This document shows, piece by piece, positions 1 through 64,000 of a DNA stretch of 64,000 nt; position 1 is the stretch's first letter, and every line of letters starts with the position of its first letter. The translations under genes and the position numbers were made by a program. Source of the DNA: Methanothrix thermoacetophila PT (lineage in GTDB: Archaea > Halobacteriota > Methanosarcinia > Methanotrichales > Methanotrichaceae); NCBI RefSeq assembly GCF_000014945.1, contig NC_008553.1, positions 1,364,001-1,428,000 of the forward strand, given 5' to 3'. The notes below the pieces were generated by a model, which did not search any database, had not been told where the DNA came from, and saw nothing but the letters and a program-made list of their open reading frames with translations.

Positions 1-1
1 G

Positions 2-427
2 AGAGCTGTTGCTGAGGGTGCGAAGGATGCTGGAGCGGATGTCGATCTCAAGAGGGTCGAGGATGTTGAGCCCGATGATCTCAAGTCGGCTGATGGAATA
101 GTGATTGGCTCACCCACATACTACGGGCTGATGTCAGCAGAGGTGAAGCAGCTCTTCGACAGAAGCGCGAAGGTGAGAGGGAAGCTGGAGAACAAGATCG
201 GCGCTGCCTTCACCTCGTCTGCAAGCATCGAGGGGGGGAATCAGACAACTCTTCTATCCATAATTCAGGCGATGATGATACACGGGATGGTGGTTGCAGG
301 GGATCCAATGGAGACAGGAGGGCATTATGGAGCCATAGCCATTGGATCTCCTGATGATAATTCCCTGAGGACATGCAGGAAGCTTGGTGAGAGGGTCGCG
401 ATGCTGGCTGAGAAGATATGTAGATAA
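2..427 (+). CDS. Flavodoxin/WrbA-like flavoprotein, 5' truncated
   Basis: The reading frame is open from base 2 to the TAA at 425-427 and gives 141 visible residues; the N-terminus lies outside the window. The motif GSPTYYGLMSAEVKQLFD, followed by a GGNQTT segment and a hydrophobic run near the end, is typical of the C-terminal half of flavodoxin/NADPH-dependent FMN reductase (WrbA-like) proteins. These are soluble FMN proteins that move electrons to quinones or other acceptors. The internal GTG at 101 is not the true start, because coding similarity continues upstream of it. The exact substrate cannot be told from this fragment. Confidence 0.75.
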   Translation, partial: RAVAEGAKDAGADVDLKRVEDVEPDDLKSADGIVIGSPTYYGLMSAEVKQLFDRSAKVRGKLENKIGAAFTSSASIEGGNQTTLLSIIQAMMIHGMVVAGDPMETGGHYGAIAIGSPDDNSLRTCRKLGERVAMLAEKICR

Positions 428-457
428 GAAATGTGATGATCTCGCTGGCTCTGCATC

Positions 458-545
458 TCTAATAGATCCGGTTAAGAATCACGCGTCTCCGAACCCAAAA
501 GCAGTGAGGTACAATTTCTGGCTTCAGCTCTTTATTCGGACATTC
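458..545 (-). repeat. Degenerate copy of the 89-bp inverted-repeat element
   Basis: Read on the minus strand, this stretch aligns by eye with the 89-bp family at 7656, 21997, 38430, 42278 and 51141. Shared blocks include the end TGTCCGAATAA, then AGCTGAAGCCAGAAATT. The far end is poorly preserved and I see no clear flanking duplication, so this is an old copy lying just upstream of the isomerase gene. Confidence 0.45.
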
Positions 546-596
546 CCCTTTGACACATCGCAACATAGATCTCCAGAGGATGTGTTGCATCATATC

Positions 597-1505
597 ATGA
601 TAGAGGATACTGCAGAGAAGATCAGGAGCATGGAGATCAGGGGCGCAGGGCTCATCGCACGTGCCGCAGCAGCTGCGCTGAGGGATTTCGTTTTAACTCT
701 GGATGTCTCGAGTCTGGACGAGTTCGATTCGGCACTGAAGAAGGCTGCGGACACGCTTCTCAGGACCAGGCCAACGGCCGTCTCTCTATCAAATGCAGTG
801 CGGATGGTTGCAAGGTACCGTTCGGAGGATCTCGAGTCAGCAAGAAGAGAGGTTGTGGCAAACGCCGAGCGGTTCATAGAGAGTTCCCTGAAGGCGGTGG
901 AGAGGATCGGCGAGATCGGAAGCAGGAGGGTCAGGGATGGGGATGTGATACTGACCCACTGCAACTCGAGCGCGGCCCTGGCAGTCATCGAGCGCGCTCA
1001 CAGGGATGGAAAGAGAATAGAAGTCATCGCAACCGAGTCTAGGCCCAGGTATCAGGGGCATCTGACAATAAAAAGGCTTGATGAAGTAGGGATACCAACA
1101 GAGCTGATTGTGGATTCTGCGGTCAGAAGCGTTATCGAGGATGTGGATCTCGTTGTTGTTGGCGCGGATGTCGTAACAGCCAACGGCTCGCTCGTCAACA
1201 AGATAGGAACATCACAGATCGCGCTCTGCGCACACGAGGCCAGGAAGCCGTTCATGGCGGCAGCCGAGACGTACAAGTTCAGCCCTGATACGCTCATGGG
1301 AGAGCTCGTCGAGATTGAGGAGAGGGGGCCTGAGGAGGTTCTGGATGACTATATGAGATACAAGCACCTCCGCGTGAGAAACCCGGCCTTCGATGTAACG
1401 CCTCATCAATACATAGATGTGATATGCACCGAGGTCGGAGCCATACCGCCGGAGATGAGCTACATTATAATAAAGGAGTGGCTGGGCTGGGAGATCAGGG
1501 CATAA
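597..1505 (+). CDS. Ribose-1,5-bisphosphate isomerase (eIF2B-alpha-like)
   Basis: A 302-residue member of the eIF2B alpha/beta/delta-related isomerase family. The N-terminal segment EKIRSMEIRGAGLIARAAA and the signatures GADVVTANGSLVNKIGT and AAETYKFSP match archaeal ribose-1,5-bisphosphate isomerase. That enzyme makes ribulose-1,5-bisphosphate from the AMP phosphorylase product and feeds form III RuBisCO in nucleotide salvage. The frame is open further upstream, but family similarity begins at ATG 597. An AGAGGA motif near 574 would better fit a GTG/TTG start at 582-587, so the first few residues are uncertain. A role as translation factor 2B subunit is the alternative; the isomerase is more likely in a methanogen. 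Confidence 0.8.
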   Translation: MIEDTAEKIRSMEIRGAGLIARAAAAALRDFVLTLDVSSLDEFDSALKKAADTLLRTRPTAVSLSNAVRMVARYRSEDLESARREVVANAERFIESSLKAVERIGEIGSRRVRDGDVILTHCNSSAALAVIERAHRDGKRIEVIATESRPRYQGHLTIKRLDEVGIPTELIVDSAVRSVIEDVDLVVVGADVVTANGSLVNKIGTSQIALCAHEARKPFMAAAETYKFSPDTLMGELVEIEERGPEEVLDDYMRYKHLRVRNPAFDVTPHQYIDVICTEVGAIPPEMSYIIIKEWLGWEIRA

Positions 1506-1640
1506 TCGCTCCCTACCATAAGATCTTGAAGGGGCGGCAGGCAGTGTTGTGGTGCATATGGTACGTAGAATCCGCTGGATCTGTAATCTGCTGAACCATG
1601 GAACCAGAACTGGCATAAAGCATGCACAATAAATCGGAGC

Positions 1641-2690
1641 ATGATGGGCTACAGACACCTCCTTGTGGATGCAGTGCAGAGCGTGAATCCCGACGATCCT
1701 GGGATAAGCATAATGGAGATCGAGCGCCTTTACGGCATACCTGCTGAGAGAATCGTCTTTCTCAGCAGGAACGAGAACCCGTACGGTCCGTCTCCTGAGG
1801 TTGTAAGGGCCGTGAGCCGGGCAGATCTGAGTAGGTATCCTTCACAGGATGAGTTTCTGAGCGCTGCTGCTGAGTACCTTGGAGTTTCAGAGGATCTCGT
1901 GATCGCGGGAGCGGGGCTTGACGGCATAATAGATTCCGTTTCAAGACTCTTTCTGGAGAAGGGCAGATCTGCATTCATACCTGTACCAACATACACGTAC
2001 TATGAGCTCGCAGCAAGGCTCTGCGGTGCAACGCCCGTGCTCGGCCGCAATCTGAGGGAGATTCCAAAGGATACATCACTCACATTCATCTGCTCACCGA
2101 ACAACCCCACAGGAGGGTTGATAGATGATGAGCTGCTCCGGGAGGTTCTGGAGGGCACAGACTCCATGGTCTTCCTGGACGAGGCTTACGCCGAGTTCGC
2201 GGGTGTGGGCCATGCGGAGTGGGTCGAGAGGTATGAAAATCTCATAGTTGGAAGGACTTTGTCAAAAGCGTTCGGCCTGGCAGGGATCAGAATAGGGTAT
2301 GCGGTCGCGCCTGAGTGGGTGGCCGAGCAGTACAACAGGGCAGCGCCTGTCTTCGGCATAAGCGCTCCTGCGATAGCCGGCGGCGTGGCAGCTCTGAAAG
2401 ATCCACACCACATGAAGAGCGCTGTCAAGAGGATCTTGGCTGAGAGGGAACGCGTCGCTGCGCATTTGAGGACGCATCCATCGCATGCAAATTTTCTGTA
2501 TGTGGAGACGGTGAGGGAGTCGAGCGCGCTAGTCAGGGATCTCCTGAAAGAGGGGATATCGGTAAAGGACTGCTCGGGAATACCGGGTTCCGACAACCAC
2601 CACATAAGGGTTACCATAGGGACGCCGGAGGAGAATGATGCGTTCCTCGAAGCTTACAGCATGGTGGAGGAGGCTCGAAGCTCGCGATAA
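1641..2690 (+). CDS. hisC: Histidinol-phosphate aminotransferase
   Basis: A 349-residue fold-type I PLP aminotransferase of the HisC family, converting imidazole-acetol phosphate to histidinol phosphate in histidine synthesis. Visible marks are LSRNENPYGPSP near the N-terminus, SPNNPTG near residue 150, DEAYAEF, and the PLP-lysine motif TLSKAFGLAGIRIGY near residue 205. Two adjacent ATG codons (1641, 1644) are possible starts; GGAG at 1636-1639 spaces better to 1644. The gene stands alone: no other his genes are in the window. A related threonine-phosphate decarboxylase (CobD) is possible but less likely. Confidence 0.85.
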   Translation: MMGYRHLLVDAVQSVNPDDPGISIMEIERLYGIPAERIVFLSRNENPYGPSPEVVRAVSRADLSRYPSQDEFLSAAAEYLGVSEDLVIAGAGLDGIIDSVSRLFLEKGRSAFIPVPTYTYYELAARLCGATPVLGRNLREIPKDTSLTFICSPNNPTGGLIDDELLREVLEGTDSMVFLDEAYAEFAGVGHAEWVERYENLIVGRTLSKAFGLAGIRIGYAVAPEWVAEQYNRAAPVFGISAPAIAGGVAALKDPHHMKSAVKRILAERERVAAHLRTHPSHANFLYVETVRESSALVRDLLKEGISVKDCSGIPGSDNHHIRVTIGTPEENDAFLEAYSMVEEARSSR

Positions 2691-2956
2691 ACAGACTCAG
2701 AAGGTGTGAGATACCACCATACGCATCTGACGCAGACGAAAATAGAGACAGGATGCTTCAGCCCATGATGCTGCGTGGAGCCGCTGCATGCGTGGCGCAA
2801 GGTGTTGGAGGCCTGACCCCAGACGATTCCGTAATATCGAGCATCATTTAATAGAAGTATCAAATATAAAACGTTATTTTTATATAACTACTATGAGCGA
2901 AACAGTTAAAGAGTGTGCTGTGGATATGCTGATTTTGTTGTCGAAATATATCGTGG

Positions 2957-5239
2957 GTGGGGATGGTGAACGGTAAAAACAAGCAGCTGACCCTTACGGG
3001 TGTTGTTGTCTCCGCGATGCCCAAGGTGCGCACCACAGATGGGCATCTGCTCGACTGGGACAGGAACGCGATAGTGAAGCAGCTTCTCAAGGAGACCAAG
3101 CTATCTGAGAATTTTTATAAAATGCCCGCCATAACTGAGGATGAGGCCAGGGAGATCGCGAAGGAGGTGGAGCGCAGGATACGATGGATGAACGTCCGCT
3201 ACCTCTCAGGGCCCCTCGTCAGGGAGATCGTAAACGTGGTGCTCCTCGAGAGGCATCATCCCGAGTGGCGGAACATATGCACGAGGATAGGCACACCAGT
3301 GTACGATGCCCACCTCATCGATATAGGCACAGGGTTTGAGTCGAGGGAGAACGCGAACCTTCAGGACAACGCGGAGACGTCGCACAAGAAGAAGGCAGAC
3401 AAGATCAGCAAGGAGCAGTACCTCCTGCTTCTTCCCCCGCACCTCTCAGATCACCACATCTCCGGGGACCTCCACATCCACGATCTGGAATACTTCGGCA
3501 CACGTCCGTTCTGCCAAGATCATGATCTCAGGTACTTCTTCTACTACGGATTGATGCCTGACGGGCGCGGGACCAAGGCATCCGTTGCAGGTCCTGCCAA
3601 AAAACCTGAGGTGGCAATCCTCCATGCCGTAAAGGCGCTAGGCAGCGCACAGACGAACTTCGCGGGAGGTCAGGGCTTCTACAACTTCCTGACCTTCGTG
3701 GCGCCGTATCTGGAGGGATTGGATTACGAGGAGATCAAGCAGCTCATGCAGATGTTTGTCTACGAGATGACCCAGATGATGGTCGCGCGCGGCGGGCAGC
3801 TTGTATTCTCCTCGGTCCAGCTCACGCCCGGAGTGCCAACGATCTGGAAGGACAAGCCGGTCGTCTACAAAGGGAGGATATGGAATGGTGAGCAGGCACC
3901 ACTGAAGACATACGGCGAGTTCGAGAGGGAGGTGAGGCTCGCCTTCAAGGCGCTGATGGAGGTCATGCTGGAGGGCGATTACTGGGGAAAGCCGTTCAAT
4001 TTCCCGAAGCCGGAGATAAGCATCGAGCCTGATTTCATGAGGGAAGATGATGAGTTCAACCGTGCACATCCGGATCTGCCGACTTACAGAGATCTGTACA
4101 TGCTGGCCTTCAAGCTTGCTGCAAAGTACGGCGCTCCATACTTCGACAACCAGCTCCCAGAGTACAGAGGTGCTGGAAAGGGGATATCGTGCTACCAGTG
4201 CTGTGCGTATCAGTTCTCCTCCACCTTCCAGAACGACACCGAGTTTGAGGACAAGCTCTACTTCAAGGACGGAAAACACTTCTCGATGGGTTCGTGGCAG
4301 GTCGTCTCGCTGAACTGTCCGCGGGCTGCCTACAAGGCGCGCGGGGAGGACGAGCTGCTCTTCGAGTATCTCAGGGAGTTGATGGATGTCTCCGTCGAGA
4401 TCTTCAAAGTGAAAAGAGACTGGATGGATAAGATCATAGCAAACGGACGGATGCCGTTTGCCACCCAGCGACCCAGGGATCCTCTCACCGGAGAGAGGGG
4501 CACAATGGCTGTAGATCTTGATCGGCTCGTCTATACGATAGGAGTAGTGGGGATAAACGAGATGGTCCAGTTCCACACGGGCAAACAGATGCATGAATCA
4601 AGGGATGCATGGCGGTTTGCGGTCAGAGCGATGACCGAGATGCAGCTTTATGTTAAAAAGCTGAGCAGGGATCACGGGATGACCATCGCGCTTGCGAGGA
4701 CTCCTGCTGAGACCACAGCGCAGCGCTTTGCTGTATCGGATTTGCTGCACGATGAATACAGGGAGTGCGCAAAGCGTGTTGTGAAAGGCGATCTTAAAAC
4801 AGCGCTGGAGAACCTCCACAGGACTAGAGACCTCCCAGTCTACTACACAAATGGCACACATGTGTGTGTGAGTGCGGATATCCCGATCATGGAACGTGCG
4901 ATGCTGGAGCATGTCTTCTTCCCAATAGTGGATGGGGGTAACATCTTCCACATCTTCTTAGGGGAGAGCGATCCAGATCCAGAATCGCTGATGAACTTCG
5001 GGATGAACCTCGCGAAGAACACACAGATCGGCTACTTCGCGTTCACCAGGGATATGACTGTGTGCATGAGCTGCTGCGCGATATCTCCCGGGCTCCAGGA
5101 GAAGTGCCCCCGCTGCAACTCCTCTGTGGTGGATCACATAAGCAGGATAACCGGATATCTCCAGGCTGTCAGCGGCTGGAATGCTGCGAAGCAGCAGGAG
5201 CTAAGGGACCGGAAGAGGTACAAGCATCTGCTCTCGTAG
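2957..5239 (+). CDS. nrdD: Anaerobic ribonucleoside-triphosphate reductase (class III)
   Basis: A 760-residue glycyl-radical enzyme reducing ribonucleoside triphosphates to deoxy forms without oxygen. An ATP-cone-like N-terminal region (residues 20-110) precedes the catalytic barrel. The C-terminal zinc site CMSCC...CPRC lies near residues 702-722 and is followed by the glycyl-radical loop RITGY near residue 730. The start could be GTG 2957, ATG 2963 or GTG 2966; an AT-rich TATA region lies at about 2867-2890. No NrdG activase is beside it; the next gene is a ferredoxin. A separate cobalamin-dependent reductase sits at 55.5-57.6 kb. Confidence 0.92.
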   Translation: MGMVNGKNKQLTLTGVVVSAMPKVRTTDGHLLDWDRNAIVKQLLKETKLSENFYKMPAITEDEAREIAKEVERRIRWMNVRYLSGPLVREIVNVVLLERHHPEWRNICTRIGTPVYDAHLIDIGTGFESRENANLQDNAETSHKKKADKISKEQYLLLLPPHLSDHHISGDLHIHDLEYFGTRPFCQDHDLRYFFYYGLMPDGRGTKASVAGPAKKPEVAILHAVKALGSAQTNFAGGQGFYNFLTFVAPYLEGLDYEEIKQLMQMFVYEMTQMMVARGGQLVFSSVQLTPGVPTIWKDKPVVYKGRIWNGEQAPLKTYGEFEREVRLAFKALMEVMLEGDYWGKPFNFPKPEISIEPDFMREDDEFNRAHPDLPTYRDLYMLAFKLAAKYGAPYFDNQLPEYRGAGKGISCYQCCAYQFSSTFQNDTEFEDKLYFKDGKHFSMGSWQVVSLNCPRAAYKARGEDELLFEYLRELMDVSVEIFKVKRDWMDKIIANGRMPFATQRPRDPLTGERGTMAVDLDRLVYTIGVVGINEMVQFHTGKQMHESRDAWRFAVRAMTEMQLYVKKLSRDHGMTIALARTPAETTAQRFAVSDLLHDEYRECAKRVVKGDLKTALENLHRTRDLPVYYTNGTHVCVSADIPIMERAMLEHVFFPIVDGGNIFHIFLGESDPDPESLMNFGMNLAKNTQIGYFAFTRDMTVCMSCCAISPGLQEKCPRCNSSVVDHISRITGYLQAVSGWNAAKQQELRDRKRYKHLLS

Positions 5240-5288
5240 ATGCTGCTCATCAGACCCCCTTAAGTCATATTATCCTACATGGCTCATG

Positions 5289-5378
5289 TGGTCGAATCGT
5301 CGGAGAGGCTAGCTACTGATATCCCGCCCAGCAGCAATCGACTTCGCCTCTTTTACAAGGCTGCAGATCCGCCGAATC
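5289..5378. repeat. Dispersed inverted-repeat element (copy 1, about 90 bp)
   Basis: This segment aligns by eye with 29736-29823 over about 90 bases. The best-kept blocks are TGGTCGA.TC.TCGGAG at one end and TGCAGATCCGCCGAATC at the other. The two ends are imperfect inverted repeats of each other, as expected for a small non-autonomous mobile element or a hairpin repeat. It lies between nrdD and the ferredoxin gene. Confidence 0.5.
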
Positions 5379-5398
5379 GCAAGGATGTGCAGCTTTAT

Positions 5399-5460
5399 CT
5401 CGCAGCATTGCTGCGAGCATTGATTGCAAAAGCTGCTGACGAAAGGTATATATCATATCT
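5399..5460 (+). promoter_or_regulatory. Palindrome and TATA box upstream of ferredoxin
   Basis: A perfect 19-base dyad (CTCGCAGCA-T-TGCTGCGAG, 5399-5417) sits about 30 bases upstream of an archaeal TATA box (GGTATATATC, about 5446-5455). The ferredoxin ATG is at 5511, so transcription probably starts near 5478. The dyad is well placed for a regulator acting on this promoter, though it could also be a hairpin ending the upstream transcript. Confidence 0.45.
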
Positions 5461-5510
5461 GCCTACTCCACGATTACTGGCCGATAAAAGGCAAATTGGA
5501 GGATTTCGTA

Positions 5511-5687
5511 ATGCCTGCAGTAGTTAACAGAGAGGAATGTGTGAGCTGTGGAACCTGCGTGGAGGAGTGCCCGGAGGAGGCTATCAAACTCGATGACGAG
5601 GAGATAGCAGTAGTCGACCCCGAGAAGTGCACAGAGTGCGGCACATGCGTAGAGGCCTGCCCGTCTGAGGCAATCCACATCGAGTAA
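5511..5687 (+). CDS. Small 2[4Fe-4S] ferredoxin
   Basis: A 58-residue clostridial-type ferredoxin. Two CxxCxxCxxxCP motifs ([12 protein letters not shown] and [12 protein letters not shown]) bind two [4Fe-4S] clusters. The start ATG 5511 is preceded by GGAGG at 5498-5502. It is a low-potential soluble electron carrier; in acetoclastic methanogens such proteins accept electrons from CO dehydrogenase, but the partner here is inference. The gene has its own TATA box, so it is not simply part of the nrdD transcript, although supply of electrons to the anaerobic reductase system is conceivable. Confidence 0.93.
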
Positions 5688-5689
5688 GG

Positions 5690-5715
5690 ATCTTCCCGCT
5701 TTTTTTATTTGTTTC
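5690..5715 (+). terminator. T-rich terminator after ferredoxin
   Basis: A run of seven T bases with a further T-rich tail (CGCTTTTTTTATTTG) follows the ferredoxin stop within 15 bases. This is typical of archaeal intrinsic termination. Confidence 0.5.
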
Positions 5716-5965
5716 AGGTCGTATACACAGCGATCCTCCATGCTGCGGTTTATCTGATCCAAACGCTTGCAGCGCGTGTGAGGTTTCAGGCAGAGACCCA
5801 CCCAGAAATCTCCTGGGTGATGGATGTGCGCTACGAAGCGTGACCGGCCCGATCCCAGCGGCGGATCAGCACCATTGCACATGCGTCTAGCATTTGTACA
5901 AGTGCAGCACACAACTGTAGATGCTCCTCGAGCATCCTGAAAAATAGATTATAGGGCTCTCAGGA

Positions 5966-7198
5966 TCAGTAGAACATCCTGAGAGACTCGTCTGCCTTCT
6001 CTTCCTCACCGAGAACCTTCTTCACAGCCTGTCTGAAGTCCTCCATGGTGACAACGGTGGCCTCTCTCCTTATCGCGTTCATTCCGGCCTCGACCGCAAT
6101 GGCCTTCAGCTCAGCACCGCTTGCTCCCTCTGTCTGCTTCGCTATGGATGAGAGATCCACATCACCAGCCAGCTTCATCTTCTTCGTGTGGATCTCAAGT
6201 ATCTTCAGCCTCGCAACCTCGTTGGGCATCGGTATCTCGATGATCCTGTCGAACCTGCCCGGCCGGAGGAGCGCAGGATCCAGGATGTCTATCCTGTTTG
6301 TGGCGGCGATGATCTTGACATCACCTCTCTCCCTGAAACCATCCATCTCGGCCAGGAGCTGCATCATCGTCCTGTTGACCTCTGCGCTGCCCGTTGTGCC
6401 GTCATGCGTCCTGATGCTCCCCACAGCGTCAATCTCATCGATGAATACTATTGATGGTGCCTTATCTCTTGCCATCTGGAATATATCCCGCACGAGCTGC
6501 GCACCCTCTCCGATGAACTTGTGGACCAGCTCGCTTCCCGACATGTGTATGAACGTTGCCCTGGCATGGTGCGCAACAGCCTTGGCGAGGAGCGTTTTCC
6601 CTGTGCCGGGGAGCCCGTAGAGGAGGACTCCTCTGGGCGGCTCTATTCCTATGCTGCTGAAGAGCTCCGGCCTTGTCAGCGGAAGCTCAACTGTCTCGCG
6701 TATCTCCTGTATCTGAGAGTCGAGACCTCCAACATCATCATACGTCACATTCGGAGCCTCTATCAGCTCCATCATCTTCGCCCTAGCATCCACAGATCTC
6801 TCCAGGAGCCTCACTATCGTCAGGGAGTTGTTTATTGCAACCCTGCTGTTCGGCTGCAGCTTCTCCATTATCTCCGGAGGAGCTGTGGTTATGAACTCCT
6901 GGTTGTTCCCATGCTGTCTGAGCATGACGTAGTCGTCGCCCACCTCTATCACTGTGGCCAGAAACAGCGGCATGCGCCTCAGCAGAGCGTTCTCCTTCTT
7001 AAGACGCTCAAGCTCGCGCAGATACTTCTTGTTGGATATGAGAGACTCGAAGAGCTTCGCTCTGGCCTCCTCGCGCTCCATGCGGAGGGCCTCGGCCTCC
7101 TCAGCCAGTGCCCTGTTCTCCCTCTCGAGCGCTGCGATCCTCTTGGTGAACGACTCGATCAGGCTTTCCTGATCCGTCATAGCTGACGATTCACTCAT
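5966..7198 (-). CDS. pan: Proteasome-activating nucleotidase
   Basis: A 410-residue AAA ATPase that unfolds proteins and feeds them to the archaeal 20S proteasome. An N-terminal coiled coil (about residues 12-75) and an OB domain (78-135) precede the AAA module. Visible are the Walker A motif GLPGTGKT (195-202), Walker B IVFIDEID (about 250-256) and the arginine fingers in LLRPGRFDR. The start ATG 7198 has AAGG spaced correctly; the frame remains open 13 codons upstream. The C-terminus is ...RMFY, so the usual proteasome-docking HbYX tail has Phe in the Tyr position. No proteasome subunit genes are adjacent. Confidence 0.93.
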   Translation of the reverse strand: MSESSAMTDQESLIESFTKRIAALERENRALAEEAEALRMEREEARAKLFESLISNKKYLRELERLKKENALLRRMPLFLATVIEVGDDYVMLRQHGNNQEFITTAPPEIMEKLQPNSRVAINNSLTIVRLLERSVDARAKMMELIEAPNVTYDDVGGLDSQIQEIRETVELPLTRPELFSSIGIEPPRGVLLYGLPGTGKTLLAKAVAHHARATFIHMSGSELVHKFIGEGAQLVRDIFQMARDKAPSIVFIDEIDAVGSIRTHDGTTGSAEVNRTMMQLLAEMDGFRERGDVKIIAATNRIDILDPALLRPGRFDRIIEIPMPNEVARLKILEIHTKKMKLAGDVDLSSIAKQTEGASGAELKAIAVEAGMNAIRREATVVTMEDFRQAVKKVLGEEEKADESLRMFY

Positions 7199-7333
7199 AG
7201 TAACGCCTTCGATCTTCAACGATATAAACTCATGCATCCACGCCCAGGATACATTCCGCGAATTTCGTATCGCTCTTATCCATATAATGACTTTCCTGGA
7301 AAGACAATGTCCCTGGCAGGCGTTCTTGGAGAA

Positions 7334-7394
7334 TGAATGAGTGCTTCCAGCAACCGGACTACATGTCCTCTAAGTTGCTGAACACACAAGAGCG
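7334..7394. repeat. Hairpin-type dispersed repeat, copy 1
   Basis: Aligns by eye with 8751-8806 and 61182-61246. All three start TGAATG..T.AGTGC or close to it and end in AAGAGCG or AAAGCG. This copy has a stem CAGCAAC/GTTGCTG in its centre, so it can fold back on itself. Confidence 0.45.
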
Positions 7395-7655
7395 TTTCAT
7401 ATTTAACATTGATAGAGTTCCGCTCTCATTCCCTGCTGAAAAACAGCGTACTTCTGCCCTTCGACCAGCCTCAACCGTGTAGGGTGGTCTCGACGAGTGG
7501 CCAAATGCTCTCCACCACAGCAGCGTTAGAGGCACATATTAGAGGTACATTGGTATGAAAATGGTTCCCGCAAAGGTCCATTTTCATCCACATGGGTGAC
7601 TTTGGGTCATGGGTGTTTTTTCAGCATTTCGTGTGACATCCGGTGCAGCCATAGA

Positions 7656-7745
7656 GGACCTGTCAGGATATATAGCCGTGGCCGGAAATCTGGATCTTCT
7701 CCTCTTCTATACATCATAAACACCTAATCCTTATTCGGACACGTC
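7656..7745. repeat. 89-bp inverted-repeat element, copy A
   Basis: The ends GGACCTGTC and ATTCGGACACGTC are inverted repeats. Flanks AGCCATAGA (7647-7655) and CACCATAGA (7746-7754) match at 7 of 9 bases, consistent with a decayed 9-bp target duplication. The interior shares GGCCGGAAATCTGGA and AAACACCTAATCC with the other copies. Confidence 0.6.
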
Positions 7746-7785
7746 CACCATAGATATAAGTGCATTCAAGATCCATGCTTTCTAG

Positions 7786-8646
7786 ATGGTAGAACATCTA
7801 GCCGAGATGGCCAAGGCCCTGGTGCGGATCAGGGACGGGAAGCCTGAGGTCCTGACGTCTCCATTGATCAGGTTCTGCCCTCTCAGGAGGGATCTATATG
7901 GGATCGACGAGGAGAGCCGCGAGACTGTGGAAGAGGTGATCCGAAGCCACATCGAGGATCTTGGCATGTACAGCTCACAGCGGGTTCTCGAGCTTGCAGA
8001 AGATCCGGTGAGCTTCGGCGCCTCGGAGATCCTCATGGATGGTATGGCAGAGGGGCTGGTGGACGCTGCAGTGCTTGTCTGTGATGGCGCCGGCACCGTT
8101 GTCATAACCAGGCCGGATGTTCTGCAGGCAATCGGAGCGCACATGACAGGGCTCATCAAGACTGAGCCAATAGCGGAGATCCAGGATGGTCTGGAGCAGA
8201 AGGGATGCATCCTTATCGATCGTCACGCGACTATCGATCAGATCAGAGGTTTCGTGACAGCGATCGATGCGGGTTTTGAGCGGGTTGCTGTGACCCTGGC
8301 AGGGAGCATGTCCTCTGATGCCAGAGATCTCCGTGCGATAGGTGCAAGATCCGGAAGAAGGCCTTTCATCCTAGCGGTGCACACCACCGGCATAAGCAGT
8401 GACGAGGCTGCGGCTCTGGCGGAGACATGCGATATCATCTGGTCCTGCGCATCCAGGGCCGTAAGGGAGGTCGTGGGAGAGAGGGCAGTGCTCCAGATAG
8501 GCGTATCGATACCAGTATTCGCCATGACCCAGGAGGGAAAGCGGCTCGTCCTGAACAGAGCGCTGCACTTCAAAGGCGCACTTGTGATCCACAGATCGAG
8601 CCTGCCACATCTGCATGCAAATCGTCAGCCGAGACCACTGATCTAG
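7786..8646 (+). CDS. Putative methanogenesis marker protein 8 (DUF2099)
   Basis: A 286-residue protein that I assign, from memory of the family, to DUF2099/methanogenesis marker 8, found mainly in methanogens. Visible features are an early RFCPLRRDLYGI segment, a glycine-rich VCDGAGTVVITRP stretch, and alternating beta/alpha segments suggesting a Rossmann-like fold. No signal peptide or membrane segment is seen. The function of the family is not established; association with methyl-coenzyme M reductase biology is the usual inference. It is monocistronic, with an 89-bp mobile repeat ending about 40 bases upstream of its ATG, which may affect its promoter. Confidence 0.6.
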   Translation: MVEHLAEMAKALVRIRDGKPEVLTSPLIRFCPLRRDLYGIDEESRETVEEVIRSHIEDLGMYSSQRVLELAEDPVSFGASEILMDGMAEGLVDAAVLVCDGAGTVVITRPDVLQAIGAHMTGLIKTEPIAEIQDGLEQKGCILIDRHATIDQIRGFVTAIDAGFERVAVTLAGSMSSDARDLRAIGARSGRRPFILAVHTTGISSDEAAALAETCDIIWSCASRAVREVVGERAVLQIGVSIPVFAMTQEGKRLVLNRALHFKGALVIHRSSLPHLHANRQPRPLI

Positions 8647-8750
8647 TCAGGAATTGTGCATGATTCTCCGTCTGTATCTGAATCCAACGCTATTATCCAG
8701 CGGACAACCTGCATGCAGAGACATCGGTCCGGCAGCGAGCTCCTGACAGA

Positions 8751-8806
8751 TGAATGGGTGCTTCAAGCCGAGGTGCGGAGCCTCCAACCTGCTGAATACA
8801 AAAGCG
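8751..8806. repeat. Hairpin-type dispersed repeat, copy 2
   Basis: Starts TGAATGGGTGCTTCAAG and ends CTGCTGAATACAAAAGCG, matching the order of blocks in the copies at 7334 and 61182. It is the most diverged of the three. Confidence 0.4.
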
Positions 8807-8883
8807 ATAACGCTCCGCATTTTGACCGATCCCCAGTGGCTCTGGTGCGAAGGTTCATATCTGCAGGCTCATAGCGTAATGAT

Positions 8884-9774
8884 GTGCTGATCAACAAGAT
8901 GCTCAATCTCGGAGAGGAGGACTGTGTCTTCCTTGCAGAGGAATCCCTGGAGGATCTCCTCTGGCTGCCGGTCACCAGAAATATCGTGGCTGAGGCGAGT
9001 GATTTCGATCGCGCTGTTGCTGTAAACGAGAGATCTCTTGCGCTGTACTCAGAGGCTCAAGACCTATGGATTCTCCTGACAGATCTGTACTCAGAGAGCA
9101 GGCCGGTGATGGATCTCATCAAACGCATGGATTGCGAGAGGGTCGATTTAAATGCGGACGCCCTCTTCCAGGCGATCGTGGAGTGCCTCTCGGTATCGCT
9201 GATGGAGGGCGTATTCTGCGATAACTGCGAGGAGAGCGGGGTTCCTCACTATCCTGAGGACAGGGTATCCGGACTTGAGCGCATGTTGAAAGTGCTGCTT
9301 GAGGACGCGCTGGATGATGGCTCCCGAGTGCTTGAGGTTGGATGCGGAAGCGGCATTGGAACGATGGTTCTCAGGTCGCTTGGGATGAATCCGTGGGCGA
9401 TGGACATAGACCGATGCGAGGTGTGCCAGGGTCTGAGGGCGGGCGCTCTGGATCCCAGGAGGACGTTCGTGCTTGATGCGAGACTCCTCCCAAGGTTCTT
9501 CAGCACGGAGAGCTTCGATGCTGTGATGGGATTCATGGTGGGATTGATAGACGACTCAAACTGGCATATCTGGAGGGACATAATAGTAAAATCGTCATCT
9601 CTCGCCAGAAACACCGTCCTGTACACGGTGTACTCAAAGAGGGAGGCTGAGAGGCTCGCAGATCTACTCGCGAATCTCGGCTGGGATGGCAGGATTATCG
9701 ACAACAGCAGCGCCACTGCTGTGTACGATCAGTGGGTGTACCTGGGATGCAAAGACATCTCTAAATCACAGTGA
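8884..9774 (+). CDS. SAM-dependent methyltransferase
   Basis: A 296-residue protein with a class I methyltransferase core. The SAM-binding motif I is LEVGCGSGIG near residues 155-164, followed by MDIDRCEV (motif II) and FDAVMGFMVGLID (motif IV region). The first 110 residues are helical and lack an obvious family signature, so the substrate is unknown. The start is weak: GTG 8884 has no good ribosome site, and ATG 8899 is an alternative. It is transcribed alone and converges on the broken antiporter gene. Confidence 0.75.
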   Translation: MLINKMLNLGEEDCVFLAEESLEDLLWLPVTRNIVAEASDFDRAVAVNERSLALYSEAQDLWILLTDLYSESRPVMDLIKRMDCERVDLNADALFQAIVECLSVSLMEGVFCDNCEESGVPHYPEDRVSGLERMLKVLLEDALDDGSRVLEVGCGSGIGTMVLRSLGMNPWAMDIDRCEVCQGLRAGALDPRRTFVLDARLLPRFFSTESFDAVMGFMVGLIDDSNWHIWRDIIVKSSSLARNTVLYTVYSKREAERLADLLANLGWDGRIIDNSSATAVYDQWVYLGCKDISKSQ

Positions 9775-9897
9775 CGGCGTTCTCAACATCCAGGATGGCT
9801 TCCTGCACGGCAGCTGCATGATCGTGTGTCTCTGCATTGAGACTCACGCCCGTGAACCCGCTGTCCTTTAGATGGCGTGGAGAGTCTCAGCACACAG

Positions 9898-10515
9898 TTA
9901 ATTCATCAGCATGCGCTCGATCTCACCCATCTTCTCAGGTGTGTCAATCAGTATCAAAACGTCGCCTTCCTGCAGCCTCAATCCCCCTGTAGACCTCAGA
10001 GTCTCATCGCCCCTGTTTATCGCGAGTACGTTCTCGATGCCGAGCTCATCGAGATTTCTGCCTGCAGCCTTCGAGCCCCCTGGCACTCTTATAGTGAAGA
10101 TCACCTTTCCCATGAGCTTCAGATTTGCGTCGCAATAGGCCTCCTCGGAGAGGCTGCGAAAGAGGCTGTAGTCTCCAGCGCGTACATCTTCCACAAACCT
10201 CTCGATGGTGTCTCTTGAGAGCTGGTACCTCTCGAGAACCCTCGCGAATATCTTGATAGATGTCTCGTACTCCTCAGGAACGACCTCGTCTGCACCGAGC
10301 ATGTGGAGGGTTTCAACCTCCTGAATATAGCGAGTCCTTGCTATTATATAAATATCTTCATTCAGACGTCTTGCCAGCTCTACGATCTGACGTGTGGCCA
10401 CAGGATCGGAGATGGCGATCACCAGGACCCTTGCATCCGTTATTCCGAGATGTCTCAGCACCTGCTCCTGTGTCGCATCCCCATAGTAGATGGGCTCTCC
10501 ATTTCCACCCTCTCT
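9898..10515 (-). pseudogene. KefB-type antiporter, C-terminal fragment (TrkA-N/TrkA-C)
   Basis: This is the 3' part of a cation:proton antiporter gene split by the insertion sequence at 10526-11394. It encodes most of a TrkA-N nucleotide-binding domain (IYYGDATQEQVLRHLGI onward) and a complete TrkA-C domain (from MGKVIFTIRVPGG). The frame is undamaged: joined at the duplicated target to the 11395-12756 fragment it would give 659 residues. As it stands the fragment lacks the transporter and the start of the NAD-binding fold. It might still be expressed as a small soluble regulator from ATG 10521, but nothing shows this. Confidence 0.85.
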
Positions 10516-10525
10516 CTTCACGATG
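10516..10525. repeat. Target-site duplication, left copy
   Basis: CTTCACGATG here is repeated exactly at 11395-11404, on the other side of the insertion sequence. A perfect 10-bp duplication implies a recent insertion. Confidence 0.9.
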
Positions 10526-11394
10526 GGGTGTGTCTATCATTCAAATTTATTTTATACTAAATCTTGATAGAATTCTCAATGCATAAGCCAGTACTCTCAG
10601 AAGCATCCTTGTAATAGTTGTCTCTTCGAGGAAACATGGTATTCTATCTCCAAACCAATTGGTCAAAGCACCAAAGAATCCTTCACAAACTGATCTGTGT
10701 TTGTATATTTCTCTATTAAAGATCCGATCTCTGATTCTGGATCCAAAACCACCGGCACTTATTTTTCTCGGTTTAATAACAGGCATGTAACCTTTATCTA
10801 CAACATCATTCAAAAATTTCCTGGAATCATATTCACCGTCACCAAATAAATAGCCTGATCCCTCAGGCACTGTTAGTTCCGATTTTATCCTCGTTTCCAC
10901 AGGGAATATCGTTTCATTTTTCCTGGTTATTGCTTGTATCTTTATGATATCCTTTTTTTATTTGCGAATTTAGTGGAATCAATGAAACTATCTGTATAAT
11001 CTATTGATTGTAACCTTTCAAGAACTTTATTTAATATCTCTTCAATATTTGAAGATAAATTCTTTTCCCAGAAATGCAAAACTGAATGATCAATTCTTAT
11101 TCCAAGCACTTCTTTAATCCTAACTTCTGCTGATCTTAAAGAATGCCCCTCAAACTCTTTTATCAAAAGTGCCTTAATTATGGTCTCCAAATCATAAACT
11201 TTTGGTTTTGGAGCATTTATTGATCGCAAATCTAACGATAACGAATCAAATACTTCTAATATTAACTTAATATCGTATAATCTTGTATCCCATCTCTTAA
11301 GCATGTTATTTGCTTGTTTTATGGTATATTAAAATTTATCTTAGCTTAACTTTGGAATACAGCATATTCTAATATTAGCATATTAGACACACCC
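10526..11394 (-). mobile_element. 869-bp insertion sequence with DDE transposase
   Basis: The element is bounded by perfect 11-bp terminal inverted repeats (GGGTGTGTCTA at 10526-10536, TAGACACACCC at 11384-11394) and a perfect 10-bp target duplication. It is clearly richer in A+T than its surroundings, which suggests acquisition from another genome. It carries one transposase in two overlapping frames on the minus strand. Family is probably within the IS4/IS5 DDE superfamily; the exact group cannot be fixed by eye. It interrupts a KefB-type antiporter gene. Confidence 0.9.
10547..11304 (-). CDS. DDE transposase in two frames (-1 shift at A7 run)
   Basis: The 5' frame (10942-11304) gives MLKRWDTRLYDIK... 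through the first catalytic region DSTKFAN, then stops. The 3' frame (10547 to about 10957) carries GDGEYDSRKFL and RSVCEGFFGAL, the likely second Asp and the Glu of the DDE triad. A -1 shift within the run of seven A (minus strand; 10953-10959) joins them into about 250 residues without another stop, reading KKDIIKIQAITRKNE across the join. This may be programmed frameshifting, common in insertion sequences, or a mutation. Confidence 0.75.
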
Positions 11395-12756
11395 CTTCAC
11401 GATGTCAGGATTTAAATCGACCACAACGTATGGTATACCCTTCGCCCTCGCGGCCATGGCGACGTTCCTTCCATTCACCCCAAAACCCACGATTATCAGG
11501 TGGTCTTTAAGTGCGTGCTGTTTCCCGATCCTCTCGAGCGCATCATATCTGGAGAGCTGTGAGATGCCAGCTGCCACCCTGTGTGAGATAGCTATCATAA
11601 ATGTCGTGGCAGCCATGGTCAGCACCGTCACATCCAGAAACAGCTGGTAGACCTCATGGGATAGAAGGCCAGCATCCAGTCCAACCTTGGAGAGTATGAA
11701 GGAGAACTCCCCCACCTGGCTCAGCGCCAGGCTTACCAGCACCACCAAGCGCGTGGGAAGGCCGATGAGAGATGTGGCCAGTCCGCATGCAATAGTTTTT
11801 ATTAATATAACACAGATAGAGAGAGCTATGATATAGGCTGTGTTCTTCATGAGCAAATCGAGATCGAGGAGCATGCCGATGGATACGAAGAAGAAGCTTG
11901 AGAATGCATCACGCAGCGGGCGGATGTTCCCGATAGCATGCAGACTGTAGGGGGACTCGGATATCACTAATCCAGCCAGAAATGCGCCCAGCCCGAGTGA
12001 GAGACCGACGAAGGAGCTGATCCACGCTATAGCAAAGCACATGCCCACCGTGAACAGAAGAAAAAGCTCGTGATCTCTCGTCTTCAACACCTGGTAGAGA
12101 ATCCGTGGCACAGCCCACTTCGCGCCTGCTATCACGACTGCTATGAGCAGCGCCGCTTTGATGATGATGAAAATTGGCGACTCTGCTGTGGCCACAGCTG
12201 CTCCGGGCAGCATGGGTATGAGCAGCATCATCGGGACCACTATGACATCCTGGAATATCAGTATGCCAAGTATGGTCCGCCCGTGAAGCGCGTCGAACTC
12301 TCCCCTCTGCTGGATTATCCTGAGAACTATGGCTGTGCTGCTGAGCGATACCATGAACCCGATGGCGATAGCCTCCCCAAAGGGTCTCCCCAGATTTACC
12401 AGAATGAAAACGACTGCAAGTGTGGTGAACAGTACCTGCAGAAAGCCTCCGACCAGAACGAACCTCTTTATCTGCAGCAAATCCTTAAGGGAGATCTCTA
12501 TGCCGACGGTGAAGAGAAGCAGTATAACGCCGATCTCCGCCAGGACTGCCACCTGATCGAGGGATCTGATCAAACCCAGACACTGTGGTCCTGCAATGAT
12601 TCCAGTTATGAGATACCCCAGAATCGCAGGCAACCTGATCCTGTGGAATAGAAAGAGCACAGCTGAGGATAGGACAAATATGATCACTACGTCTCCAAGT
12701 AGCTCTGTTTCCAAATGCAGCCACTCCTCATATGAGATCAGCTCTGTTTCATGCAC
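11395..12756 (-). pseudogene. KefB-type cation:proton antiporter, N-terminal fragment
   Basis: The 5' part of the interrupted gene: 454 codons up to the insertion point, with the frame then running into the element and stopping after four codons. About twelve hydrophobic segments form a CPA2/KefB sodium-proton or potassium-proton exchanger. The start of the TrkA-N domain follows (LIIVGFGVNGRNVAMAARA, a GxGxxG nucleotide site, then VVVDLNPDIV). Membrane part and most residues are intact, so a truncated exchanger without its regulatory domain could still be made. Upstream lies surE on the same strand, 34 bases away. Confidence 0.9.
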
Positions 12757-12790
12757 AGCCTGGAGATACCTGGGAACACACAGTGCCGTG

Positions 12791-13588
12791 CTAGATGACT
12801 TCCAGGAGGTCCATGATCTCCCCGAAATCGACCTTTGCCGTTGAGTCGATTGTGAGCGGGGTCACCGAGATCTTGCCCTCCTGATACACAGCCCTGACGT
12901 CTGTGCCTTCTCTCTCGCTGCATATCAGATCCCCTCCGATCCAGTAGTACGGACGCCCCCTTGGATCCCTGCGTTCCTCAACAGCCGTCTTGAATATCTT
13001 CCTCGCAAGCCTCGTGACGACTATCTCTGTATCCTCAGTGGCGTTCAGCGGCAGATTGATGTTCAGGATATCAACCCCCACAGGCATGCCCCTCTCCAGA
13101 ACCCTGCTCGCTACCCTGCGAAGAAGGTTCATGGCTGTATCGAACTTGTACTCCACAGAGTGGTTGTTATCGAACTTGTCACCCTGATCCGCAACCTGTA
13201 TCGACGCTGCGATCGCCGGTACACCGTAGCTGGCAGCCTCTATGGCAGCGCCGATGGTCCCGCTGGTCGTGACAGTGTCTGTGCTTATGTTCTCCCCCAC
13301 ATTTATGCCCGAGACAGCGAGATCGGGGAGCTCTCCATTCATCACAACAAAGATGCCGAGTATGACCGAGTCTGTCGGGGTGCCTGAGACCGCGTACGCC
13401 TTTTTCCCGTCGAGGTTCACCTCGGCCATCCTCAATGGCTCGAACACCGAGACAGACCTTCCAACGCCGCTCCTCTGGCCGGAGGGTGCGACAGCTATGA
13501 CCTCCCCGAGATCCTCGACGCTTCGGACCGCCGCCCGGAGCCCGGGGGCGTAAATCCCGTCGTCATTGGTGACAAGTATCCTGCGCAT
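12791..13588 (-). CDS. surE: 5'/3'-nucleotidase SurE
   Basis: A 265-residue SurE-family metal-dependent phosphatase acting on nucleoside monophosphates. The N-terminus MRRILVTNDDGIYAPGL contains the paired Asp metal ligands, and SGTPTDSV and SGINVGENIS carry the phosphate and metal-binding residues. It is cytoplasmic, with no signal peptide. It precedes the disrupted antiporter gene on the same strand with a 34-base gap, so the two may have shared a transcript. Confidence 0.93.
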   Translation of the reverse strand: MRRILVTNDDGIYAPGLRAAVRSVEDLGEVIAVAPSGQRSGVGRSVSVFEPLRMAEVNLDGKKAYAVSGTPTDSVILGIFVVMNGELPDLAVSGINVGENISTDTVTTSGTIGAAIEAASYGVPAIAASIQVADQGDKFDNNHSVEYKFDTAMNLLRRVASRVLERGMPVGVDILNINLPLNATEDTEIVVTRLARKIFKTAVEERRDPRGRPYYWIGGDLICSEREGTDVRAVYQEGKISVTPLTIDSTAKVDFGEIMDLLEVI

Positions 13589-13655
13589 CCTGCGATCCCT
13601 GCTCAGCTCTCATCCCGTCTCTGAGGCAGGAGTTATATGTGTTTTTGGGTTGCGA

Positions 13656-13771
13656 TGCTGTGTTGAATAATGTTTGGAAATCCAATCGCAGAGAGCTAAT
13701 TCATATAACATGAGACTTTAGTAAGAATCGATAGCTATTGGCCACAAGGCTTCGAATTATTCAACACAGCA
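13656..13771. mobile_element. 116-bp MITE with 16-bp inverted ends and 8-bp duplication
   Basis: TGCTGTGTTGAATAAT (13656-13671) and its exact reverse complement (13756-13771) bound a 116-bp, non-coding segment. The 8 bases GGTTGCGA stand directly before (13648-13655) and directly after (13772-13779). Perfect ends plus a perfect target duplication are diagnostic of a recent transposition by a transposase supplied from elsewhere. Confidence 0.88.
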
Positions 13772-14026
13772 GGTTGCGATACGAGAAACTCACTGGGGTT
13801 AATCAATACTCAGAGCGCGCCATCGACAAAATATACGCTCATTGCTTGATTGGAGCGTGTGTTCATACCATTGATATCAGCAGCTTGTGCCCATCTGGGT
13901 TCACATTGTGCCAGCGATCAGAGGTCACCAGGAGGTCAGTCAGCCCGTGATTCAAGCCATCGACCTGTCAAATCACTGTGAGCAAGATTTATAAGACCAT
14001 CAGATCTCGTTAGCCAGGGTGGTTGA

Positions 14027-15559
14027 TTGAGCATTCGCCTGAGCCGGCAGCGTACCAGATTGCATGGAGTTTCAAAAGAGACATGTGTGCATCTGCGTGA
14101 TGTGACTCTCGGTTTGTGTATAGCATTTACACTGCTGATGGCTCTCTCAATAACAGGCACTGCAGCCACAATACATGCTGGAAGCGATGTCCAGAGAAGC
14201 ATAGATGCGGCATCTCCAGGGGATACGATAATTGTCGGGCCTGGTGTTTACGGGAAGTTCACAGTGAACAAGCGTCTGAACCTCATAGGCGAGGGAGCTA
14301 CTGTCGTGGCGTCATCCTCAGATGCATGCATAAGCGTTGAGGCGGACATGGTGAACATCAGTGGATTCACAGTCAGAAACGGTCTTTACGGGATTCGATT
14401 GAGCAGGGTCAGTGGATGCAGCATAACAAACAACACTGTAACAGGATGCAAGCAGCCTGGGATCGTCCTTCTGACATCATCTGGAAACATAATCGCAAAC
14501 AACAACGCCAGTTACAATGGCGTCGTCGGGGAGGGCTGGTACGGGATATACCTCACAGACTCCTCCAACGATAATCTTATCGTGAACAACATTGCGAACA
14601 ACAACGGAGCGTACGGGATACACCTCTCAACATCATGCTTGAACAACACGATAAAGGGGAACATCCTCAACGGAAACATGTATGGAGTATACATGTTCAC
14701 AGGCTGCTCTAAGAACATCATAGAGGGGAACCTGATCTCCGGAAACAAGGCGAACGGGATCGATCTGCGGTTCAACTGTAACCGCAACACGATAAGAGAT
14801 AACATAATCACCGATAACCAGGTCGCGGGGATATCCCTCCTGGACTCAGGCGAGAACGAGATCCTCAGCAACGATATACGCTCCAACATCAGGTTCGGCA
14901 TACAGATACAGGGAAGGAGCGATGGCAACACTGTGGAGGGGAACAACATCTCCAAGAGCCCCACGGGGATATTCGTGGAGTCGAGCAGCAACATCTTCCA
15001 CTCCAACCGCCTAATCGATAATGTGGTACAGGTCGTGGACAGAGGGGAGAACGCATGGAACGCCCCCTACCCTGTTGGGGGGAACGCATGGAGCGATTAC
15101 TCAGGCGTTGATGAGCGCAGTGGGCCCGCTCAGGATGTGCCAGGGGCGGATGGTTTTGGCGATACTCCAAGAGAGATCAACAACCGCTCGAGGGATATGT
15201 ACCCGGTCATGGGATACGAGCTCAAGCCGATCAGGATAATAAATGTGAGCGTGCCGGAGGAGATTGAGGCTGGAGAAGAGCTGCTCATAAACACATGGAT
15301 CGAGTCTGTCAATGGTTTATCCCAGGTCTCAGCGCGAATCCCTGAGTCGAGGTCGTATGTGCGTCTCTACCAGGTCGGTGATCATTACGAGGGGTCTCTC
15401 ACCACCGCGCTTCTCGATCCCGGTGAGTACTCCGTTGTGATCACGGCGACAGACAGAAGAGGATATGAACTAGAAGAACTCATAGGGGAGTTCAGGGTCA
15501 CACCCAGGGCCGGACGCAGCTTTGAGGCTGCAATGGACCAGCTGAGAGGAAGATCATGA
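14027..15559 (+). CDS. Exported NosD-like parallel beta-helix protein
   Basis: A 510-residue exported protein starting at TTG 14027. A positively charged N-terminus and a hydrophobic segment (about residues 27-45) act as signal or anchor. Residues 60-370 are a right-handed beta-helix with repeated NxIxxNxI-type turns (for example GIYLTDSSNDNLIVNNIANN), the NosD/PbH1 pattern. The tail (about 400-490) resembles an Ig-like fold. Asn-rich sequons suggest glycosylation outside the cell. Its stop overlaps the next start by four bases (ATGA at 15556-15559), so the two are translationally coupled. Probable surface role; no enzymatic residues could be assigned. Confidence 0.75.
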   Translation: MSIRLSRQRTRLHGVSKETCVHLRDVTLGLCIAFTLLMALSITGTAATIHAGSDVQRSIDAASPGDTIIVGPGVYGKFTVNKRLNLIGEGATVVASSSDACISVEADMVNISGFTVRNGLYGIRLSRVSGCSITNNTVTGCKQPGIVLLTSSGNIIANNNASYNGVVGEGWYGIYLTDSSNDNLIVNNIANNNGAYGIHLSTSCLNNTIKGNILNGNMYGVYMFTGCSKNIIEGNLISGNKANGIDLRFNCNRNTIRDNIITDNQVAGISLLDSGENEILSNDIRSNIRFGIQIQGRSDGNTVEGNNISKSPTGIFVESSSNIFHSNRLIDNVVQVVDRGENAWNAPYPVGGNAWSDYSGVDERSGPAQDVPGADGFGDTPREINNRSRDMYPVMGYELKPIRIINVSVPEEIEAGEELLINTWIESVNGLSQVSARIPESRSYVRLYQVGDHYEGSLTTALLDPGEYSVVITATDRRGYELEELIGEFRVTPRAGRSFEAAMDQLRGRS

Positions 15560-17025
15560 CTCGCAAATTCATTATTGCAGTGGGAATGCTATTAATCATA
15601 TTTGCAATGTGCATGCAGTGGGCACTTGCTGAATGCCCGATGTGCAAGCCAGATTATGAAGAGTATCCACATGAGGGGTTTCTGAGAAGCCTAGGGCCTG
15701 AGGAGGAGAAGACATCAGCCCCGGTGATCTCTGCAAAGACAGAGAGGCTCAAGAACCCGCTCTTCAACAAGAGCCTCCAGACGTCTGCGACAGAGACGAA
15801 TAACGATAAAGCCTCAACCCAGACAACTGAAAGCGCGCCGGTGAGATCGAGCAGTATGCTCATTCCTGTAACAGAGGTCGCCCGCTCCGATTTGGTTCTG
15901 GATGTGAGCAACGGAGCGAGCGAGTACATCGACGGCGCGGTGCACATAAACTACATGGAGTTCTACAACGAGAACAAGGAGCTCAAATCGGTAGATGAGA
16001 TCGCAGCGCTCCTCGGGAACGCCGGGATCTCCCCCAGCGACAGGGTGGTGCTGACAGGTACTGATTACAACTGCCCGACATGTCTTGGTGGGCCGTTCGG
16101 GGCCACATTCGTGTACTGGCTGATGCTGTACATAGGGCATGACGAGAGCAAACTGAAGCTCCTGGATGGGGATACAGAGGACTGGAAGGCTGCAGGCCTG
16201 CCTGTGCAGAGCACCCCGTATGTGAGACCAGCCACAACCTACACCGTTCAAAGAATCAGATCAGAGCTGCTGGCGACAAATGATTATGTGAAGAACGCGG
16301 ATGTTCAGATCGTGGATTCCAGGACATTTGATGCGTTCGGCCAGGGATCGATACCTGGAGCTCTGAACATACCTTACGATAAGGTCACAGAGAACGGCAG
16401 GCTGAAGGATGAGGCGGAGCTGGAGAGCGTCTTCGCAGGCCTTACGAAGGACAAGCCTGTTGTGGTCTACGCGAACACCGAGTTCAAAGCATCCATGGTC
16501 TGGTTTGCGCTGAGGATGATGGGCTACGATGCCAGGATCTACACATGGAACGACTGGCTGAAGAACCTCCCAGCGGTAAGAATGAGGCTCAACAGCACCC
16601 TGACGAGGGCTGAGCCGAATCCAGCATCTCCCGGTCCTGTGAAGATCTATGCGGTCTTCGAGCTGCCAGAGGAGGGCGCAGAGAATATCAGCGAGACAGC
16701 AGATGAGAACCTGACCACTCTCAGCGTGATGGGCTGTGCGACATGCGAACCTATAACCGTCTGGTCAGGCTCCCTCACCAAGAGCAAGAACCCCGGACTG
16801 AGCCTGGGCAAAACTACACAGTACTTCACGTGCACCGCCAGGGTCATGGACGCCCAGGGCGGTGAGGTCGCGTCTGTTCCCATGGAGAGGGTTTCTGACG
16901 ATGAATACGTCGGAACATGGGATGCGACAAACGCATCTCCGGGCAGATACTCCGTCAGCTTTGTTGTGACTGTATACTCGCTCTCAAAGGAGTTCGAGGA
17001 TGCCCTCACGGTTGTGATCCAGTAG
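15556..17025 (+). CDS. Exported double-rhodanese protein lacking catalytic Cys
   Basis: A 489-residue secreted protein. A signal peptide (about 1-25, ending WALAECPMC) is followed by a linker, two rhodanese-like domains (about 110-220 and 235-345) and a C-terminal beta domain (about 360-489). In the second domain the active-site loop reads VVVYANTEFKAS, without the sulfur-carrying cysteine; the first has GTDYNCPTC instead of the normal loop. It is therefore probably a binding rather than a sulfurtransferase domain. It resembles the rhodanese lipoprotein at 32789-33793. It sits between the coupled beta-helix gene and the subtilase gene, 20 bases from the latter. Confidence 0.75.
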   Translation: MTRKFIIAVGMLLIIFAMCMQWALAECPMCKPDYEEYPHEGFLRSLGPEEEKTSAPVISAKTERLKNPLFNKSLQTSATETNNDKASTQTTESAPVRSSSMLIPVTEVARSDLVLDVSNGASEYIDGAVHINYMEFYNENKELKSVDEIAALLGNAGISPSDRVVLTGTDYNCPTCLGGPFGATFVYWLMLYIGHDESKLKLLDGDTEDWKAAGLPVQSTPYVRPATTYTVQRIRSELLATNDYVKNADVQIVDSRTFDAFGQGSIPGALNIPYDKVTENGRLKDEAELESVFAGLTKDKPVVVYANTEFKASMVWFALRMMGYDARIYTWNDWLKNLPAVRMRLNSTLTRAEPNPASPGPVKIYAVFELPEEGAENISETADENLTTLSVMGCATCEPITVWSGSLTKSKNPGLSLGKTTQYFTCTARVMDAQGGEVASVPMERVSDDEYVGTWDATNASPGRYSVSFVVTVYSLSKEFEDALTVVIQ

Positions 17026-17045
17026 GTGCATCAAGAGGTAGTGGG

Positions 17046-18983
17046 GTGGGCAATCCAGATAAAAGGCTCATAAGAAGAAAGGCGATATACATTTTCTCGG
17101 CAGCCCTAGCGGCTGCTCTTCTATTCTCCATCGTCTTCGCCGATGATCTCCTCATCTCTGACAGGGCGACGAGATGGTTCCAGAAGGAGTTCAGGGCCCT
17201 CATCGAAAGGGATCAAAGCGACACCACACCGCCTGTCATAACTAATCCCAGGATCTTCCCGTACCAGATCAAGCGCGGAGATCCAAGGGCGGAGATAAGC
17301 GCGAACGTTTGTGATGGATCCGGCATATCCTCTGTATACGCAGAGGTCGGCAGAAAACAGGTGCTCATGTTCGATCTGGATGGGGATGGAAGGTACATCG
17401 GCTACTGCGGCTCGAACCTGCCCCCCGGTGATTATAATATAAGTATAGTTGCCGTGGACAGGGCGGGCAACGCAGCCGTAACCCCATGCAGATCGCTTAG
17501 GGTTCTCGATCCGCAGGACCTCAACGCGAACAGGATCGAGGATTCACTGGAATCACTCGGCCCTGAGGAGACAAGAGTGATAGTGCTTCATGATGACAAC
17601 GTGACAGATACTGCGGGCGAAAAGCTGCACACCTTGGATATCCTCAAGGGAAGCGCCATGCTCGTCCCGGGGAACAAGATCCCAGAGCTGGCCAGGCTGA
17701 AGGGCGTAAGGGGGATCTACAGGGATCAGAAGCTCAGGGTCCTGGGCGGATCATGTGGCACGGAGCAGGCAGGATCAGGCTTGCCCGGATCTCCTGAGAA
17801 CCCGAGGAGAGCAACGACAGGACTTACAGGCAATGGCGTGACGGTCGCGCTCATAGATACAGGCGTGGATGCGGAGCACGACTCTCTAGATGATCTTGAT
17901 GATGATCCAGCCACATATGACCCCAAGATCGTCGCATTCGTTGATATGGTGAACGGCCTGGAGAAACCGTATGATGACAACGGCCATGGAACGCACTGCG
18001 CAAGCCTCATATCAGGCACAAAGGGCATGGGTGTGGCGCCCGGATCGAGGCTTGCTGTGCTTAAGGTCATGGACAGGGATGGATCATGCTATCTATCAGA
18101 TGCTCTATCCGCGCTCGACTGGTGCGCCAAGAACAAGGATACATACGGTATCAGGGTGATATCCTTCAGCGTTGGGGGGGAGAGGAGCTCCGAGAGGCCA
18201 ACGCTCCTCGATGAAGCCTGCAACAAGATGGTCGAGGATGGTATCGTTGTTGTTGTGGCGGCAGGCAACTCAGGACCATCGCCATCCTCCATTGTCATTC
18301 CTGGAGAGGCAGAGGAGGTGATAACCGTCGGCGCGATAGATTCAAGAGGGAAAATCTTCGAGAGATCCTCGCGTGGGCCCACCTCCGATGGGAGGATCAA
18401 GCCGGACATAGTGACCATTGGAGTCGATGTTCCATCAGCGCTTGCAGGGACGAAGGATGATGAGAGCTGCATGAGCGGGACATCCATGGCCGTTCCACAG
18501 GTTGCCGGAGCAGTCGCTCTGCTCCTGGAGGGCTTCGGGAACCTGAGCCCGGCTGATGTCAAGAGGGTGCTTCTCAGATCTGCAGATGATTTAGGTGATA
18601 CAGGCGCTGACAACACGTTCGGCTGGGGGGCGATGAACATCAGTAGAGCTCTGACATACCTGAGAGAAGATCCTGAGATGGTGGCCGGGCCCGAGCTGAA
18701 GAGCGTCGACCTGAGCTCGAATGAGGCAAATGTGGGGGATCTCGTCGTCATCGAGGCGCTTGTCGCAGGCGAGGTAGAGGAGGTGACATCCACGATAAGT
18801 GGAGCTGAGAAGGTGGCGGAGATACCCATGGTCGACTTCGATCTCAACAGCATATACACCACGTTCTGGGAGACAGGTCTCTGGAAGCCCGGGGATTACA
18901 CCATAAATGTCGAGCTTCGCGGGAGGTATGGCGAGAGGATCAGCAGATCCATACCCTTTCGCCTGAACCCCAGGAGGGGATAG
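17046..18983 (+). CDS. Exported subtilisin-like serine protease (S8)
   Basis: A 645-residue protease. GTG 17046 is chosen as start because GAGGT lies seven bases upstream and a signal/anchor segment (about 13-36) follows; the open frame extends further back into the previous gene. A pro-region and an Ig-like segment precede the catalytic domain. The triad is visible: Asp in LIDTGVDAEHD (about 270), His in NGHGTHCASL (about 314), Ser in MSGTSMAVPQVAG (about 479), with the oxyanion Asn in AAGNSGP. A C-terminal beta domain (about 560-640) follows. It completes the exported trio and could process its neighbours or surface proteins. Confidence 0.9.
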   Translation: MGNPDKRLIRRKAIYIFSAALAAALLFSIVFADDLLISDRATRWFQKEFRALIERDQSDTTPPVITNPRIFPYQIKRGDPRAEISANVCDGSGISSVYAEVGRKQVLMFDLDGDGRYIGYCGSNLPPGDYNISIVAVDRAGNAAVTPCRSLRVLDPQDLNANRIEDSLESLGPEETRVIVLHDDNVTDTAGEKLHTLDILKGSAMLVPGNKIPELARLKGVRGIYRDQKLRVLGGSCGTEQAGSGLPGSPENPRRATTGLTGNGVTVALIDTGVDAEHDSLDDLDDDPATYDPKIVAFVDMVNGLEKPYDDNGHGTHCASLISGTKGMGVAPGSRLAVLKVMDRDGSCYLSDALSALDWCAKNKDTYGIRVISFSVGGERSSERPTLLDEACNKMVEDGIVVVVAAGNSGPSPSSIVIPGEAEEVITVGAIDSRGKIFERSSRGPTSDGRIKPDIVTIGVDVPSALAGTKDDESCMSGTSMAVPQVAGAVALLLEGFGNLSPADVKRVLLRSADDLGDTGADNTFGWGAMNISRALTYLREDPEMVAGPELKSVDLSSNEANVGDLVVIEALVAGEVEEVTSTISGAEKVAEIPMVDFDLNSIYTTFWETGLWKPGDYTINVELRGRYGERISRSIPFRLNPRRG

Positions 18984-19085
18984 TCTTCCATCCACAATAG
19001 CGGCAGTGTTTTACGCCATTAGAGGCCGAGCGCCAGGGCAAATCCGCTGCCACCACATTGGTCCAGGACTCTCTCGCTCTGCACA

Positions 19086-20234
19086 TCACGCCTTGAACAC
19101 ATCGCTTGCAGCCCTCACCTCCTTGAGCTGAGCCATGCGGTATCCGGTCACCACCTGCCGCCTTCCCGCAAGCGCGCGGTCGATCTCCACGTCTCCGGTA
19201 TCGACCAGAAGATACTTCAGATCCCTGAGCTTGTGGGGCGTCGCTATCAGTATCAGCTTCTCGGGTCCCACGATCCTCAGAACCCTTGGGCTTATCTGCT
19301 GGCTTCCTCTCCCAAGTATGAACCCCTGAGCACCTATCGGGCTGACTATAATCCTGACGCCCCCATCAATCTCACCGAGTAGCTCCAGGAGATCGCTCTC
19401 AGATGCGTCTTTTAATACAGTCCTCCCGTTCCGGATGACATCAACACCCAGAAGAGTCTTCTCGCATCCGATCAGCTCTGCTATCTTCGCGGTCGTGGTT
19501 CCAGCTCCCAGGATGTAATAGGAACCATCGCTCATGAACTCCCTGGCAAACTGCGCGATCTCTAGCTTGAAGTGCTCCTCATCGGAGCTGGCGTAGACCT
19601 GCTTCCTCTGCTGGACCAGCGCTGGCAGGTAGGGCGTCCTGGCCGTGCCATACAGGCGCACCACAAGCTCTCCTTTCCTGTAGTGCTCCTCATCCACATC
19701 CGCTATCTCCGTCTCCCTCGTCCTGAGCTCGCCTTTGATGTATCCAAAGGCGAGATCTGCAGCAGCCTCAGGGCTCACAGCAAACACGCCAGAATGCATC
19801 TTCACGCCAGAAGGTATGCCTAGGATCGGCATATCCCCGGAGACGGATGCGACATCCCTCGCGGTGCCATCTCCTCCGCAGAAGAGTATCAGATCCACAT
19901 TCTCAGATGCAAATACGGAACACGTCCTTTTTGTGTCCTCAGCTGTTGTTTTTTCCCGAGGAGTATGCACAACATAGTGCTCCACGTCCAGCTCCTGGAG
20001 TAGGCCCTCGCCCATCGGCCCGCCCGCGGTGAGCAGCTGCGCGGGAATATCTCCCCTGGACAGCTCCAGGAGTCTCCTAAAAGCCCTCTCCGCTCTATCT
20101 TTGGATACAGGAGCGGCTCCGAGGCGCTCTGCGAGAGCAGCGACGCCATCGGTGCCCTTGAGCCCGACCGCTCCTCCCATTCCTGCTATCGGATTTATCA
20201 GAAACCCGAGCTTACACCTTCGGCAGCCTGGCAA
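19086..20234 (-). CDS. ATP-NAD kinase-like protein (AcoX/COG3199 type)
   Basis: A 382-residue protein with the NAD kinase-like GGDGT motif in [14 protein letters not shown] (near residue 120) and an N-terminal nucleotide-binding start [14 protein letters not shown]. The [17 protein letters not shown] segment is typical of the AcoX-like branch, whose substrate is not established. The start is TTG 20234, with GAGG about eight bases upstream, overlapping the end of trpB2 by 23 bases, so the two genes are co-translated. True NAD kinase is less likely because the sequence is longer and AcoX-like. Confidence 0.75.
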
Positions 20235-21579
20235 GCGATTGCCTCACCAGCTCCTCTGGATACTCATAATCCTCGAGGATCCCATCGTTGTACGCATCGT
20301 ACGCAGATAGATCGAAGTGCCCATGGCCGCTCAGGTTTATGAGCAGCGTCTTCGTCTCTCCCGTCTTCCTGCATTGGATCGCCTCGTCGATCGCGGGCTT
20401 GATTGCATGCGCTGACTCCGGCGCCGGGACGATGCCCTCTGCGCGCGCGAAGGTCGTCGCGGCATCGAAGACCTCTCGCTGGTGGAAAGCCTGGGCCTCG
20501 ATGATTCCAGCGTTCACCAGGCTGCAGAGCAGGGGCGCATCCCCGTGGTACCTCAGCCCGCCTGCATGTATCCCGGGCGGCACGAAGTCATGGCCGAGCG
20601 TGTACATCTTGAGCAGCGGCGTCAGGCGCGCAGTATCTCCGAAGTCGTACGTGTACAGACCCTTGGTGAGGCTGGGGCACGCCGTCGGCTCACACGCCAC
20701 AAGCCTGAGCTCCTTCTTGTCATTGAGCTTGTCAGGGATGAACGGGAAGCACACTCCCGGGAAGTTGCTCCCCCCGCCACAGCAGCCGTATATCACATCC
20801 GGGTAATCGTCCACGAGCTCGAACTGCTTCTTGACCTCAAGACCCTCGACGGTCTGGTGAAGGAGCACGTGGTTCAGAACGGATCCGAGGGCGTAGTTCG
20901 TATCATCATGCGTGGCCGCATCCTCAACAGCCTCTGATATCGCTATTCCAAGGCTGCCAGGCGTGTCCGGGAACTGTTCCAGGATTCGCCTGCCAGCGTT
21001 CGTCCTGTTGCTCGGGCTCGGGAAGCACTCCGCACCCCAGACCCGCATCATGCTCCTGCGGTATGGCTTCTGGTCGTAGCTAGAGCGGACCATGTAGATC
21101 GTGCATTTCAGGCCGAAGATGCATGTGGCAAGCGCGAGCGCCGAGCCCCACTGTCCTGCCCCTGTCTCTGTGGCTATCCTCTCTATGCCCTCCTTCATGT
21201 TGTAGTAAGCCTGGGGCACAGCAGTGTTCGGTTTGTGGCTTCCCGCAGGGCTCACTCCCTCGTACTTGTAGTAGATCCTGGCAGGTGTTTTGAGGGCCTT
21301 CTCAAGCCTGACAGCCCTGTACAGAGGTGTCGGGCGCCAGAGTCTGTAGACGTCCCTCACCTCCTCGGGAATGTCTATCCATCTCTCTGTGCTCATCTCC
21401 TGCTTTATAAGGGATCTCGGAAATATCGGCTCGAGGTCCTCGGGCTTCAGCGGCTCATGAGTCGCAGGGTTCAGCGGCGGGTCAAGAGGTCTGGGCATAT
21501 CTGCCGCCACATTATACCATCTCTTCGGGATCTCCTCCTCATCGAGCAGTATCTTGGATCTCAATCGGTTGTCCTCCAT
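20212..21579 (-). CDS. trpB2: Tryptophan synthase beta chain, TrpB2 type
   Basis: A 455-residue PLP enzyme of the TrpB2 branch, which is longer than TrpB1 by an N-terminal extension (residues 1-75 here). The PLP lysine is in GSHKPNTA, the phosphate-binding loop in [11 protein letters not shown]. TrpB2 makes tryptophan from indole, and in many archaea works without TrpA. No trp operon genes are near; the partner downstream is the overlapping AcoX-like gene. Start ATG 21579. Confidence 0.9.
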
Positions 21580-21676
21580 ATGAATTAAAGAAACAATATG
21601 TTCATCATAGAACCTAAAACCACATTATATAACCTTTTTGAGGATGGTTGTAAAGGATTTCGATGCGGTGCATGCT

Positions 21677-21785
21677 CTTCCCATCCATGCTGTTCAAGCG
21701 CCTGCTCTTGAACCGCAAATGTTTAGCATGGTCAGCGAGGAACCAAACTTCCCATCCATGCTGTTCAAACGCCTGCTCTTGAACC
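21677..21785. repeat. Two 38-base direct repeats with a 33-base spacer
   Basis: Bases 21677-21714 and 21748-21785 are the same 38-base sequence except for one base, separated by 33 unrelated bases. Each repeat contains the inverted pair TTCAAG...CTTGAA. Size and spacing are those of a minimal CRISPR unit, but there is no third repeat and no cas gene in the window, so a simple tandem duplication is equally possible. Confidence 0.5.
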
Positions 21786-21996
21786 ATGGGTTTGCGTGCA
21801 TATAGATATGTCAACAGCATACGAGATGGTGAAGTGCTGCCATTGGGCATTTCTCACTGGCCATCAGGCAGTTCGACCTGTAGCCATGTGGTGGATGGCC
21901 TCAATCACCGAGCACTGTAAAGGGAGAATCTGGCGCATATCACACAATGCTCGGGCGCATGAGATCTCAGTTTTATGAGTTAACGATCCATCGGGG

Positions 21997-22084
21997 ACCT
22001 GTCCGAATAAGAGCTGAATTCAGAAACCTGTAGCTTGTAGCGTTTGGATGCCGGAGAAACTTAATCGTTATTCAGACAGGGGGG
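21997..22084. repeat. 89-bp inverted-repeat element, copy B (88 bp)
   Basis: Bounded by ACCTGTCCGAATAA and TTATTCAGACAGG. A perfect 9-bp direct repeat, CCATCGGGG, lies at 21988-21996 and 22085-22093. It lies upstream of the symporter gene pair. Confidence 0.75.
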
Positions 22085-22223
22085 CCATCGGGGGAAAGTG
22101 TTTTTAACAGGAAAGTGCATCAAAGCACAAAAATATGCATTGAAGTACTTGATATATGGAGGAAAGCATGATACAAACACTCTTGCAAGTCCATGTCGAA
22201 TGCAGATATCAGGGTGGTGCATT

Positions 22224-22319
22224 ATGATCGTTCCCATTCCATATCTGGCGCTTCTGATCTCGATCGCGATAATGCTCTCGGTGACAATCATTCTGCTCAC
22301 GAGGCGATACCATGATTAA
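22224..22319 (+). CDS. 31-residue single-pass membrane protein, symporter partner
   Basis: ATG 22224, with AGGGTGG upstream, opens a 31-residue frame consisting of one hydrophobic helix (about residues 4-26) and the basic tail TRRYHD. Its TAA overlaps the first codons of the symporter gene by eight bases, so translation is coupled. Very short membrane proteins of this kind are known beside solute symporters and are called symporter small accessory proteins; the role is presumably assembly or regulation. Confidence 0.7.
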   Translation: MIVPIPYLALLISIAIMLSVTIILLTRRYHD

Positions 22320-23733
22320 CCAAATACTTCTGCTGGTTTACGTGACAGTAATCCTCCTGCTCTCCTGGAGGTTCCGGCAGGGAACGTTCTCCGGCTTTGC
22401 CCTCTCCGACAGAAACATCGCCACGCCTGCGATCATTGGAATTGCATACACCGCAGCGTACTTCAGCGCAGCATCCTTCCTCGGTGGAGGCGGGTATGGT
22501 CTCACCGCTGGGATGCCATGGGTGGTCTTCTGCGCATTCTTCCATGTCGCATTCGCATGCCTCGCTTGGTTAATGGCTGGAAGGATATGGGCGGCGGCAA
22601 AGGAGTACGACGCGAAGACTGTTCCACAGCTCCTCGAGAGGCGATACGGATCGCCTTTGGGGAAGGTCATACTTGCCGCCATAATGCTCGTTCTTTACAC
22701 AGTGTATCTGGTGCCCATCTTCAAAGGGTGCGCTACGCTCCTTCAGGGGCTGATCGGGGTCACGTACGTGCAGGGTTTGATCTTCACAGTTATCATCGTA
22801 GCAATTTATTACGCCATCGGAGGTCTCCCTGCCATAATATGGATAGGCTTCCTTCAGGGAGTGCTAATGCTCGGCGGTGCGGTGCTGCTTTACAGTAGCA
22901 TGCTCTCTACATCTGGGGCTCTGGAGATCTGGTCCAGAATTCCAGCATATGCGACCTCGATGAGCGGCATCGATATACCCTGGCAGAAGACCCTCGGCAT
23001 GGCATTCTCCATAAGCCTCGGGCTTCTCGCTCTTCCGGATCTCCTGATAATGATATTCTCCGCCAGGGACAGAAGGGTGGTGCGCTTCGCAGGCATCTAT
23101 GGGCCTGTATCCATAGCGGTTTACTCCATCTGCATATTCTCGCTCGGCATTCTCGCATATGGTGTTCTCAGCGGAGAGCAGATCAGCTCATTCATAAAAA
23201 ATCCGGACAGCCTGGTGCCGTTCCTCGCAAGAACCTACCTGCCGCCCGGGTTTGATGCGCTTGTCCTCCTTGCTGCAATATCTGCGGCGATGTCAACGAT
23301 CAGCGCCATAGTTCTTGTTACCACAACCTCTCTGACATCAGACATACTGCACTACATGAGACCAGGCATCTCCGACGCCACAGTCCTCCGCCTGACGCGA
23401 CTGGTCGGAGTGGTCATACTCGCTACAGCAGCGGTCTCGGCGATACGCGTTCCGTCACAGATCGTGCCCCTTGTCTCGATAAGCATGGGTGTGATCGCAT
23501 GCTGCGTCTTCGTGCCGCTTGTGTTCGGGCTATACTGGCGGAGGGGTAATTCGGTGGGCTTTGTGGCAAGCCTTCTCGCATCGTTCATCTCCATCGTCAT
23601 CTGGAACTTCTACGGGAACGCTCTCGTCCATCCCGTCTTCGTGGGGCTGATCTGCGGAGGCGCAGCATACATCACAGGCAGCCTTTTCACCTCTGGTTTG
23701 GGCACACCAAATCCAGATACGCTGAAAAGCTGA
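22312..23733 (+). CDS. Sodium:solute symporter (SSS family)
   Basis: A 473-residue membrane protein with about thirteen hydrophobic helices. The early segment YFSAASFLGGGGYGLTAGMPW and the later ISAAMSTISAIVLVTTTSLTSDI are typical of the SSS family, which includes ActP/MctC-type acetate and monocarboxylate carriers as well as amino acid carriers. In an obligate acetate user, acetate is an attractive substrate, but this is inference. It is translated together with the 31-residue protein in front of it. The gene ends facing endonuclease V, with a T-rich stretch between. Confidence 0.8.
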   Translation: MINQILLLVYVTVILLLSWRFRQGTFSGFALSDRNIATPAIIGIAYTAAYFSAASFLGGGGYGLTAGMPWVVFCAFFHVAFACLAWLMAGRIWAAAKEYDAKTVPQLLERRYGSPLGKVILAAIMLVLYTVYLVPIFKGCATLLQGLIGVTYVQGLIFTVIIVAIYYAIGGLPAIIWIGFLQGVLMLGGAVLLYSSMLSTSGALEIWSRIPAYATSMSGIDIPWQKTLGMAFSISLGLLALPDLLIMIFSARDRRVVRFAGIYGPVSIAVYSICIFSLGILAYGVLSGEQISSFIKNPDSLVPFLARTYLPPGFDALVLLAAISAAMSTISAIVLVTTTSLTSDILHYMRPGISDATVLRLTRLVGVVILATAAVSAIRVPSQIVPLVSISMGVIACCVFVPLVFGLYWRRGNSVGFVASLLASFISIVIWNFYGNALVHPVFVGLICGGAAYITGSLFTSGLGTPNPDTLKS

Positions 23734-23761
23734 GGCCCAGAGCAGCGCCAACCATTCATTC

Positions 23762-23780
23762 CACATATTTTTATTCTTTA
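23762..23780. terminator. AT-rich bidirectional terminator
   Basis: The sequence ACATATTTTTATTCTTTATT lies in the 47-base gap between the converging symporter and endonuclease V genes. T-runs on the plus strand suit termination of the symporter transcript. Confidence 0.4.
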
Positions 23781-24452
23781 TTACCGCGTCATTCTTGCCC
23801 TTTTCAGTGACAGGATATGCGCCAATCTCAAGGGTTCCGGCACTCGATATCCTCTCGCGCAGTTCAGCGCTATCTCGATCGCGGAACTCAGATCTGACAT
23901 GTGGCCTGGTGATACGAACACCGGCCTGACGTTCGTCCTGGTGCGGAGAGCGGCGCCCACAACCTCCCCGCGATCAACCAGCAGGGAGAAAGATCCTCTT
24001 TCCCCATCAGGTTCGCGGAACTCCCCCCAAAGCCTGGACTTCGCACAGCCTATGGAGGGGCGGTCGAGGAGCAACCCGAGATGGCTCGCCTCCCCAAATC
24101 TGCGCGGATGCGCGATACCCTGACCATCGAAGAGCAGGACATCCGCCTCATCGATCCCCTCAAGAGCCCTGAGGATGACAGGACCCTCGCGAAACGTGAG
24201 CAGCCCCGGAATGTAGGGATAAACCACATCCATCTCCGCGAAGGATACGTCGAGGAGGCGCATATCATGGTAATCGAGCAGAACAGCAGCAGCATGTGCC
24301 CTCGATCCCGAGAAAGAGACATCTGCTCCTGCCACAGTTTCCACGCGATCCACCCTCTGAAACCTCACACTTCCGGCCAGCATCTTCTGTATCTCAACTG
24401 CTTCGTCCGGTCTTACATCCCACGAATGCAATGCCCTGTATCTCATTCCCAT
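23781..24452 (-). CDS. nfi: Endonuclease V
   Basis: A 223-residue repair nuclease that nicks DNA (or RNA) one base 3' of deoxyinosine. Characteristic segments are AGADVSFSG (metal-binding Asp), YPYIPGLLTFREGP, and FDGQGIAHPRRFGEASHLG, all conserved in the family. Start ATG 24452 or ATG 24446. It is monocistronic and diverges from the thioredoxin/NHL gene. Confidence 0.92.
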   Translation of the reverse strand: MGMRYRALHSWDVRPDEAVEIQKMLAGSVRFQRVDRVETVAGADVSFSGSRAHAAAVLLDYHDMRLLDVSFAEMDVVYPYIPGLLTFREGPVILRALEGIDEADVLLFDGQGIAHPRRFGEASHLGLLLDRPSIGCAKSRLWGEFREPDGERGSFSLLVDRGEVVGAALRTRTNVRPVFVSPGHMSDLSSAIEIALNCARGYRVPEPLRLAHILSLKRARMTR

Positions 24453-24615
24453 CCAGCCAAATACCAGAATGTGATGCTCTCACAAGCATCTCAGCGCATC
24501 CAGTGCATTTCAGCTCAGCGGGAATCACTCAATTCAAATGATGCAGATTTGTAAGACTGCGATGAATCCTCCTGCGACCACAAGAGTGATCTGCACACAA
24601 TCCAGAGCAAACCCC

Positions 24616-26052
24616 ATGATAGCCCCTGAGTTCCCAGAGGATCTGGTATGGCTCAACACCGACCGCAGGTACACACTGAGAGACCTCCGCGGCAGGTTTG
24701 TCCTCATTGACTTCTGGACATACTGCTGCATAAACTGCATGCATGTCGTTACCGACCTAAAAATGCTTGAGGAGAGATATCCTGAGCTTGTGGTGATAGG
24801 GGTTCACACCGCCAAGTTCGAGAACGAGATGAGAGTGGAGAACATCGAGAAGGCGATAATGCGATATGGAATCGAGCATCCAGTCATCGTGGATAGCGAT
24901 CGAACCCTGTGGCGCGCATACGGTATAAGGGCCTGGCCGTCTTTCGTCCTCATAGCGCCGGACGGGGAGATCCTCGGGAGGACCTCTGGAGAGGGGATAT
25001 TCTCGATCCTTATGCCAATAATGGAGCAGCTCATTCCGGAGTACGAGAAGCGCGGAAGCCTCCATCATGGAAAGCCGGCGCCCAGAGCGACACATAAGGG
25101 CGTTTCCGGAGCACTCTCCTTCCCCGGAAAGGTGATCTCTGGTGGAGACAATATCTTCATCGCGGATTCGAACAATAACAGAATACTGATCGTCTCTCCT
25201 GACGGTGATCTGATGGACGTTATCGGCTCCGGAGAGAGGGGATACAGTGATGGAGATTTCAGCGAGGCACGGCTCTTCAGACCCCAGGGGATCGCTATCG
25301 TCGGGGATGTTGTTTACATCGCAGATACAGGCAACCACATGGTCAGGGCGGCGGATCTGAGAAGAAGAACTCTTGTGAGGATGGCAGGAACGGGAAAGTC
25401 ACGGCATCCTGGCCTTGGGGGCAGAGGCGCTGAAGTATCACTGAGCTCCCCGTGGGATCTCGTTTTCGTTCAAGATCATCTCTACATTGCGATGGCAGGA
25501 TCACATCAGATATGGAGGATGGATCTTGAGGGGATGGTAGAGCCTTATGCAGGATCAGGTATCGAGGGGCTCGCTGATGGACCTCTGGAGCAGGCTCGCC
25601 TGGCCCAGCCGTCCGGGCTGACGACCGATGGGAATAGGATATACTTCGTCGACAGCGAATCTTCATCACTCAGGGTAATAGATGGCGATGTGAGAACGCT
25701 CATCGGAAGGGATCTCTTTTACTTTGGGGACATCGATGGTGATTTTGGGAGGGCCAGGCTTCAGCATCCACTGGGGCTTTTTTACAAAGAGGGATCCATT
25801 TATGTCGCGGATACCTACAACCACAGGATCAAGAAAGCTGACCTCTCGAGCGGATCCATTCACACCACCGCCGGAACTGGGAGTCCCGGTTTCGCAGATG
25901 GTCCTGGTGCTCAGGCTGCGTTTAATGAGCCCTCCGGCCTCACCTTTCTGGGGGATTCGTTATTCATAGCGGATACCAACAATCACGCCGTTAGGATATA
26001 CGATCAGAGATCAGGGGATGTCTCCACGATGAGAATCGATACGAAGAAATAA
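24616..26052 (+). CDS. Thioredoxin-fold/NHL beta-propeller protein (NHLRC2-like)
   Basis: A protein of 478 residues from ATG 24616, where family similarity begins (APEFPEDLVWLNTDR); ATG codons at 24538 and 24562 in the same frame are alternatives, none with a clear ribosome site. Residues 5-150 are a thioredoxin-like domain with the redox motif FWTYCCINCMH. Residues 170-475 hold five or six NHL repeats of the form GVVYIADTGNHMVRAADL. The architecture is that of NHLRC2-type proteins, whose function is not settled. No signal peptide is seen. The following radical SAM gene begins one base after its stop codon. Confidence 0.8.
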   Translation: MIAPEFPEDLVWLNTDRRYTLRDLRGRFVLIDFWTYCCINCMHVVTDLKMLEERYPELVVIGVHTAKFENEMRVENIEKAIMRYGIEHPVIVDSDRTLWRAYGIRAWPSFVLIAPDGEILGRTSGEGIFSILMPIMEQLIPEYEKRGSLHHGKPAPRATHKGVSGALSFPGKVISGGDNIFIADSNNNRILIVSPDGDLMDVIGSGERGYSDGDFSEARLFRPQGIAIVGDVVYIADTGNHMVRAADLRRRTLVRMAGTGKSRHPGLGGRGAEVSLSSPWDLVFVQDHLYIAMAGSHQIWRMDLEGMVEPYAGSGIEGLADGPLEQARLAQPSGLTTDGNRIYFVDSESSSLRVIDGDVRTLIGRDLFYFGDIDGDFGRARLQHPLGLFYKEGSIYVADTYNHRIKKADLSSGSIHTTAGTGSPGFADGPGAQAAFNEPSGLTFLGDSLFIADTNNHAVRIYDQRSGDVSTMRIDTKK

Positions 26053-26053
26053 T

Positions 26054-26938
26054 GTGGATCCTCCTGATTACATGATGATCCTCAGGCCATTCGATCCATG
26101 GCGGGGCAGCCTCTGCACATGTCCGGAGAAGCTCAGCCTCAACCCCTACACAGGATGCGCGCATGGTTGTCTGTACTGCTACGCATCCTCGTACATAAGA
26201 CACTTCAGCGATTGCAGGCCGAAGGGCGGGATCGACCGTCTAAGCTCCGAGATTGCTAGGCTGCGTGGGGATGAGCTGATATCGCTCTCCAACAGCTCCG
26301 ATCCATATCCTCCTGTGGAGAAGGAGCTTGGAATCACGAGATCTTGCATATCGCTTATAAAGAGAAAGGGTCTGAGGCTGCAGGTTGTTACAAAATCAGA
26401 TATCGTGCTCAGGGATGTGGATCTTCTCTCAGATATGAGAGCTGCGGTCTCCATTACAATCACATCACTTCGTCTGGATGACAGGCTCGAACCCGGAGCC
26501 CCTTCAAGCATTATGAGATTGAAAGCCATCAGAAAGCTCACTGATGAGGGCATACCGGTAGCTGCAAGGATAGATCCGATAATACCGGGGATGAACGACT
26601 CTGAGATCGATGCACTTGTGGAGAGCGTCGCAGATGCAGGCGCATCTTATGTCATATCATCCACCTACAAGGCCAGGCAGGATAGCTGGCGCCGCATGTC
26701 TCTTGCATTTCCTGAGGTCATGCAGAGCCTGAGGCCGATGTACTTTGTTCATGGCGAGCGTATCGGCGGCTACCGCTACCTTCCGCATGAGATCAGGCAT
26801 GCCATACTCTCGCGCGTGAGGGATGCATGTCATCTGCACGGAATCCGCTTCGGCTCCTGCAGAGAGGGTTTCGGAAGCGACGCTTCATGCGACGGATCCC
26901 ATCTCACAGAGGCCCAGAAGCATCGTATTTTACGATGA
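26054..26938 (+). CDS. SplB-like radical SAM protein
   Basis: A 294-residue protein of the COG1533 (spore photoproduct lyase-like) group. The radical SAM motif CAHGCLYCYAS supplies three cysteines for the [4Fe-4S] cluster, in the family context SLNPYTGCAHGC. Additional cysteines (FGSCREGF, DASCDG) occur near the C-terminus. These proteins are often annotated DNA-repair-like, but the archaeal members have no proven substrate. GTG 26054 or the ATG at 26072/26075 is the start; the gene is tightly packed behind the NHL gene, so co-transcription is likely. Confidence 0.8.
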   Translation: MDPPDYMMILRPFDPWRGSLCTCPEKLSLNPYTGCAHGCLYCYASSYIRHFSDCRPKGGIDRLSSEIARLRGDELISLSNSSDPYPPVEKELGITRSCISLIKRKGLRLQVVTKSDIVLRDVDLLSDMRAAVSITITSLRLDDRLEPGAPSSIMRLKAIRKLTDEGIPVAARIDPIIPGMNDSEIDALVESVADAGASYVISSTYKARQDSWRRMSLAFPEVMQSLRPMYFVHGERIGGYRYLPHEIRHAILSRVRDACHLHGIRFGSCREGFGSDASCDGSHLTEAQKHRILR

Positions 26939-26941
26939 AAG

Positions 26942-26960
26942 TCTATATATACGAAGAATA
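26942..26960 (+). promoter_or_regulatory. TATA box for the secreted SdrD-like gene
   Basis: TCTATATATACG stands about 105 bases upstream of the TTG start at 27056. This predicts a leader of roughly 80 bases, in which a very strong ribosome site AGGAGGAGG (27042-27050) is found. Confidence 0.5.
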
Positions 26961-27055
26961 ACGAGTGTAGAGCCGAGTTCTTCTCGAAAGGGAGAATGTT
27001 TGGTAACTGTCACGCAAAAGCGGATAATCGACACATCAGATAGGAGGAGGATAAA

Positions 27056-27802
27056 TTGAAGAAGAGCATTTTGGTCATCTCTGTGGTTCTGGCGGTGGCG
27101 GCATTCGCCATGACCTCTGCCATGGGATACACAGTAAAGGATGATACCAGCCCATACCCGTTCTCGAACAAGGCGGAGCCCAGACCATCGTTCTCCATAT
27201 CCACAGGATCCCCTGCTCACAATCTCACGAATGAGCAAGTCGTTGTGAAGAAGGAGGCACGGTTCTCGTTCAATTCTCAAAAGCCAAAGGAATTCTCGAT
27301 CGCGACAGGAAAGCCCTATCAGTACACGTTCACGCTCGGAGAGACACCTGCGGTGGTCGCAACAACAGAGGAGGCACCTGCTCCCGCTGCTGAACCAAAT
27401 GTCACAGCCGAGCAGAATGTAACTCCAGAGGTGCCGGTGACCTATACGATCTCTGGAGTCGTGTATGAGGATGCGAATGAGAACGCTGTTAAGGACGAGA
27501 ACGAGACAGGCCTCGCAGGCTGGACGCTGGATCTGAGCGGTGTAACAACCACAACCGCAGAAGATGGAACATACGCCTTTGCGGACCTGAGCGCAGGTGA
27601 TTACGTCCTGAGCCTGATCGTCCCGCCTGAGTACAATCCGGTTGCTCCGGTGAATGTCACGCTCGACTCCAACAAGACCATAGACTTCCCCGTCACAAGG
27701 ATGCCTGTGGTCGTTCCGCCGGCCAATGAGACCGCCGTCGCCACAAACGTGACTGAAACTGTGACCGAGATGGTACCACTCAATACCTCAACCCCGGCCT
27801 GA
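27056..27802 (+). CDS. Secreted protein with SdrD-B-like domain
   Basis: A 248-residue exported protein starting at TTG 27056, five bases after an ideal AGGAGGAGG. The signal peptide is about residues 1-24 (ending SAMGYT). Residues 30-105 have no recognised fold. A Pro/Ala/Glu-rich linker leads to an SdrD-B-type beta-sandwich (about 128-205; ISGVVYEDANENAVKDENETG is its calcium-loop-like start, then AEDGTYAFADLSAGDY). Many NxT/S sequons suggest glycosylation. Probable cell-surface component; no membrane anchor is visible at the C-terminus. Confidence 0.75.
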   Translation: MKKSILVISVVLAVAAFAMTSAMGYTVKDDTSPYPFSNKAEPRPSFSISTGSPAHNLTNEQVVVKKEARFSFNSQKPKEFSIATGKPYQYTFTLGETPAVVATTEEAPAPAAEPNVTAEQNVTPEVPVTYTISGVVYEDANENAVKDENETGLAGWTLDLSGVTTTTAEDGTYAFADLSAGDYVLSLIVPPEYNPVAPVNVTLDSNKTIDFPVTRMPVVVPPANETAVATNVTETVTEMVPLNTSTPA

Positions 27803-28024
27803 AGCCCGGGAGACATCTCTTTTTCTTTGAATCATCTCCACAGATTATCGGAGCCGTTGCGAGATCCGCTCTGGTAGGTGTTATGGTCTTCCAACACGCC
27901 GGTATTGGATGATATGGCAGGAATGGCAGGGAGTGGATTGGCAAGAGTCGGATATCTCAAATGGCGAAGCACCTCTGCGCCTGACCGAAAACTACTAAAG
28001 CGCAGAGGTAATCGAGCGGTTAGC

Positions 28025-28099
28025 GCCTCGGTAGCAAAGCTCGGTCATTGCGCGTCCTTGGTAAGGACGAGGCCGCGGGTTCGAATCCCGCCCGAGGCT
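28025..28099 (+). tRNA. tRNA-Thr (GGT)
   Basis: A complete 75-base cloverleaf: acceptor GCCTCGG/CCGAGGC, D stem GCAA/TTGC, anticodon stem CGTCC/GGACG around loop TTGGTAA (anticodon GGT), T stem GCGGG/CCCGC with loop TTCGAAT, discriminator T. No intron and no encoded CCA. Initiation of the transcript is upstream in a gene-free stretch. Confidence 0.93.
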
Positions 28100-28109
28100 C
28101 TGGCAGTGC

Positions 28110-28427
28110 TCATCTCTTGAGGACATAATTGACCTCGGATGTATCAACCTCCCATGGCCGGAGGCACTCGTCCTTCTGGAACCCGAGGCTCAGCCACATG
28201 TAGCCCGGAAACACGAACTCTCCGTGATGCCTCTCGTCGAACGCCTGGAAGAGAGAGAATATCGTGTTCCAGCCAACCTCGCCTATATGCGGCCTCCCCT
28301 CAACAACGTACTCTATTCGCTCCCACTCAGGGAGGACCATTCTGTAAAGCCCCTCAAGAACATCGTCCTGGTGAGAGCATCTCTCGAACAGGGCCTTTAC
28401 CTCGTTAACATCCAGCTCCATCCTCAT
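28110..28427 (-). CDS. Conserved-looking hypothetical protein, 105 aa
   Basis: I do not recognise this protein. It is acidic, cytoplasmic in character (no signal or membrane segment) and rich in aromatic residues, with the segments GEFVFPGYMWLSLGFQKDE and CLRPWEVDTSEVNYVLKR. Start ATG 28427 or ATG 28421. Codon use matches its neighbours, which supports a real gene. It converges on the tRNA-Thr gene with only ten bases between them. Confidence 0.55.
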   Translation of the reverse strand: MRMELDVNEVKALFERCSHQDDVLEGLYRMVLPEWERIEYVVEGRPHIGEVGWNTIFSLFQAFDERHHGEFVFPGYMWLSLGFQKDECLRPWEVDTSEVNYVLKR

Positions 28428-28474
28428 CAGGACGAACCTGCATCAGCATTGGTGATAATCTTTTCCGCTCTTAG

Positions 28475-28584
28475 GTCGTGTGCTTGAATCACTGAATGGA
28501 TCTGCTGGAATCGACGCATACGCCATATCCGATAATCTGGATGGCGGCGATCGCTGCAGATTTTAATGATTAAGGTACACGATT
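28475..28584. repeat. 110-bp inverted-repeat element, copy 1
   Basis: Ends GTCGTGTGCTTGAATCA and TGATTAAGGTACACGAT are imperfect inverted repeats. Flanks CGCTCTTAG (28466-28474) and CGCTCTCAT (28585-28593) match at 7 of 9 bases, as in the 89-bp family. The right half matches the copy at 28756. Confidence 0.5.
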
Positions 28585-28755
28585 CGCTCTCATATGAGTG
28601 TGGTGGCCAGAAATTATTTCGCATCTCATCCAGCATCATAGCCGGAATATGAAGCTAACCCGGCAGAAGCTCGCTTTATTCTTAGCCAAAACCGTAAAGG
28701 TGTGGCCACTCGTGTGCTCAAACGCTAAATGATACCACCAAAATCGGCATCCCCG

Positions 28756-28867
28756 GGTCGTGGACCGTATCACTGAATAATTAGCTACGATCGAGAGCCA
28801 TGGGCGGGATATCCCATGAATCTAGATGGCTCAAGCGCTCCAGATTTCAATGAATCAAGTACACGAC
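28756..28867. repeat. 112-bp inverted-repeat element, copy 2
   Basis: Ends GTCGTGGACCGTATCACTGAA and TTCAATGAATCAAGTACACGAC are inverted repeats. Flanks CATCCCCGG (28747-28755) and CATCCTCGA (28868-28876) match at 7 of 9. It shares AATCT.GATGGC and CAGATTT.AATGA with copy 1. Confidence 0.5.
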
Positions 28868-29033
28868 CCATCCTCGAACGAGATAAGGAATTCGTCTCGA
28901 AACTATTTAAGCAACGATGTGGATCTGCATCGATCCTGCGCGGAGATACAATCCACATAAATCAAACGCCTGGGAATTTTGAGACGACTTCAAGATCAAA
29001 ACTTTCGGGACTAAACACGTCTGAGTAAATAGG

Positions 29034-29055
29034 AAAAAGTATATATAAATATTGT
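29034..29055 (+). promoter_or_regulatory. TATA box of the Cys-tailed secreted protein gene
   Basis: AAAAAGTATATATAAATATTG is a strong archaeal TATA region. The start codon is about 65 bases downstream, with GGTTAGGGGG just before it. Confidence 0.6.
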
Positions 29056-29108
29056 TAGTTGTAAACTAAAAAATGACCGGTATTTCGGCTTAGGTTAGGG
29101 GGAAAATC

Positions 29109-29675
29109 ATGAAACTGCTTGTTGTCGTGATCTCTACCATCATATGTCTGACATGTGCTGCAACCGCGAACGAAAATGCGACTAATGAATCTTATACGTA
29201 TATATTCCTTCAGCAGGCGACTGGTGGCAGCTTTGTGAGTGATGGTTCTGGAAACTATACACTGAGCCTCACAGGGGTGATCCCATACACTGTGGTATTC
29301 TCAGACAGGCCTGCAAGACTTGCGAAATTTGTGAAGATGGAAGATTTCCTTACCGGATTCGACTTCGATCCTCAAAATCCACCCAATGCAGCCGTGATGA
29401 TCCAAGGCGCAAATGAAACGGTGGACGTTGTCGTTCTCGAGTTGACTGCTCCGATTTACGATGCGGCGAACCAGACTCTTATGTACGCTGCAAAACTTAC
29501 CTCGGATTTTGAGTTTAAATCAGGATGGGCAAACGATCTGACAGCAAGAGCTGATCCCGCTCTCCCTGAGGAGTTCGAGGATGTTGCTCTGATAATTGAT
29601 GATGCTGCCATAAATAGATGCGATCCCGGCCTCCCATGTATGTGCGGCGATATTTGCTGTCCGATCTGCAGTTAG
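29109..29675 (+). CDS. Secreted protein with cysteine-rich tail
   Basis: A 188-residue exported protein; signal peptide about 1-20 (ending ATANENA). The middle (about 30-160) reads as a beta-rich domain that begins YIFLQQATGGSFVSDGSGNY and continues with IPYTVVFSDRPAR. The last 20 residues carry six cysteines (CDPGLPCMCGDICCPICS), suggesting a disulfide or metal-bound knot. The fold is not recognised by name. A strong TATA box and leader suggest high expression; it stands alone in its transcription unit. Confidence 0.7.
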   Translation: MKLLVVVISTIICLTCAATANENATNESYTYIFLQQATGGSFVSDGSGNYTLSLTGVIPYTVVFSDRPARLAKFVKMEDFLTGFDFDPQNPPNAAVMIQGANETVDVVVLELTAPIYDAANQTLMYAAKLTSDFEFKSGWANDLTARADPALPEEFEDVALIIDDAAINRCDPGLPCMCGDICCPICS

Positions 29676-29734
29676 CCTCTGGACCAAGAGGGTATCGCCA
29701 ATACTGCTGGTATCTATAAACAATCAAGGCCCAC

Positions 29735-29828
29735 CTGGTCGATTCTTCGGAGGGGCAAGCTGAGGTAGCCACAACCAGAGACGACCGACTTTGCCTCTTT
29801 CACCAATGCAGATCCGCCGAATCACCAG
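29735..29828. repeat. Dispersed inverted-repeat element (copy 2, about 94 bp)
   Basis: Aligns with 5289-5378. Ends CTGGTCGATTC and GAATCACCAG are imperfect inverted repeats. Nearby flanks AAGGCCCAC (29726-29734) and AAGGCCGAC (29831-29839) match at 8 of 9 bases, offset by two bases on the right, which suggests a target duplication. Confidence 0.55.
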
Positions 29829-29879
29829 CAAAGGCCGACAATTGATTTGATCCCGCGCAGGATGGCCGGAATATAGCAA

Positions 29880-30152
29880 TCAAAATGCGAAGACGCTCCC
29901 AGCGTCCATGATATCATCCACCATCACGCTGTAATCGTCAAGCTCCTTTATGCCCGCGGCTGAGACACCCCTCTCTCTCAGATCCTGCGTGAACGCAAAG
30001 ATCTCCCCCTCTGCTCCACCAAGACACCCTGAGAGTATGTTGTAAACGCCATCTCCAAGAAGGTAGAGCCTGAAGTTCCGGCTGAGCATCCTGAGGCACA
30101 GCTCTGCCCTGGGGTTCCCGGGCGGCTTTGTCAGTATGAATACGGAGCTCAT
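29880..30152 (-). CDS. dsrH: DsrH/TusB-like sulfur relay protein
   Basis: A 90-residue DsrE-superfamily protein, last of a dsrE-dsrF-dsrH run. The segment LYLLGDGVYNILSGC has the conserved GDGVY motif, with the cysteine of the DsrH/TusB position following. In TusBCD complexes the three small proteins form a hexamer passing persulfide sulfur for tRNA thiolation or sulfur oxidation. In a methanogen the target is unknown. It ends the arsenic/sulfur gene set. Confidence 0.65.
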   Translation of the reverse strand: MSSVFILTKPPGNPRAELCLRMLSRNFRLYLLGDGVYNILSGCLGGAEGEIFAFTQDLRERGVSAAGIKELDDYSVMVDDIMDAGSVFAF

Positions 30153-30188
30153 AGAATCACCAGATGAGACATTCGGGGTGCGGGCAGA

Positions 30189-30512
30189 TTACATCACCAC
30201 CATCGCTCTGAAGCTTTTGATGCGCTCCACGAACTCGAGATCGTCTAGCATCTCGACCCGATCCAAGAGATCGCATGACAGGAGCCCTCGCTCGGCCATC
30301 GATGGCTCATGCGCGAATACATCGATCTCCGGGTATGCATACAGGAGACCTGCCAGGTGGCCGCGCTGATCTGCAAGCGCAAGGTAGACGCCGTCTGCAT
30401 AAAGCGCGACCGCAGATCCTATGGGAAGACAAACAGCAGCTGCGTTCAGCGCTCCAAAAGCCCTCTCGTAGCTGTATGGAGGCGAATCCACAAGAAATAC
30501 AACCGGACCCAT
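30189..30512 (-). CDS. dsrF: DsrF/TusC-like sulfur relay protein
   Basis: A 107-residue DsrE-superfamily member, with VVFLVDSPPYSYERAFGALNAA at the N-terminus and ALYADGVYLALADQR in the middle, the DsrF/TusC pattern. Only four bases separate it from dsrE upstream, and dsrH follows, so the three are probably co-translated and form one complex. Confidence 0.65.
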   Translation of the reverse strand: MGPVVFLVDSPPYSYERAFGALNAAAVCLPIGSAVALYADGVYLALADQRGHLAGLLYAYPEIDVFAHEPSMAERGLLSCDLLDRVEMLDDLEFVERIKSFRAMVVM

Positions 30513-30516
30513 GTCA

Positions 30517-30882
30517 TCACCCCGAGAGCGATATCACCTTATCGCTCTCCCTGATCATGCGCTCCAGATCGTACAGACTCGTTATGAGCACCCCATCGAT
30601 GTACTCCGGGCACACCCCGTTCTCAGATGCATATCCGCGCGAGGATGCGCATCTGGGGCATGCTCTTATGATGGCGCCCAGAGACGCGAGCTCATGAAAG
30701 AGGCCACCGATATTCCTGAACTGCACCGGTCTCTGCCCCCTCTTCGGTATGTGAACAGCATCGAGATAGAGAAAGATGTTAACCCTGTACCTCTCAAGAG
30801 CTGCTCTCGCTATCCTGTATGCGATCTCAGCGTTCTGATTGATGTAAGGCCCATCTGTGAGCACTATCGTCAGAGTCTTCAT
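30517..30882 (-). CDS. dsrE: DsrE/TusD-like sulfur relay protein
   Basis: A 121-residue protein with the DsrE beginning TLTIVLTDGPYINQNAEIAYRIA. The conserved cysteine region is LGAIIRACPRCASSRGY, containing a CPRC motif at the site of the active persulfide cysteine. It should be the sulfur-carrying subunit of a DsrEFH (TusDCB) complex. It lies 40 bases downstream of the HTH/Fe-S regulator gene. Confidence 0.7.
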   Translation of the reverse strand: MKTLTIVLTDGPYINQNAEIAYRIARAALERYRVNIFLYLDAVHIPKRGQRPVQFRNIGGLFHELASLGAIIRACPRCASSRGYASENGVCPEYIDGVLITSLYDLERMIRESDKVISLSG

Positions 30883-30922
30883 ACGAAATCGCCAAAGGAG
30901 ATCTTTTTTGGATACGGCTAGC

Positions 30923-31711
30923 TCAGAGATACGCGAGAAGCGATCTCAGGTGCTCAAGCCTCGTCGCGTACTTATCCTCCTGGAGTGGCTTGCATTTCTC
31001 CAGACCCACCTCCCCGCTGACCAGCCTGATGGCAAATGAGTAGCAGCTCTGCTCGCCACACTCCCTGCAGTTCGTGCCCGGAAGATACCTGTAGACCTCC
31101 ATTGGATCCACCCGGACCTTCTCCTTGGGCGCAGGGGTGACTCCCTTCTCTATGGCATCGTTTATCGTCCTCTTCAACTCCTCAAGAATCTCCCTCGCAT
31201 GCGCCTCGTCTCTGATCATCGTCATCGTCACGTTTCCTGTGCCATAGAGCGTTATGAGCACGGTGCCCTTCTGTATGATCAGCGCTCCAATCCTCTCAGA
31301 GTATCTGCCTCTGGGAAAGAGCGGCTCCAGCGCCTTCAGCGCACCTCCCAGCGGGGGATCCATGCGCGCGATTATCCTGAACTTCGTTGTATCCGCGATG
31401 CATGGAAGGAGCTGCTTGACCTCGACCACCTCAACTGGCCTTGCGTCCCTGATCTCGATCCTCTCGCTCTTCTCACCCTTCGACTCCAGGAAGTTCCTCC
31501 CGAAATCCGTGAGGCTCGCCACGTTGTTCTCTATCTTAATGAGACCTGCCTGCTGGAGTATCTGAAGGTGGTAGTCCAGCATGCTCTGGCCCACTGCTTT
31601 GCCTATGTCCTCCTTCGAAAGATCCATCTCAAGAAGCAGGTTCATTATCTTCCGCCTGGTTGTGTTCGCCATGGCGTTGCTCACGAGCTTTACCTCAGCA
31701 TGTCCTGCCAT
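30923..31711 (-). CDS. ArsR-type HTH regulator with Fe-S cluster domain
   Basis: A 262-residue predicted transcription factor. Residues 8-80 form an ArsR-like winged helix (TTRRKIMNLLLEMDLSKEDI, then SMLDYHLQILQQAGLI). A middle domain follows (about 85-200). The tail has CRECGEQSCYSFA and a fourth cysteine in LEKCKPL, the small 4Fe-4S motif seen in corrinoid/CODH-related proteins (CxxCGxxSC...C). It may sense redox state or metal. ATG 31711 is used as start because AGGTGA lies six bases upstream; a TTG at 31732 would overlap acr3. Confidence 0.75.
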   Translation of the reverse strand: MAGHAEVKLVSNAMANTTRRKIMNLLLEMDLSKEDIGKAVGQSMLDYHLQILQQAGLIKIENNVASLTDFGRNFLESKGEKSERIEIRDARPVEVVEVKQLLPCIADTTKFRIIARMDPPLGGALKALEPLFPRGRYSERIGALIIQKGTVLITLYGTGNVTMTMIRDEAHAREILEELKRTINDAIEKGVTPAPKEKVRVDPMEVYRYLPGTNCRECGEQSCYSFAIRLVSGEVGLEKCKPLQEDKYATRLEHLRSLLAYL

Positions 31712-31719
31712 AATCTCAC

Positions 31720-32784
31720 CTAACTCTCGCAAAACACCCTTTCCGGGGCTCCAGGATAGTAACGATCCCTGAGACGGAGCGCCACGTTGACCAGGGATAT
31801 CAGCACCGGCACCTCGATCAGAGGGCCTATTACAGCTGCAAATGCCTCCTGGGACGCTATACCGAATACAGCAACGGCAACCGCTATGGCGAGCTCGAAG
31901 TTGTTGCTGGCAGCGGTGAAAGCGACTGCGGCTGTGTTCTCATAGCTCACTCCCAGATTGAATGCCATGTAGAAGCTCACGAAGAACATCAGCAGGAAGT
32001 ATATCGCAAGAGGCACAGCGACCCTCAACACATCCATCGGCAGCTGCACTATGTAATCGCCCTTGAGCGAGAACATCACTATGATTGTGAAGAGAAGAGC
32101 GATCAGCGTTATCGGGCTTATCCTGGGTATGAAACGACCATCGTACCATTCCCTTCCCCTCGCCCGGATCAGCGTGAACCTGGTGATTATGCCGGCGAGA
32201 AAAGGTATCCCGAGGTATATGAAGACGCTCTCTGCGATCTGTGTTATTGTGACATCGACCACGGTGCCCTCAGCCACGCCAAGATATGCCGGGAGTACCG
32301 TGATGAAGATGTAAGCGTATACTGAGTATAACAGCACCTGGAAAACAGAGTTCAGTCCGACAAGAGCTGCGCAGTACTCGGTGGATCCGCAGGCGAGCTC
32401 GTTCCAGACGATTACCATTGCTATGCATCGGGCCAGACCTATCAGAATCACACCGTACATGAGATGCGGGTAGTCTCGGAGGAATATCACAGCCAGCGCA
32501 AACATCAGCACCGGCCCGATCACCCAGTTCTGTATCAGCGAGAGTGCCAATACCTTTCTGTCATTGAATACCTCTCCCAGCTCCTCATACCTCACCTTCG
32601 CAAGAGGAGGATACATCATGAGTATGAGGCCTATCGCTATCGGTATCGATGTCGTCCCGACCGATAGGCTGAGAATGGCATCAGTGATCTGTGGCGCGAA
32701 GTTCCCTATCGCGATGCCCACAACCATCGCCAGGAATATCCAGAGTGTGAGGAACCTTGACAGCAGTGGCAGCTTTGCAGCCAT
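31720..32784 (-). CDS. acr3: ACR3-family arsenite efflux transporter
   Basis: A 354-residue membrane protein with ten hydrophobic helices. Family marks are [20 protein letters not shown], with the conserved cysteine used for As(III), and [17 protein letters not shown]. It exports arsenite using the proton gradient. It lies four bases downstream of the rhodanese lipoprotein gene and nine bases before the HTH/Fe-S regulator, within an ArsR-led transcript. Confidence 0.9.
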
Positions 32785-32788
32785 TACA

Positions 32789-33793
32789 TCACCTTCCCAG
32801 CTTTCTGTACCTGCTCTCCGTGGACTCAGAATCTGTCACAGAACTGGAGCTGCGACCGAGAGCACCAGGTGCGTTCTGTGCTACTGTGGGGCTGTGCGAG
32901 ATCCAGTCGCTCCAGGGGTAGATCATGGCATTGTAGCCCATCAGCTGGAGAGCAAACCATACAATTGATGCGTGACCCGGATTTTCGGAATACACAACAA
33001 CAGGCCTGTCTATCTGAAGAGGTGCGAACAATTCCATGAGAGTCTCGTTATCCGCGATCCTGTCTCCGTCTCTGGCCCTCTCAGAATCGATGTGAACTGC
33101 CCCTGGTATCCTGGACAGGCCGAAGTCTCTGAACGGTCGGGCATCCACAATCTGGACCTCGCCGCTCATGACATAATCGTATGTTGCAACAAGGTTCTGT
33201 TTGTTCGGTATGTAAGCGCTCTCGTCTCTGACAGATGGCACGTTCTGCACGGGAAGACCCATTGATTGCCATCTCTCAACATCTCCATCCAGGAGGCTCA
33301 CATCCCTGTGTCCAACATACTTCAGTGCGAAGAAACCCAGAGCTGCATCTTCGAGATCATCACCATAGACAACAATTCTATCTGAATTGGTAACGCCAAT
33401 GCTTCCAAGAGCGCTCGCGATCTCCTCAGGGCTCTTCAGGGTACCGTTCTGGTTCACCAGCGACCCCCGGCTAAGCCTCATAGCACCCTTAACGTAAATG
33501 CCGTCATTCAAGTTCTCTGTGATTGCCAGGACCGTATCCGAGCTGGAGACCGACGGCATCGGCCTGAGAAGATCACCGTTCGGGAAATCATCTGATCTGT
33601 AATCGTCCTGCATGGCAGTGCTCTTGCCCTCAGCGCTGGGGCTGACGCTCTGGGCGGGGTTGTAGTTGAGGAATGCGTATGGATCCCAAGTGCCTCCGGC
33701 AGAGCACGCGCAGCCCGCGAGCGCTGCTGGCAGCGACAGCAGCATCGCAGATACCATGAGAATTGTCGCAGTCTGTATCGTCATTGCTATCAT
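32789..33793 (-). CDS. Rhodanese-like lipoprotein without catalytic Cys
   Basis: A 334-residue exported protein. The signal peptide ends in a lipobox-like LAGC (residues 24-27), implying a lipid anchor. Two rhodanese-like domains follow (about 80-185, with [12 protein letters not shown]; and 200-300, with [12 protein letters not shown]). Neither has the active-site cysteine. It is a shorter relative of the double-rhodanese protein at 15556-17025, sharing the MGY.A.IY.W.DW ending of the second domain. Its place between arsR and acr3 suggests a role in arsenic or sulfur handling at the membrane. Confidence 0.75.
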
Positions 33794-33797
33794 CCGA

Positions 33798-34193
33798 TCA
33801 TTTCTGTAATTTTGACAGTAAGCGCGCCTGGTTCATGATCTCAATCACCGCACCGTCCGCCAGGCGGTAGTTTGACCACTTGCCCACCTTCCGCTCTTTT
33901 ATTAGTCCTGCATCCTTCAGTATGGATAGGTGATGGGATGTCGTCGATTGCGGTCGATCCAGCGCGGTCATTATCTCGCAGACGCAGAACTCTCCATTCT
34001 GGAGGAGCTTCAGAATGGCAAGCCTGCACGGATCCGATAGAGCTTTGAAGATCTTCACCTCATCTTGCACATCACTCTCTATGACGTCTACCAGAGAGCG
34101 AAGTCTCTGGATCTTATGCATCGCCCGCTCTTCATCGCCGATCAGCCTCGCGAGCTTCTTCACAGATTTATCAGTAAGTCCAGGCATTCGCAT
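33798..34193 (-). CDS. arsR: ArsR-family metalloregulator
   Basis: A 131-residue winged-helix repressor. FCVCEIMTALDRPQSTTSHHLSILKDAGLI combines the CVC metal-binding pair in helix 3 with the DNA-recognition helix, as in arsenic/antimony-sensing ArsR proteins. ATG 34193 fits a nearly leaderless transcript from the TATA box immediately upstream; ATG 34187 is an alternative. It heads a six-gene minus-strand cluster and probably represses it until As(III) binds. Confidence 0.88.
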   Translation of the reverse strand: MRMPGLTDKSVKKLARLIGDEERAMHKIQRLRSLVDVIESDVQDEVKIFKALSDPCRLAILKLLQNGEFCVCEIMTALDRPQSTTSHHLSILKDAGLIKERKVGKWSNYRLADGAVIEIMNQARLLSKLQK

Positions 34194-34196
34194 ACG

Positions 34197-34222
34197 TATC
34201 GATATTTCTCGATATATAAGAA
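34197..34222 (-). promoter_or_regulatory. arsR promoter with overlapping operator dyad
   Basis: TATCGA and TCGATA form an inverted repeat with a six-base gap (34197-34214). It overlaps the minus-strand TATA element CTTATATATC. The arrangement is that of an autorepressed promoter; a protein bound here would block TBP. The start codon lies about 20-25 bases from the TATA box, so the mRNA is nearly leaderless. Confidence 0.6.
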
Positions 34223-34363
34223 TTTCCACCAGGCCTGAAAAATATCTGCATTACCGCTGTAAATCCATCTGAGAGATCATCTTCGGTACACATGTTTGTA
34301 CGGGGATCGGAAGGTGGAAGGGCCCTTCCGGAGACGTGAACCTTCCATCCTCAAGAGCAGAGT

Positions 34364-35359
34364 TTATGCCGTGGCGGCCTGTGTTGTTGATGCTCCATCC
34401 TTCATCACATACAGCAGCGCACCAACGCCCATGCACACCGCGATCAACATAAAGATCCAGCCGATATACGGCAGCAGGAACAGAATGTTGAGTATAACGT
34501 ACCCAACTGTGAATGAGACAGCGCTACCTGTTCCGCTTCTGAATATAGCCATAACCTTCCTCCCCAGCGTGAACGATACGAGAAGGCATGAGAGCATGAT
34601 GCCCACTCCGAGGAGCAGCAGGAGCATCACCGATACTGGAATGCCCACAATCGTTATGGCTAGAATCATCGCGAGAATGAGGGACACGATTATCGCCAGG
34701 AATCCCACCAGCGTCTCGATCGCCGGATCTCTGAGCATCTTGTCCTCAGATGACCTAAAGAGCCATGGTGCTACCCTGAGTCCTATCAGACCGAGGAGAA
34801 GATAGCCGATGATGCTGAGCAGGTGGAAGAAGCTCATGAATGCCGTATCCTCGTGTCTGCTCTCGATCCTCTGGAACTCCACACGTCCGGCAGTTCCGTT
34901 GTTCTCAAACTGCTCTGCCGCAACGGTGAGTGTGCCGTTGATGCTTCCCTGGTTGCTGAATCGCTTCGCCCCGATGAGGGCATCTCTCCCAACGGTTGTG
35001 CCGGGAAGCATACTGATATCCTCGCCCATCAGCACAGCGTTTCGCTGAATCTTTGAGGAGATGTTGATTCTGCTTCCAGCGGCGACCAGCTTTCCGCCGA
35101 TGTCAGATCGAAGGACAACCTGACCGCCGGCCAGAATGAGATCGCCGGCTATCGGCGCATTCACGGTGACAACGCCTCCAGCAACAACTGCGCTGTCGAC
35201 AGGTGCGTTTATGTTCACCACGCTGCCTGCCGCGAAGATATCGTCATCCACAGGAGAATCAATTGTTATGGTTTCATCTGAGTACATTCTGAGCGATGTT
35301 GCTCCATGAACCAGCAGCGATATCATGAAAAATATACATATCAATAAATGTTTCCGCAT
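34364..35359 (-). CDS. Bactofilin-like exported protein with membrane domain
   Basis: A 331-residue protein. A signal peptide (about 1-22) precedes a beta-helical, bactofilin/polymer-forming-like repeat region (about 30-150) with turns such as DIFAAGSVVNINAPVDSAVV and ILAGGQVVLRSDIGG. Four or more hydrophobic helices follow (about 175-320). This architecture occurs in uncharacterised archaeal membrane proteins and suggests an outside-facing scaffold. GGGGGTC precedes the ATG at 35359. It is monocistronic. Confidence 0.7.
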   Translation of the reverse strand: MRKHLLICIFFMISLLVHGATSLRMYSDETITIDSPVDDDIFAAGSVVNINAPVDSAVVAGGVVTVNAPIAGDLILAGGQVVLRSDIGGKLVAAGSRINISSKIQRNAVLMGEDISMLPGTTVGRDALIGAKRFSNQGSINGTLTVAAEQFENNGTAGRVEFQRIESRHEDTAFMSFFHLLSIIGYLLLGLIGLRVAPWLFRSSEDKMLRDPAIETLVGFLAIIVSLILAMILAITIVGIPVSVMLLLLLGVGIMLSCLLVSFTLGRKVMAIFRSGTGSAVSFTVGYVILNILFLLPYIGWIFMLIAVCMGVGALLYVMKDGASTTQAATA

Positions 35360-35749
35360 CGGGACCCCCTAAAAAATCTACCCCCATGGGATAAATATCT
35401 ATCTGATAGAAAGCAAAAGGGCGCAAGTTTCTATCTTCAGGAGCGCAGGTCACATTTCAGATCTGCACAGCGTAGCAGTTTTATCCCACCTAGTTATATC
35501 CCACCCATATTTAGTGATCCATACGGAGCTCTCCAAAATTATGTCTCATGTGTGTATCATTGAGCTCAAGATGCACGCGACCTTGGCATTATGCAACTGC
35601 ACACTGATTACTGAAGCATACCAGTTATTCGAGCCGATGACAAAATAGCTCAGGCCCACCAAAACACATCTGCCACCTTGGGCTGCGGATCCAGCACTAC
35701 CGATGGAACGCAACGGCTGGGGATGATCTGGATTTCCTGCCTCTGCACA
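35360..35749. other. Gene-free stretch, about 390 bp
   Basis: Apart from a TATA-like AGATATTTATC near 35393 serving the bactofilin-like gene on the minus strand, I see no gene, repeat or clear hairpin here. Confidence 0.5.
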
Positions 35750-36133
35750 TCAGTGCTTCGGCAGGAGAACAGCATTCACCACGCCATCCTGCCCGGGTCT
35801 GCTCAAAACCCTGGCCTCGCCGATCTCGGTCCTGATCACAGCACCTCTCGTGATTATGTTCCTTCTCACATAATGCCTGTTTGCAGGATTGTCCACCACT
35901 GTCTCGATCTTCACAAGCTTTGTGGCACCTGTGACCGGATCCGAGACGCTGGCAACGTCTGCTTTAAGAAGGCGGAGCTTCTGGTTGCCTCCACGTGTGC
36001 GGATCTTCTTGACCCTGATTGGACCGACAAGCGTCTCTGCTGGCTCTCTGCCCAGCTCATACTTTCTCTTCCCTCTGGCCGGAACCAACCTTCCACCAGT
36101 GGGCTTTCTAGCCGACTTTCCCTGCCACTTCAT
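35750..36133 (-). CDS. rps8e: 30S ribosomal protein S8e
   Basis: A 127-residue archaeal/eukaryotic-type ribosomal protein. [20 protein letters not shown] at the start, [19 protein letters not shown], and [19 protein letters not shown] are classic S8e segments. GGAGGT lies seven bases upstream of the ATG, and a TATA box (TCTATATAAGG on the minus strand, about 36165-36175) about 35 bases upstream. It forms a single-gene transcript. Confidence 0.96.
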
Positions 36134-36208
36134 AACCGATGACCTCCGTTCCCCTTTTTCAAATCCTTATATAGACTTTACGGCCACTATGCTTTTCGGG
36201 TTAGAGGG

Positions 36209-36230
36209 CCCTGACAGTTTCCCGTCAGGG
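36209..36230 (-). terminator. Hairpin after the duplicated secreted-protein gene
   Basis: CCCTGAC (36209-36215) and GTCAGGG (36224-36230) form a 7-bp stem with an 8-base loop, 37 bases beyond the stop codon at 36267 and just ahead of the rps8e promoter. It probably ends the upstream transcript. Confidence 0.45.
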
Positions 36231-36266
36231 ATATCGTCTCTACCCTTGCACGTTCATCCAGAGAAA

Positions 36267-36863
36267 TCAGGCCGCGCTTTCCAGATACGCGGCCGTCTCT
36301 TCCGACTGGAGAGCGTCATATTTCAGGTACAGCGTCTCATATCCGTCCTTCTCGAAGGCGAACTGCCATGTGCCGGGCACACCGCTGATTTCGGCTATGC
36401 CGCCTGAATCGGTCACAGCCTCAAAGCTCTTTCCATCGCCATCGACCCCTGTTATATGGACATCGGAAAGAGCAGGGCCATCGAGGCTTCCCTCATGAAC
36501 ATGAACTGTGAGGGTGACCTGATCCTGAGACGACATGGCGGCTTTTTCCAGATACGCGGCCGTCTCTTCCGACTGGAGAGCGTCATATTTCAGGTACAGC
36601 GTCTCATATCCGTCCTTCTCGAAGGCGAACTGCCATGTGCCGGGCACACCGCTGATTTCGGCTATGCCGCCTGAATCGGTCACAGCCTCAAAGCTCTTTC
36701 CATCGCCATCGACCCCTGTTATATGGACATCGGAAAGAGCAGGGCCATCGAGGCTTCCCTCATGAACATGAACTGTGAGGGTGACCTGATCCTGAGACGA
36801 CCAGGCTGGCACTGTCAAACACAAACATACCATTAGCAGTACAGAGATCCATTTGAATTTCAT
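36267..36863 (-). CDS. Secreted protein with exact internal duplication
   Basis: A 198-residue exported protein; signal peptide about 1-23 (ending VPAWSS). It contains two copies of an 86-residue domain, starting SQDQVTLTVHVHEG and ending LQSEETAAYLE, identical at the protein level. The domain looks like a carboxypeptidase-regulatory/CNA-B-like beta-sandwich (DVHITGVDGDGKSFEAVTD, GTWQFAFEKDGYETL). It is followed on the same strand by nothing until rps8e and preceded by another repeat-bearing secreted gene. Likely a surface protein; function unknown. Confidence 0.8.
   Translation of the reverse strand: MKFKWISVLLMVCLCLTVPAWSSQDQVTLTVHVHEGSLDGPALSDVHITGVDGDGKSFEAVTDSGGIAEISGVPGTWQFAFEKDGYETLYLKYDALQSEETAAYLEKAAMSSQDQVTLTVHVHEGSLDGPALSDVHITGVDGDGKSFEAVTDSGGIAEISGVPGTWQFAFEKDGYETLYLKYDALQSEETAAYLESAA
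36278..36801. repeat. 267-bp-period tandem duplication
   Basis: Bases 36278-36534 recur at 36545-36801 with no difference that I can see over 257 bases. The period of 267 is exactly 89 codons, so the frame is kept. The lack of substitutions implies a very recent event or gene conversion. Confidence 0.9.
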
Positions 36864-36902
36864 CCATTATCACACTCCAAAATTATACAAAATTATATTA
36901 TG

Positions 36903-36927
36903 CCCGATCAGATCCTCTCTGATCGGG
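36903..36927 (-). terminator. Perfect 10-bp hairpin after the 32-residue-repeat gene
   Basis: CCCGATCAGA and TCTGATCGGG form a perfect stem with a 5-base loop, nine bases beyond the stop at 36937. On the minus strand it is followed by an AT-rich run that also holds the promoter of the next gene. Confidence 0.6.
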
Positions 36928-36936
36928 TGTATCTGC

Positions 36937-37515
36937 TCAGGCCTGGACTATGACGACGTACACACTCCCTTTGCCCGGCACTGTATTGATCCTATCGATC
37001 TTCCCATCCATCATCGACTTCGGAGCGGGCTTTTCAGCCACAGGCTTGTCAGAGGTGTCATCTGCTGGAAGCCCCCTCATGTCCGGCCTGTCCAATCTCC
37101 CATCCATCATCGACTTCAGAGCGGGCTTTTCAGCCACAGGCTTGTCAGAGGTGTCATCTGCTGGAAGCTCCCTCATGTCCGGCCTGTCCAATCTCCCATC
37201 CATCATCGACTTCAGAGCGGGCTTTTCAGCCACAGGCTTGTCAGAGGTGTCATCTGCTGGAAGCTCCCTCATGTCCGGCCTGTCCAATCTCCCATCCATC
37301 ATCGACTTCAGAGCGGGCTTTTCAGCATCCGGCCCAGTTGTTTTCGCTCTGGGCGGTAGGCAGCCATCTTTTATCTGGTCATCTGACATTCCACATCCTG
37401 CGGCGACTATCCTGTTTTCGGCCTGTTTGTCATTGCCAGCGTCCGGTGCTGATAGAGCCGGCGCTATGAGAGCGCACATCGCCAGCAATGCTATTCCAAT
37501 CTTACAGTACTTCAT
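36937..37515 (-). CDS. Secreted protein with 32-residue tandem repeats
   Basis: A 192-residue exported protein; signal peptide about 1-22. After a short N-terminal part with two cysteines (AAGCGMSDDQIKDGC), residues 65-180 consist of three full and one partial copy of a 32-residue unit, for example EKPALKSMMDGRLDRP then DMRELPADDTSDKPVA. The DNA period is 96 bases. The unit is polar and probably disordered. The C-terminus VYVVIVQA is hydrophobic but short. The function is unknown; it neighbours another repeat-bearing secreted protein on the same strand. Confidence 0.75.
   Translation of the reverse strand: MKYCKIGIALLAMCALIAPALSAPDAGNDKQAENRIVAAGCGMSDDQIKDGCLPPRAKTTGPDAEKPALKSMMDGRLDRPDMRELPADDTSDKPVAEKPALKSMMDGRLDRPDMRELPADDTSDKPVAEKPALKSMMDGRLDRPDMRGLPADDTSDKPVAEKPAPKSMMDGKIDRINTVPGKGSVYVVIVQA
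37005..37330. repeat. 96-bp tandem repeats in coding sequence
   Basis: The block CATCATCGACTTC recurs at exactly 96-base steps (37009, 37105, 37201, 37297). The second and third units appear identical; the outer ones carry one or two changes. Confidence 0.85.
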
Positions 37516-38141
37516 ACAATTCCTCCGTTTGATGCCAGCTCATCACAGACAGCTCAGAGCTGACAGCCTAGGCTTTTTTTTGAACGATTTAAAAAGATGT
37601 AAGCGAACGAACATGCGTGTGATGTTCTAGAACTGGCCAATCGATGTTTCTGGAAGTTACAATAATCCTCCTGGTTGGTTCAGTTTTCGTTCTGGAACGG
37701 CCATATCGTGCCAAACGGCGCCATGACTTGAATACCGATTCGCCAGCGAAGGCAAATCATCAAACTCCTGAGGCTGGGTGTATATCGTTGAAATCCGCAA
37801 CGCCCAACCCATCCGGTTTATACTGAAACAACCACAATCTGAAACGCTTTCATCCTTTTGGCATGCCTCTAGGATAGCAGGCGTGATTTCCAGCAGGATC
37901 TCGGCAATTCGATCCCACGCCTCGTGGATGGCATGCAAAAAAATGCTGCATACAGGAAAGGGTTGAGTATTCCTAAAACCTCTGGTTTTGAGGCAAATGT
38001 GAGCCAAATGCGATATCAGCGAGAATCCGCCATTGTAAAAATAAGGGTTTATAGGAATACTCGGTTAATGTGAAATATAAATTGCATAAAATTACATAAA
38101 AACATTGAACGATGAAATGCCTCTGTGCATGCCCTTCGCTC
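37516..38141. other. Gene-free stretch with a small MITE
   Basis: About 625 bases without a convincing gene. A 30-base block at 37783 (TGAAATCCGCAACGC with flanks) is repeated at 39410. A 98-bp inverted-repeat element lies at 37965-38062, just before the dodecin gene's 3' end. Confidence 0.5.
37965..38062. repeat. 98-bp element with GAGTATTCCTA inverted ends
   Basis: GAGTATTCCTAAAACC at the left and GGTTTATAGGAATACTC at the right are near-perfect inverted repeats. GGTT stands on both sides (37961-37964 and 38063-38066), a possible 4-bp target duplication. Confidence 0.55.
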
Positions 38142-38360
38142 TCAGTCCTCCTCCCTCTCGTACTTGAATGATAACTTCACCTTTGCCCTGTACTCCACGA
38201 TCTTGCCCTTGTCCAGCCTCACATCAAGCTCGGTGACCTCTGCCACCCTCAAATCTCTCAAAGTCTTTGAAGCTGTCTCCACAACAGTCTTTACTGCATC
38301 TTCCCACCCAACCGTCGATGTGCCGACGAGCTCTATGAATTTATATACATCCCCGTTCAA
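38142..38360 (-). CDS. Dodecin
   Basis: A 72-residue flavin-binding dodecamer-forming protein: VYKFIELVGTSTVGWEDAV, then ASKTLRDLRVAEVTELDVRL and RAKVKLSFKYE are standard dodecin sequence. I place the start at TTG 38360, because GAGGTGA lies at perfect distance and the length then fits the family; an ATG ten codons upstream gives 82 residues. Dodecins store riboflavin/FMN and limit light or redox damage. Confidence 0.88.
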   Translation of the reverse strand: MNGDVYKFIELVGTSTVGWEDAVKTVVETASKTLRDLRVAEVTELDVRLDKGKIVEYRAKVKLSFKYEREED

Positions 38361-38429
38361 GCAAATCACCTCAGTAATTAATTGATACATTGCTCCTCAA
38401 TCTTAATATAACTTTCGAGATTGTGGCAA

Positions 38430-38518
38430 GACCTGTCCGGATAAGAGCTGAGCCAGAAATCTGGACCTTACCGCATTCTGCAGGTCGGAAACACCTTAAT
38501 CCTCATTAGGACAGGTCT
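38430..38518. repeat. 89-bp inverted-repeat element, copy C
   Basis: Ends GACCTGTCCGGATAAG and CTCATTAGGACAGGTC are inverted repeats. Flanks TTGTGGCAA (38421-38429) and TTGTAGCGA (38519-38527) match at 7 of 9 bases. The interior is GAGCCAGAAATCTGGACC and CTGCAGGTCGGAAACACC. Confidence 0.7.
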
Positions 38519-38673
38519 TTGTAGCGATTACGTCTTCAGACCTCCAGGACTTCCTGCAGAGGGCGCGTTTCGTCTGACCGAACCCCATCAACGATGGACT
38601 TTGTCCACCATGTTTGAGTGCGTCTGTCACATAATCCTCAAAAACTATAGCGATGAAGCGTGACTGAGTTTTG

Positions 38674-39387
38674 ATGATACGTGAGTATTTCAGACTTCAT
38701 CAGACGATAGCCACGATCGTGGCCAGATCGCAGGAGCACATAGAGATCGCAAAGAGCGCGATAATAGACAGCAGGACCCAGCTTGAGGAGTTCATAGCTT
38801 TCGACCCTCTATTCCAGCTGACCCTCGTGCCCTACGATCTCCCGGTAGATAATGCCCCGCCTATTGTAAAAAGGATGTGCCATGCATCGTCACTCTTCCA
38901 CGTCGGACCTATGGCAGCTGTCGCCGGAGCGATTGCAGCATTTGCAGTCGAGGCCATGGTGGAGGCGGGGGCTGATTACGCTGTCGTTGACAACGGTGGG
39001 GACATAGCGATCTTCTCGGATGAGCCTCTGCTTGTTGGGATATACGCCGGCTCATCTCCGATAAAGAATCTGGCACTTGAGATCCATCCCACAGGAGGAA
39101 TCCTGGGGGTGTGCAGCAGCAGCGGGACCATTGGGCCGTCAATAAGCTTCGGATGTGCAGATGTCGCGACAGTGATATCCAGAGATCCGGCGATAGCAGA
39201 TGCCGGCGCGACAGCGCTCGGCAATGCTGTCACGCCAGATGCCAGCCTGAAGGAGTGCTTCAGTGTGGTTGATAGAGATGAGGTGATCGGAGCTTTGATC
39301 ATAAGGGGTGATGAGATGGCGGTGTGGGGAGAGGTACCGCCCATACGGAGAGCGCGGGTCAAATACGACCTCATAACAAAGGGGTAG
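38674..39387 (+). CDS. UPF0280 family protein (ApbE-like)
   Basis: A 237-residue protein of the UPF0280 group, found in methanogens and related archaea. AVVDNGGDIAIFSDEP resembles the DxGGD nucleotide/flavin region of ApbE flavin transferases, and the C-terminal ADAGATALGNAV fits the same fold. No export signal is seen. The true activity is not known. ATG 38674 follows directly after an in-frame TTG at 38671; neither has a strong ribosome site. Confidence 0.75.
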   Translation: MIREYFRLHQTIATIVARSQEHIEIAKSAIIDSRTQLEEFIAFDPLFQLTLVPYDLPVDNAPPIVKRMCHASSLFHVGPMAAVAGAIAAFAVEAMVEAGADYAVVDNGGDIAIFSDEPLLVGIYAGSSPIKNLALEIHPTGGILGVCSSSGTIGPSISFGCADVATVISRDPAIADAGATALGNAVTPDASLKECFSVVDRDEVIGALIIRGDEMAVWGEVPPIRRARVKYDLITKG

Positions 39388-39672
39388 GCGGCCTGAACAG
39401 GATGAGCATCGCTGAAATCCGCAACGCTCAGTCAATCCAAACTTGTGAGACGCTCGCCCGAGTCTCTCGATTCATTCAGCTATTCGCACACACGACCAAT
39501 ATGGTTACGTTCTCTTGTACAGAAGCGTCGCAGTCGTGGCCGGATTCAGGGTCCCTACGGCCTTTGGTGAAAAGCAAAGTTTTATCTTCCACGTAATTCA
39601 ACCCTGCATGCATGTCAGGAGAAACTTCTGCGTGGGATCGCTTTCTACCATCTTGAGCACCTTCGCGGCCAA
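39388..39672. other. Intergenic region with fragments of dispersed repeats
   Basis: Holds a block at 39406-39435 shared with 37779-37808. A stretch near 39545-39580 resembles, in reverse orientation, the element at 29735. No gene is seen. Confidence 0.35.
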
Positions 39673-41175
39673 GTGGTGAAGATATTCGATACGACCCTTA
39701 GGGACGGAGAGCAGACGCCTGGAGTATCGCTCACCCCTGAGGAGAAGCTCATAATCGCCAGGCAGCTCGACAAGCTCGGGGTCAATGTCATCGAGGCTGG
39801 CTTTCCGGTATCGTCCAAGGGCGAGTTTGAATCTGTCCGGGCCATAGCGAATGAGGGGCTTACAGCCACGGTCTGCGGCCTCTCCAGGATAATCAAAAAC
39901 GATATCGACAGGTGTCTCGATGCCGATGTCGGCATGGTCCATGTATTCGTATCGACCTCCGACATACAGATAGCGCATACGATAAAGAAGAGCAGGGAGG
40001 AGATAGTTGCGGACTCGATAAAGGCGGTCGAGTACGTGAAAGACCATGGTGTTTTGTGCCTCTTCTCGGCCATGGACGCCACAAGGACGCCTCCTGCTTT
40101 CCTCAGGGAGATCTTCACGGCTGTTGAGGGCGCTGGGGCTGACATAATAAACATACCAGACACTGTGGGTGTAATGGCGCCGTCCGCGTTCCACCGGCTC
40201 GTGAAAGAGGTCTGCAGCTACATGAACATACTCGTGGATGTGCACTGTCACAACGACTTCGGGCTTGCGGTGGCGAACAGCTTGGCTGCTGTGGAGGCCG
40301 GTGCCAGGGAGGTCCAGGTCACAGTCAACGGCCTGGGAGAGAGGGCCGGCAATGCGAACCTCGCAGAGACCGTCATGAGCCTCCATTCGATATACGGAGC
40401 GAAAACCTCGATAAGAACACAGTACCTCGTTGAGACTGCGAGGCTTGTGGAGCGCCTCACAGAGACCCGGATACCCATTAACGCGCCGATCGTCGGGGAT
40501 AACGCGTTCTCCCACGAGAGCGGCATACACAGCCATGGTGTTATAGAGAGAAGCGACACATTCGAGCCTGGGATAATGACTCCTGAGATGGTCGGCCACA
40601 GGCGCAGGATAGTCCTCGGAAAGCACACCGGAAGGCATGCGGTGAAGAAGGTGCTCGAGGAGGCTGGATATCATCCGACAGAGGACCAGCTCCAGGAGAT
40701 ACTTCGGAGGATAAAGGAGCTCGGCGACAAGGGCAAGCAGGTCACGGATGCAGATCTCCAGACCATTGCAGAGGTCGTCCTGGGCGAGATCGCAAAGGGA
40801 GAGCAGGCGCTCGTCCTCAAAGAGGTGGCTGTGATGACAGGGAACACTATCACACCCACAGCCACTGTCAGGGCTCTATTCAGGGGAGAGGAGAAGGTTC
40901 TCGCAAACATTGGCGTGGGACCTGTGGATGCTGCAGTGAAGGCTGTGAGGGAGATACTCGGCCAGGACAGCCTGATCAGGGTGAGGGACTTCAGGATTGA
41001 GGCAATCACAGGAGGCTCTGATGCCCTTGCGGAGGTCGTGATAGGGGTTGAGGATACTGAGGGAAGAAAGGTCTCAGCTCGATCCGCGCGGGAGGACATA
41101 GTCATGGCATCGGTGGAGGCGCTTGTCAGCGCGATAAACCGTCTTCTGCTTCTTGAGGAACGTACATCCAAGTGA
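39673..41175 (+). CDS. leuA: 2-isopropylmalate synthase (LeuA family)
   Basis: A 500-residue HMGL-like acyltransferase with DTTLRDGEQTPGVSL at residues 6-20, metal-binding VDVHCHNDFGLA near 196-207, and the NGLGERAGN loop. The C-terminal LeuA-dimer/allosteric domain (about 375-490) supports isopropylmalate synthase, catalysing acetyl-CoA plus 2-oxoisovalerate in leucine synthesis, with leucine feedback. Citramalate or homocitrate synthase (AksA, coenzyme B synthesis) are close relatives and cannot be fully excluded. The start is GTG 39673; no ATG, GTG or TTG lies in frame just upstream. Confidence 0.82.
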   Translation: MVKIFDTTLRDGEQTPGVSLTPEEKLIIARQLDKLGVNVIEAGFPVSSKGEFESVRAIANEGLTATVCGLSRIIKNDIDRCLDADVGMVHVFVSTSDIQIAHTIKKSREEIVADSIKAVEYVKDHGVLCLFSAMDATRTPPAFLREIFTAVEGAGADIINIPDTVGVMAPSAFHRLVKEVCSYMNILVDVHCHNDFGLAVANSLAAVEAGAREVQVTVNGLGERAGNANLAETVMSLHSIYGAKTSIRTQYLVETARLVERLTETRIPINAPIVGDNAFSHESGIHSHGVIERSDTFEPGIMTPEMVGHRRRIVLGKHTGRHAVKKVLEEAGYHPTEDQLQEILRRIKELGDKGKQVTDADLQTIAEVVLGEIAKGEQALVLKEVAVMTGNTITPTATVRALFRGEEKVLANIGVGPVDAAVKAVREILGQDSLIRVRDFRIEAITGGSDALAEVVIGVEDTEGRKVSARSAREDIVMASVEALVSAINRLLLLEERTSK

Positions 41176-41203
41176 CCAAAAGAAATGAGCAGGGGATGTT
41201 GTA

Positions 41204-41959
41204 TTGGTCGAAGTCATAGATGCACACTGTCATCTCGATTTCAAGCATTTCAATAAAGACAGGATGGATGTTATAGAGAGAGCGAGAGCTTCTGGTGTTG
41301 TGGAGATGATCAACTCCGGGGTCGACCTCCAGACGAATAGAGAGACGCTGAAGCTGGCCAGGTCGCATGAGTTCATTCACGCGACTCTGGGGCTCAGCCC
41401 CAACTCCCTCGACCAGATGAGGCCCAAAGATGTGGATCTCGTACTTGATGAGATCCGGCAGAACTCCGGGGAGATAATCGGGGTTGGAGAGGCAGGGCTG
41501 GATTACTACAGGTGCAGCGATCCGGCTCTGAGAAGGCAGCAGATCGATGTATTCCGCAAGGTGATACTGCTCGCAGAGGAGCTCGAGAAACCGCTTGTGA
41601 TACACGCCAGAGAGACCGAAGATATCGCATTCGATCTTGTGAAGGATATGGAGAAGGTGGTATTTCACTGCTACAGCGGAAGCCTGGAGACCATGAGAAA
41701 GATCGTCGACAGGGGATTTTATGTGTCGATCGCAACAGTTGTGTGCAGATCTGTGAAGCACCAGGCTCTGGCAAGGAACGTGCCCCTGGATCAGCTGCTC
41801 ATCGAGACAGACAGCCCGTTTCTGTCCCCGAGAAGGGGCAGGAACGAGCCGTCTTTTATCCTTGACTCGCTCAATCTCATAGCTCGGATGAGGGGCATGG
41901 ACCCTGAGGATCTCGCCACGGCAACTGTGAGGAACACAAGAAGGATTTATGGAATGTGA
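41204..41959 (+). CDS. TatD-type metal-dependent hydrolase
   Basis: A 251-residue TIM-barrel protein: DAHCHLDF at the N-terminus (two metal-ligand His), GEAGLDYYR, VIHARE and ETDSPFLSPRRGR near the C-terminus are TatD-family signatures. Members are nucleases or deoxyribonucleases acting in DNA repair or turnover. TTG 41204 is the start, with AGGGGATG upstream. It follows leuA by 28 bases, so co-transcription is likely but functionally unexplained. Confidence 0.85.
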   Translation: MVEVIDAHCHLDFKHFNKDRMDVIERARASGVVEMINSGVDLQTNRETLKLARSHEFIHATLGLSPNSLDQMRPKDVDLVLDEIRQNSGEIIGVGEAGLDYYRCSDPALRRQQIDVFRKVILLAEELEKPLVIHARETEDIAFDLVKDMEKVVFHCYSGSLETMRKIVDRGFYVSIATVVCRSVKHQALARNVPLDQLLIETDSPFLSPRRGRNEPSFILDSLNLIARMRGMDPEDLATATVRNTRRIYGM

Positions 41960-42445
41960 TGTCTATCTCCAGGACACCTTGAGATGCGAGTTTAACACAT
42001 ATGTACAGAGGGGGCGCGGGTATTCGCATCTGCCTTCGCCCCTCAACCACGCCATCGCGTTGAACTCGTTTCAGCGCGAGTTGAGATGCATCAAATGATA
42101 GTTGCCAGGCATACCCCCTGTGATTTGACAAATCAATAGGATGAAGATATGCGAAGTTGGTTGCCGATGGTTGTGTTGTCAGAGCTCGCCTCACCGGCAT
42201 TCGATCATACAACCCATGTGCTACATGGCATGCAAACCTTACGATAAGAGGATCGATGCTGCCGCGTACTGCATGCGGACCTGTTCGAATAAGAGCTGTG
42301 GCCAGAAATCTAGACCTTACCGCCCTCTGCAGGTCGAAAACACCCGATCCTTATTCAGACACGTCCCTGCATGCGATAGAAAATTATATGAATCGACCTG
42401 TGGACATAATAAAGATTGGGGTTCTGAAATAGAGGATTAGCGATC
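41960..42445. other. Intergenic region with 89-bp element
   Basis: No gene seen in about 485 bases. It contains copy D of the 89-bp element and, at about 42065-42090, an imperfect hairpin TTGAACTCG/CGAGTTGA. Confidence 0.5.
42278..42366. repeat. 89-bp inverted-repeat element, copy D
   Basis: Bounded by GACCTGTTCGAATAAG and CTTATTCAGACACGTCC. A perfect 9-bp direct repeat CTGCATGCG lies at 42269-42277 and 42367-42375. This is the cleanest example of the family. Confidence 0.8.
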
Positions 42446-42934
42446 ATGGCTATACACTTCGAGCACATCCTGAAGTACCTTGGATCCAAGAAGGAGAAGG
42501 GAAGGAAGAAGATCGGTCTCCTGGTAGACGGTCCCAACATGCTGCGCAAGGAGTTCCAGATGGACCTCGAGGAGATACGGAACATACTCAGAGACTACGG
42601 CGACATAAAGGTCGGAAAGGTTTTCCTGAACCAGTATGCCTCCGAGAAGCTGGTGGAGGCGGTCGAGAACCAGGGGTTTGAGCCGGTTATATGCACAAGC
42701 GACGTCGATGTGAGGATGGCCGTGGAGGGTGTCGACATGATCTACAACCCTGTCATAGACACCATAGCGCTCGTCACCAGAGACGCTGATCTGAAACCGG
42801 TTCTCATGAAGGCGATGGAGCACGGCAAGGAGACGATCATATTCGGGGCAGAGCCCGGCTTTTCTGTTGCACTGAGGAACTCCGCAGATTATGTCATAGT
42901 GCTCAGAAACGGCGAGTACGTCACAGAGTCATGA
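42446..42934 (+). CDS. NYN-domain protein (predicted RNase-like)
   Basis: A 162-residue NYN/PIN-fold protein with GLLVDGPNMLRKEFQMDLEE at residues 22-41, conserved Asp residues in TSDVDVRMAVEGVD, and TRDADLKPVL. These place the expected acidic metal-binding residues of NYN nucleases, thought to process RNA. Archaeal members of this length form their own conserved family of unproven function. It is followed after 34 bases by the rhomboid gene. Confidence 0.78.
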   Translation: MAIHFEHILKYLGSKKEKGRKKIGLLVDGPNMLRKEFQMDLEEIRNILRDYGDIKVGKVFLNQYASEKLVEAVENQGFEPVICTSDVDVRMAVEGVDMIYNPVIDTIALVTRDADLKPVLMKAMEHGKETIIFGAEPGFSVALRNSADYVIVLRNGEYVTES

Positions 42935-42968
42935 GACTGGAAGTGATACCATAGGTACCATAAGAAAG

Positions 42969-43586
42969 TTGATCTCAGTCGGTATGGTCTCTGACTGGGA
43001 TGATATCAGGCCCAGAGGCTCCAGCATCTCCGCATCTCTTGCGATAATCGCTCTGTGCATCCTCGTATCGATCGCAATGGCCATTGACCCCTGGGCTGTG
43101 AGGGGATACCTCTCCCTGAATCCAGCGCTTGTCGAGTCCAGGCCGTGGACGCTGGTGACGCACATATTCGTTCATGCTGACATAGGCCATCTCTTCTGGA
43201 ATATGCTGGCCCTCTTATTCTTCGGAACAGAGCTCGAAAGAAGGGTTGGCGAGAGAAATTTCCTCTTGGTCTTCTTCGCATCCGGAATATTCGGCGGCAT
43301 TATAGAGATGCTTGTGGCAACAGGATATATGATGGGAGCCAGCGGGGCTATCATGGGGGTCATGGGAGCTCTGGCGATAATCGCGCCCGAGATCAGGGTT
43401 ATAATCTTCCCCATACCAATACCTCTGGGGATACCACTGGCGATAGCCCTGATCGCGTTCCTGGATCTGTACTACCAGATAAGCCTGCGGGGAGCGGATG
43501 GCATAGGGCACATGGCGCACCTCGCAGGACTTCTCGCCGGCCTATTCTTTGGTCAGAGCTTCGGAAGGAGAAGAAGGTATTACTGA
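42969..43586 (+). CDS. Rhomboid-family intramembrane serine protease
   Basis: A polytopic protein with six predicted helices (205 residues from TTG 42969; 200 from ATG 42984, which I consider equally likely). The catalytic serine is in MGASGAIMGVMGA and the histidine in GHMAHLAGLLAGLFFG; HIFVHADIGHLFWNMLAL is the conserved loop. It cleaves membrane proteins within the bilayer; substrates are unknown. Confidence 0.87.
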   Translation: MISVGMVSDWDDIRPRGSSISASLAIIALCILVSIAMAIDPWAVRGYLSLNPALVESRPWTLVTHIFVHADIGHLFWNMLALLFFGTELERRVGERNFLLVFFASGIFGGIIEMLVATGYMMGASGAIMGVMGALAIIAPEIRVIIFPIPIPLGIPLAIALIAFLDLYYQISLRGADGIGHMAHLAGLLAGLFFGQSFGRRRRYY

Positions 43587-43641
43587 TGGGGAACGCTGGT
43601 GTGCACCGCATCAGCTGCCTGGAATATCATGTGAGTTACCA

Positions 43642-43700
43642 CGAGATATCTCGTCTGAGATATCGAATCCCGCGATCTCATGCTGCTGCAGCATGAGATC
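43642..43700. promoter_or_regulatory. Two perfect palindromes between rhomboid gene and infB
   Basis: CGAGATATCTCG (43642-43653) is a perfect 12-base palindrome. GATCTCATGCTG/CAGCATGAGATC (43674-43685 and 43689-43700) is a perfect 12-bp stem with a 3-base loop. They could end the rhomboid transcript or bind a regulator ahead of the infB TATA box (TTTATATTTG, 43740-43749). Confidence 0.45.
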
Positions 43701-43855
43701 ACAGGAAGATATTTCAGGTGTGCCCGCAGGATGCAGAGGATTTATATTTGTTGAGATCGAGAGATAAAGAGCTGCATCGAGGAGTTTCTGAGCACCATGA
43801 GGTGTTGCCTGGGATCGCAGTCTCATTGCCTGCGGTATTTTTAGGAGGATCCACC

Positions 43856-45664
43856 ATGCGTCAGAGATCTAAAAAGGGTATGCGTTCGAAGGAGGAGGTC
43901 TCACAGCTGAGAACCCCCATAGTATGTGTTATGGGGCACGTCGATCACGGGAAGACAACGCTGCTTGACAGGATAAGAGGCACCACAGTCGCACAGTACG
44001 AGGCTGGAGCCATAACGCAGCATATAGGCGCTACCGAGATCCCTCTGAGCGTAATACAGCAGTTCTGCGGTTCAGGATTCAAGGCGAACCTCATGGTTCC
44101 AGGGCTGCTTTTCATAGATACGCCTGGCCACCATGCGTTCACATCGCTCAGAAGCCGGGGTGGGTCGCTTGCGGATCTGGCGATCCTCATAGTTGACATT
44201 AACGAAGGGTTCCAGCCGCAGACCATCGAGTCGATCAACATCCTGAAGAGATTCAAAACTCCCTTCGTGGTCGCTGCGAACAAGATAGACAGAATCCCAG
44301 GATGGCGACCTGTCGAAAACGCCCCCATGGAGAAGAGCCTCGCAGGACAGACTGAGCGAGTGGTGGAGACTCTGGAGACGAAGATATACGAGCTCGTTGG
44401 TGAGCTCTACAAATACGGCTTCGACTCCAACCGCTATGACAGGATAGCAGACTTCACAAAGACCGTGGGCATAATCCCGGTCAGCGCCATAACTGGCGAG
44501 GGAATTCCAGATCTTCTTCTTGTCCTGGTCGGCCTCGCACAGAGGTTCCTGAAGCAAAACCTGGTGATTGAATCGAGTCGGCCGGGCATGGGAACGATAC
44601 TCGAGGTGAAAGAGGAAAGGGGTCTCGGGACAACGCTGGACGTCATACTTTACGACGGGATGATCAGCGTCGGGGACACGATCGTGGTCGGAACTCCCCG
44701 GGAGCCGATAATAACGAAGGTGAGGGCGCTTCTCAAGCCGAGACCGCTCAAGGAGATACGGAGCGAGGAGCGGTTCACCCCCGTGAAGCATGTCGTAGCC
44801 GCGTCCGGCATAAAGGTATCAGCCCCGAAGCTGGAGACAGCGCTTGCTGGATCCACCATACGTGTTGTGGGAGAGGGCGAGGATCCTGAGGCGATAGCCA
44901 AGGAGATAAGGTCTGAGATCGAGGCTGTCAGGATCGATACAGACACTGTTGGTGTGATACTGAAGGCGGATACCATTGGATCTCTGGAGGGGCTCGTCGG
45001 CGAGCTACGTGCAAAGAACATACCCATTCATGTGGCTGATGTGGGGCCGGTAACGCGCAGGGATGTAATAAGGGCCGCGGCCATAAAGGATCCGCTTCTC
45101 TCGGTCATACTCGGATTCAATGTCGAGATACTCCCAGACGCTCTCTCTGAGATACAGAAGCTGGACATTCCGGTATTCCAGAGTGACGTCATATACACGC
45201 TTCTCGAGAGCTACGAGGAGTGGATGGAGGAGAAGAAGATGCAGATGGAGCAGGAGCGGCTCGAGGCCATCGTAAAGCCAGGATGTGTTCGCATACTGCC
45301 CGACTGCGTCTTCAGGCAGTCCAAGCCTGCGATTGTCGGCGTGCAGGTTGTCGGAGGGACGATATCACATAACGTGCCCTTGATCCGCGAGGACGGCGCA
45401 GTGGTCGGCACCATACGCGGGATCCAGCAAAGGAACGAGAACATACCCATGGCAACGGTAGGCCAGGAGGTCGCGATATCGATCGATGGGCCTACGGTTG
45501 GACGTCAGATCCACGAGGGTGATCTGCTTTACGTCAACATACCTGAGAAGCACGCCAGGATAATCGAGCAGGAGCTCAAGCAGAAGATGTCTCAGGATGA
45601 GATTGAGGTCTTCGAGAAGTTCCTGGAGATCAAGCGGAAGAAGGACATGTTCTGGGGAAGATGA
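43856..45664 (+). CDS. infB: Translation initiation factor aIF5B/IF-2
   Basis: A 602-residue GTPase catalysing ribosomal subunit joining. [18 protein letters not shown] (about residues 22-39) is G1, FIDTPGHHAF is G3, and AANKIDR is G4. Domains II-IV follow, ending in a helical tail typical of the archaeal/eukaryotic aIF5B. No intein is present. ATG 43856 has AGGAGG at 43843-43848; the frame is open upstream but unsupported. A leader of roughly 85 bases from the TATA box is predicted. Confidence 0.95.
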   Translation: MRQRSKKGMRSKEEVSQLRTPIVCVMGHVDHGKTTLLDRIRGTTVAQYEAGAITQHIGATEIPLSVIQQFCGSGFKANLMVPGLLFIDTPGHHAFTSLRSRGGSLADLAILIVDINEGFQPQTIESINILKRFKTPFVVAANKIDRIPGWRPVENAPMEKSLAGQTERVVETLETKIYELVGELYKYGFDSNRYDRIADFTKTVGIIPVSAITGEGIPDLLLVLVGLAQRFLKQNLVIESSRPGMGTILEVKEERGLGTTLDVILYDGMISVGDTIVVGTPREPIITKVRALLKPRPLKEIRSEERFTPVKHVVAASGIKVSAPKLETALAGSTIRVVGEGEDPEAIAKEIRSEIEAVRIDTDTVGVILKADTIGSLEGLVGELRAKNIPIHVADVGPVTRRDVIRAAAIKDPLLSVILGFNVEILPDALSEIQKLDIPVFQSDVIYTLLESYEEWMEEKKMQMEQERLEAIVKPGCVRILPDCVFRQSKPAIVGVQVVGGTISHNVPLIREDGAVVGTIRGIQQRNENIPMATVGQEVAISIDGPTVGRQIHEGDLLYVNIPEKHARIIEQELKQKMSQDEIEVFEKFLEIKRKKDMFWGR

Positions 45665-45897
45665 GCGTGCTCAGTTGCGACGAACGTCGTGCTTGGACAA
45701 CTCCTCGTGAATCAAGTCTCCTTTTTCGCCTGTGAATCATACGGGCTGCATGCTGCAGATTCCGGTGATGTGAGTGCATGACAACCGGCTGGGCAAGTGA
45801 GATGCCTCTGGGGCATCGATGGCCAAATGTCGAGCTGATGCAGGTACGCCTCACCCACGGTATGGCCATGGTATGAATGGGGACCTGCGTGCTGTAC

Positions 45898-46359
45898 TCA
45901 ACTGCTGGCGCAGTGCTCAGATCCTGAGACCAGGTGGTCCTCTGTTGTGCTGCAGCCCATCTGCTCCATGATTCTGTTCATCGCATCGTAGACATGAGCA
46001 ACCTGATCCTCCTCCAGATCCATCTCTCGGATTGGGAGCGACATGAGCACACCCATCTCCAGGCTGTAGCTCATATCATCATGCATTGAGGCACGCCTCA
46101 CGCTGTTGAGCTTCTCGATGATCATCTCTGCTTCCGCAGACTCATCGCCGACCATCTCCATCCTCCATCCAGATGTTATGTACCTTATCAGCTCCATCCT
46201 AAGATCGTCGTTGATCCTAAGAACGTCCAGCATCTCGATGATCATCCCCAGAACGCTGCTCCTGAACTCGCCATGCTTCATCATCCTTGGGCCTGTGAAG
46301 ACCGCCTCGTAGTAATCTGCAATACCGAGAAGTTTTTTGCGGATGTTTGATCTCGACAT
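45898..46359 (-). CDS. Hypothetical protein, 153 aa, helical
   Basis: I do not recognise this family. It is rich in Met, Glu and Arg, without signal peptide or membrane helix, and predicted mainly helical (IRKKLLGIADYYEAVFTGPR, then MIIEMLDVLRINDDLRM). A pair of cysteines is present near the C-terminus. It has a single start candidate, ATG 46359. It is divergent from purA, sharing a 240-base AT-rich intergenic region. Confidence 0.5.
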   Translation of the reverse strand: MSRSNIRKKLLGIADYYEAVFTGPRMMKHGEFRSSVLGMIIEMLDVLRINDDLRMELIRYITSGWRMEMVGDESAEAEMIIEKLNSVRRASMHDDMSYSLEMGVLMSLPIREMDLEEDQVAHVYDAMNRIMEQMGCSTTEDHLVSGSEHCASS

Positions 46360-46598
46360 TCAAACCCACCGCTTCGGAGTCCAAGCCTCCTGCAAGCACT
46401 CAGTGGTTTACATCTACAGTTTTATAGTTGTCACAAATTAACTATATAGATGAAAATAGCCTATAGATGATCTGTAGATTGCTTGCTGCTCCAGGAAGCG
46501 GCCAGCATGCCACCTGCACAGTACGCCGACAATACGCTGACAATACGAACTGAGATCGTGGGAAATGGTTTATCTACAATGCACCCAACCCACGGAGC

Positions 46599-47864
46599 AT
46601 GTTCACGATAATCACAGGCGCACAGTTTGGTGATGAGGGAAAGGGCAAGATCGTGGATCTGCTTGCGGAAAAGTATGATATCATAGCGCGCTTTCAGGGC
46701 GGGGATAACGCAGGTCACACTGTGAAGGTTGGGGATAAAACATACAAGCTCCATCTGGTACCGAGCGGCGTTCTTTTTGATAAAAGACTTCTGATAGGCC
46801 CGGGCGTGGTGCTAAATCCGAAGGTCCTCTGGGAAGAGCTCCAGACCCTCTGGGGAATGGGCATGAAGGTCGATCTCGGCATAGACCCGAAGACGAGCAT
46901 AATAATGCCATATCACATAGAGATGGATGCTCTGAGGGAGAAAGCAAGGACAGCAAAGATAGGCACCACCAGGCGCGGGATAGGGTATGCGTATATCGAT
47001 AAGATAGCGCGTGAAGAGGTGCAGATGGCAGACATCACCGATCCGGAGATGCTGAAGAGAAAGCTCGAGGAGATCGCTCCGGCGAAGGAATCTGCGATAA
47101 AGGAGATGGGTGGAGATCCATCCGTCGTGAGGGACGAGGCGCAGCTAAGAGCGTACCTGGAGATCGGAAGGGCTCTGAAGAACAACCTCACAGATGTATC
47201 GCTTGAGATAAACAGGGCGCTCGATGAGGACAAGATGGTTCTCGCAGAGGGCGCGCAGGGCGCGTTCCTGGATGTGATCCATGGCACGCAGAAGTTCGTC
47301 ACATCGAGCTTCACAACAGCGGGCAGCGCGTGCGCCAACCTTGGGGTTGGTCCGGTGCGTGTCGATAATGTCGTGGGCGTTGTGAAGGCTTACATCACAC
47401 GCGTGGGCGAGGGGCCGATGCCAACAGAGCTTAAGGACGAGATAGGAGACCGGCTCAGGGAGGCAGGCGGTGAGTATGGGACGACGACCGGAAGGCCGAG
47501 GCGCTGCGGATGGTTCGATGCCGTCCTGGGGAGGAAGGCGGTTTATCTGAATGGATACACGGAGCTTGCGCTGACAAAGCTGGATGTGCTCACAGGACTC
47601 AGACGGATAAAGATCTGCGTCGCATACGAGCTCGACGGAGAGATCCTGGAGTATCCGCCGGAGAGCACCTACGAGCTGGCGAGATGTGTCCCAGTGTATG
47701 AAGAGATGGAGGGGTGGTCTGAGAGCATAAGCGAGGCCCTCGATTACAGTGATCTGCCCCAGAACGCGCGGGCGTATGTGGAGAGAATCCAGGAGCTCAT
47801 GGATGTGGATATAGCCGCGATATCTGTTGGACCTGCAAGGGAACAGACAATCTACATGGAGTGA
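46599..47864 (+). CDS. purA: Adenylosuccinate synthetase
   Basis: A 421-residue enzyme joining IMP and aspartate with GTP in AMP synthesis. The P-loop-like GAQFGDEGKGKIVD lies at residues 7-20, GDNAGHTVK follows, and GTTTGRPRRCGWFD is the substrate loop. A TATA-like TTTATCTA about 30 bases upstream predicts a nearly leaderless mRNA. Its 3' end overlaps the convergent pyrE gene by 13 bases. Confidence 0.95.
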   Translation: MFTIITGAQFGDEGKGKIVDLLAEKYDIIARFQGGDNAGHTVKVGDKTYKLHLVPSGVLFDKRLLIGPGVVLNPKVLWEELQTLWGMGMKVDLGIDPKTSIIMPYHIEMDALREKARTAKIGTTRRGIGYAYIDKIAREEVQMADITDPEMLKRKLEEIAPAKESAIKEMGGDPSVVRDEAQLRAYLEIGRALKNNLTDVSLEINRALDEDKMVLAEGAQGAFLDVIHGTQKFVTSSFTTAGSACANLGVGPVRVDNVVGVVKAYITRVGEGPMPTELKDEIGDRLREAGGEYGTTTGRPRRCGWFDAVLGRKAVYLNGYTELALTKLDVLTGLRRIKICVAYELDGEILEYPPESTYELARCVPVYEEMEGWSESISEALDYSDLPQNARAYVERIQELMDVDIAAISVGPAREQTIYME

Positions 47865-48415
47865 TCGCGTGGGGCGATCCCCAGGTCGTCTCTCGTGAAT
47901 AGAGATTCGAGCTCGAATCCCGCCGCCGATAGGGCCTCCCGCCCTCCCTCCATCCTGTCCAGGACTGCAAGTGTTTGTATAGGGGTGTAACCCGCCTCCT
48001 CGAGCCGCTCGATCGATCTGAGCAGTGAATTGCCTGTGGTGACGACATCATCGACAACCGCAACCTTTGCGCCCGCCTCCATCAATGGCCCCTCAATGAA
48101 CCTCCTCTTGCCGTGCCGCTTCGCCTTCTTTCTCACGATCAGGCCGCAGAGATCCCTCCCCTCCATATGGCCGACCACAATCATGGAGGAGACGATCGGA
48201 TCCGCTCCGAGCGTCATCCCGCCGATAGCACTGACCTCAGGCCTCACGAGATCTAGGAGAAGCCTGGCTGTCAGATACGCCCCTCTCGGAGTGAGAACTA
48301 TCCTCCTGAGATCGACGTAGTAGTCACTGGTGCGGCCGGATGAGAGGACGACTGTGCCGATCTCCAGCGCCATCTCTTTTATCAAGCTGAGAAGCTGCTC
48401 CCTGAGCTCTGACAT
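47852..48415 (-). CDS. pyrE: Orotate phosphoribosyltransferase
   Basis: A 187-residue type I phosphoribosyltransferase making OMP from orotate and PRPP. VAVVDDVVTTGNSLLRSIE holds the PRPP-binding DDVVTTG motif; FTLGADPI-like GGMTLGADPIVSS and RKKAKRHG are also typical. ATG 48415 is the start matching the family length; the frame extends upstream without support. It is downstream of ilvE on the same strand. Confidence 0.93.
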   Translation of the reverse strand: MSELREQLLSLIKEMALEIGTVVLSSGRTSDYYVDLRRIVLTPRGAYLTARLLLDLVRPEVSAIGGMTLGADPIVSSMIVVGHMEGRDLCGLIVRKKAKRHGKRRFIEGPLMEAGAKVAVVDDVVTTGNSLLRSIERLEEAGYTPIQTLAVLDRMEGGREALSAAGFELESLFTRDDLGIAPRDHSM

Positions 48416-48453
48416 TCTGACCTCAGCATTCTCAAAGCATGAATCGCTCGGAA

Positions 48454-49347
48454 TCACTTCCGAGCAGCGATCTCCTCTTTGTATATCGGCGTTCCCTCTG
48501 ACTCTGTGCACTCCCTGAAGAGCTTCATTAGGAGCTTTGTCACCGGCCCGGGCTTGCCATTTCCGATTACCCTGCCGTCGATCCTGGCGACCGGTGCGAT
48601 CTCAGCTGCAGTTCCCGTAACGAAGACCTCCTCTGCGGTGTAGAGGTCAAAGAGCCCGAGCCTGGTCTCATGAACAGGTATTCCGTTCCTGTTCGCAAGC
48701 TCCAGCACGACCTCTCTGGTTATACCCTTAAGGTTGTTCAGCGTCGGTGGAGTGTAGATTTTGCCATCTCTCACAACAAATATGTTGTCGCCGCTGCCCT
48801 CTGAGATCGTGCCCTCCGCGTCCAGGAATATCGCCTCATCCCCTCCTTTTATATTGGCCTCTATCTTCGCGAGGATGTTGTTCAGGTAGTTCAGAGACTT
48901 TATGTTCGGGGGAAGCGCAGCTGGCGAGTTCCTCCTCACGGTGACTGTAATCGCGTTCAGCCCGACCTCGTAGAGGTCGCCGTACATCGCATCCCAGCTG
49001 ATCGCTATTATGATGACAGTGGGCTTTGAGCACTTTCTCGGATCAAGGCCCAGATCGCCAACTCCCCTGGTGACCACAGGCCTGATGTACGCGTCTCTCA
49101 GATTGTTTCTCCGGAGGGTCTCGAGTATCGCCTCGCACATTTCCTCCTGCGTCATCGGTATATCGAGCATTATGGCCTGCGCTGAATCATAGAGGCGCCT
49201 GACATGCGCCTCGAGCCTGAAGACCCTGCCTCCGTATGCGCGAATGCCCTCGAAGACCCCATCTCCATAAAGAAGGCCGTGGTCGAAGACGGAGACCACA
49301 GCCTCCTCTCTCGGGACGAAGCTGCCGTTGACGTAAACGATGCTCAT
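48454..49347 (-). CDS. ilvE: Branched-chain amino acid aminotransferase
   Basis: A 297-residue fold-type IV PLP enzyme for the last step of leucine, isoleucine and valine synthesis. Key segments are [35 protein letters not shown] with the PLP lysine, and [13 protein letters not shown]. Start ATG 49347, with GGGAGGA directly upstream. It shares the strand with pyrE, 38 bases apart. Confidence 0.93.
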
Positions 49348-49459
49348 GGATGTCCTCCCAAATTGCTTAGGATAAATGGGTTTTGATACCATCGTATCGA
49401 TGGATTTATTAAATAATGCATGAACCTAGGTGGTTACATCTTTATCGGATGTTGATGTT

Positions 49460-49870
49460 ATGACACGACTTGGTTTCGTGGTTTCAGAGTTCAATAGGGA
49501 TATAACATACCAGATGGAGCTCCTCGGAAGGGAGCATGCGCGATTTCTCGGCGCTGAGGTCGTGCAGACGATAATGGTTCCCGGGGTATACGACATGCCA
49601 CTGGCTGTCAGAAAGCTCCTGAAGAGCGATGAGATCGATGCTGTTGTTGCAATCGGATGCGTTATACAGGGCGAGACAGCGCACGACGAGATAGTCGCAC
49701 AGCATGCTGCAAGAAAGCTCATGGACCTCTCGCTGGAGTTCGACAAGCCGGTCACGCTCGGCATTAGCGGCCCGAGGATGTCCAGGCCAGATGCCCACAA
49801 ACGTGTCGATTACGCCAAGCGCGCGGTCGAGGCAGCCGTTAAGCTCGTCAGGCGCCTGAGGGGGGAGTGA
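49460..49870 (+). CDS. ribH: 6,7-dimethyl-8-ribityllumazine synthase
   Basis: A 136-residue archaeal lumazine synthase in the riboflavin/F420 precursor pathway. [35 protein letters not shown] and [16 protein letters not shown] are close to the Methanocaldococcus enzyme. ATG 49460 is where homologs begin; GTG 49430 in frame would suit a leaderless message from the TATA-like TTTATTAAAT at about 49405. One base separates it from the aminotransferase gene, so they form one transcript. Confidence 0.9.
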
Positions 49871-49871
49871 T

Positions 49872-51011
49872 ATGGTATCTAAGAGGCTCGCCTCGATAGA
49901 GGAATCCGCCACAATGAGGATCTCCTCTGAGGCCAAGCGTCTGAACTCAGAGGGGTTTGATATTATAGATCTCGGGGTTGGAGAGCCTGATTTCGATACT
50001 CCCAGACACATATGTGATGCAGCCTGCAGGTACATGTTGGAGGGAAAGACGAGATACACGCCGACGAACGGTATACCTGAGCTCAGAAGGGCGATCGCGA
50101 AGAAGCTTCGCGAGGAGAACAGGATACCAGCGGTGCCTGAGGATGTTATAGTGACTCCGGGAGCGAAGATGGCAGTCTTTGCAGCCATCCAGGCTCTTCT
50201 CGATGAGGGGGATGAGATGGTGCTCATCGGGCCATCATGGGTGAGCTACGAGCCCTGCATAAAATTCGCTGGCGGCAGGCCTGTATGGGCTGATGTCGAC
50301 CAGGACTTCATGCCGATGGATCTTCCTGAGGCGATAACGGAGAGGACGAAGGCGATACTCGTGAACTCCCCGTGCAACCCGACCGGCGCAGTATTCGGGC
50401 ATGAGGTGATGAAAGAGATCAGGGATATCGCTATCGACCACGATATCTATGTCGTATCCGATGAGGTCTATGAGAAGATAATCTACGGGCATGAGCACAT
50501 AAGCATAGCCTCGCTTCCTGATATGGCTGACAGGACCATCACAATCAACGGCTTCTCAAAGTCATACGCAATGACCGGGTGGAGGCTGGGATACCTCACG
50601 GGCCCGAGGGATATGCTGAAATGGATCAGCAGGCTTCTCTCCCACTCTGTGTCCCACCCGACCACGTTTGTCCAGTGGGCAGGCATCGCAGCGCTTGAGG
50701 GGCCCCAGGATGATGTGAGGAGGATGACAGAGGAGTTCAGGGCCAGAAGGGACATTCTTGTGGACGGGCTGAGATCGCTGGGGATCAGATGCGCGCTCCC
50801 CGGAGGGGCGTTCTACATGTTCCCAGATGTATCTCACCTCGGCGGAGGAGATGTTTTCGCGGAGCGCCTGCTGAAGGAGGCGAAGATCGCGGTCACCCCC
50901 GGTTCCGCATTCGGTCCTGGGGGAGAAGATTACATAAGGATCTCCTACGCTACATCCCGGGAGCGCATCAAGGAGGCGCTGGAGCGCATGGAGAGCATGC
51001 TTAACAGCTAG
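49872..51011 (+). CDS. aspC: Class I aminotransferase (aspartate type)
   Basis: A 379-residue PLP enzyme. LGVGEPDFDTP, NSPCNPTGAV, DEVYEKI, and SKSYAMTGWRLGY (PLP lysine) are class I-gamma aspartate aminotransferase features. The likely reaction is aspartate/oxaloacetate transamination, although related archaeal enzymes act on aromatic or branched substrates. It begins one base after ribH. Confidence 0.88.
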   Translation: MVSKRLASIEESATMRISSEAKRLNSEGFDIIDLGVGEPDFDTPRHICDAACRYMLEGKTRYTPTNGIPELRRAIAKKLREENRIPAVPEDVIVTPGAKMAVFAAIQALLDEGDEMVLIGPSWVSYEPCIKFAGGRPVWADVDQDFMPMDLPEAITERTKAILVNSPCNPTGAVFGHEVMKEIRDIAIDHDIYVVSDEVYEKIIYGHEHISIASLPDMADRTITINGFSKSYAMTGWRLGYLTGPRDMLKWISRLLSHSVSHPTTFVQWAGIAALEGPQDDVRRMTEEFRARRDILVDGLRSLGIRCALPGGAFYMFPDVSHLGGGDVFAERLLKEAKIAVTPGSAFGPGGEDYIRISYATSRERIKEALERMESMLNS

Positions 51012-51140
51012 CACACACTGCAGCTCTGGCACGCCAGGAGCTGTGTCAGGGGCGTTCGGGCCGGCATGCTCCCCTGCAGGTCAGCAGTAGTAGGTGCACC
51101 CCTGCAGGCGGCACTCATTTCTTTTTCGCATTCGCAAATA

Positions 51141-51229
51141 GATCGTGTCCGAATAAGTGGCGGGATCCAAAAATATGAGCCTTACAGATCTCGTTTGTCA
51201 CAATTACTCTTCGCTTATCCGGACAGGTC
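51141..51229. repeat. 89-bp inverted-repeat element, copy E
   Basis: Ends GATCGTGTCCGAATAAG and CTTATCCGGACAGGTC are inverted repeats; flanks TCGCAAATA (51132-51140) and TCACAAATG (51230-51238) match at 7 of 9. The interior is more diverged than in the other copies. It lies immediately upstream of xseA. Confidence 0.65.
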
Positions 51230-51283
51230 TCACAAATGCATCACAAAAAAATTATATAAGATTGCGAGAACTCTTCCCTGCGA

Positions 51284-52480
51284 ATGGTATACACATACTC
51301 AGTTTCCGAGCTCTGCACGAGGATCCAGGAGAGAATAACCGGTGACGTGAGGCTTCATGATGTCTGGGCATGTGGCGAGCTCTCCAACGTTGTGAACCAC
51401 AGCTCAGGCCACAGGTACTTCACTCTGAAGGACTCCGAGGCTCAGATCTCATGCGTCATGTTCAAGAGACACGCAGAAGAGCTCGATTTCGTTCTCAGGA
51501 ACGGAATGAACGTCAGGGTCTTCGGTGATGTTGGATTCTACAAGGGAAGGGGAAATGTCCAGCTCCAGGTGCGATCCATCTCTCCAGACACTGGCATCGG
51601 AAGGAGCGCGATGGAGCTGGAGTCTCTTCGCAGGAGACTGACAGCAGAGGGTCTGTTCTCGCCTGAGAGAAAGCGGCCTCTTCCCAGATATCCTGAGAGA
51701 ATCGGGATCGTCACATCAATGGATGGGGCTGCACTTCGTGATGTAATACGCTCTCTCGGAAGATATCCTGCAAGAATCATACTCTCTCCGGCGACCGTGC
51801 AGGGGGATGCCGCTGCTCAGAGCATGATCTCCGCACTGAGAGCGCTGCGCGGAAGGGCGGATGTCATAATACTCTGCAGGGGTGGCGGCTCTGCTGAGGA
51901 CCTCTCCCCGTTCAACGATGTGCACCTTGCGCGTGCGATAGCGGAGAGCGATGCTCCTGTCATATCAGCAGTGGGCCATGAGGTTGATGTCACGGTCGCC
52001 GATCTGGTCGCGGACGCGAGGGCATCGACGCCGACAGCTGCTGCGAAGCTCGCGGTGCCTGATGTGAGGGAGATCGAGCAGCTCCTGAGAAACATGGAGG
52101 ATCAAATGACATGGGCGATCGATTCGCATCTGGAGCGCATAAGGTCGAGACTGGATTACCTCAGCAGGGGCATTGAGGCCCGCAAGATGTACGCCATCCT
52201 GGAGATGAGAAAGCTCAGGCTTCGGGATATATCCAGGAGACTTCTCGATGCCGAGAGATCGATCGTTGATTCGAGGGCGAGAAGGCTCGAGATCGCAAGG
52301 GCAAGACTTGATTCCGCAAGCCCTCTCGCTGTTCTCTCCAGAGGTTACACCATGGTTGTAGGTTCGGCAGGGGTTGTGTGCCATGCAGTAGATCTTGCAG
52401 TAGGGGAGGAGATCAGGCTTGTGTTCTCAGATGGAGAGGCGTGCTGCAATGTGAACAAAATCGAGATCAAACCCAGGTGA
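51284..52480 (+). CDS. xseA: Exodeoxyribonuclease VII large subunit
   Basis: A 398-residue XseA homolog. An N-terminal OB fold (YSVSELCTRIQERITGDVRL; GELSNVVNHSSGHRYFTLKD) is followed by the catalytic domain (IGIVTSMDGAALRDVIRSL; ILCRGGGSAEDLSPFND; AVGHEVDVTVADLVADARAS) and a coiled-coil region (about 260-340). In bacteria it works with many copies of XseB; no xseB is visible here. The family is mainly bacterial, so ancient transfer is likely. The start is ATG 51284 after an AT-rich stretch that includes a TATA-like TTATATAAG. Confidence 0.9.
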   Translation: MVYTYSVSELCTRIQERITGDVRLHDVWACGELSNVVNHSSGHRYFTLKDSEAQISCVMFKRHAEELDFVLRNGMNVRVFGDVGFYKGRGNVQLQVRSISPDTGIGRSAMELESLRRRLTAEGLFSPERKRPLPRYPERIGIVTSMDGAALRDVIRSLGRYPARIILSPATVQGDAAAQSMISALRALRGRADVIILCRGGGSAEDLSPFNDVHLARAIAESDAPVISAVGHEVDVTVADLVADARASTPTAAAKLAVPDVREIEQLLRNMEDQMTWAIDSHLERIRSRLDYLSRGIEARKMYAILEMRKLRLRDISRRLLDAERSIVDSRARRLEIARARLDSASPLAVLSRGYTMVVGSAGVVCHAVDLAVGEEIRLVFSDGEACCNVNKIEIKPR

Positions 52481-52481
52481 A

Positions 52482-52778
52482 GTGAACTGGACTGCGGCTG
52501 GAGACTATTATACGCCCGCAGAGCCCCTCACAACCACAAAGCTGCAACCCCCACGCCGCTTCTACGCTGCTGTAGACCTAGACCCTGAGCGAGTGGGGCT
52601 CGATGCAGCCCGCATCGCAGAGGAGGTGATCGTGCATCTCCTGAGCTGTGCAGACGTAAAGGTATCCCTTGATATCCAGGCCCGCTCCCCAGAGGGATTC
52701 CCCGAGGACGTCGTGCGGATCGTGAACGAGAACAGCAGAGACCTGAGGTTCAGTAACTCCGGTTTCGAGCCCGAGTAG
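52482..52778 (+). pseudogene. C-terminal remnant resembling DUF499 defence ATPases
   Basis: A 98-residue frame starting at GTG 52482, one base after xseA. RRFYAAVDLDPERVGLDAAR, then VVRIVNENSRDLRFSNSGFE, resembles from memory the extreme C-terminus of large DUF499/anti-phage-associated ATPases of about 1000 residues. The ATPase part is absent, so this appears to be a relic left after loss of most of the gene. It is not XseB. It may still be translated along with xseA. Confidence 0.5.
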
Positions 52779-52878
52779 CGAACTCGCAGGCCCTCTGAGA
52801 GCGAGCGTTTCCGCTTTAACTTACAGTCTGGGATACGTGATGCTCTTGAGACACTATCCTATGCATCTCCCCGGACTT

Positions 52879-53412
52879 TCAGCCTGTTAGCGAGGATTCT
52901 GACTCGAAGTAGTCGCACCGATCGACGTCCTCCAGCTCGATCACGACTGGTGTGCATGTTCCTGACCTTATCGCACTGAGTCTGGCCTGGAAGACTGCGC
53001 CCTCTGTTATATTGTACTTCTCAAGGAATGCCTGCCCAGGATACCAGGAGTTGCACAGCTGCAGCAGCAGGCTGCAGTTCCCGCTCTGGTTGAGGTAATC
53101 GGAGACCCACACAGGCAGCTCTTCTGATGGCGTGAACTCATACCTCACCTCGTACCCGGCATACCCTGGCCCGCCTGCGACCTCTGCCTGACCTATCGAT
53201 TCGTTGGTCTGCGTCACAGAACAGATCGTGGCAGTTCCATTGTATATCTCGTACTCACATGGCCCACCGACCATTACCGGCACCTCTCCCGAGGAACTGT
53301 TGTTCATAAGATATGCATCTCCGCCCATCGACCCGGTGCTGGCAGCGTTAGCAACGGCTGCAAGCAACAGGAGGGGCAAGAAAAGAATGTTCATGCTTCT
53401 CATATGTCTCAT
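52879..53412 (-). CDS. Secreted protein with disulfide-type cysteines
   Basis: About 177 residues from ATG 53412 (in-frame ATG codons at 53403 and 53394 are alternatives). A signal peptide with core ILFLPLLLLAAVANA precedes a mature part with six or more cysteines (GGPCEYEIYNGTATICSV; QSGNCSLLLQLCNSWYPG; SGTCTPVVIELEDVDRCDYF) and several glycosylation sequons. No domain is recognised. The frame is open 46 codons further upstream but without signal-like sequence. A surface or sheath role is guesswork. Confidence 0.65.
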   Translation of the reverse strand: MRHMRSMNILFLPLLLLAAVANAASTGSMGGDAYLMNNSSSGEVPVMVGGPCEYEIYNGTATICSVTQTNESIGQAEVAGGPGYAGYEVRYEFTPSEELPVWVSDYLNQSGNCSLLLQLCNSWYPGQAFLEKYNITEGAVFQARLSAIRSGTCTPVVIELEDVDRCDYFESESSLTG

Positions 53413-53591
53413 AACGTGCTGATCGGTTATTATCTTTCCTCCATCTCCCAGCAGGGCATGGATAATCTCAACAGAGCTATTCATACCGCCTGAAGCATGC
53501 TTATGAGGCGGAAGGTTTAAATAAAGCTCTTGAGGTACAAAATGATACATTAATGTATTAAAAACTACATAATTGATCGTGGTGTTGCATC

Positions 53592-54398
53592 ATGTACGGA
53601 AAAATGGTCAGGCTTGAGAGGATCGTGAACCGTGCGACAGGGCGCTCTGTCATAGTGCCGATGGATCATGGTGTTACTCTGGGGCCGATAAAGGGCATAA
53701 GATCCATGAAGAATACTGTGGATGCTGTGGCGTCATCTGGAGCAGATGCGGCTGTTGTTCACAAAGGCGCTGCGATATTCGGCCACCGTGGCTACGGGCG
53801 TGATCTTGGCCTGATAATTCATCTCTCCGCGTCCACATCGCTCGGGCCGGATCCGAACAACAAGGTGCTTGTGGCCACTGTGGAAGAGGCCCTGAAGCTC
53901 GGAGCAGATGGTGTCAGCATTCATGTCAACATCGGTGCAGAGGACGAGGCACAGATGCTCTCCCTCCTCGGATCAATCTCAAGAAGCTGCCAGGAGTGGG
54001 GGATGCCGCTGATGGCGATGATGTACCCCCGCGGGAGAAAGATCTCGAATGAGTACGCGGAGGAGTTTGTTGGACATGCAGCCAGGGTCGGCGCGGAGCT
54101 CGGGGCGGATATCATCAAAACATCCTACACTGGGGATCCAGACAGCTTCTCCCGAGTTGTGGATGGATGCCCTGTGCCGCTGGTTGTCGCGGGCGGACCG
54201 AAGGTCAGCTCAGAGATGGACCTGCTGAGAATGGTCAGGGACGCCGTAGATGCTGGAGCGAGTGGCGTCGCCATAGGCAGGAACATATTCCAGCACGAGA
54301 ATCCCTCGATCATCACGAGAAGGATATGCGCCGTGGTGCACAGAGGGTACACGCCTGAGGAGGCGATGGAGATCAGAGGCCATGAGGATGTCAGGTAG
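53592..54398 (+). CDS. ADH synthase / class I aldolase-like (archaeal shikimate)
   Basis: A 268-residue DhnA-type class I aldolase homolog: [25 protein letters not shown], then [11 protein letters not shown] with the Schiff-base lysine, and VAGGPK. This group includes 2-amino-3,7-dideoxy-D-threo-hept-6-ulosonate synthase, which starts the archaeal route to dehydroquinate and aromatic amino acids, and archaeal fructose-bisphosphate aldolase. The sequence fits ADH synthase well, but the two are hard to separate by eye. It is monocistronic. Confidence 0.78.
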
Positions 54399-54732
54399 CT
54401 CTTGTTTTTTATGGAGTGAGACCACCTGCAGCGTATGTGATAAAAAGAGGCGTCTGAGGATGAAAGCATTTGAAGCTCAGGCCATGTTTCTTCCAAAAAT
54501 GGCCTGAGGCAGGTGGTTAACCCTCTACTGTCATGCTTTTAACTCTGTGGAGCGGAGAAGGCCGGTGGTGGCGGAAACCTCGGTCTTAAGGCATGAGCAG
54601 TTGACGGTGAGGTCTCCCCAAGGTCTCCCCAGGATCCTGATTCCCCGGATGGTGGTGCAAAACATATTGGCGGCCACCACGGGACAAGGGGCGCTGGCGA
54701 TTGCTGTCACAGTTTTGAGACGACTTCGATAG
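54399..54732. other. Intergenic region with nested inverted repeats
   Basis: No convincing gene. Bases 54421-54517 form a nested structure: outer pair ACCACCTGC/GCAGGTGGT and inner pair CTCAGGCCAT/ATGGCCTGAG (54476-54485 and 54499-54508). A short direct repeat AGGTCTCCCC occurs near 54610. Confidence 0.5.
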
Positions 54733-55491
54733 TTACCCGCCCTCGAACCTCCGGACCAGCTCTTCCTTGATGCTCTTTATGGCCTCTACAGCAGGCCCAC
54801 CCACATCTACAGGCGCCCTCCCGCTGAGGTCTGCCTCGATCAGATTCCTGTCGAAGGGTATCGTTCCGAGAACAGGTATTCCCATCTCCTCGAGCTTCTC
54901 CTTCACTATTCCGGGATCATCGGTTTTGTTGATCACGGCCAGCAGGTTTGTTATTCCTATGTTCTCGCCTAGTCTTTTAATGCGCTCGACGGTCTCTATG
55001 GATCTCAGGCCGGGCTCGACGACCACTATCATCGCATCAACGCCTCTCGCCGTGCCCCTGCCAAGATGCTCTATGCCCGCCTCCATGTCAAGTATCACGA
55101 CATCTTTCTCCTTGGAGATGACATGCCTGAGAAGCGCCTTCAGGAACGCGCTCGCAGGGCACATACATCCGCTACCGCCCGTCTCCAGCGTGCCCATGAC
55201 AGCAAACCTCACGCCATCAGGACCTATGCATCCGCATTTGTCTATCACATCATCTACTTTCGGATTCAGACGGTACATGCCCATCGGCATTCCCGCCCTC
55301 TCCTCAATGAGCTCTTTGTATTCGGTGATGGGCCTCGGATTCTTTTCTATCCCAAGAGCTGATCCGAGGTTCATATCAGGGTCCGCGTCTATCGCGAGAA
55401 CCCTGTAGCCATCACGAGCGAACAGACGCGCAAGCGTTCCAGCGAGAGTTGTCTTGCCAACACCACCCTTTCCCGAGACTGCGAGCTTTAT
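54733..55491 (-). CDS. cooC: CooC-like nickel/CODH maturation ATPase, ATA start
   Basis: A 252-residue MinD/CooC-type ATPase. The deviant Walker A motif is VSGKGGVGKTTLAG at residues 5-18, followed by IDADPDMNLGSALG. GSGCMCPASAFLKALLRHV contains the CxC metal site typical of CooC, which inserts nickel in carbon monoxide dehydrogenase. No ATG, GTG or TTG precedes the P-loop in frame: an in-frame TAA lies at 55516-55518. ATA at 55489-55491 falls where CooC proteins start (x-K-L-A-V) and has GGGGGT upstream. A start at ATG 55374 would remove the P-loop. It diverges from the class II reductase gene. Confidence 0.82.
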   Translation of the reverse strand: MKLAVSGKGGVGKTTLAGTLARLFARDGYRVLAIDADPDMNLGSALGIEKNPRPITEYKELIEERAGMPMGMYRLNPKVDDVIDKCGCIGPDGVRFAVMGTLETGGSGCMCPASAFLKALLRHVISKEKDVVILDMEAGIEHLGRGTARGVDAMIVVVEPGLRSIETVERIKRLGENIGITNLLAVINKTDDPGIVKEKLEEMGIPVLGTIPFDRNLIEADLSGRAPVDVGGPAVEAIKSIKEELVRRFEGG

Positions 55492-55506
55492 TGCGACGAC
55501 CCCCAG

Positions 55507-55555
55507 AGTCTGTGTTTATATCCACGTAAAGGATATTGGTATATATCGTTTGCAC
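55507..55555. promoter_or_regulatory. Divergent promoters of cooC and class II reductase
   Basis: GGATATAAAC (minus strand, about 55513-55522) suits the CooC-like gene. GGTATATATCG (plus strand, about 55538-55548) suits the reductase. Both imply transcription starts about 25 bases on, near the presumed start codons, so both messages are nearly leaderless. Confidence 0.5.
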
Positions 55556-57602
55556 CGGGGGGATCGAGCTGGTCGAGAGGATAAGAAAGAGGGATGGGCG
55601 AATAGTCGATTTTGACCCCTCGAGGATATCCAGGGCGATATCAAAGGCATTCAATGCGCTGGGCATCGTGGACGAGAAGACACCCGTGGAGCTCGCCGGA
55701 AGGGTCGTGGATGTAGTGGACGAGCGCTTCAGGGATGAAATACCGTCCGTGGAGGACGTCCAGGATATCGTAGAGGAGGTTTTGATAGACGCTGGTTACG
55801 CCCAGGTCGCCAAGGCGTACATACTCTACAGGCAGAGGCGGTCCGAGATACGGGAGGCGAAGCACTATCTTGGTGTTGCAGACGATCTCAAGCTGAGCGT
55901 CAACGCGATCGAGGTTCTGAAGAAGAGGTATCTGAAAAGAGATGAGTTTGGGAATGTCGTCGAGACCCCTGGGGAGATGTTCGAGCGTGTCGCTTCAGCT
56001 GTATCTGCAGTGGAGAGGCGCTACGAAGGCGATGCAGATGACGCCAGAAAGAAATTTCTCTCTATGATGAGATCTCTCAGCTTCCTCCCCAACTCCCCGA
56101 CGCTGATGAACGCCGGCCTCCCCCTCGGCCAGCTCTCAGCATGCTTTGTGGTTCCTGTGGAGGACTCGATCGCTGGTATATTCGACGCTCTGAAGTACAT
56201 GGCGCTGATACATCAGAGTGGTGGGGGGACTGGATTCAGCTTCTCCAGGCTCCGCCCGAAGGGGGACGTCGTCAGGAGCACTGGCGGCATCGCCAGCGGC
56301 CCTGTATCGTTCATGCGCATATTCGACGCCGCTACAGATGTGATAAAGCAGGGTGGTAGGAGAAGGGGCGCGAACATGGGCATTTTGAGAGTGGATCATC
56401 CGGATATAACAGAGTTCATCGCATGCAAGGATCGTGGCGGCATGGATAACTTCAACATCTCTGTGGCGATAACGGAGGAGTTCATGCGCCAGTGCGAGCG
56501 CGATGGATCTGTGGAGCTGATAAATCCAAGGACAGGAGAGGCGACCGGTGAGATGAGCGCCAGGGATCTAATGGTCATGATGGCGACGTACGCATGGCGC
56601 CGTGGTGATCCTGGAGTGGTATTCATCGACAGGATTAACGCGCTGCACCCTGTCCCGGGAATCATAGAGGCGACAAACCCCTGTGGAGAGCAGCCACTCC
56701 TCCCGTTCGAGTCATGCAACCTCGGTTCTGTGAACCTGAGCAGAATGGTTGAGAGAGGAGAGATCTCTTGGGACAGACTGGAGGAGACCGTAAGGCTTGC
56801 AGTCAGGTTTCTCGACGATGTCATAGATGCGAACAGATTCCCGCTGAAGCAGATAGAGGATGCGACACTGCGCACGAGAAAGATCGGGCTGGGGGTCATG
56901 GGGTTCGCCGAGATGTTGATCCAGCTGGGAGTATCGTACGCGTCACAGGATGCCCTCAGGATCGCGGAGGAGCTGATGGCGTTCATCACAAAAACAGCGC
57001 GCGAGGAGTCATGCGCCCTGGGGAGGGAGAGGGGGTCCTTCCCGCTCTTCGAGGAGTCCTCCTTGAAGAAATGGGATGCGATGAGGAACGCAACAGTCAC
57101 CACGATCGCACCCACCGGCACAATAAGCATAATCGCCGGCACCTCCTCAGGCATCGAGCCGCTCTTCGCCGTGTCCTTTGTCCGGCACGTCCTTGAGGGA
57201 GCGAGACTGATAGAGAGCTCTCCGCTCTTCGAGAGGATGGCATCCGAGAGGGGCATAATGACGCCGGCGCTGAGGGCAGAGGTCGCGCGCAGGGGCTCGA
57301 TACAGGAGATCCCGGGGATTCCCGATGATATTAAAGAGCTGTTCCTCACCGCCCTGGATATAAGCCCGGAGCAGCACGTCAGAATCCAGGCAGCGTTCCA
57401 GAAGCACACAGACAATGCGGTCTCGAAGACTGTGAACCTCCCGGAGAAAGCATCTGTGAGCGATGTCATAAAGGTCTACAGACTTGCGTACGAGCTGGGC
57501 TGCAAGGGGATCACTGTGTACAGATACGGCTCCAGGGAGCAGGTGCTCTACCTCGGAGAGCCAGACGCCCTCGCGAACGGCTGCAGGTTCTGCGGTGGAT
57601 GA
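55536..57602 (+). CDS. nrdJ: Adenosylcobalamin-dependent ribonucleotide reductase (class II)
   Basis: Up to 688 residues. An ATP-cone (about 15-100; VERIRKRDGRIVDFDPSRIS) precedes the barrel with LSACFVVPVEDS, NPCGEQPLLPFESCNLGSVN (active cysteine near 380) and ATVTTIAPTGTIS. The C-terminal GCRFCGG supplies redox-active cysteines. It needs adenosylcobalamin but no second subunit. TTG 55536 is the only canonical start, yet it lies within the TATA region. CTG 55569, with GGGGGG six bases upstream, would give the family-like VERIRKRDG start and may be real. Confidence 0.92.
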   Translation: MVYIVCTGGIELVERIRKRDGRIVDFDPSRISRAISKAFNALGIVDEKTPVELAGRVVDVVDERFRDEIPSVEDVQDIVEEVLIDAGYAQVAKAYILYRQRRSEIREAKHYLGVADDLKLSVNAIEVLKKRYLKRDEFGNVVETPGEMFERVASAVSAVERRYEGDADDARKKFLSMMRSLSFLPNSPTLMNAGLPLGQLSACFVVPVEDSIAGIFDALKYMALIHQSGGGTGFSFSRLRPKGDVVRSTGGIASGPVSFMRIFDAATDVIKQGGRRRGANMGILRVDHPDITEFIACKDRGGMDNFNISVAITEEFMRQCERDGSVELINPRTGEATGEMSARDLMVMMATYAWRRGDPGVVFIDRINALHPVPGIIEATNPCGEQPLLPFESCNLGSVNLSRMVERGEISWDRLEETVRLAVRFLDDVIDANRFPLKQIEDATLRTRKIGLGVMGFAEMLIQLGVSYASQDALRIAEELMAFITKTAREESCALGRERGSFPLFEESSLKKWDAMRNATVTTIAPTGTISIIAGTSSGIEPLFAVSFVRHVLEGARLIESSPLFERMASERGIMTPALRAEVARRGSIQEIPGIPDDIKELFLTALDISPEQHVRIQAAFQKHTDNAVSKTVNLPEKASVSDVIKVYRLAYELGCKGITVYRYGSREQVLYLGEPDALANGCRFCGG

Positions 57603-57702
57603 GTGAGTCTCTCTTTGAATCCCCCGATCATCCTGCCAAAACAAACCACCTCAACGAAGCTGAACAGATGCCGCGCATATCCCTCTGCAGGATCTCTCCG
57701 AC

Positions 57703-59418
57703 TCATATCCCGAGATGCCTCATGAGATCCTTCGCGCTCAGTGTGTTTATCACATTAGATGGCTCCAGCCATCCCCGGCGTGCAACCGTAACACCGTATC
57801 GCATGAAGCCCAGCTGATCGGGTGAATGGGCGTCTGTGCTGATCGCCATCCTCACACCCATCTCCTTAGCGCGCCTCGCCCATTCATCACTGAGATCCAG
57901 CCTCTCAGGGTATGCATTGATCTCCATGATCGTGCCTGTCCTGGCAGCAGTCTCGAGAATCAAATCCATATCGACCCGGTATGGCTCCCTCCTCCCTATG
58001 ATCCGCCCCGTGGGATGCGCGATTATATCGACGTGCTCGTTCTCCATCGCGGCCACAAGCCTGCTGTTGATCTCTCGCTCCTTCTGGCTCTGTGCCATGT
58101 GGATCGCTGCCACCACCACATCACATCTCTCCAGAATCTCATCCCTGTAATCCAGGCTGCCATCCGCCCTTATATCAACCTCTGTTCCAGCAAGTATCCT
58201 AAATCCCTCGAGACCCTCGTTCATTCTGTATATCGTCTCCACCTTCTCCAGGAGCCTCTCCTCAGAGATGCCTCCGGCTATCCCGACGCTCGGCGAGTGG
58301 TCTGTGATTGCTATGTACTCATACCCCAGCGATCTCGCGTGAGAGACCATCTCCTCGATGGATCCGACGCCATCAGACCATGTGCTATGGACATGGAGAT
58401 CTCCTTTTATGCTGGACAGATCCACAAGCTCAGGGAGTCGATTGGCAAGCGCAGCCTCGATCTCACCGCGATCCTCCCTCAGCTCAGGGGGTATGTACTG
58501 CATGCCAAGCGCCTTGTACACATCCTCCTCGCGATCGAAGAAGAGCTCCTCTCCTGTGTCCAGCCTCTTGAGGGAGTACTCTGAGAGAGAGTAACCGCGC
58601 TGTAGTGCTATGCCGCGCAGCTTCACGTTGTGCTCCTTCGAGCCCGTGAAGTACTGGAGCAGGGTTCCGTATGATCTCGGCTCGACGATCCTCAGATCGA
58701 CCTGAACAGTGCCCTCGATGATGATGCTGGCCTTCGTCGGGCCCTGGCCCAGAATATCATCGACCATCGGCATGCGAACGAAAGCAGCTATCGACTCTGA
58801 TGGCCTTGATGATGTCGCCAGGATGTCTATATCCCCAACGGTCTCCTTACCCCTCCGGTAGCTCCCGGCAACGGTGATGTTGCTCAGCCCCTCAATACCC
58901 TCCAGGTGTCTCATGATATGCTCAACGATGCGCACAGCGACGCTGAGCGGTATGCGTGTGGAGCGCCTCCTGTGCCGCTCTATCGCCTTCAGTATGTTTG
59001 CCTCTTTCGTCGGCCCCATGCCGGGAAGCCTTCGGATTCTGTGCTGCCGCGCAGCAGCCTCGAGCTCATCAACTGTTGATACACCGAGCTTCTCGTGGAG
59101 GAGCGCGACAGTCTTGGGTCCCACGCCCTGGAGCTGGAGCAGCTCCTTCATGCCCTTCGGTGTGGAAGAGACGAGATCGTCATACGCTTTTATGTGGCCT
59201 GTTGTGAGGTACTCTGAGATCTTCTCTGCAATCGCCTTTCCAACCCCAGGTATTCTGTCAAGCTCTCCACGCCTCCAGACATCCTCGATATCCTCTTTAA
59301 GAGACTCGATGGCTCTCGCGGCTCTGCTGTAGGCTATCACCTTGAAGCGGTTCTCCCCTCTGATCTCCAGCAGCTCCCCCATCTCATAGAGTATGGCCGC
59401 GATCTCCTTGTTTCTCAC
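57703..59418 (-). CDS. polX: DNA polymerase X with PHP exonuclease domain
   Basis: A 571-residue repair polymerase. Helix-hairpin-helix repeats (about 45-150; IPGVGKAIAEKI, LQGVGPKTVALL, LPGMGPTKEANIL) precede the palm with GSYRRGKETVGDIDIL (catalytic Asp pair). The C-terminal PHP domain (about 330-565) has GDLHVHSTWSDG, AITDHS, and STDAHSPDQLGF, the metal-binding residues of the 3'-5' exonuclease/AP-endonuclease activity. GTG 59418 gives the family-length start (RNKEIAAILYEMGELLE); the frame is open upstream. Confidence 0.93.
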   Translation of the reverse strand: MRNKEIAAILYEMGELLEIRGENRFKVIAYSRAARAIESLKEDIEDVWRRGELDRIPGVGKAIAEKISEYLTTGHIKAYDDLVSSTPKGMKELLQLQGVGPKTVALLHEKLGVSTVDELEAAARQHRIRRLPGMGPTKEANILKAIERHRRRSTRIPLSVAVRIVEHIMRHLEGIEGLSNITVAGSYRRGKETVGDIDILATSSRPSESIAAFVRMPMVDDILGQGPTKASIIIEGTVQVDLRIVEPRSYGTLLQYFTGSKEHNVKLRGIALQRGYSLSEYSLKRLDTGEELFFDREEDVYKALGMQYIPPELREDRGEIEAALANRLPELVDLSSIKGDLHVHSTWSDGVGSIEEMVSHARSLGYEYIAITDHSPSVGIAGGISEERLLEKVETIYRMNEGLEGFRILAGTEVDIRADGSLDYRDEILERCDVVVAAIHMAQSQKEREINSRLVAAMENEHVDIIAHPTGRIIGRREPYRVDMDLILETAARTGTIMEINAYPERLDLSDEWARRAKEMGVRMAISTDAHSPDQLGFMRYGVTVARRGWLEPSNVINTLSAKDLMRHLGI

Positions 59419-59586
59419 ATGATTAAATCGTACAAGGTGGTATAACAAACTTGGCTCATGTGGCTTCATGGCTGAGATCGATCCGCTCTGCGCGCAAACT
59501 CACAAAATCCATTGCAGCACAGGTTCCAGTGCTCTTTGGTTGTCTCGAAGGGCCTGGAATCTCAGATCACAACTTCCAAAAACAGC

Positions 59587-60048
59587 TCATCTCAGCTTAT
59601 CCAGTGCTGAGCATGATGGATATCCTTCCTGCGACTGGACCGGTGTTATCATCACGTTGGACGTCGCGATGGCGCTCCCGCCCCTGCCCATGTTGATCGC
59701 TATGACTGTGATCTTGTCAAGAGAGATGTCCATGTAGTTTATCCTGGGCGCGCTCTCAGCGATCTCGCCGCCGTATGAGAGATCCCTCTCCATATTCGAG
59801 TTCAGAGCAACGAGATCTCCTGTGCTGGAAGGCGCGAGCTTGGCGAAAGACGCACTTGGTATCTCAGGGATATCTGTCTGCATTAAACTCAGGTTGCTGG
59901 ATTTGCGGAGAAAATCCTGATGGAACGCCCGTACATCCTCTATGGAGAGACCCTGCACGCTCTCCTGGGCAGATGCATTTGCAAGAAAAATCAGTGCAAC
60001 ACCCGTCAGCAGAATCATAATGCTGACGGGCGATTGCATATTGTTCAT
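59587..60048 (-). CDS. Secreted protein, paralog of its upstream neighbour
   Basis: A 153-residue exported protein; signal peptide about 1-28 (ending ANASAQ). The mature part has no recognised domain. Its C-terminal half (INYMDISLDKITVIAINMG, then GGSAIATSNVMITPVQ) has the same pattern as the end of the protein encoded 21 bases upstream (GSRATNTVTITTQQ), so the two are probably paralogs. Both are on one transcript. A structural surface role is possible. Confidence 0.7.
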   Translation of the reverse strand: MNNMQSPVSIMILLTGVALIFLANASAQESVQGLSIEDVRAFHQDFLRKSSNLSLMQTDIPEIPSASFAKLAPSSTGDLVALNSNMERDLSYGGEIAESAPRINYMDISLDKITVIAINMGRGGSAIATSNVMITPVQSQEGYPSCSALDKLR

Positions 60049-60069
60049 AACCTCCTGCTACTCCCCTGC

Positions 60070-60489
60070 TCACTTCTGCTGTGTTGTTATTGTGACTGTG
60101 TTAGTGGCTCTGCTGCCGGCACCAGCGCCAAGGGCTATCTGCTGTGGAAGTCCGATCCTCTCGAGGTTGACGGTTGTTGGTGCGGCATTTCCAAGATCAC
60201 AGCAGGCGTTTGCATCCTGGTTCTTGGTCACCGTCTTTGAGTTCGCTGCAACCGCGCCGAATGCCGCAACAGCCACATCCGGGCCTGCTGCGGAGTAGAT
60301 GTCATCGTAGTTGTAGTTCTGTCCTGGAATGACCGGGAAAGCAAAGCCAGCGCCGCCCGCGGAGTAGACTCCATTGGCAGCTATGAACGCTGTCTGAGAT
60401 GTGCCCATCCCAGCCATCGGGGCAAAGTCCTGGGCCATGGCAGTGGTCAACAGCGCCAGTGTCACAGCCAGCAATATCGCTCCTTTCAT
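60070..60489 (-). CDS. Secreted Gly/Ala-rich protein
   Basis: A 139-residue exported protein from ATG 60489 (an ATG six codons upstream is less likely); signal peptide about 1-20 (ending TTAMAQ). The mature sequence is rich in Gly, Ala, Thr and Asn, with stretches such as ANGVYSAGGAGFAFPVIPG and a CC pair in DANACCDLGN. Such composition suits an aggregating or structural extracellular protein. An AT-rich promoter region (around 60540-60560) stands upstream. Confidence 0.7.
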   Translation of the reverse strand: MKGAILLAVTLALLTTAMAQDFAPMAGMGTSQTAFIAANGVYSAGGAGFAFPVIPGQNYNYDDIYSAAGPDVAVAAFGAVAANSKTVTKNQDANACCDLGNAAPTTVNLERIGLPQQIALGAGAGSRATNTVTITTQQK

Positions 60490-61271
60490 GTTTTTTTCAC
60501 CACCCATACATCCTTTAGATGTAAGAGTTAATCTACTTGGAATTATTTATATTTTTTGGTAACTTTCTTAAGTCATGGTTATATATTCTAACAAAGATAT
60601 CAAATGAATCTAACCGCATGCCTGCAATTAAATCTGATGGATAATAAATGCACTGGCCGTATGACAGTGCAGAGTCTCCCAAAAATGATCCAGGTCTCGA
60701 CACCAGACATCGTATACTATCATAATATAATATTCAAAACTGAATAGCAAAGCTAACTCTGTTTGTTGAGAGAAACCCTTCGCGCAGCTAAAAGCCGCAA
60801 ACCTGTGGAGGTAATGCTGTCAGTTACCCTTCAGTGCTACCCATCCATCGTTGCACTTTGTGCTCATGGAGTATAAACTTTCCGAAAATGATGATGAACA
60901 CCGCAAGTGGTCTACCTTTGTTGAGTTGATCCGATGGGGTTGGCTCCCTGAATGTGTTTATTTTGAAAGATATCGACATCGAAATCGATATCCAGTGGTC
61001 TGTTAGTTTTTTGACGTCTCATTGTTTGGTTGATGGCTATGAATCGCCTGCAGTTATTTCTTTTGCGCTTATCCACACATCACAGGTAGATTACCACACC
61101 GTAAGAGCACAGAGAATCCGCACGCTCTTATCCATATGATAACTTACCCATAGAAGTACTGGTTCTGCTATGCATCCCTGGTGAATGAATAAGTGCGTTC
61201 AGCAACCACATTGTACGACCCACAAGTTGCCAAGCACATAAGAGCGAATACGCATGCTGTCTGTTTAGTAA
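60490..61271. other. Gene-poor region, about 780 bp
   Basis: No convincing gene. It contains the promoter region of the secreted pair at its left end and a hairpin-type dispersed repeat (61182-61246) at its right. Short frames around 60860-61000 look like decayed coding sequence but match nothing I recognise. Confidence 0.45.
61182..61246. repeat. Hairpin-type dispersed repeat, copy 3
   Basis: TGAATGAATAAGTGCGTTCAGCAACC ... is matched block by block with 7334-7394: shared CAGCAACC, AAGTTGC and CACA.AAGAGCG. The halves can pair (CAGCAAC-like with GTTGCC), forming a hairpin. It lies just downstream of the tRNA gene. Confidence 0.5.
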
Positions 61272-61366
61272 AGCCGCCGATGGGATTCGAACCCATGAAC
61301 TGCTGATATCCCGGAGCCTGAGGCTCATACGAATCAGCCGCTCTAACCGGGCTAAGCCACGGCGGC
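61272..61366 (-). tRNA. tRNA-Thr (CGT) with 20-base intron
   Basis: A 95-base pre-tRNA: acceptor GCCGCCG/CGGCGGC, D arm from GCTTAGCC to AGAGC, anticodon stem GCTGA/TCAGC, T stem ATGGG/CCCAT with TTCGAAT. Removing 20 bases (61308-61327) after position 37 yields loop TTCGTAA and anticodon CGT. The intron contains the hairpin GAGCC-TCA-GGCTC, consistent with an archaeal bulge-helix-bulge splice site. Mature length is 75 bases, without encoded CCA. Confidence 0.88.
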
Positions 61367-61653
61367 ACAGGATGGTGTTGTGACAGATCCTGATTTAAGC
61401 ATTGCGATCGTGAGAATGTGCTGCCTACATCACAAGTGCTTCCCCGGATCACAGACTCATCCGGATGTCAGTGTATTTCAGATGCATGCAGCCTGTTGGG
61501 GTCATGTGGCGTGTCAGCCGTCAGACAGCTCGTCCAGTAATTTGAGCCAGTGACCATGGTCCGGCTTAATCTCTGCAAACCACGCCGCAGACCGGGAGCT
61601 CTGCCAATTCAGGCGGTTGTCATTCATCTGGGACATACGAAGCGAGGATGGAT

Positions 61654-61884
61654 TCAGGCCCTCCCCTCATCTCCAGTCTCGACCCTGTCAAGTATCGCCT
61701 TGAACTCTGCCCACAGCTCTATGGGTATGCGCACACCATTCTTCGACCACCCGGTATATCTCTCAGAGGTCAGGTACTCCCTGATATCCACACCCACAGA
61801 CCCCCTGAACTCCGTCTTCCTGATCACAACCTCTGTGCTCTCGTTCTTTCTGATCCTCCCGATCTCCTCATCCACCTCGTTCAC
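61654..61884 (-). CDS. PC4/Sub1-like ssDNA-binding protein
   Basis: A 76-residue protein from GTG 61884. VVIRKTEFRGSVGVDIREYL, then YTGWSKNGVRIPIELWAEFK matches the single PC4 (Sub1) transcriptional-coactivator fold that binds single-stranded DNA. Upstream in-frame ATG codons would add a cysteine-rich leader overlapping the divergent gene and are not credible; GGAG sits upstream of the GTG. A role in transcription or DNA protection is inferred from the fold. Confidence 0.72.
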   Translation of the reverse strand: MNEVDEEIGRIRKNESTEVVIRKTEFRGSVGVDIREYLTSERYTGWSKNGVRIPIELWAEFKAILDRVETGDEGRA

Positions 61885-61958
61885 CTCCCAGGCTCCAATC
61901 TCCGCTCCTGCTAAATACTTTGTGCACCTACAAAATGAGAAACCTGCGAGATGTGAGC

Positions 61959-62738
61959 ATGGACAGAGCACTCTTCGAGATGGAGTACATAAAATGGATA
62001 CGGTCTGTTGCAGGGAAGGTCGGCGGCCGGATGGCATGCTTGTCAAAGCCTGAGCGTGATCGTCTGCTGAGCGAGTACATGAGGCTTGAGGATCCTCTGG
62101 AGGTGTTTCGCGAGCTGTCCAGCATCGATCGTGTCAAGGGCCTTCAATGCGAAAATACAGACAAACACATATTTCTGGAGACTGACACGATCAACTTCTT
62201 CCCATCGTTTGGTGGTGGGAGCAACGCGCTCGACTTCTCGATCTCGATGAGCAGGCGTATGTACTTCAGAGGCCTGTGGTTCTCGATGATCTCTCTGAAC
62301 AAAAGTTATGTAGAGAGGGCGACGGAGAAGATGCTTCTCTTCACGCTCGAACATGAGTTTGAAGTGGCCAGAATATTTGAGGATATAACAAAGGATTCAG
62401 GCTCAGAGATAAGGAGATACGATTCAGAGCGCATAGGAAAACTGAACATTACTCCGGATGATCTGAGGGAGGATGAGAGGCTCTTTATGGAGCTGATCGA
62501 GACGCAGCCCCTACTGCCCAGGCCGTATGCAGAGATGGCTCTCCTCCTCTACCTTGAGGAGAACTTCTCGATCCTGAGATGCTTCGGCACCCCGAGCACC
62601 ACTGCGGATGAGGAGGCGTTCGGCGCAGGCCTATACGAGGAGTTCACAGGATGGAAGGGGTTCACGCAGAACAGCTACAGGATATTCGTCTCTGAGATAA
62701 GGAGCAAGATAAGAGATGCATACGCAGGTTATGCATGA
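61959..62738 (+). CDS. Hypothetical protein, 259 aa
   Basis: I do not recognise this protein. It is soluble and mostly helical, with segments MDRALFEMEYIKWIRSVAG, then FFPSFGGGSNALDFSISMSR and LLLYLEENFSILRCFGTP. A sequence TLEHEFEVARIFED superficially resembles a metal-binding helix but lacks a second His at HExxH spacing. ATG 61959 has GAGATGTGAG upstream; ATG 61935 is the other choice. It diverges from the PC4-like gene and precedes aIF2 gamma by 70 bases, which has its own TATA box. Confidence 0.55.
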   Translation: MDRALFEMEYIKWIRSVAGKVGGRMACLSKPERDRLLSEYMRLEDPLEVFRELSSIDRVKGLQCENTDKHIFLETDTINFFPSFGGGSNALDFSISMSRRMYFRGLWFSMISLNKSYVERATEKMLLFTLEHEFEVARIFEDITKDSGSEIRRYDSERIGKLNITPDDLREDERLFMELIETQPLLPRPYAEMALLLYLEENFSILRCFGTPSTTADEEAFGAGLYEEFTGWKGFTQNSYRIFVSEIRSKIRDAYAGYA

Positions 62739-62749
62739 GAGCTGTTCGT

Positions 62750-62768
62750 GAAGTATTTATATAGTGTA
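62750..62768 (+). promoter_or_regulatory. TATA box for aIF2 gamma
   Basis: AAGTATTTATATAGTG lies about 50 bases upstream of the TTG start at 62809, overlapping the end of the spacer after the hypothetical gene. Confidence 0.55.
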
Positions 62769-62808
62769 TGCAGTAGGGAGCATCATCGAGACTCGAGGAG
62801 ATCCAAAA

Positions 62809-64000
62809 TTGCCAAAACCGGAAGTTAACATAGGCATGGTCGGCCATGTGGACCATGGGAAGACCACACTGGTCAGGGCACTGTCCGGCATATGGACCGA
62901 TCAGCACAGCGAGGAGATGAAGAGAGGTATATCGATCAGGCTTGGCTATGCCGATGCTACCTTCAGGAAGTGCCCTAACTGCCCAGCACCCGACTGCTAC
63001 ACCGTGGACGAGATCTGCAAGCACTGTGGATCCCCCACCAACATTCTCAGAACAGTCTCCTTCGTGGACTCCCCGGGGCATGAGACTCTCATGGCCACAA
63101 TGCTCTGCGGGGCCGCAATAATGGACGGCGCAGTTCTGGTGATAGCTGCCAACGAGCCGTGCCCTCAGCCCCAGACGAAGGAGCATCTGATGGCCCTGAA
63201 CATAACAGGGATAGACAAGATCGTCATCGTGCAGAACAAGATAGATCTCATCTCTAAGGAGGAGGTGCTGGAGCACTACAGGCAGATAAAGGCCTTTGTC
63301 AAGGGCACGGTTGCTGAGAATGCTCCTGTGGTGCCTATATCGGCTCAGCAGAACATAAACATAGACATGGTGATCCAAGCGATAGAGGAGGTTATTCCCA
63401 CGCCGTCGAGGGATGCCAAGAAACCGCCGTTGCTGAAGATAGCGAGATCGTTCGATGTCAATCGCCCCGGAGCTCCGGTTGAGAAACTGATAGGGGGCGT
63501 TGTCGGTGGCACCCTGAGCCAGGGCGTGCTTCGAAAGGGCGACAAGCTCGAGATAGTCCCCGGCAGGCTCGTTGAGGCGGAGGGCAAGAAGCAGTGGGTC
63601 CCGATAGAGACCAAGGTGACGAACCTGAAAGCGGGTGGGGAGGATGTTGCAGAGGTCACCCCAGGAGGGCTGATCGGCGTCGGTACGAATCTGGACCCCG
63701 CGATAACGAAGAGCGATAATCTGGTTGGACAGGTTGCGGGCGCTCCTGGAAAGCTTCCTCCTGTGTGGCACAGCTTCGTTATGGACATGAAGCTCCTGGA
63801 TAGGGTGGTTGGGTCCACGGAGGAGGCTGCTGTTGAGCCGATACATACAAGCGAGCCGTTAATGCTCAACATAGGAACAGCAACGACTGTGGGCGTGGTG
63901 ACGAGCGCTAGGGAGAGCGGCAAGGTTCAGGTACAGCTCAAGAGACCGGTGTGCGCAGAGGTGGGAGACCGAGTCGCGGTCAGCAGGCGCATCGGTGCCA
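62809..64000 (+). CDS. Translation initiation factor aIF2 gamma, 3' truncated
   Basis: At least 397 residues, running off the window. [20 protein letters not shown] is the G1 region, [14 protein letters not shown] is G3, and [12 protein letters not shown] is G4. A zinc-knuckle ([10 protein letters not shown]...CKHCG, about residues 57-83) is specific to the gamma subunit of eIF2/aIF2. It delivers initiator Met-tRNA to the ribosome. The start is TTG 62809, with GAGGAG about eight bases upstream. Only the end of domain III is missing. Confidence 0.95.

Follow-up and report, generated by a model that had tools for sequence, protein, structure and literature searches.

A 116-bp MITE upstream of surE in Methanothrix thermoacetophila and the probable integration of its IS5-type lineage beside archaeal core promoters

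Upstream of surE in Methanothrix thermoacetophila PT, a 116-bp element with inverted ends lies directly against a putative promoter, and this raises the questions of what the element is, which transposase moved it, and how it came to lie at this position. The window referred to here is the whole stretch of 64,000 nucleotides that was analysed, from a host genome (G000) of one contig of 1,879,471 bases. The first-pass annotation, made from the letters of the window alone, had described a MITE with exact 16-bp ends and an exact 8-bp duplication on both sides, and both descriptions hold (Table 1). There is a single inverted pair at the element, with arms of 16 nt that are 100% complementary, the 8-bp duplication is typical of the family, and the two MITE ends are the only matches to the end sequence in the 64-kb window with up to three mismatches, where shuffling expects a mean of 0.41. 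The element is intergenic and has no transposase gene, as expected of a MITE with its size and ends.

Table 1. Features of the 116-bp element and its surroundings, with the second MITE family, in window coordinates
Feature	Position	Strand	Basis or remark
Target-site duplication, copy 1, GGTTGCGA	13648..13655	.	Sequence; present once at the orthologous G045 site
116-bp MITE, subfamily A	13656..13771	+	Inverted-repeat detection, copy search, copy alignment
Left terminal inverted repeat TGCTGTGTTGAATAAT	13656..13671	+	Outer 20 nt the same as in G018, G019 and G042 ISs (left end)
Right terminal inverted repeat, exact complement of the left	13756..13771	-	Inverted-repeat detection
Target-site duplication, copy 2, GGTTGCGA	13772..13779	.	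Sequence
BRE-like CAAAAA, adjoining the duplication and facing surE	13642..13647	-	Motif; kept in five congeners
TATA-box-like ACATATAA of the putative surE promoter	13633..13640	-	Motif, congener alignment
surE (Pfam SurE, 181 bits), whose promoter the MITE adjoins	12791..13588	-	ATG 59 nt from the duplication
NosD/beta-helix protein gene, opposite side of the MITE (context only)	14027..15559	+	ORF/domain annotation
GGACNTGTCCGAATAA-family MITEs	42277-42366, 7656-7746, 38429-38518, 51141-51230		Last three by end matches

The element is one of many. Its end sequence has 48 matches in the genome at up to two mismatches, 18 of which are the ends of a resident 988-bp IS (IS988), and the reversed end sequence, used as a control, has none. 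At least 15 relatives of the window MITE are present in the same genome, where a DNA search returns 11 full-length copies at 93-100% identity and one that is truncated, together with fragments and four more divergent copies of full length (69-75%). Among 50 genomes of the family that were searched, near-full-length relatives (72-84% identical) occur outside the host in G042, G045 and G027, with most copies in G042, where some are identical to each other. Duplications accompany the majority of 85 element instances (71 MITEs and 14 ISs), being exact over 8 bp in 52, 8 bp with one mismatch in nine, and 9 bp in four, with none in 20. These dispersed copies and their target duplications identify the family as a MITE, and the comparison of the locus with a relative that the first-pass annotation had proposed gives the expected empty site: G045 has a single GGTTGCGA upstream of surE, with both flanks aligning contiguously. 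The sequence is thus neither confined to one copy nor conserved in place among relatives, the outcome that the annotation had held against its own reading. There is also no MITE upstream of surE in G042, G043, G044 or G046, whose sequences past the promoter are divergent. All six genomes retain the promoter stretch that adjoins the duplication, GAGTTATAT.TG followed by TTTTTGGGT (G044 has an additional T), and the putative promoter therefore predates the insertion.

Several arrangements of copies were noted in passing. The MITE copies at 328204 and 337115 have swapped duplications, which fits an inversion of the intervening 9 kb (G000:C1:328204-337230), and the IS988 copies at 1053123 and 1272609 are likewise swapped about a segment of approximately 220 kb (1053123-1273596); these patterns indicate that both inversions arose by recombination between element copies. 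Tandem arrays, with MITEs or an IS and a MITE side by side upstream of one promoter, are found at L364, L377, L031, L040, L182 and L213, and some array members share a duplication, as repeated insertion at one address would give.

What moved the MITE is a separate question, and IS988 was the first candidate, since the search of the genome found no other transposase of the group; it was demoted by comparison of ends and of landing sites. IS988 is present in nine copies, identical in all 36 pairs, with duplications of 8 or 9 bp, and encodes a transposase of 289 aa that matches the NCBIfam IS5 model NF033579 (250.8 bits, with a cut-off of 140) as well as Pfam DDE_Tnp_1 and DDE_Tnp_1_5. Its ends agree with those of the MITE at 14 of 16 positions at best and at no more than 16 of 20. 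An IS of 1031 bp in G018, flanked by the duplication TGTCTGCC, matches the MITE at 20/20 bases on the left and 18/20 on the right, and an identical 20-base left end also begins ISs in G019 and G042. The autonomous IS with these ends that the first-pass annotation had suggested looking for therefore exists in three other genomes, although there is none in the host. The G018 and IS988 transposases are 52% identical and fall into separate supported tree groups (97/96 for the IS988-like group); the IS5 profile matches were obtained for the IS988 protein, and the G018 protein is placed through its identity to it. The IS5 family is characterized by D, D and E residues plus Y-(2)-R-(3)-E-(6)-K, and in the alignment D124, D199, Y257, R260, E264 and K271 (G018 protein numbering) are invariant. 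A DDE transposase (DDE_Tnp_1, NCBIfam IS5), a length of about 1 kb, 16-bp ends, 8-bp duplications and derived MITEs are all features shared with the IS5 family and its MITEs.

The search of the host genome found no cognate-lineage transposase, all nine matches being to the sister IS988, and in G045 none of the group was found, so that the MITE looks orphaned there. In G042, a copy of the cognate transposase gene is interrupted by one MITE, and a further MITE lies next to an IS end. The comparison of ends and of landing sites makes it probable that the MITE was moved in trans by an archaeal IS5 lineage with TGCTGTGTTGAATAAT ends rather than by IS988. The first-pass annotation had proposed a separate transposition system on the strength of the duplication length; a separate system is upheld by the IS5-family lineage whose ends are identical to those of the MITE, but the length itself does not separate systems, as the GGACNTGTCCGAATAA MITE family in the window also makes 8-bp duplications. 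Its further claim of recent activity stands in part. The window copy departs from the consensus of ten aligned subfamily-A copies at one column and the G045 site is empty, but the sister copies differ at two to eight columns, the cognate transposase was not found, and the freshly active element is IS988. We note that IS988 ends 99-100% identical to the host copies occur at contig ends in G044 and G045 (L398-L405), where the surE region is only about 88% identical, suggesting recent horizontal spread of IS988 among congeners.

The landing sites of the MITE share a pattern, which the first-pass annotation had missed. In most insertions the flank reading outward from the duplication has the form RRAA-N2-TTTATA, which resembles an archaeal BRE/TATA core promoter; promoters are called here as sequence motifs, and so are putative, rather than from measured transcript starts. 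We kept the 55 of 71 MITEs that have a duplication with at most one mismatch (34 in G042, ten in G045, eight in the host and three elsewhere, one insertion common to G045 and G042, L148/L213, being counted in both) and left out the 16 that have none. In a test that involves no training, TTTATA with up to one mismatch starts at +7 in 23 and at +9 in nine of the 110 flanks, against a background beyond +30 of 0.4% per offset, and it is present at +7 to +10 in 28 of 55 insertions, where 130 control windows have a mean of 3.0% and a largest value of 10.9%. When the better flank is chosen by expectation-maximisation, flank information is 7.94 bits at the insertion, and the same procedure at 21 control offsets further out gives an average of 1.83 and a maximum of 2.13 bits. 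The resulting matrix, which resembles the archaeal BRE/TATA consensus, scores 47 of the 55 sites, a fitted figure in that it was trained on these same sites (the window background is 1.14%, or 731 of 63,900 positions); eight sites fall below the score. Trained on G042 alone, where it scores 28/34, it recovers 17 of 21 held-out sites (6/8 in the host, 10/10 in G045 and 1/3 elsewhere; control mean 1.9%, largest 9.5%). The window copy, with the promoter flank CAAAAACACATATAACTCC toward surE, passes the trained matrix and fails the strict hexamer test.

The MITE has no fixed orientation toward the promoter, the left end facing it in 30 insertions and the right end in 23, with two undecided. Longer flanks were available for 27 sites. 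Within 200 nt, an ORF of 60 aa or more begins on the promoter side at 17 of them and on the opposite side at 15; with the limit raised to 150 aa the figures are 12 and four, a count made after viewing the listing. Gene starts thus back the promoter reading for long ORFs only, the 60-aa criterion barely separating the two sides. tRNA genes were considered as the genes behind sites that have no long ORF, and the 15 loci scanned contain two tRNAs, neither within 1 kb of the insertion.

The same register is seen in ISs of the cognate lineage, which we scored with the MITE-trained matrix, counting ends with no duplication required; end detection by exact duplication had left many copies in G057 without ends. 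Full targeting would have about half of the ends score, as each insertion has two ends and usually one promoter side. Of 40 distinct IS ends in G057, whose genome is a single contig and belongs to another family, 22 score (control mean 5.6%, largest 17.5%). Other ISs of the cognate lineage score at 9 of their 22 ends (control mean 5.0%, largest 22.7%), with examples in Jordarchaeum, Freyarchaeota and Nitrosotalea. There are misses: neither of the two ends of the cognate IS in G042 has a promoter (-11.0 and -5.5), nor do ends in G005, G052 and a Methanosarcinales record. In distant Bathyarchaeota relatives, with ends beginning TGCTTTGTGG, no clear register was seen, as judged by eye. Many of the IS5-relative copies in G057 (for example G057:C1, 611744-612617) have a transposase reading split over two frames that overlap around residues 141-147, which may be either programmed frameshifting or a shared defect.

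Resident IS988 behaves differently, with the promoter register at none of its 18 ends and none of its nine insertions (Fisher p 8.8e-7). Five more IS988 insertions in G044 and G045 provide eight ends, none of which scores when the register is set at 8 bp and one of which does at 9. Among ISs that are sisters of IS988, 4 of 12 ends score (control mean 7.2%), although two of the four are that same insertion counted twice, and it scores only with a 9-bp duplication. What IS988 does have is AA at +3/+4 on one flank in 9/9 insertions (control 13.7%, the pattern being chosen post hoc) and in 3/5 of the further insertions in congeners.

A second MITE family was chosen as an unrelated negative control and came out promoter-addressed. 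The GGACNTGTCCGAATAA family has elements of about 88-90 bp, with 159 end matches in the genome at one mismatch, and 17 of 40 instances examined have an 8-bp duplication with at most one mismatch. In 13 of these 17 the promoter motif lies four bases further out (+4) and in none at the register of the first family, with no more than three in controls. Survival alone would hardly produce two families that each keep a fixed distance of their own. Three identical end matches lie exactly 6885 bp apart (G000:C1:1641376, 1648261 and 1655146), and this spacing suggests a tandem 6.9-kb repeat.

There are several readings of these patterns to consider. Insertion could be near random, with copies in genes and promoters purged and those just upstream of a BRE surviving, and a 116-bp insert at that position should indeed be tolerable, the window copy itself being intergenic. 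Such purging predicts a spread of distances, whereas the TATA hexamer is concentrated at +7 (and +9) and drops to near background at neighbouring offsets; moreover, the GGACNTGTCCGAATAA family keeps its own register in the same genome, resident IS988 shows the promoter at none of its nine insertions, and IS copies in G057 that are near-identical on the tree are already in register. We regard survival bias as very unlikely, and favour targeting because the families hold different fixed registers. That the MITE derives from and is mobilised by IS988 we consider improbable in a similar degree. The two belong to the same IS5 group, are alike at 14/16 end positions, both make 8-bp duplications and share a genome in which no other transposase of the group was found, but the ends of the other lineage fit better (16/16 and 20/20 on the left, against 14/16 and 16/20), the landing preference of the MITE is that of the other lineage, and MITE copies differ by several columns where IS988 copies are identical. 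Occasional cross-mobilisation by IS988 may nonetheless occur.

A more serious contender, to which we give considerable weight though short of an even chance, is a transposase that seeks A/T-rich DNA and whose preference merely coincides with promoters, the promoter-bound proteins being uninvolved. The AA step common to IS988 insertions makes some direct reading of DNA likely. Against such a coincidence stand the full BRE-spacer-TATA pattern in several archaeal phyla and the unrelated MITE family at another distance, a recurrence that suggests a shared address, whether or not proteins take part in it. We see hardly any chance that the 116 bp are a conserved structured RNA or regulatory element, since the empty site refutes this and the duplications also speak against it; a hairpin fold is possible (DNA z-score -5.2), but the 19 predicted pairs show no compensatory change across 20 copies, and no Rfam family matches at the gathering score.

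The reading we favour, and hold with considerable confidence, is that this is an IS5-type MITE moved by a cognate lineage that would integrate at a fixed position just upstream of the archaeal core promoter. The cognate transposase would act in trans on the non-autonomous MITE, and integration would generate an 8-bp (sometimes 9-bp) duplication that touches the BRE, with the TATA box starting about 7 bp beyond. The register would arise from target recognition at integration and not from survival. We infer that the transposase directly reads the A-rich step beside the duplication, as IS988 keeps AA at +3/+4 where it has no TATA box, and the TATA part could be read either as DNA or via TBP/TFB. 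An insertion so placed would have the advantage of a safe landing, leaving both the gene and its core promoter intact. More tentatively, and with rather less than even confidence, we raise the prospect that unrelated transposons share the archaeal core promoter as their landing address, each family at its own fixed distance; this covers at least two Methanothrix MITE/IS systems and IS5 relatives in several archaeal phyla, and docking would probably rely on TFB/TBP bound at the promoter or on promoter DNA shape.

Promoter-addressed transposition has parallels elsewhere. Ty3 and Ty1 retrotransposons integrate in promoter regions and so spare genes, and they share a promoter address with the elements described here, but their targets are eukaryotic Pol III genes and their integrases are tethered to transcription factors. 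The accessible text of PMC3942029 describes the TnGBS, ISLre2 and ISKra4 elements of the prokaryotic Mutator superfamily as inserting 15-17 bp upstream of the promoter -35 box, with orientation free when both ends are alike. The likeness to our MITE is in a fixed distance upstream of promoters (here archaeal and called by motif) and in free orientation; those elements have an unrelated transposase superfamily and bacterial sigma-A promoters, whereas the MITE is IS5-type and its duplication touches an archaeal BRE/TATA promoter at the BRE. The IS988 transposase best matches IS5/IS4-type models rather than those of the Mutator type (p-MULT). For archaea, the same portions of PMC3942029 offer only the suggestion that the AT-rich target of ISH6 might favour promoter or intergenic regions. 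The archaeal MITE table in PMC3852290 has no Methanothrix (Methanosaeta) entry and the word 'promoter' is absent from its main text, and within the accessible parts of PMC2246112, PMC3852290, PMC10969869 and PMC9208149 there is no archaeal promoter-targeting case. A literature search, weak for subscription papers, likewise found no report of an archaeal promoter-targeting transposon.

Promoter-addressed transposition has been described for eukaryotic retrotransposons and for Mutator-type elements of bacteria, and the behavior of this lineage would extend it to the IS5 family and to archaea. The TATA register accompanies only one of two transposases that share 52% identity, a natural contrast by which the determinant could be mapped. 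Where the parent has gone from the genome, the landing fingerprint helps to link an orphan MITE to it, and, if the reading is true, insertion sites would mark core promoters genome-wide and provide a tool for uncultured archaea.
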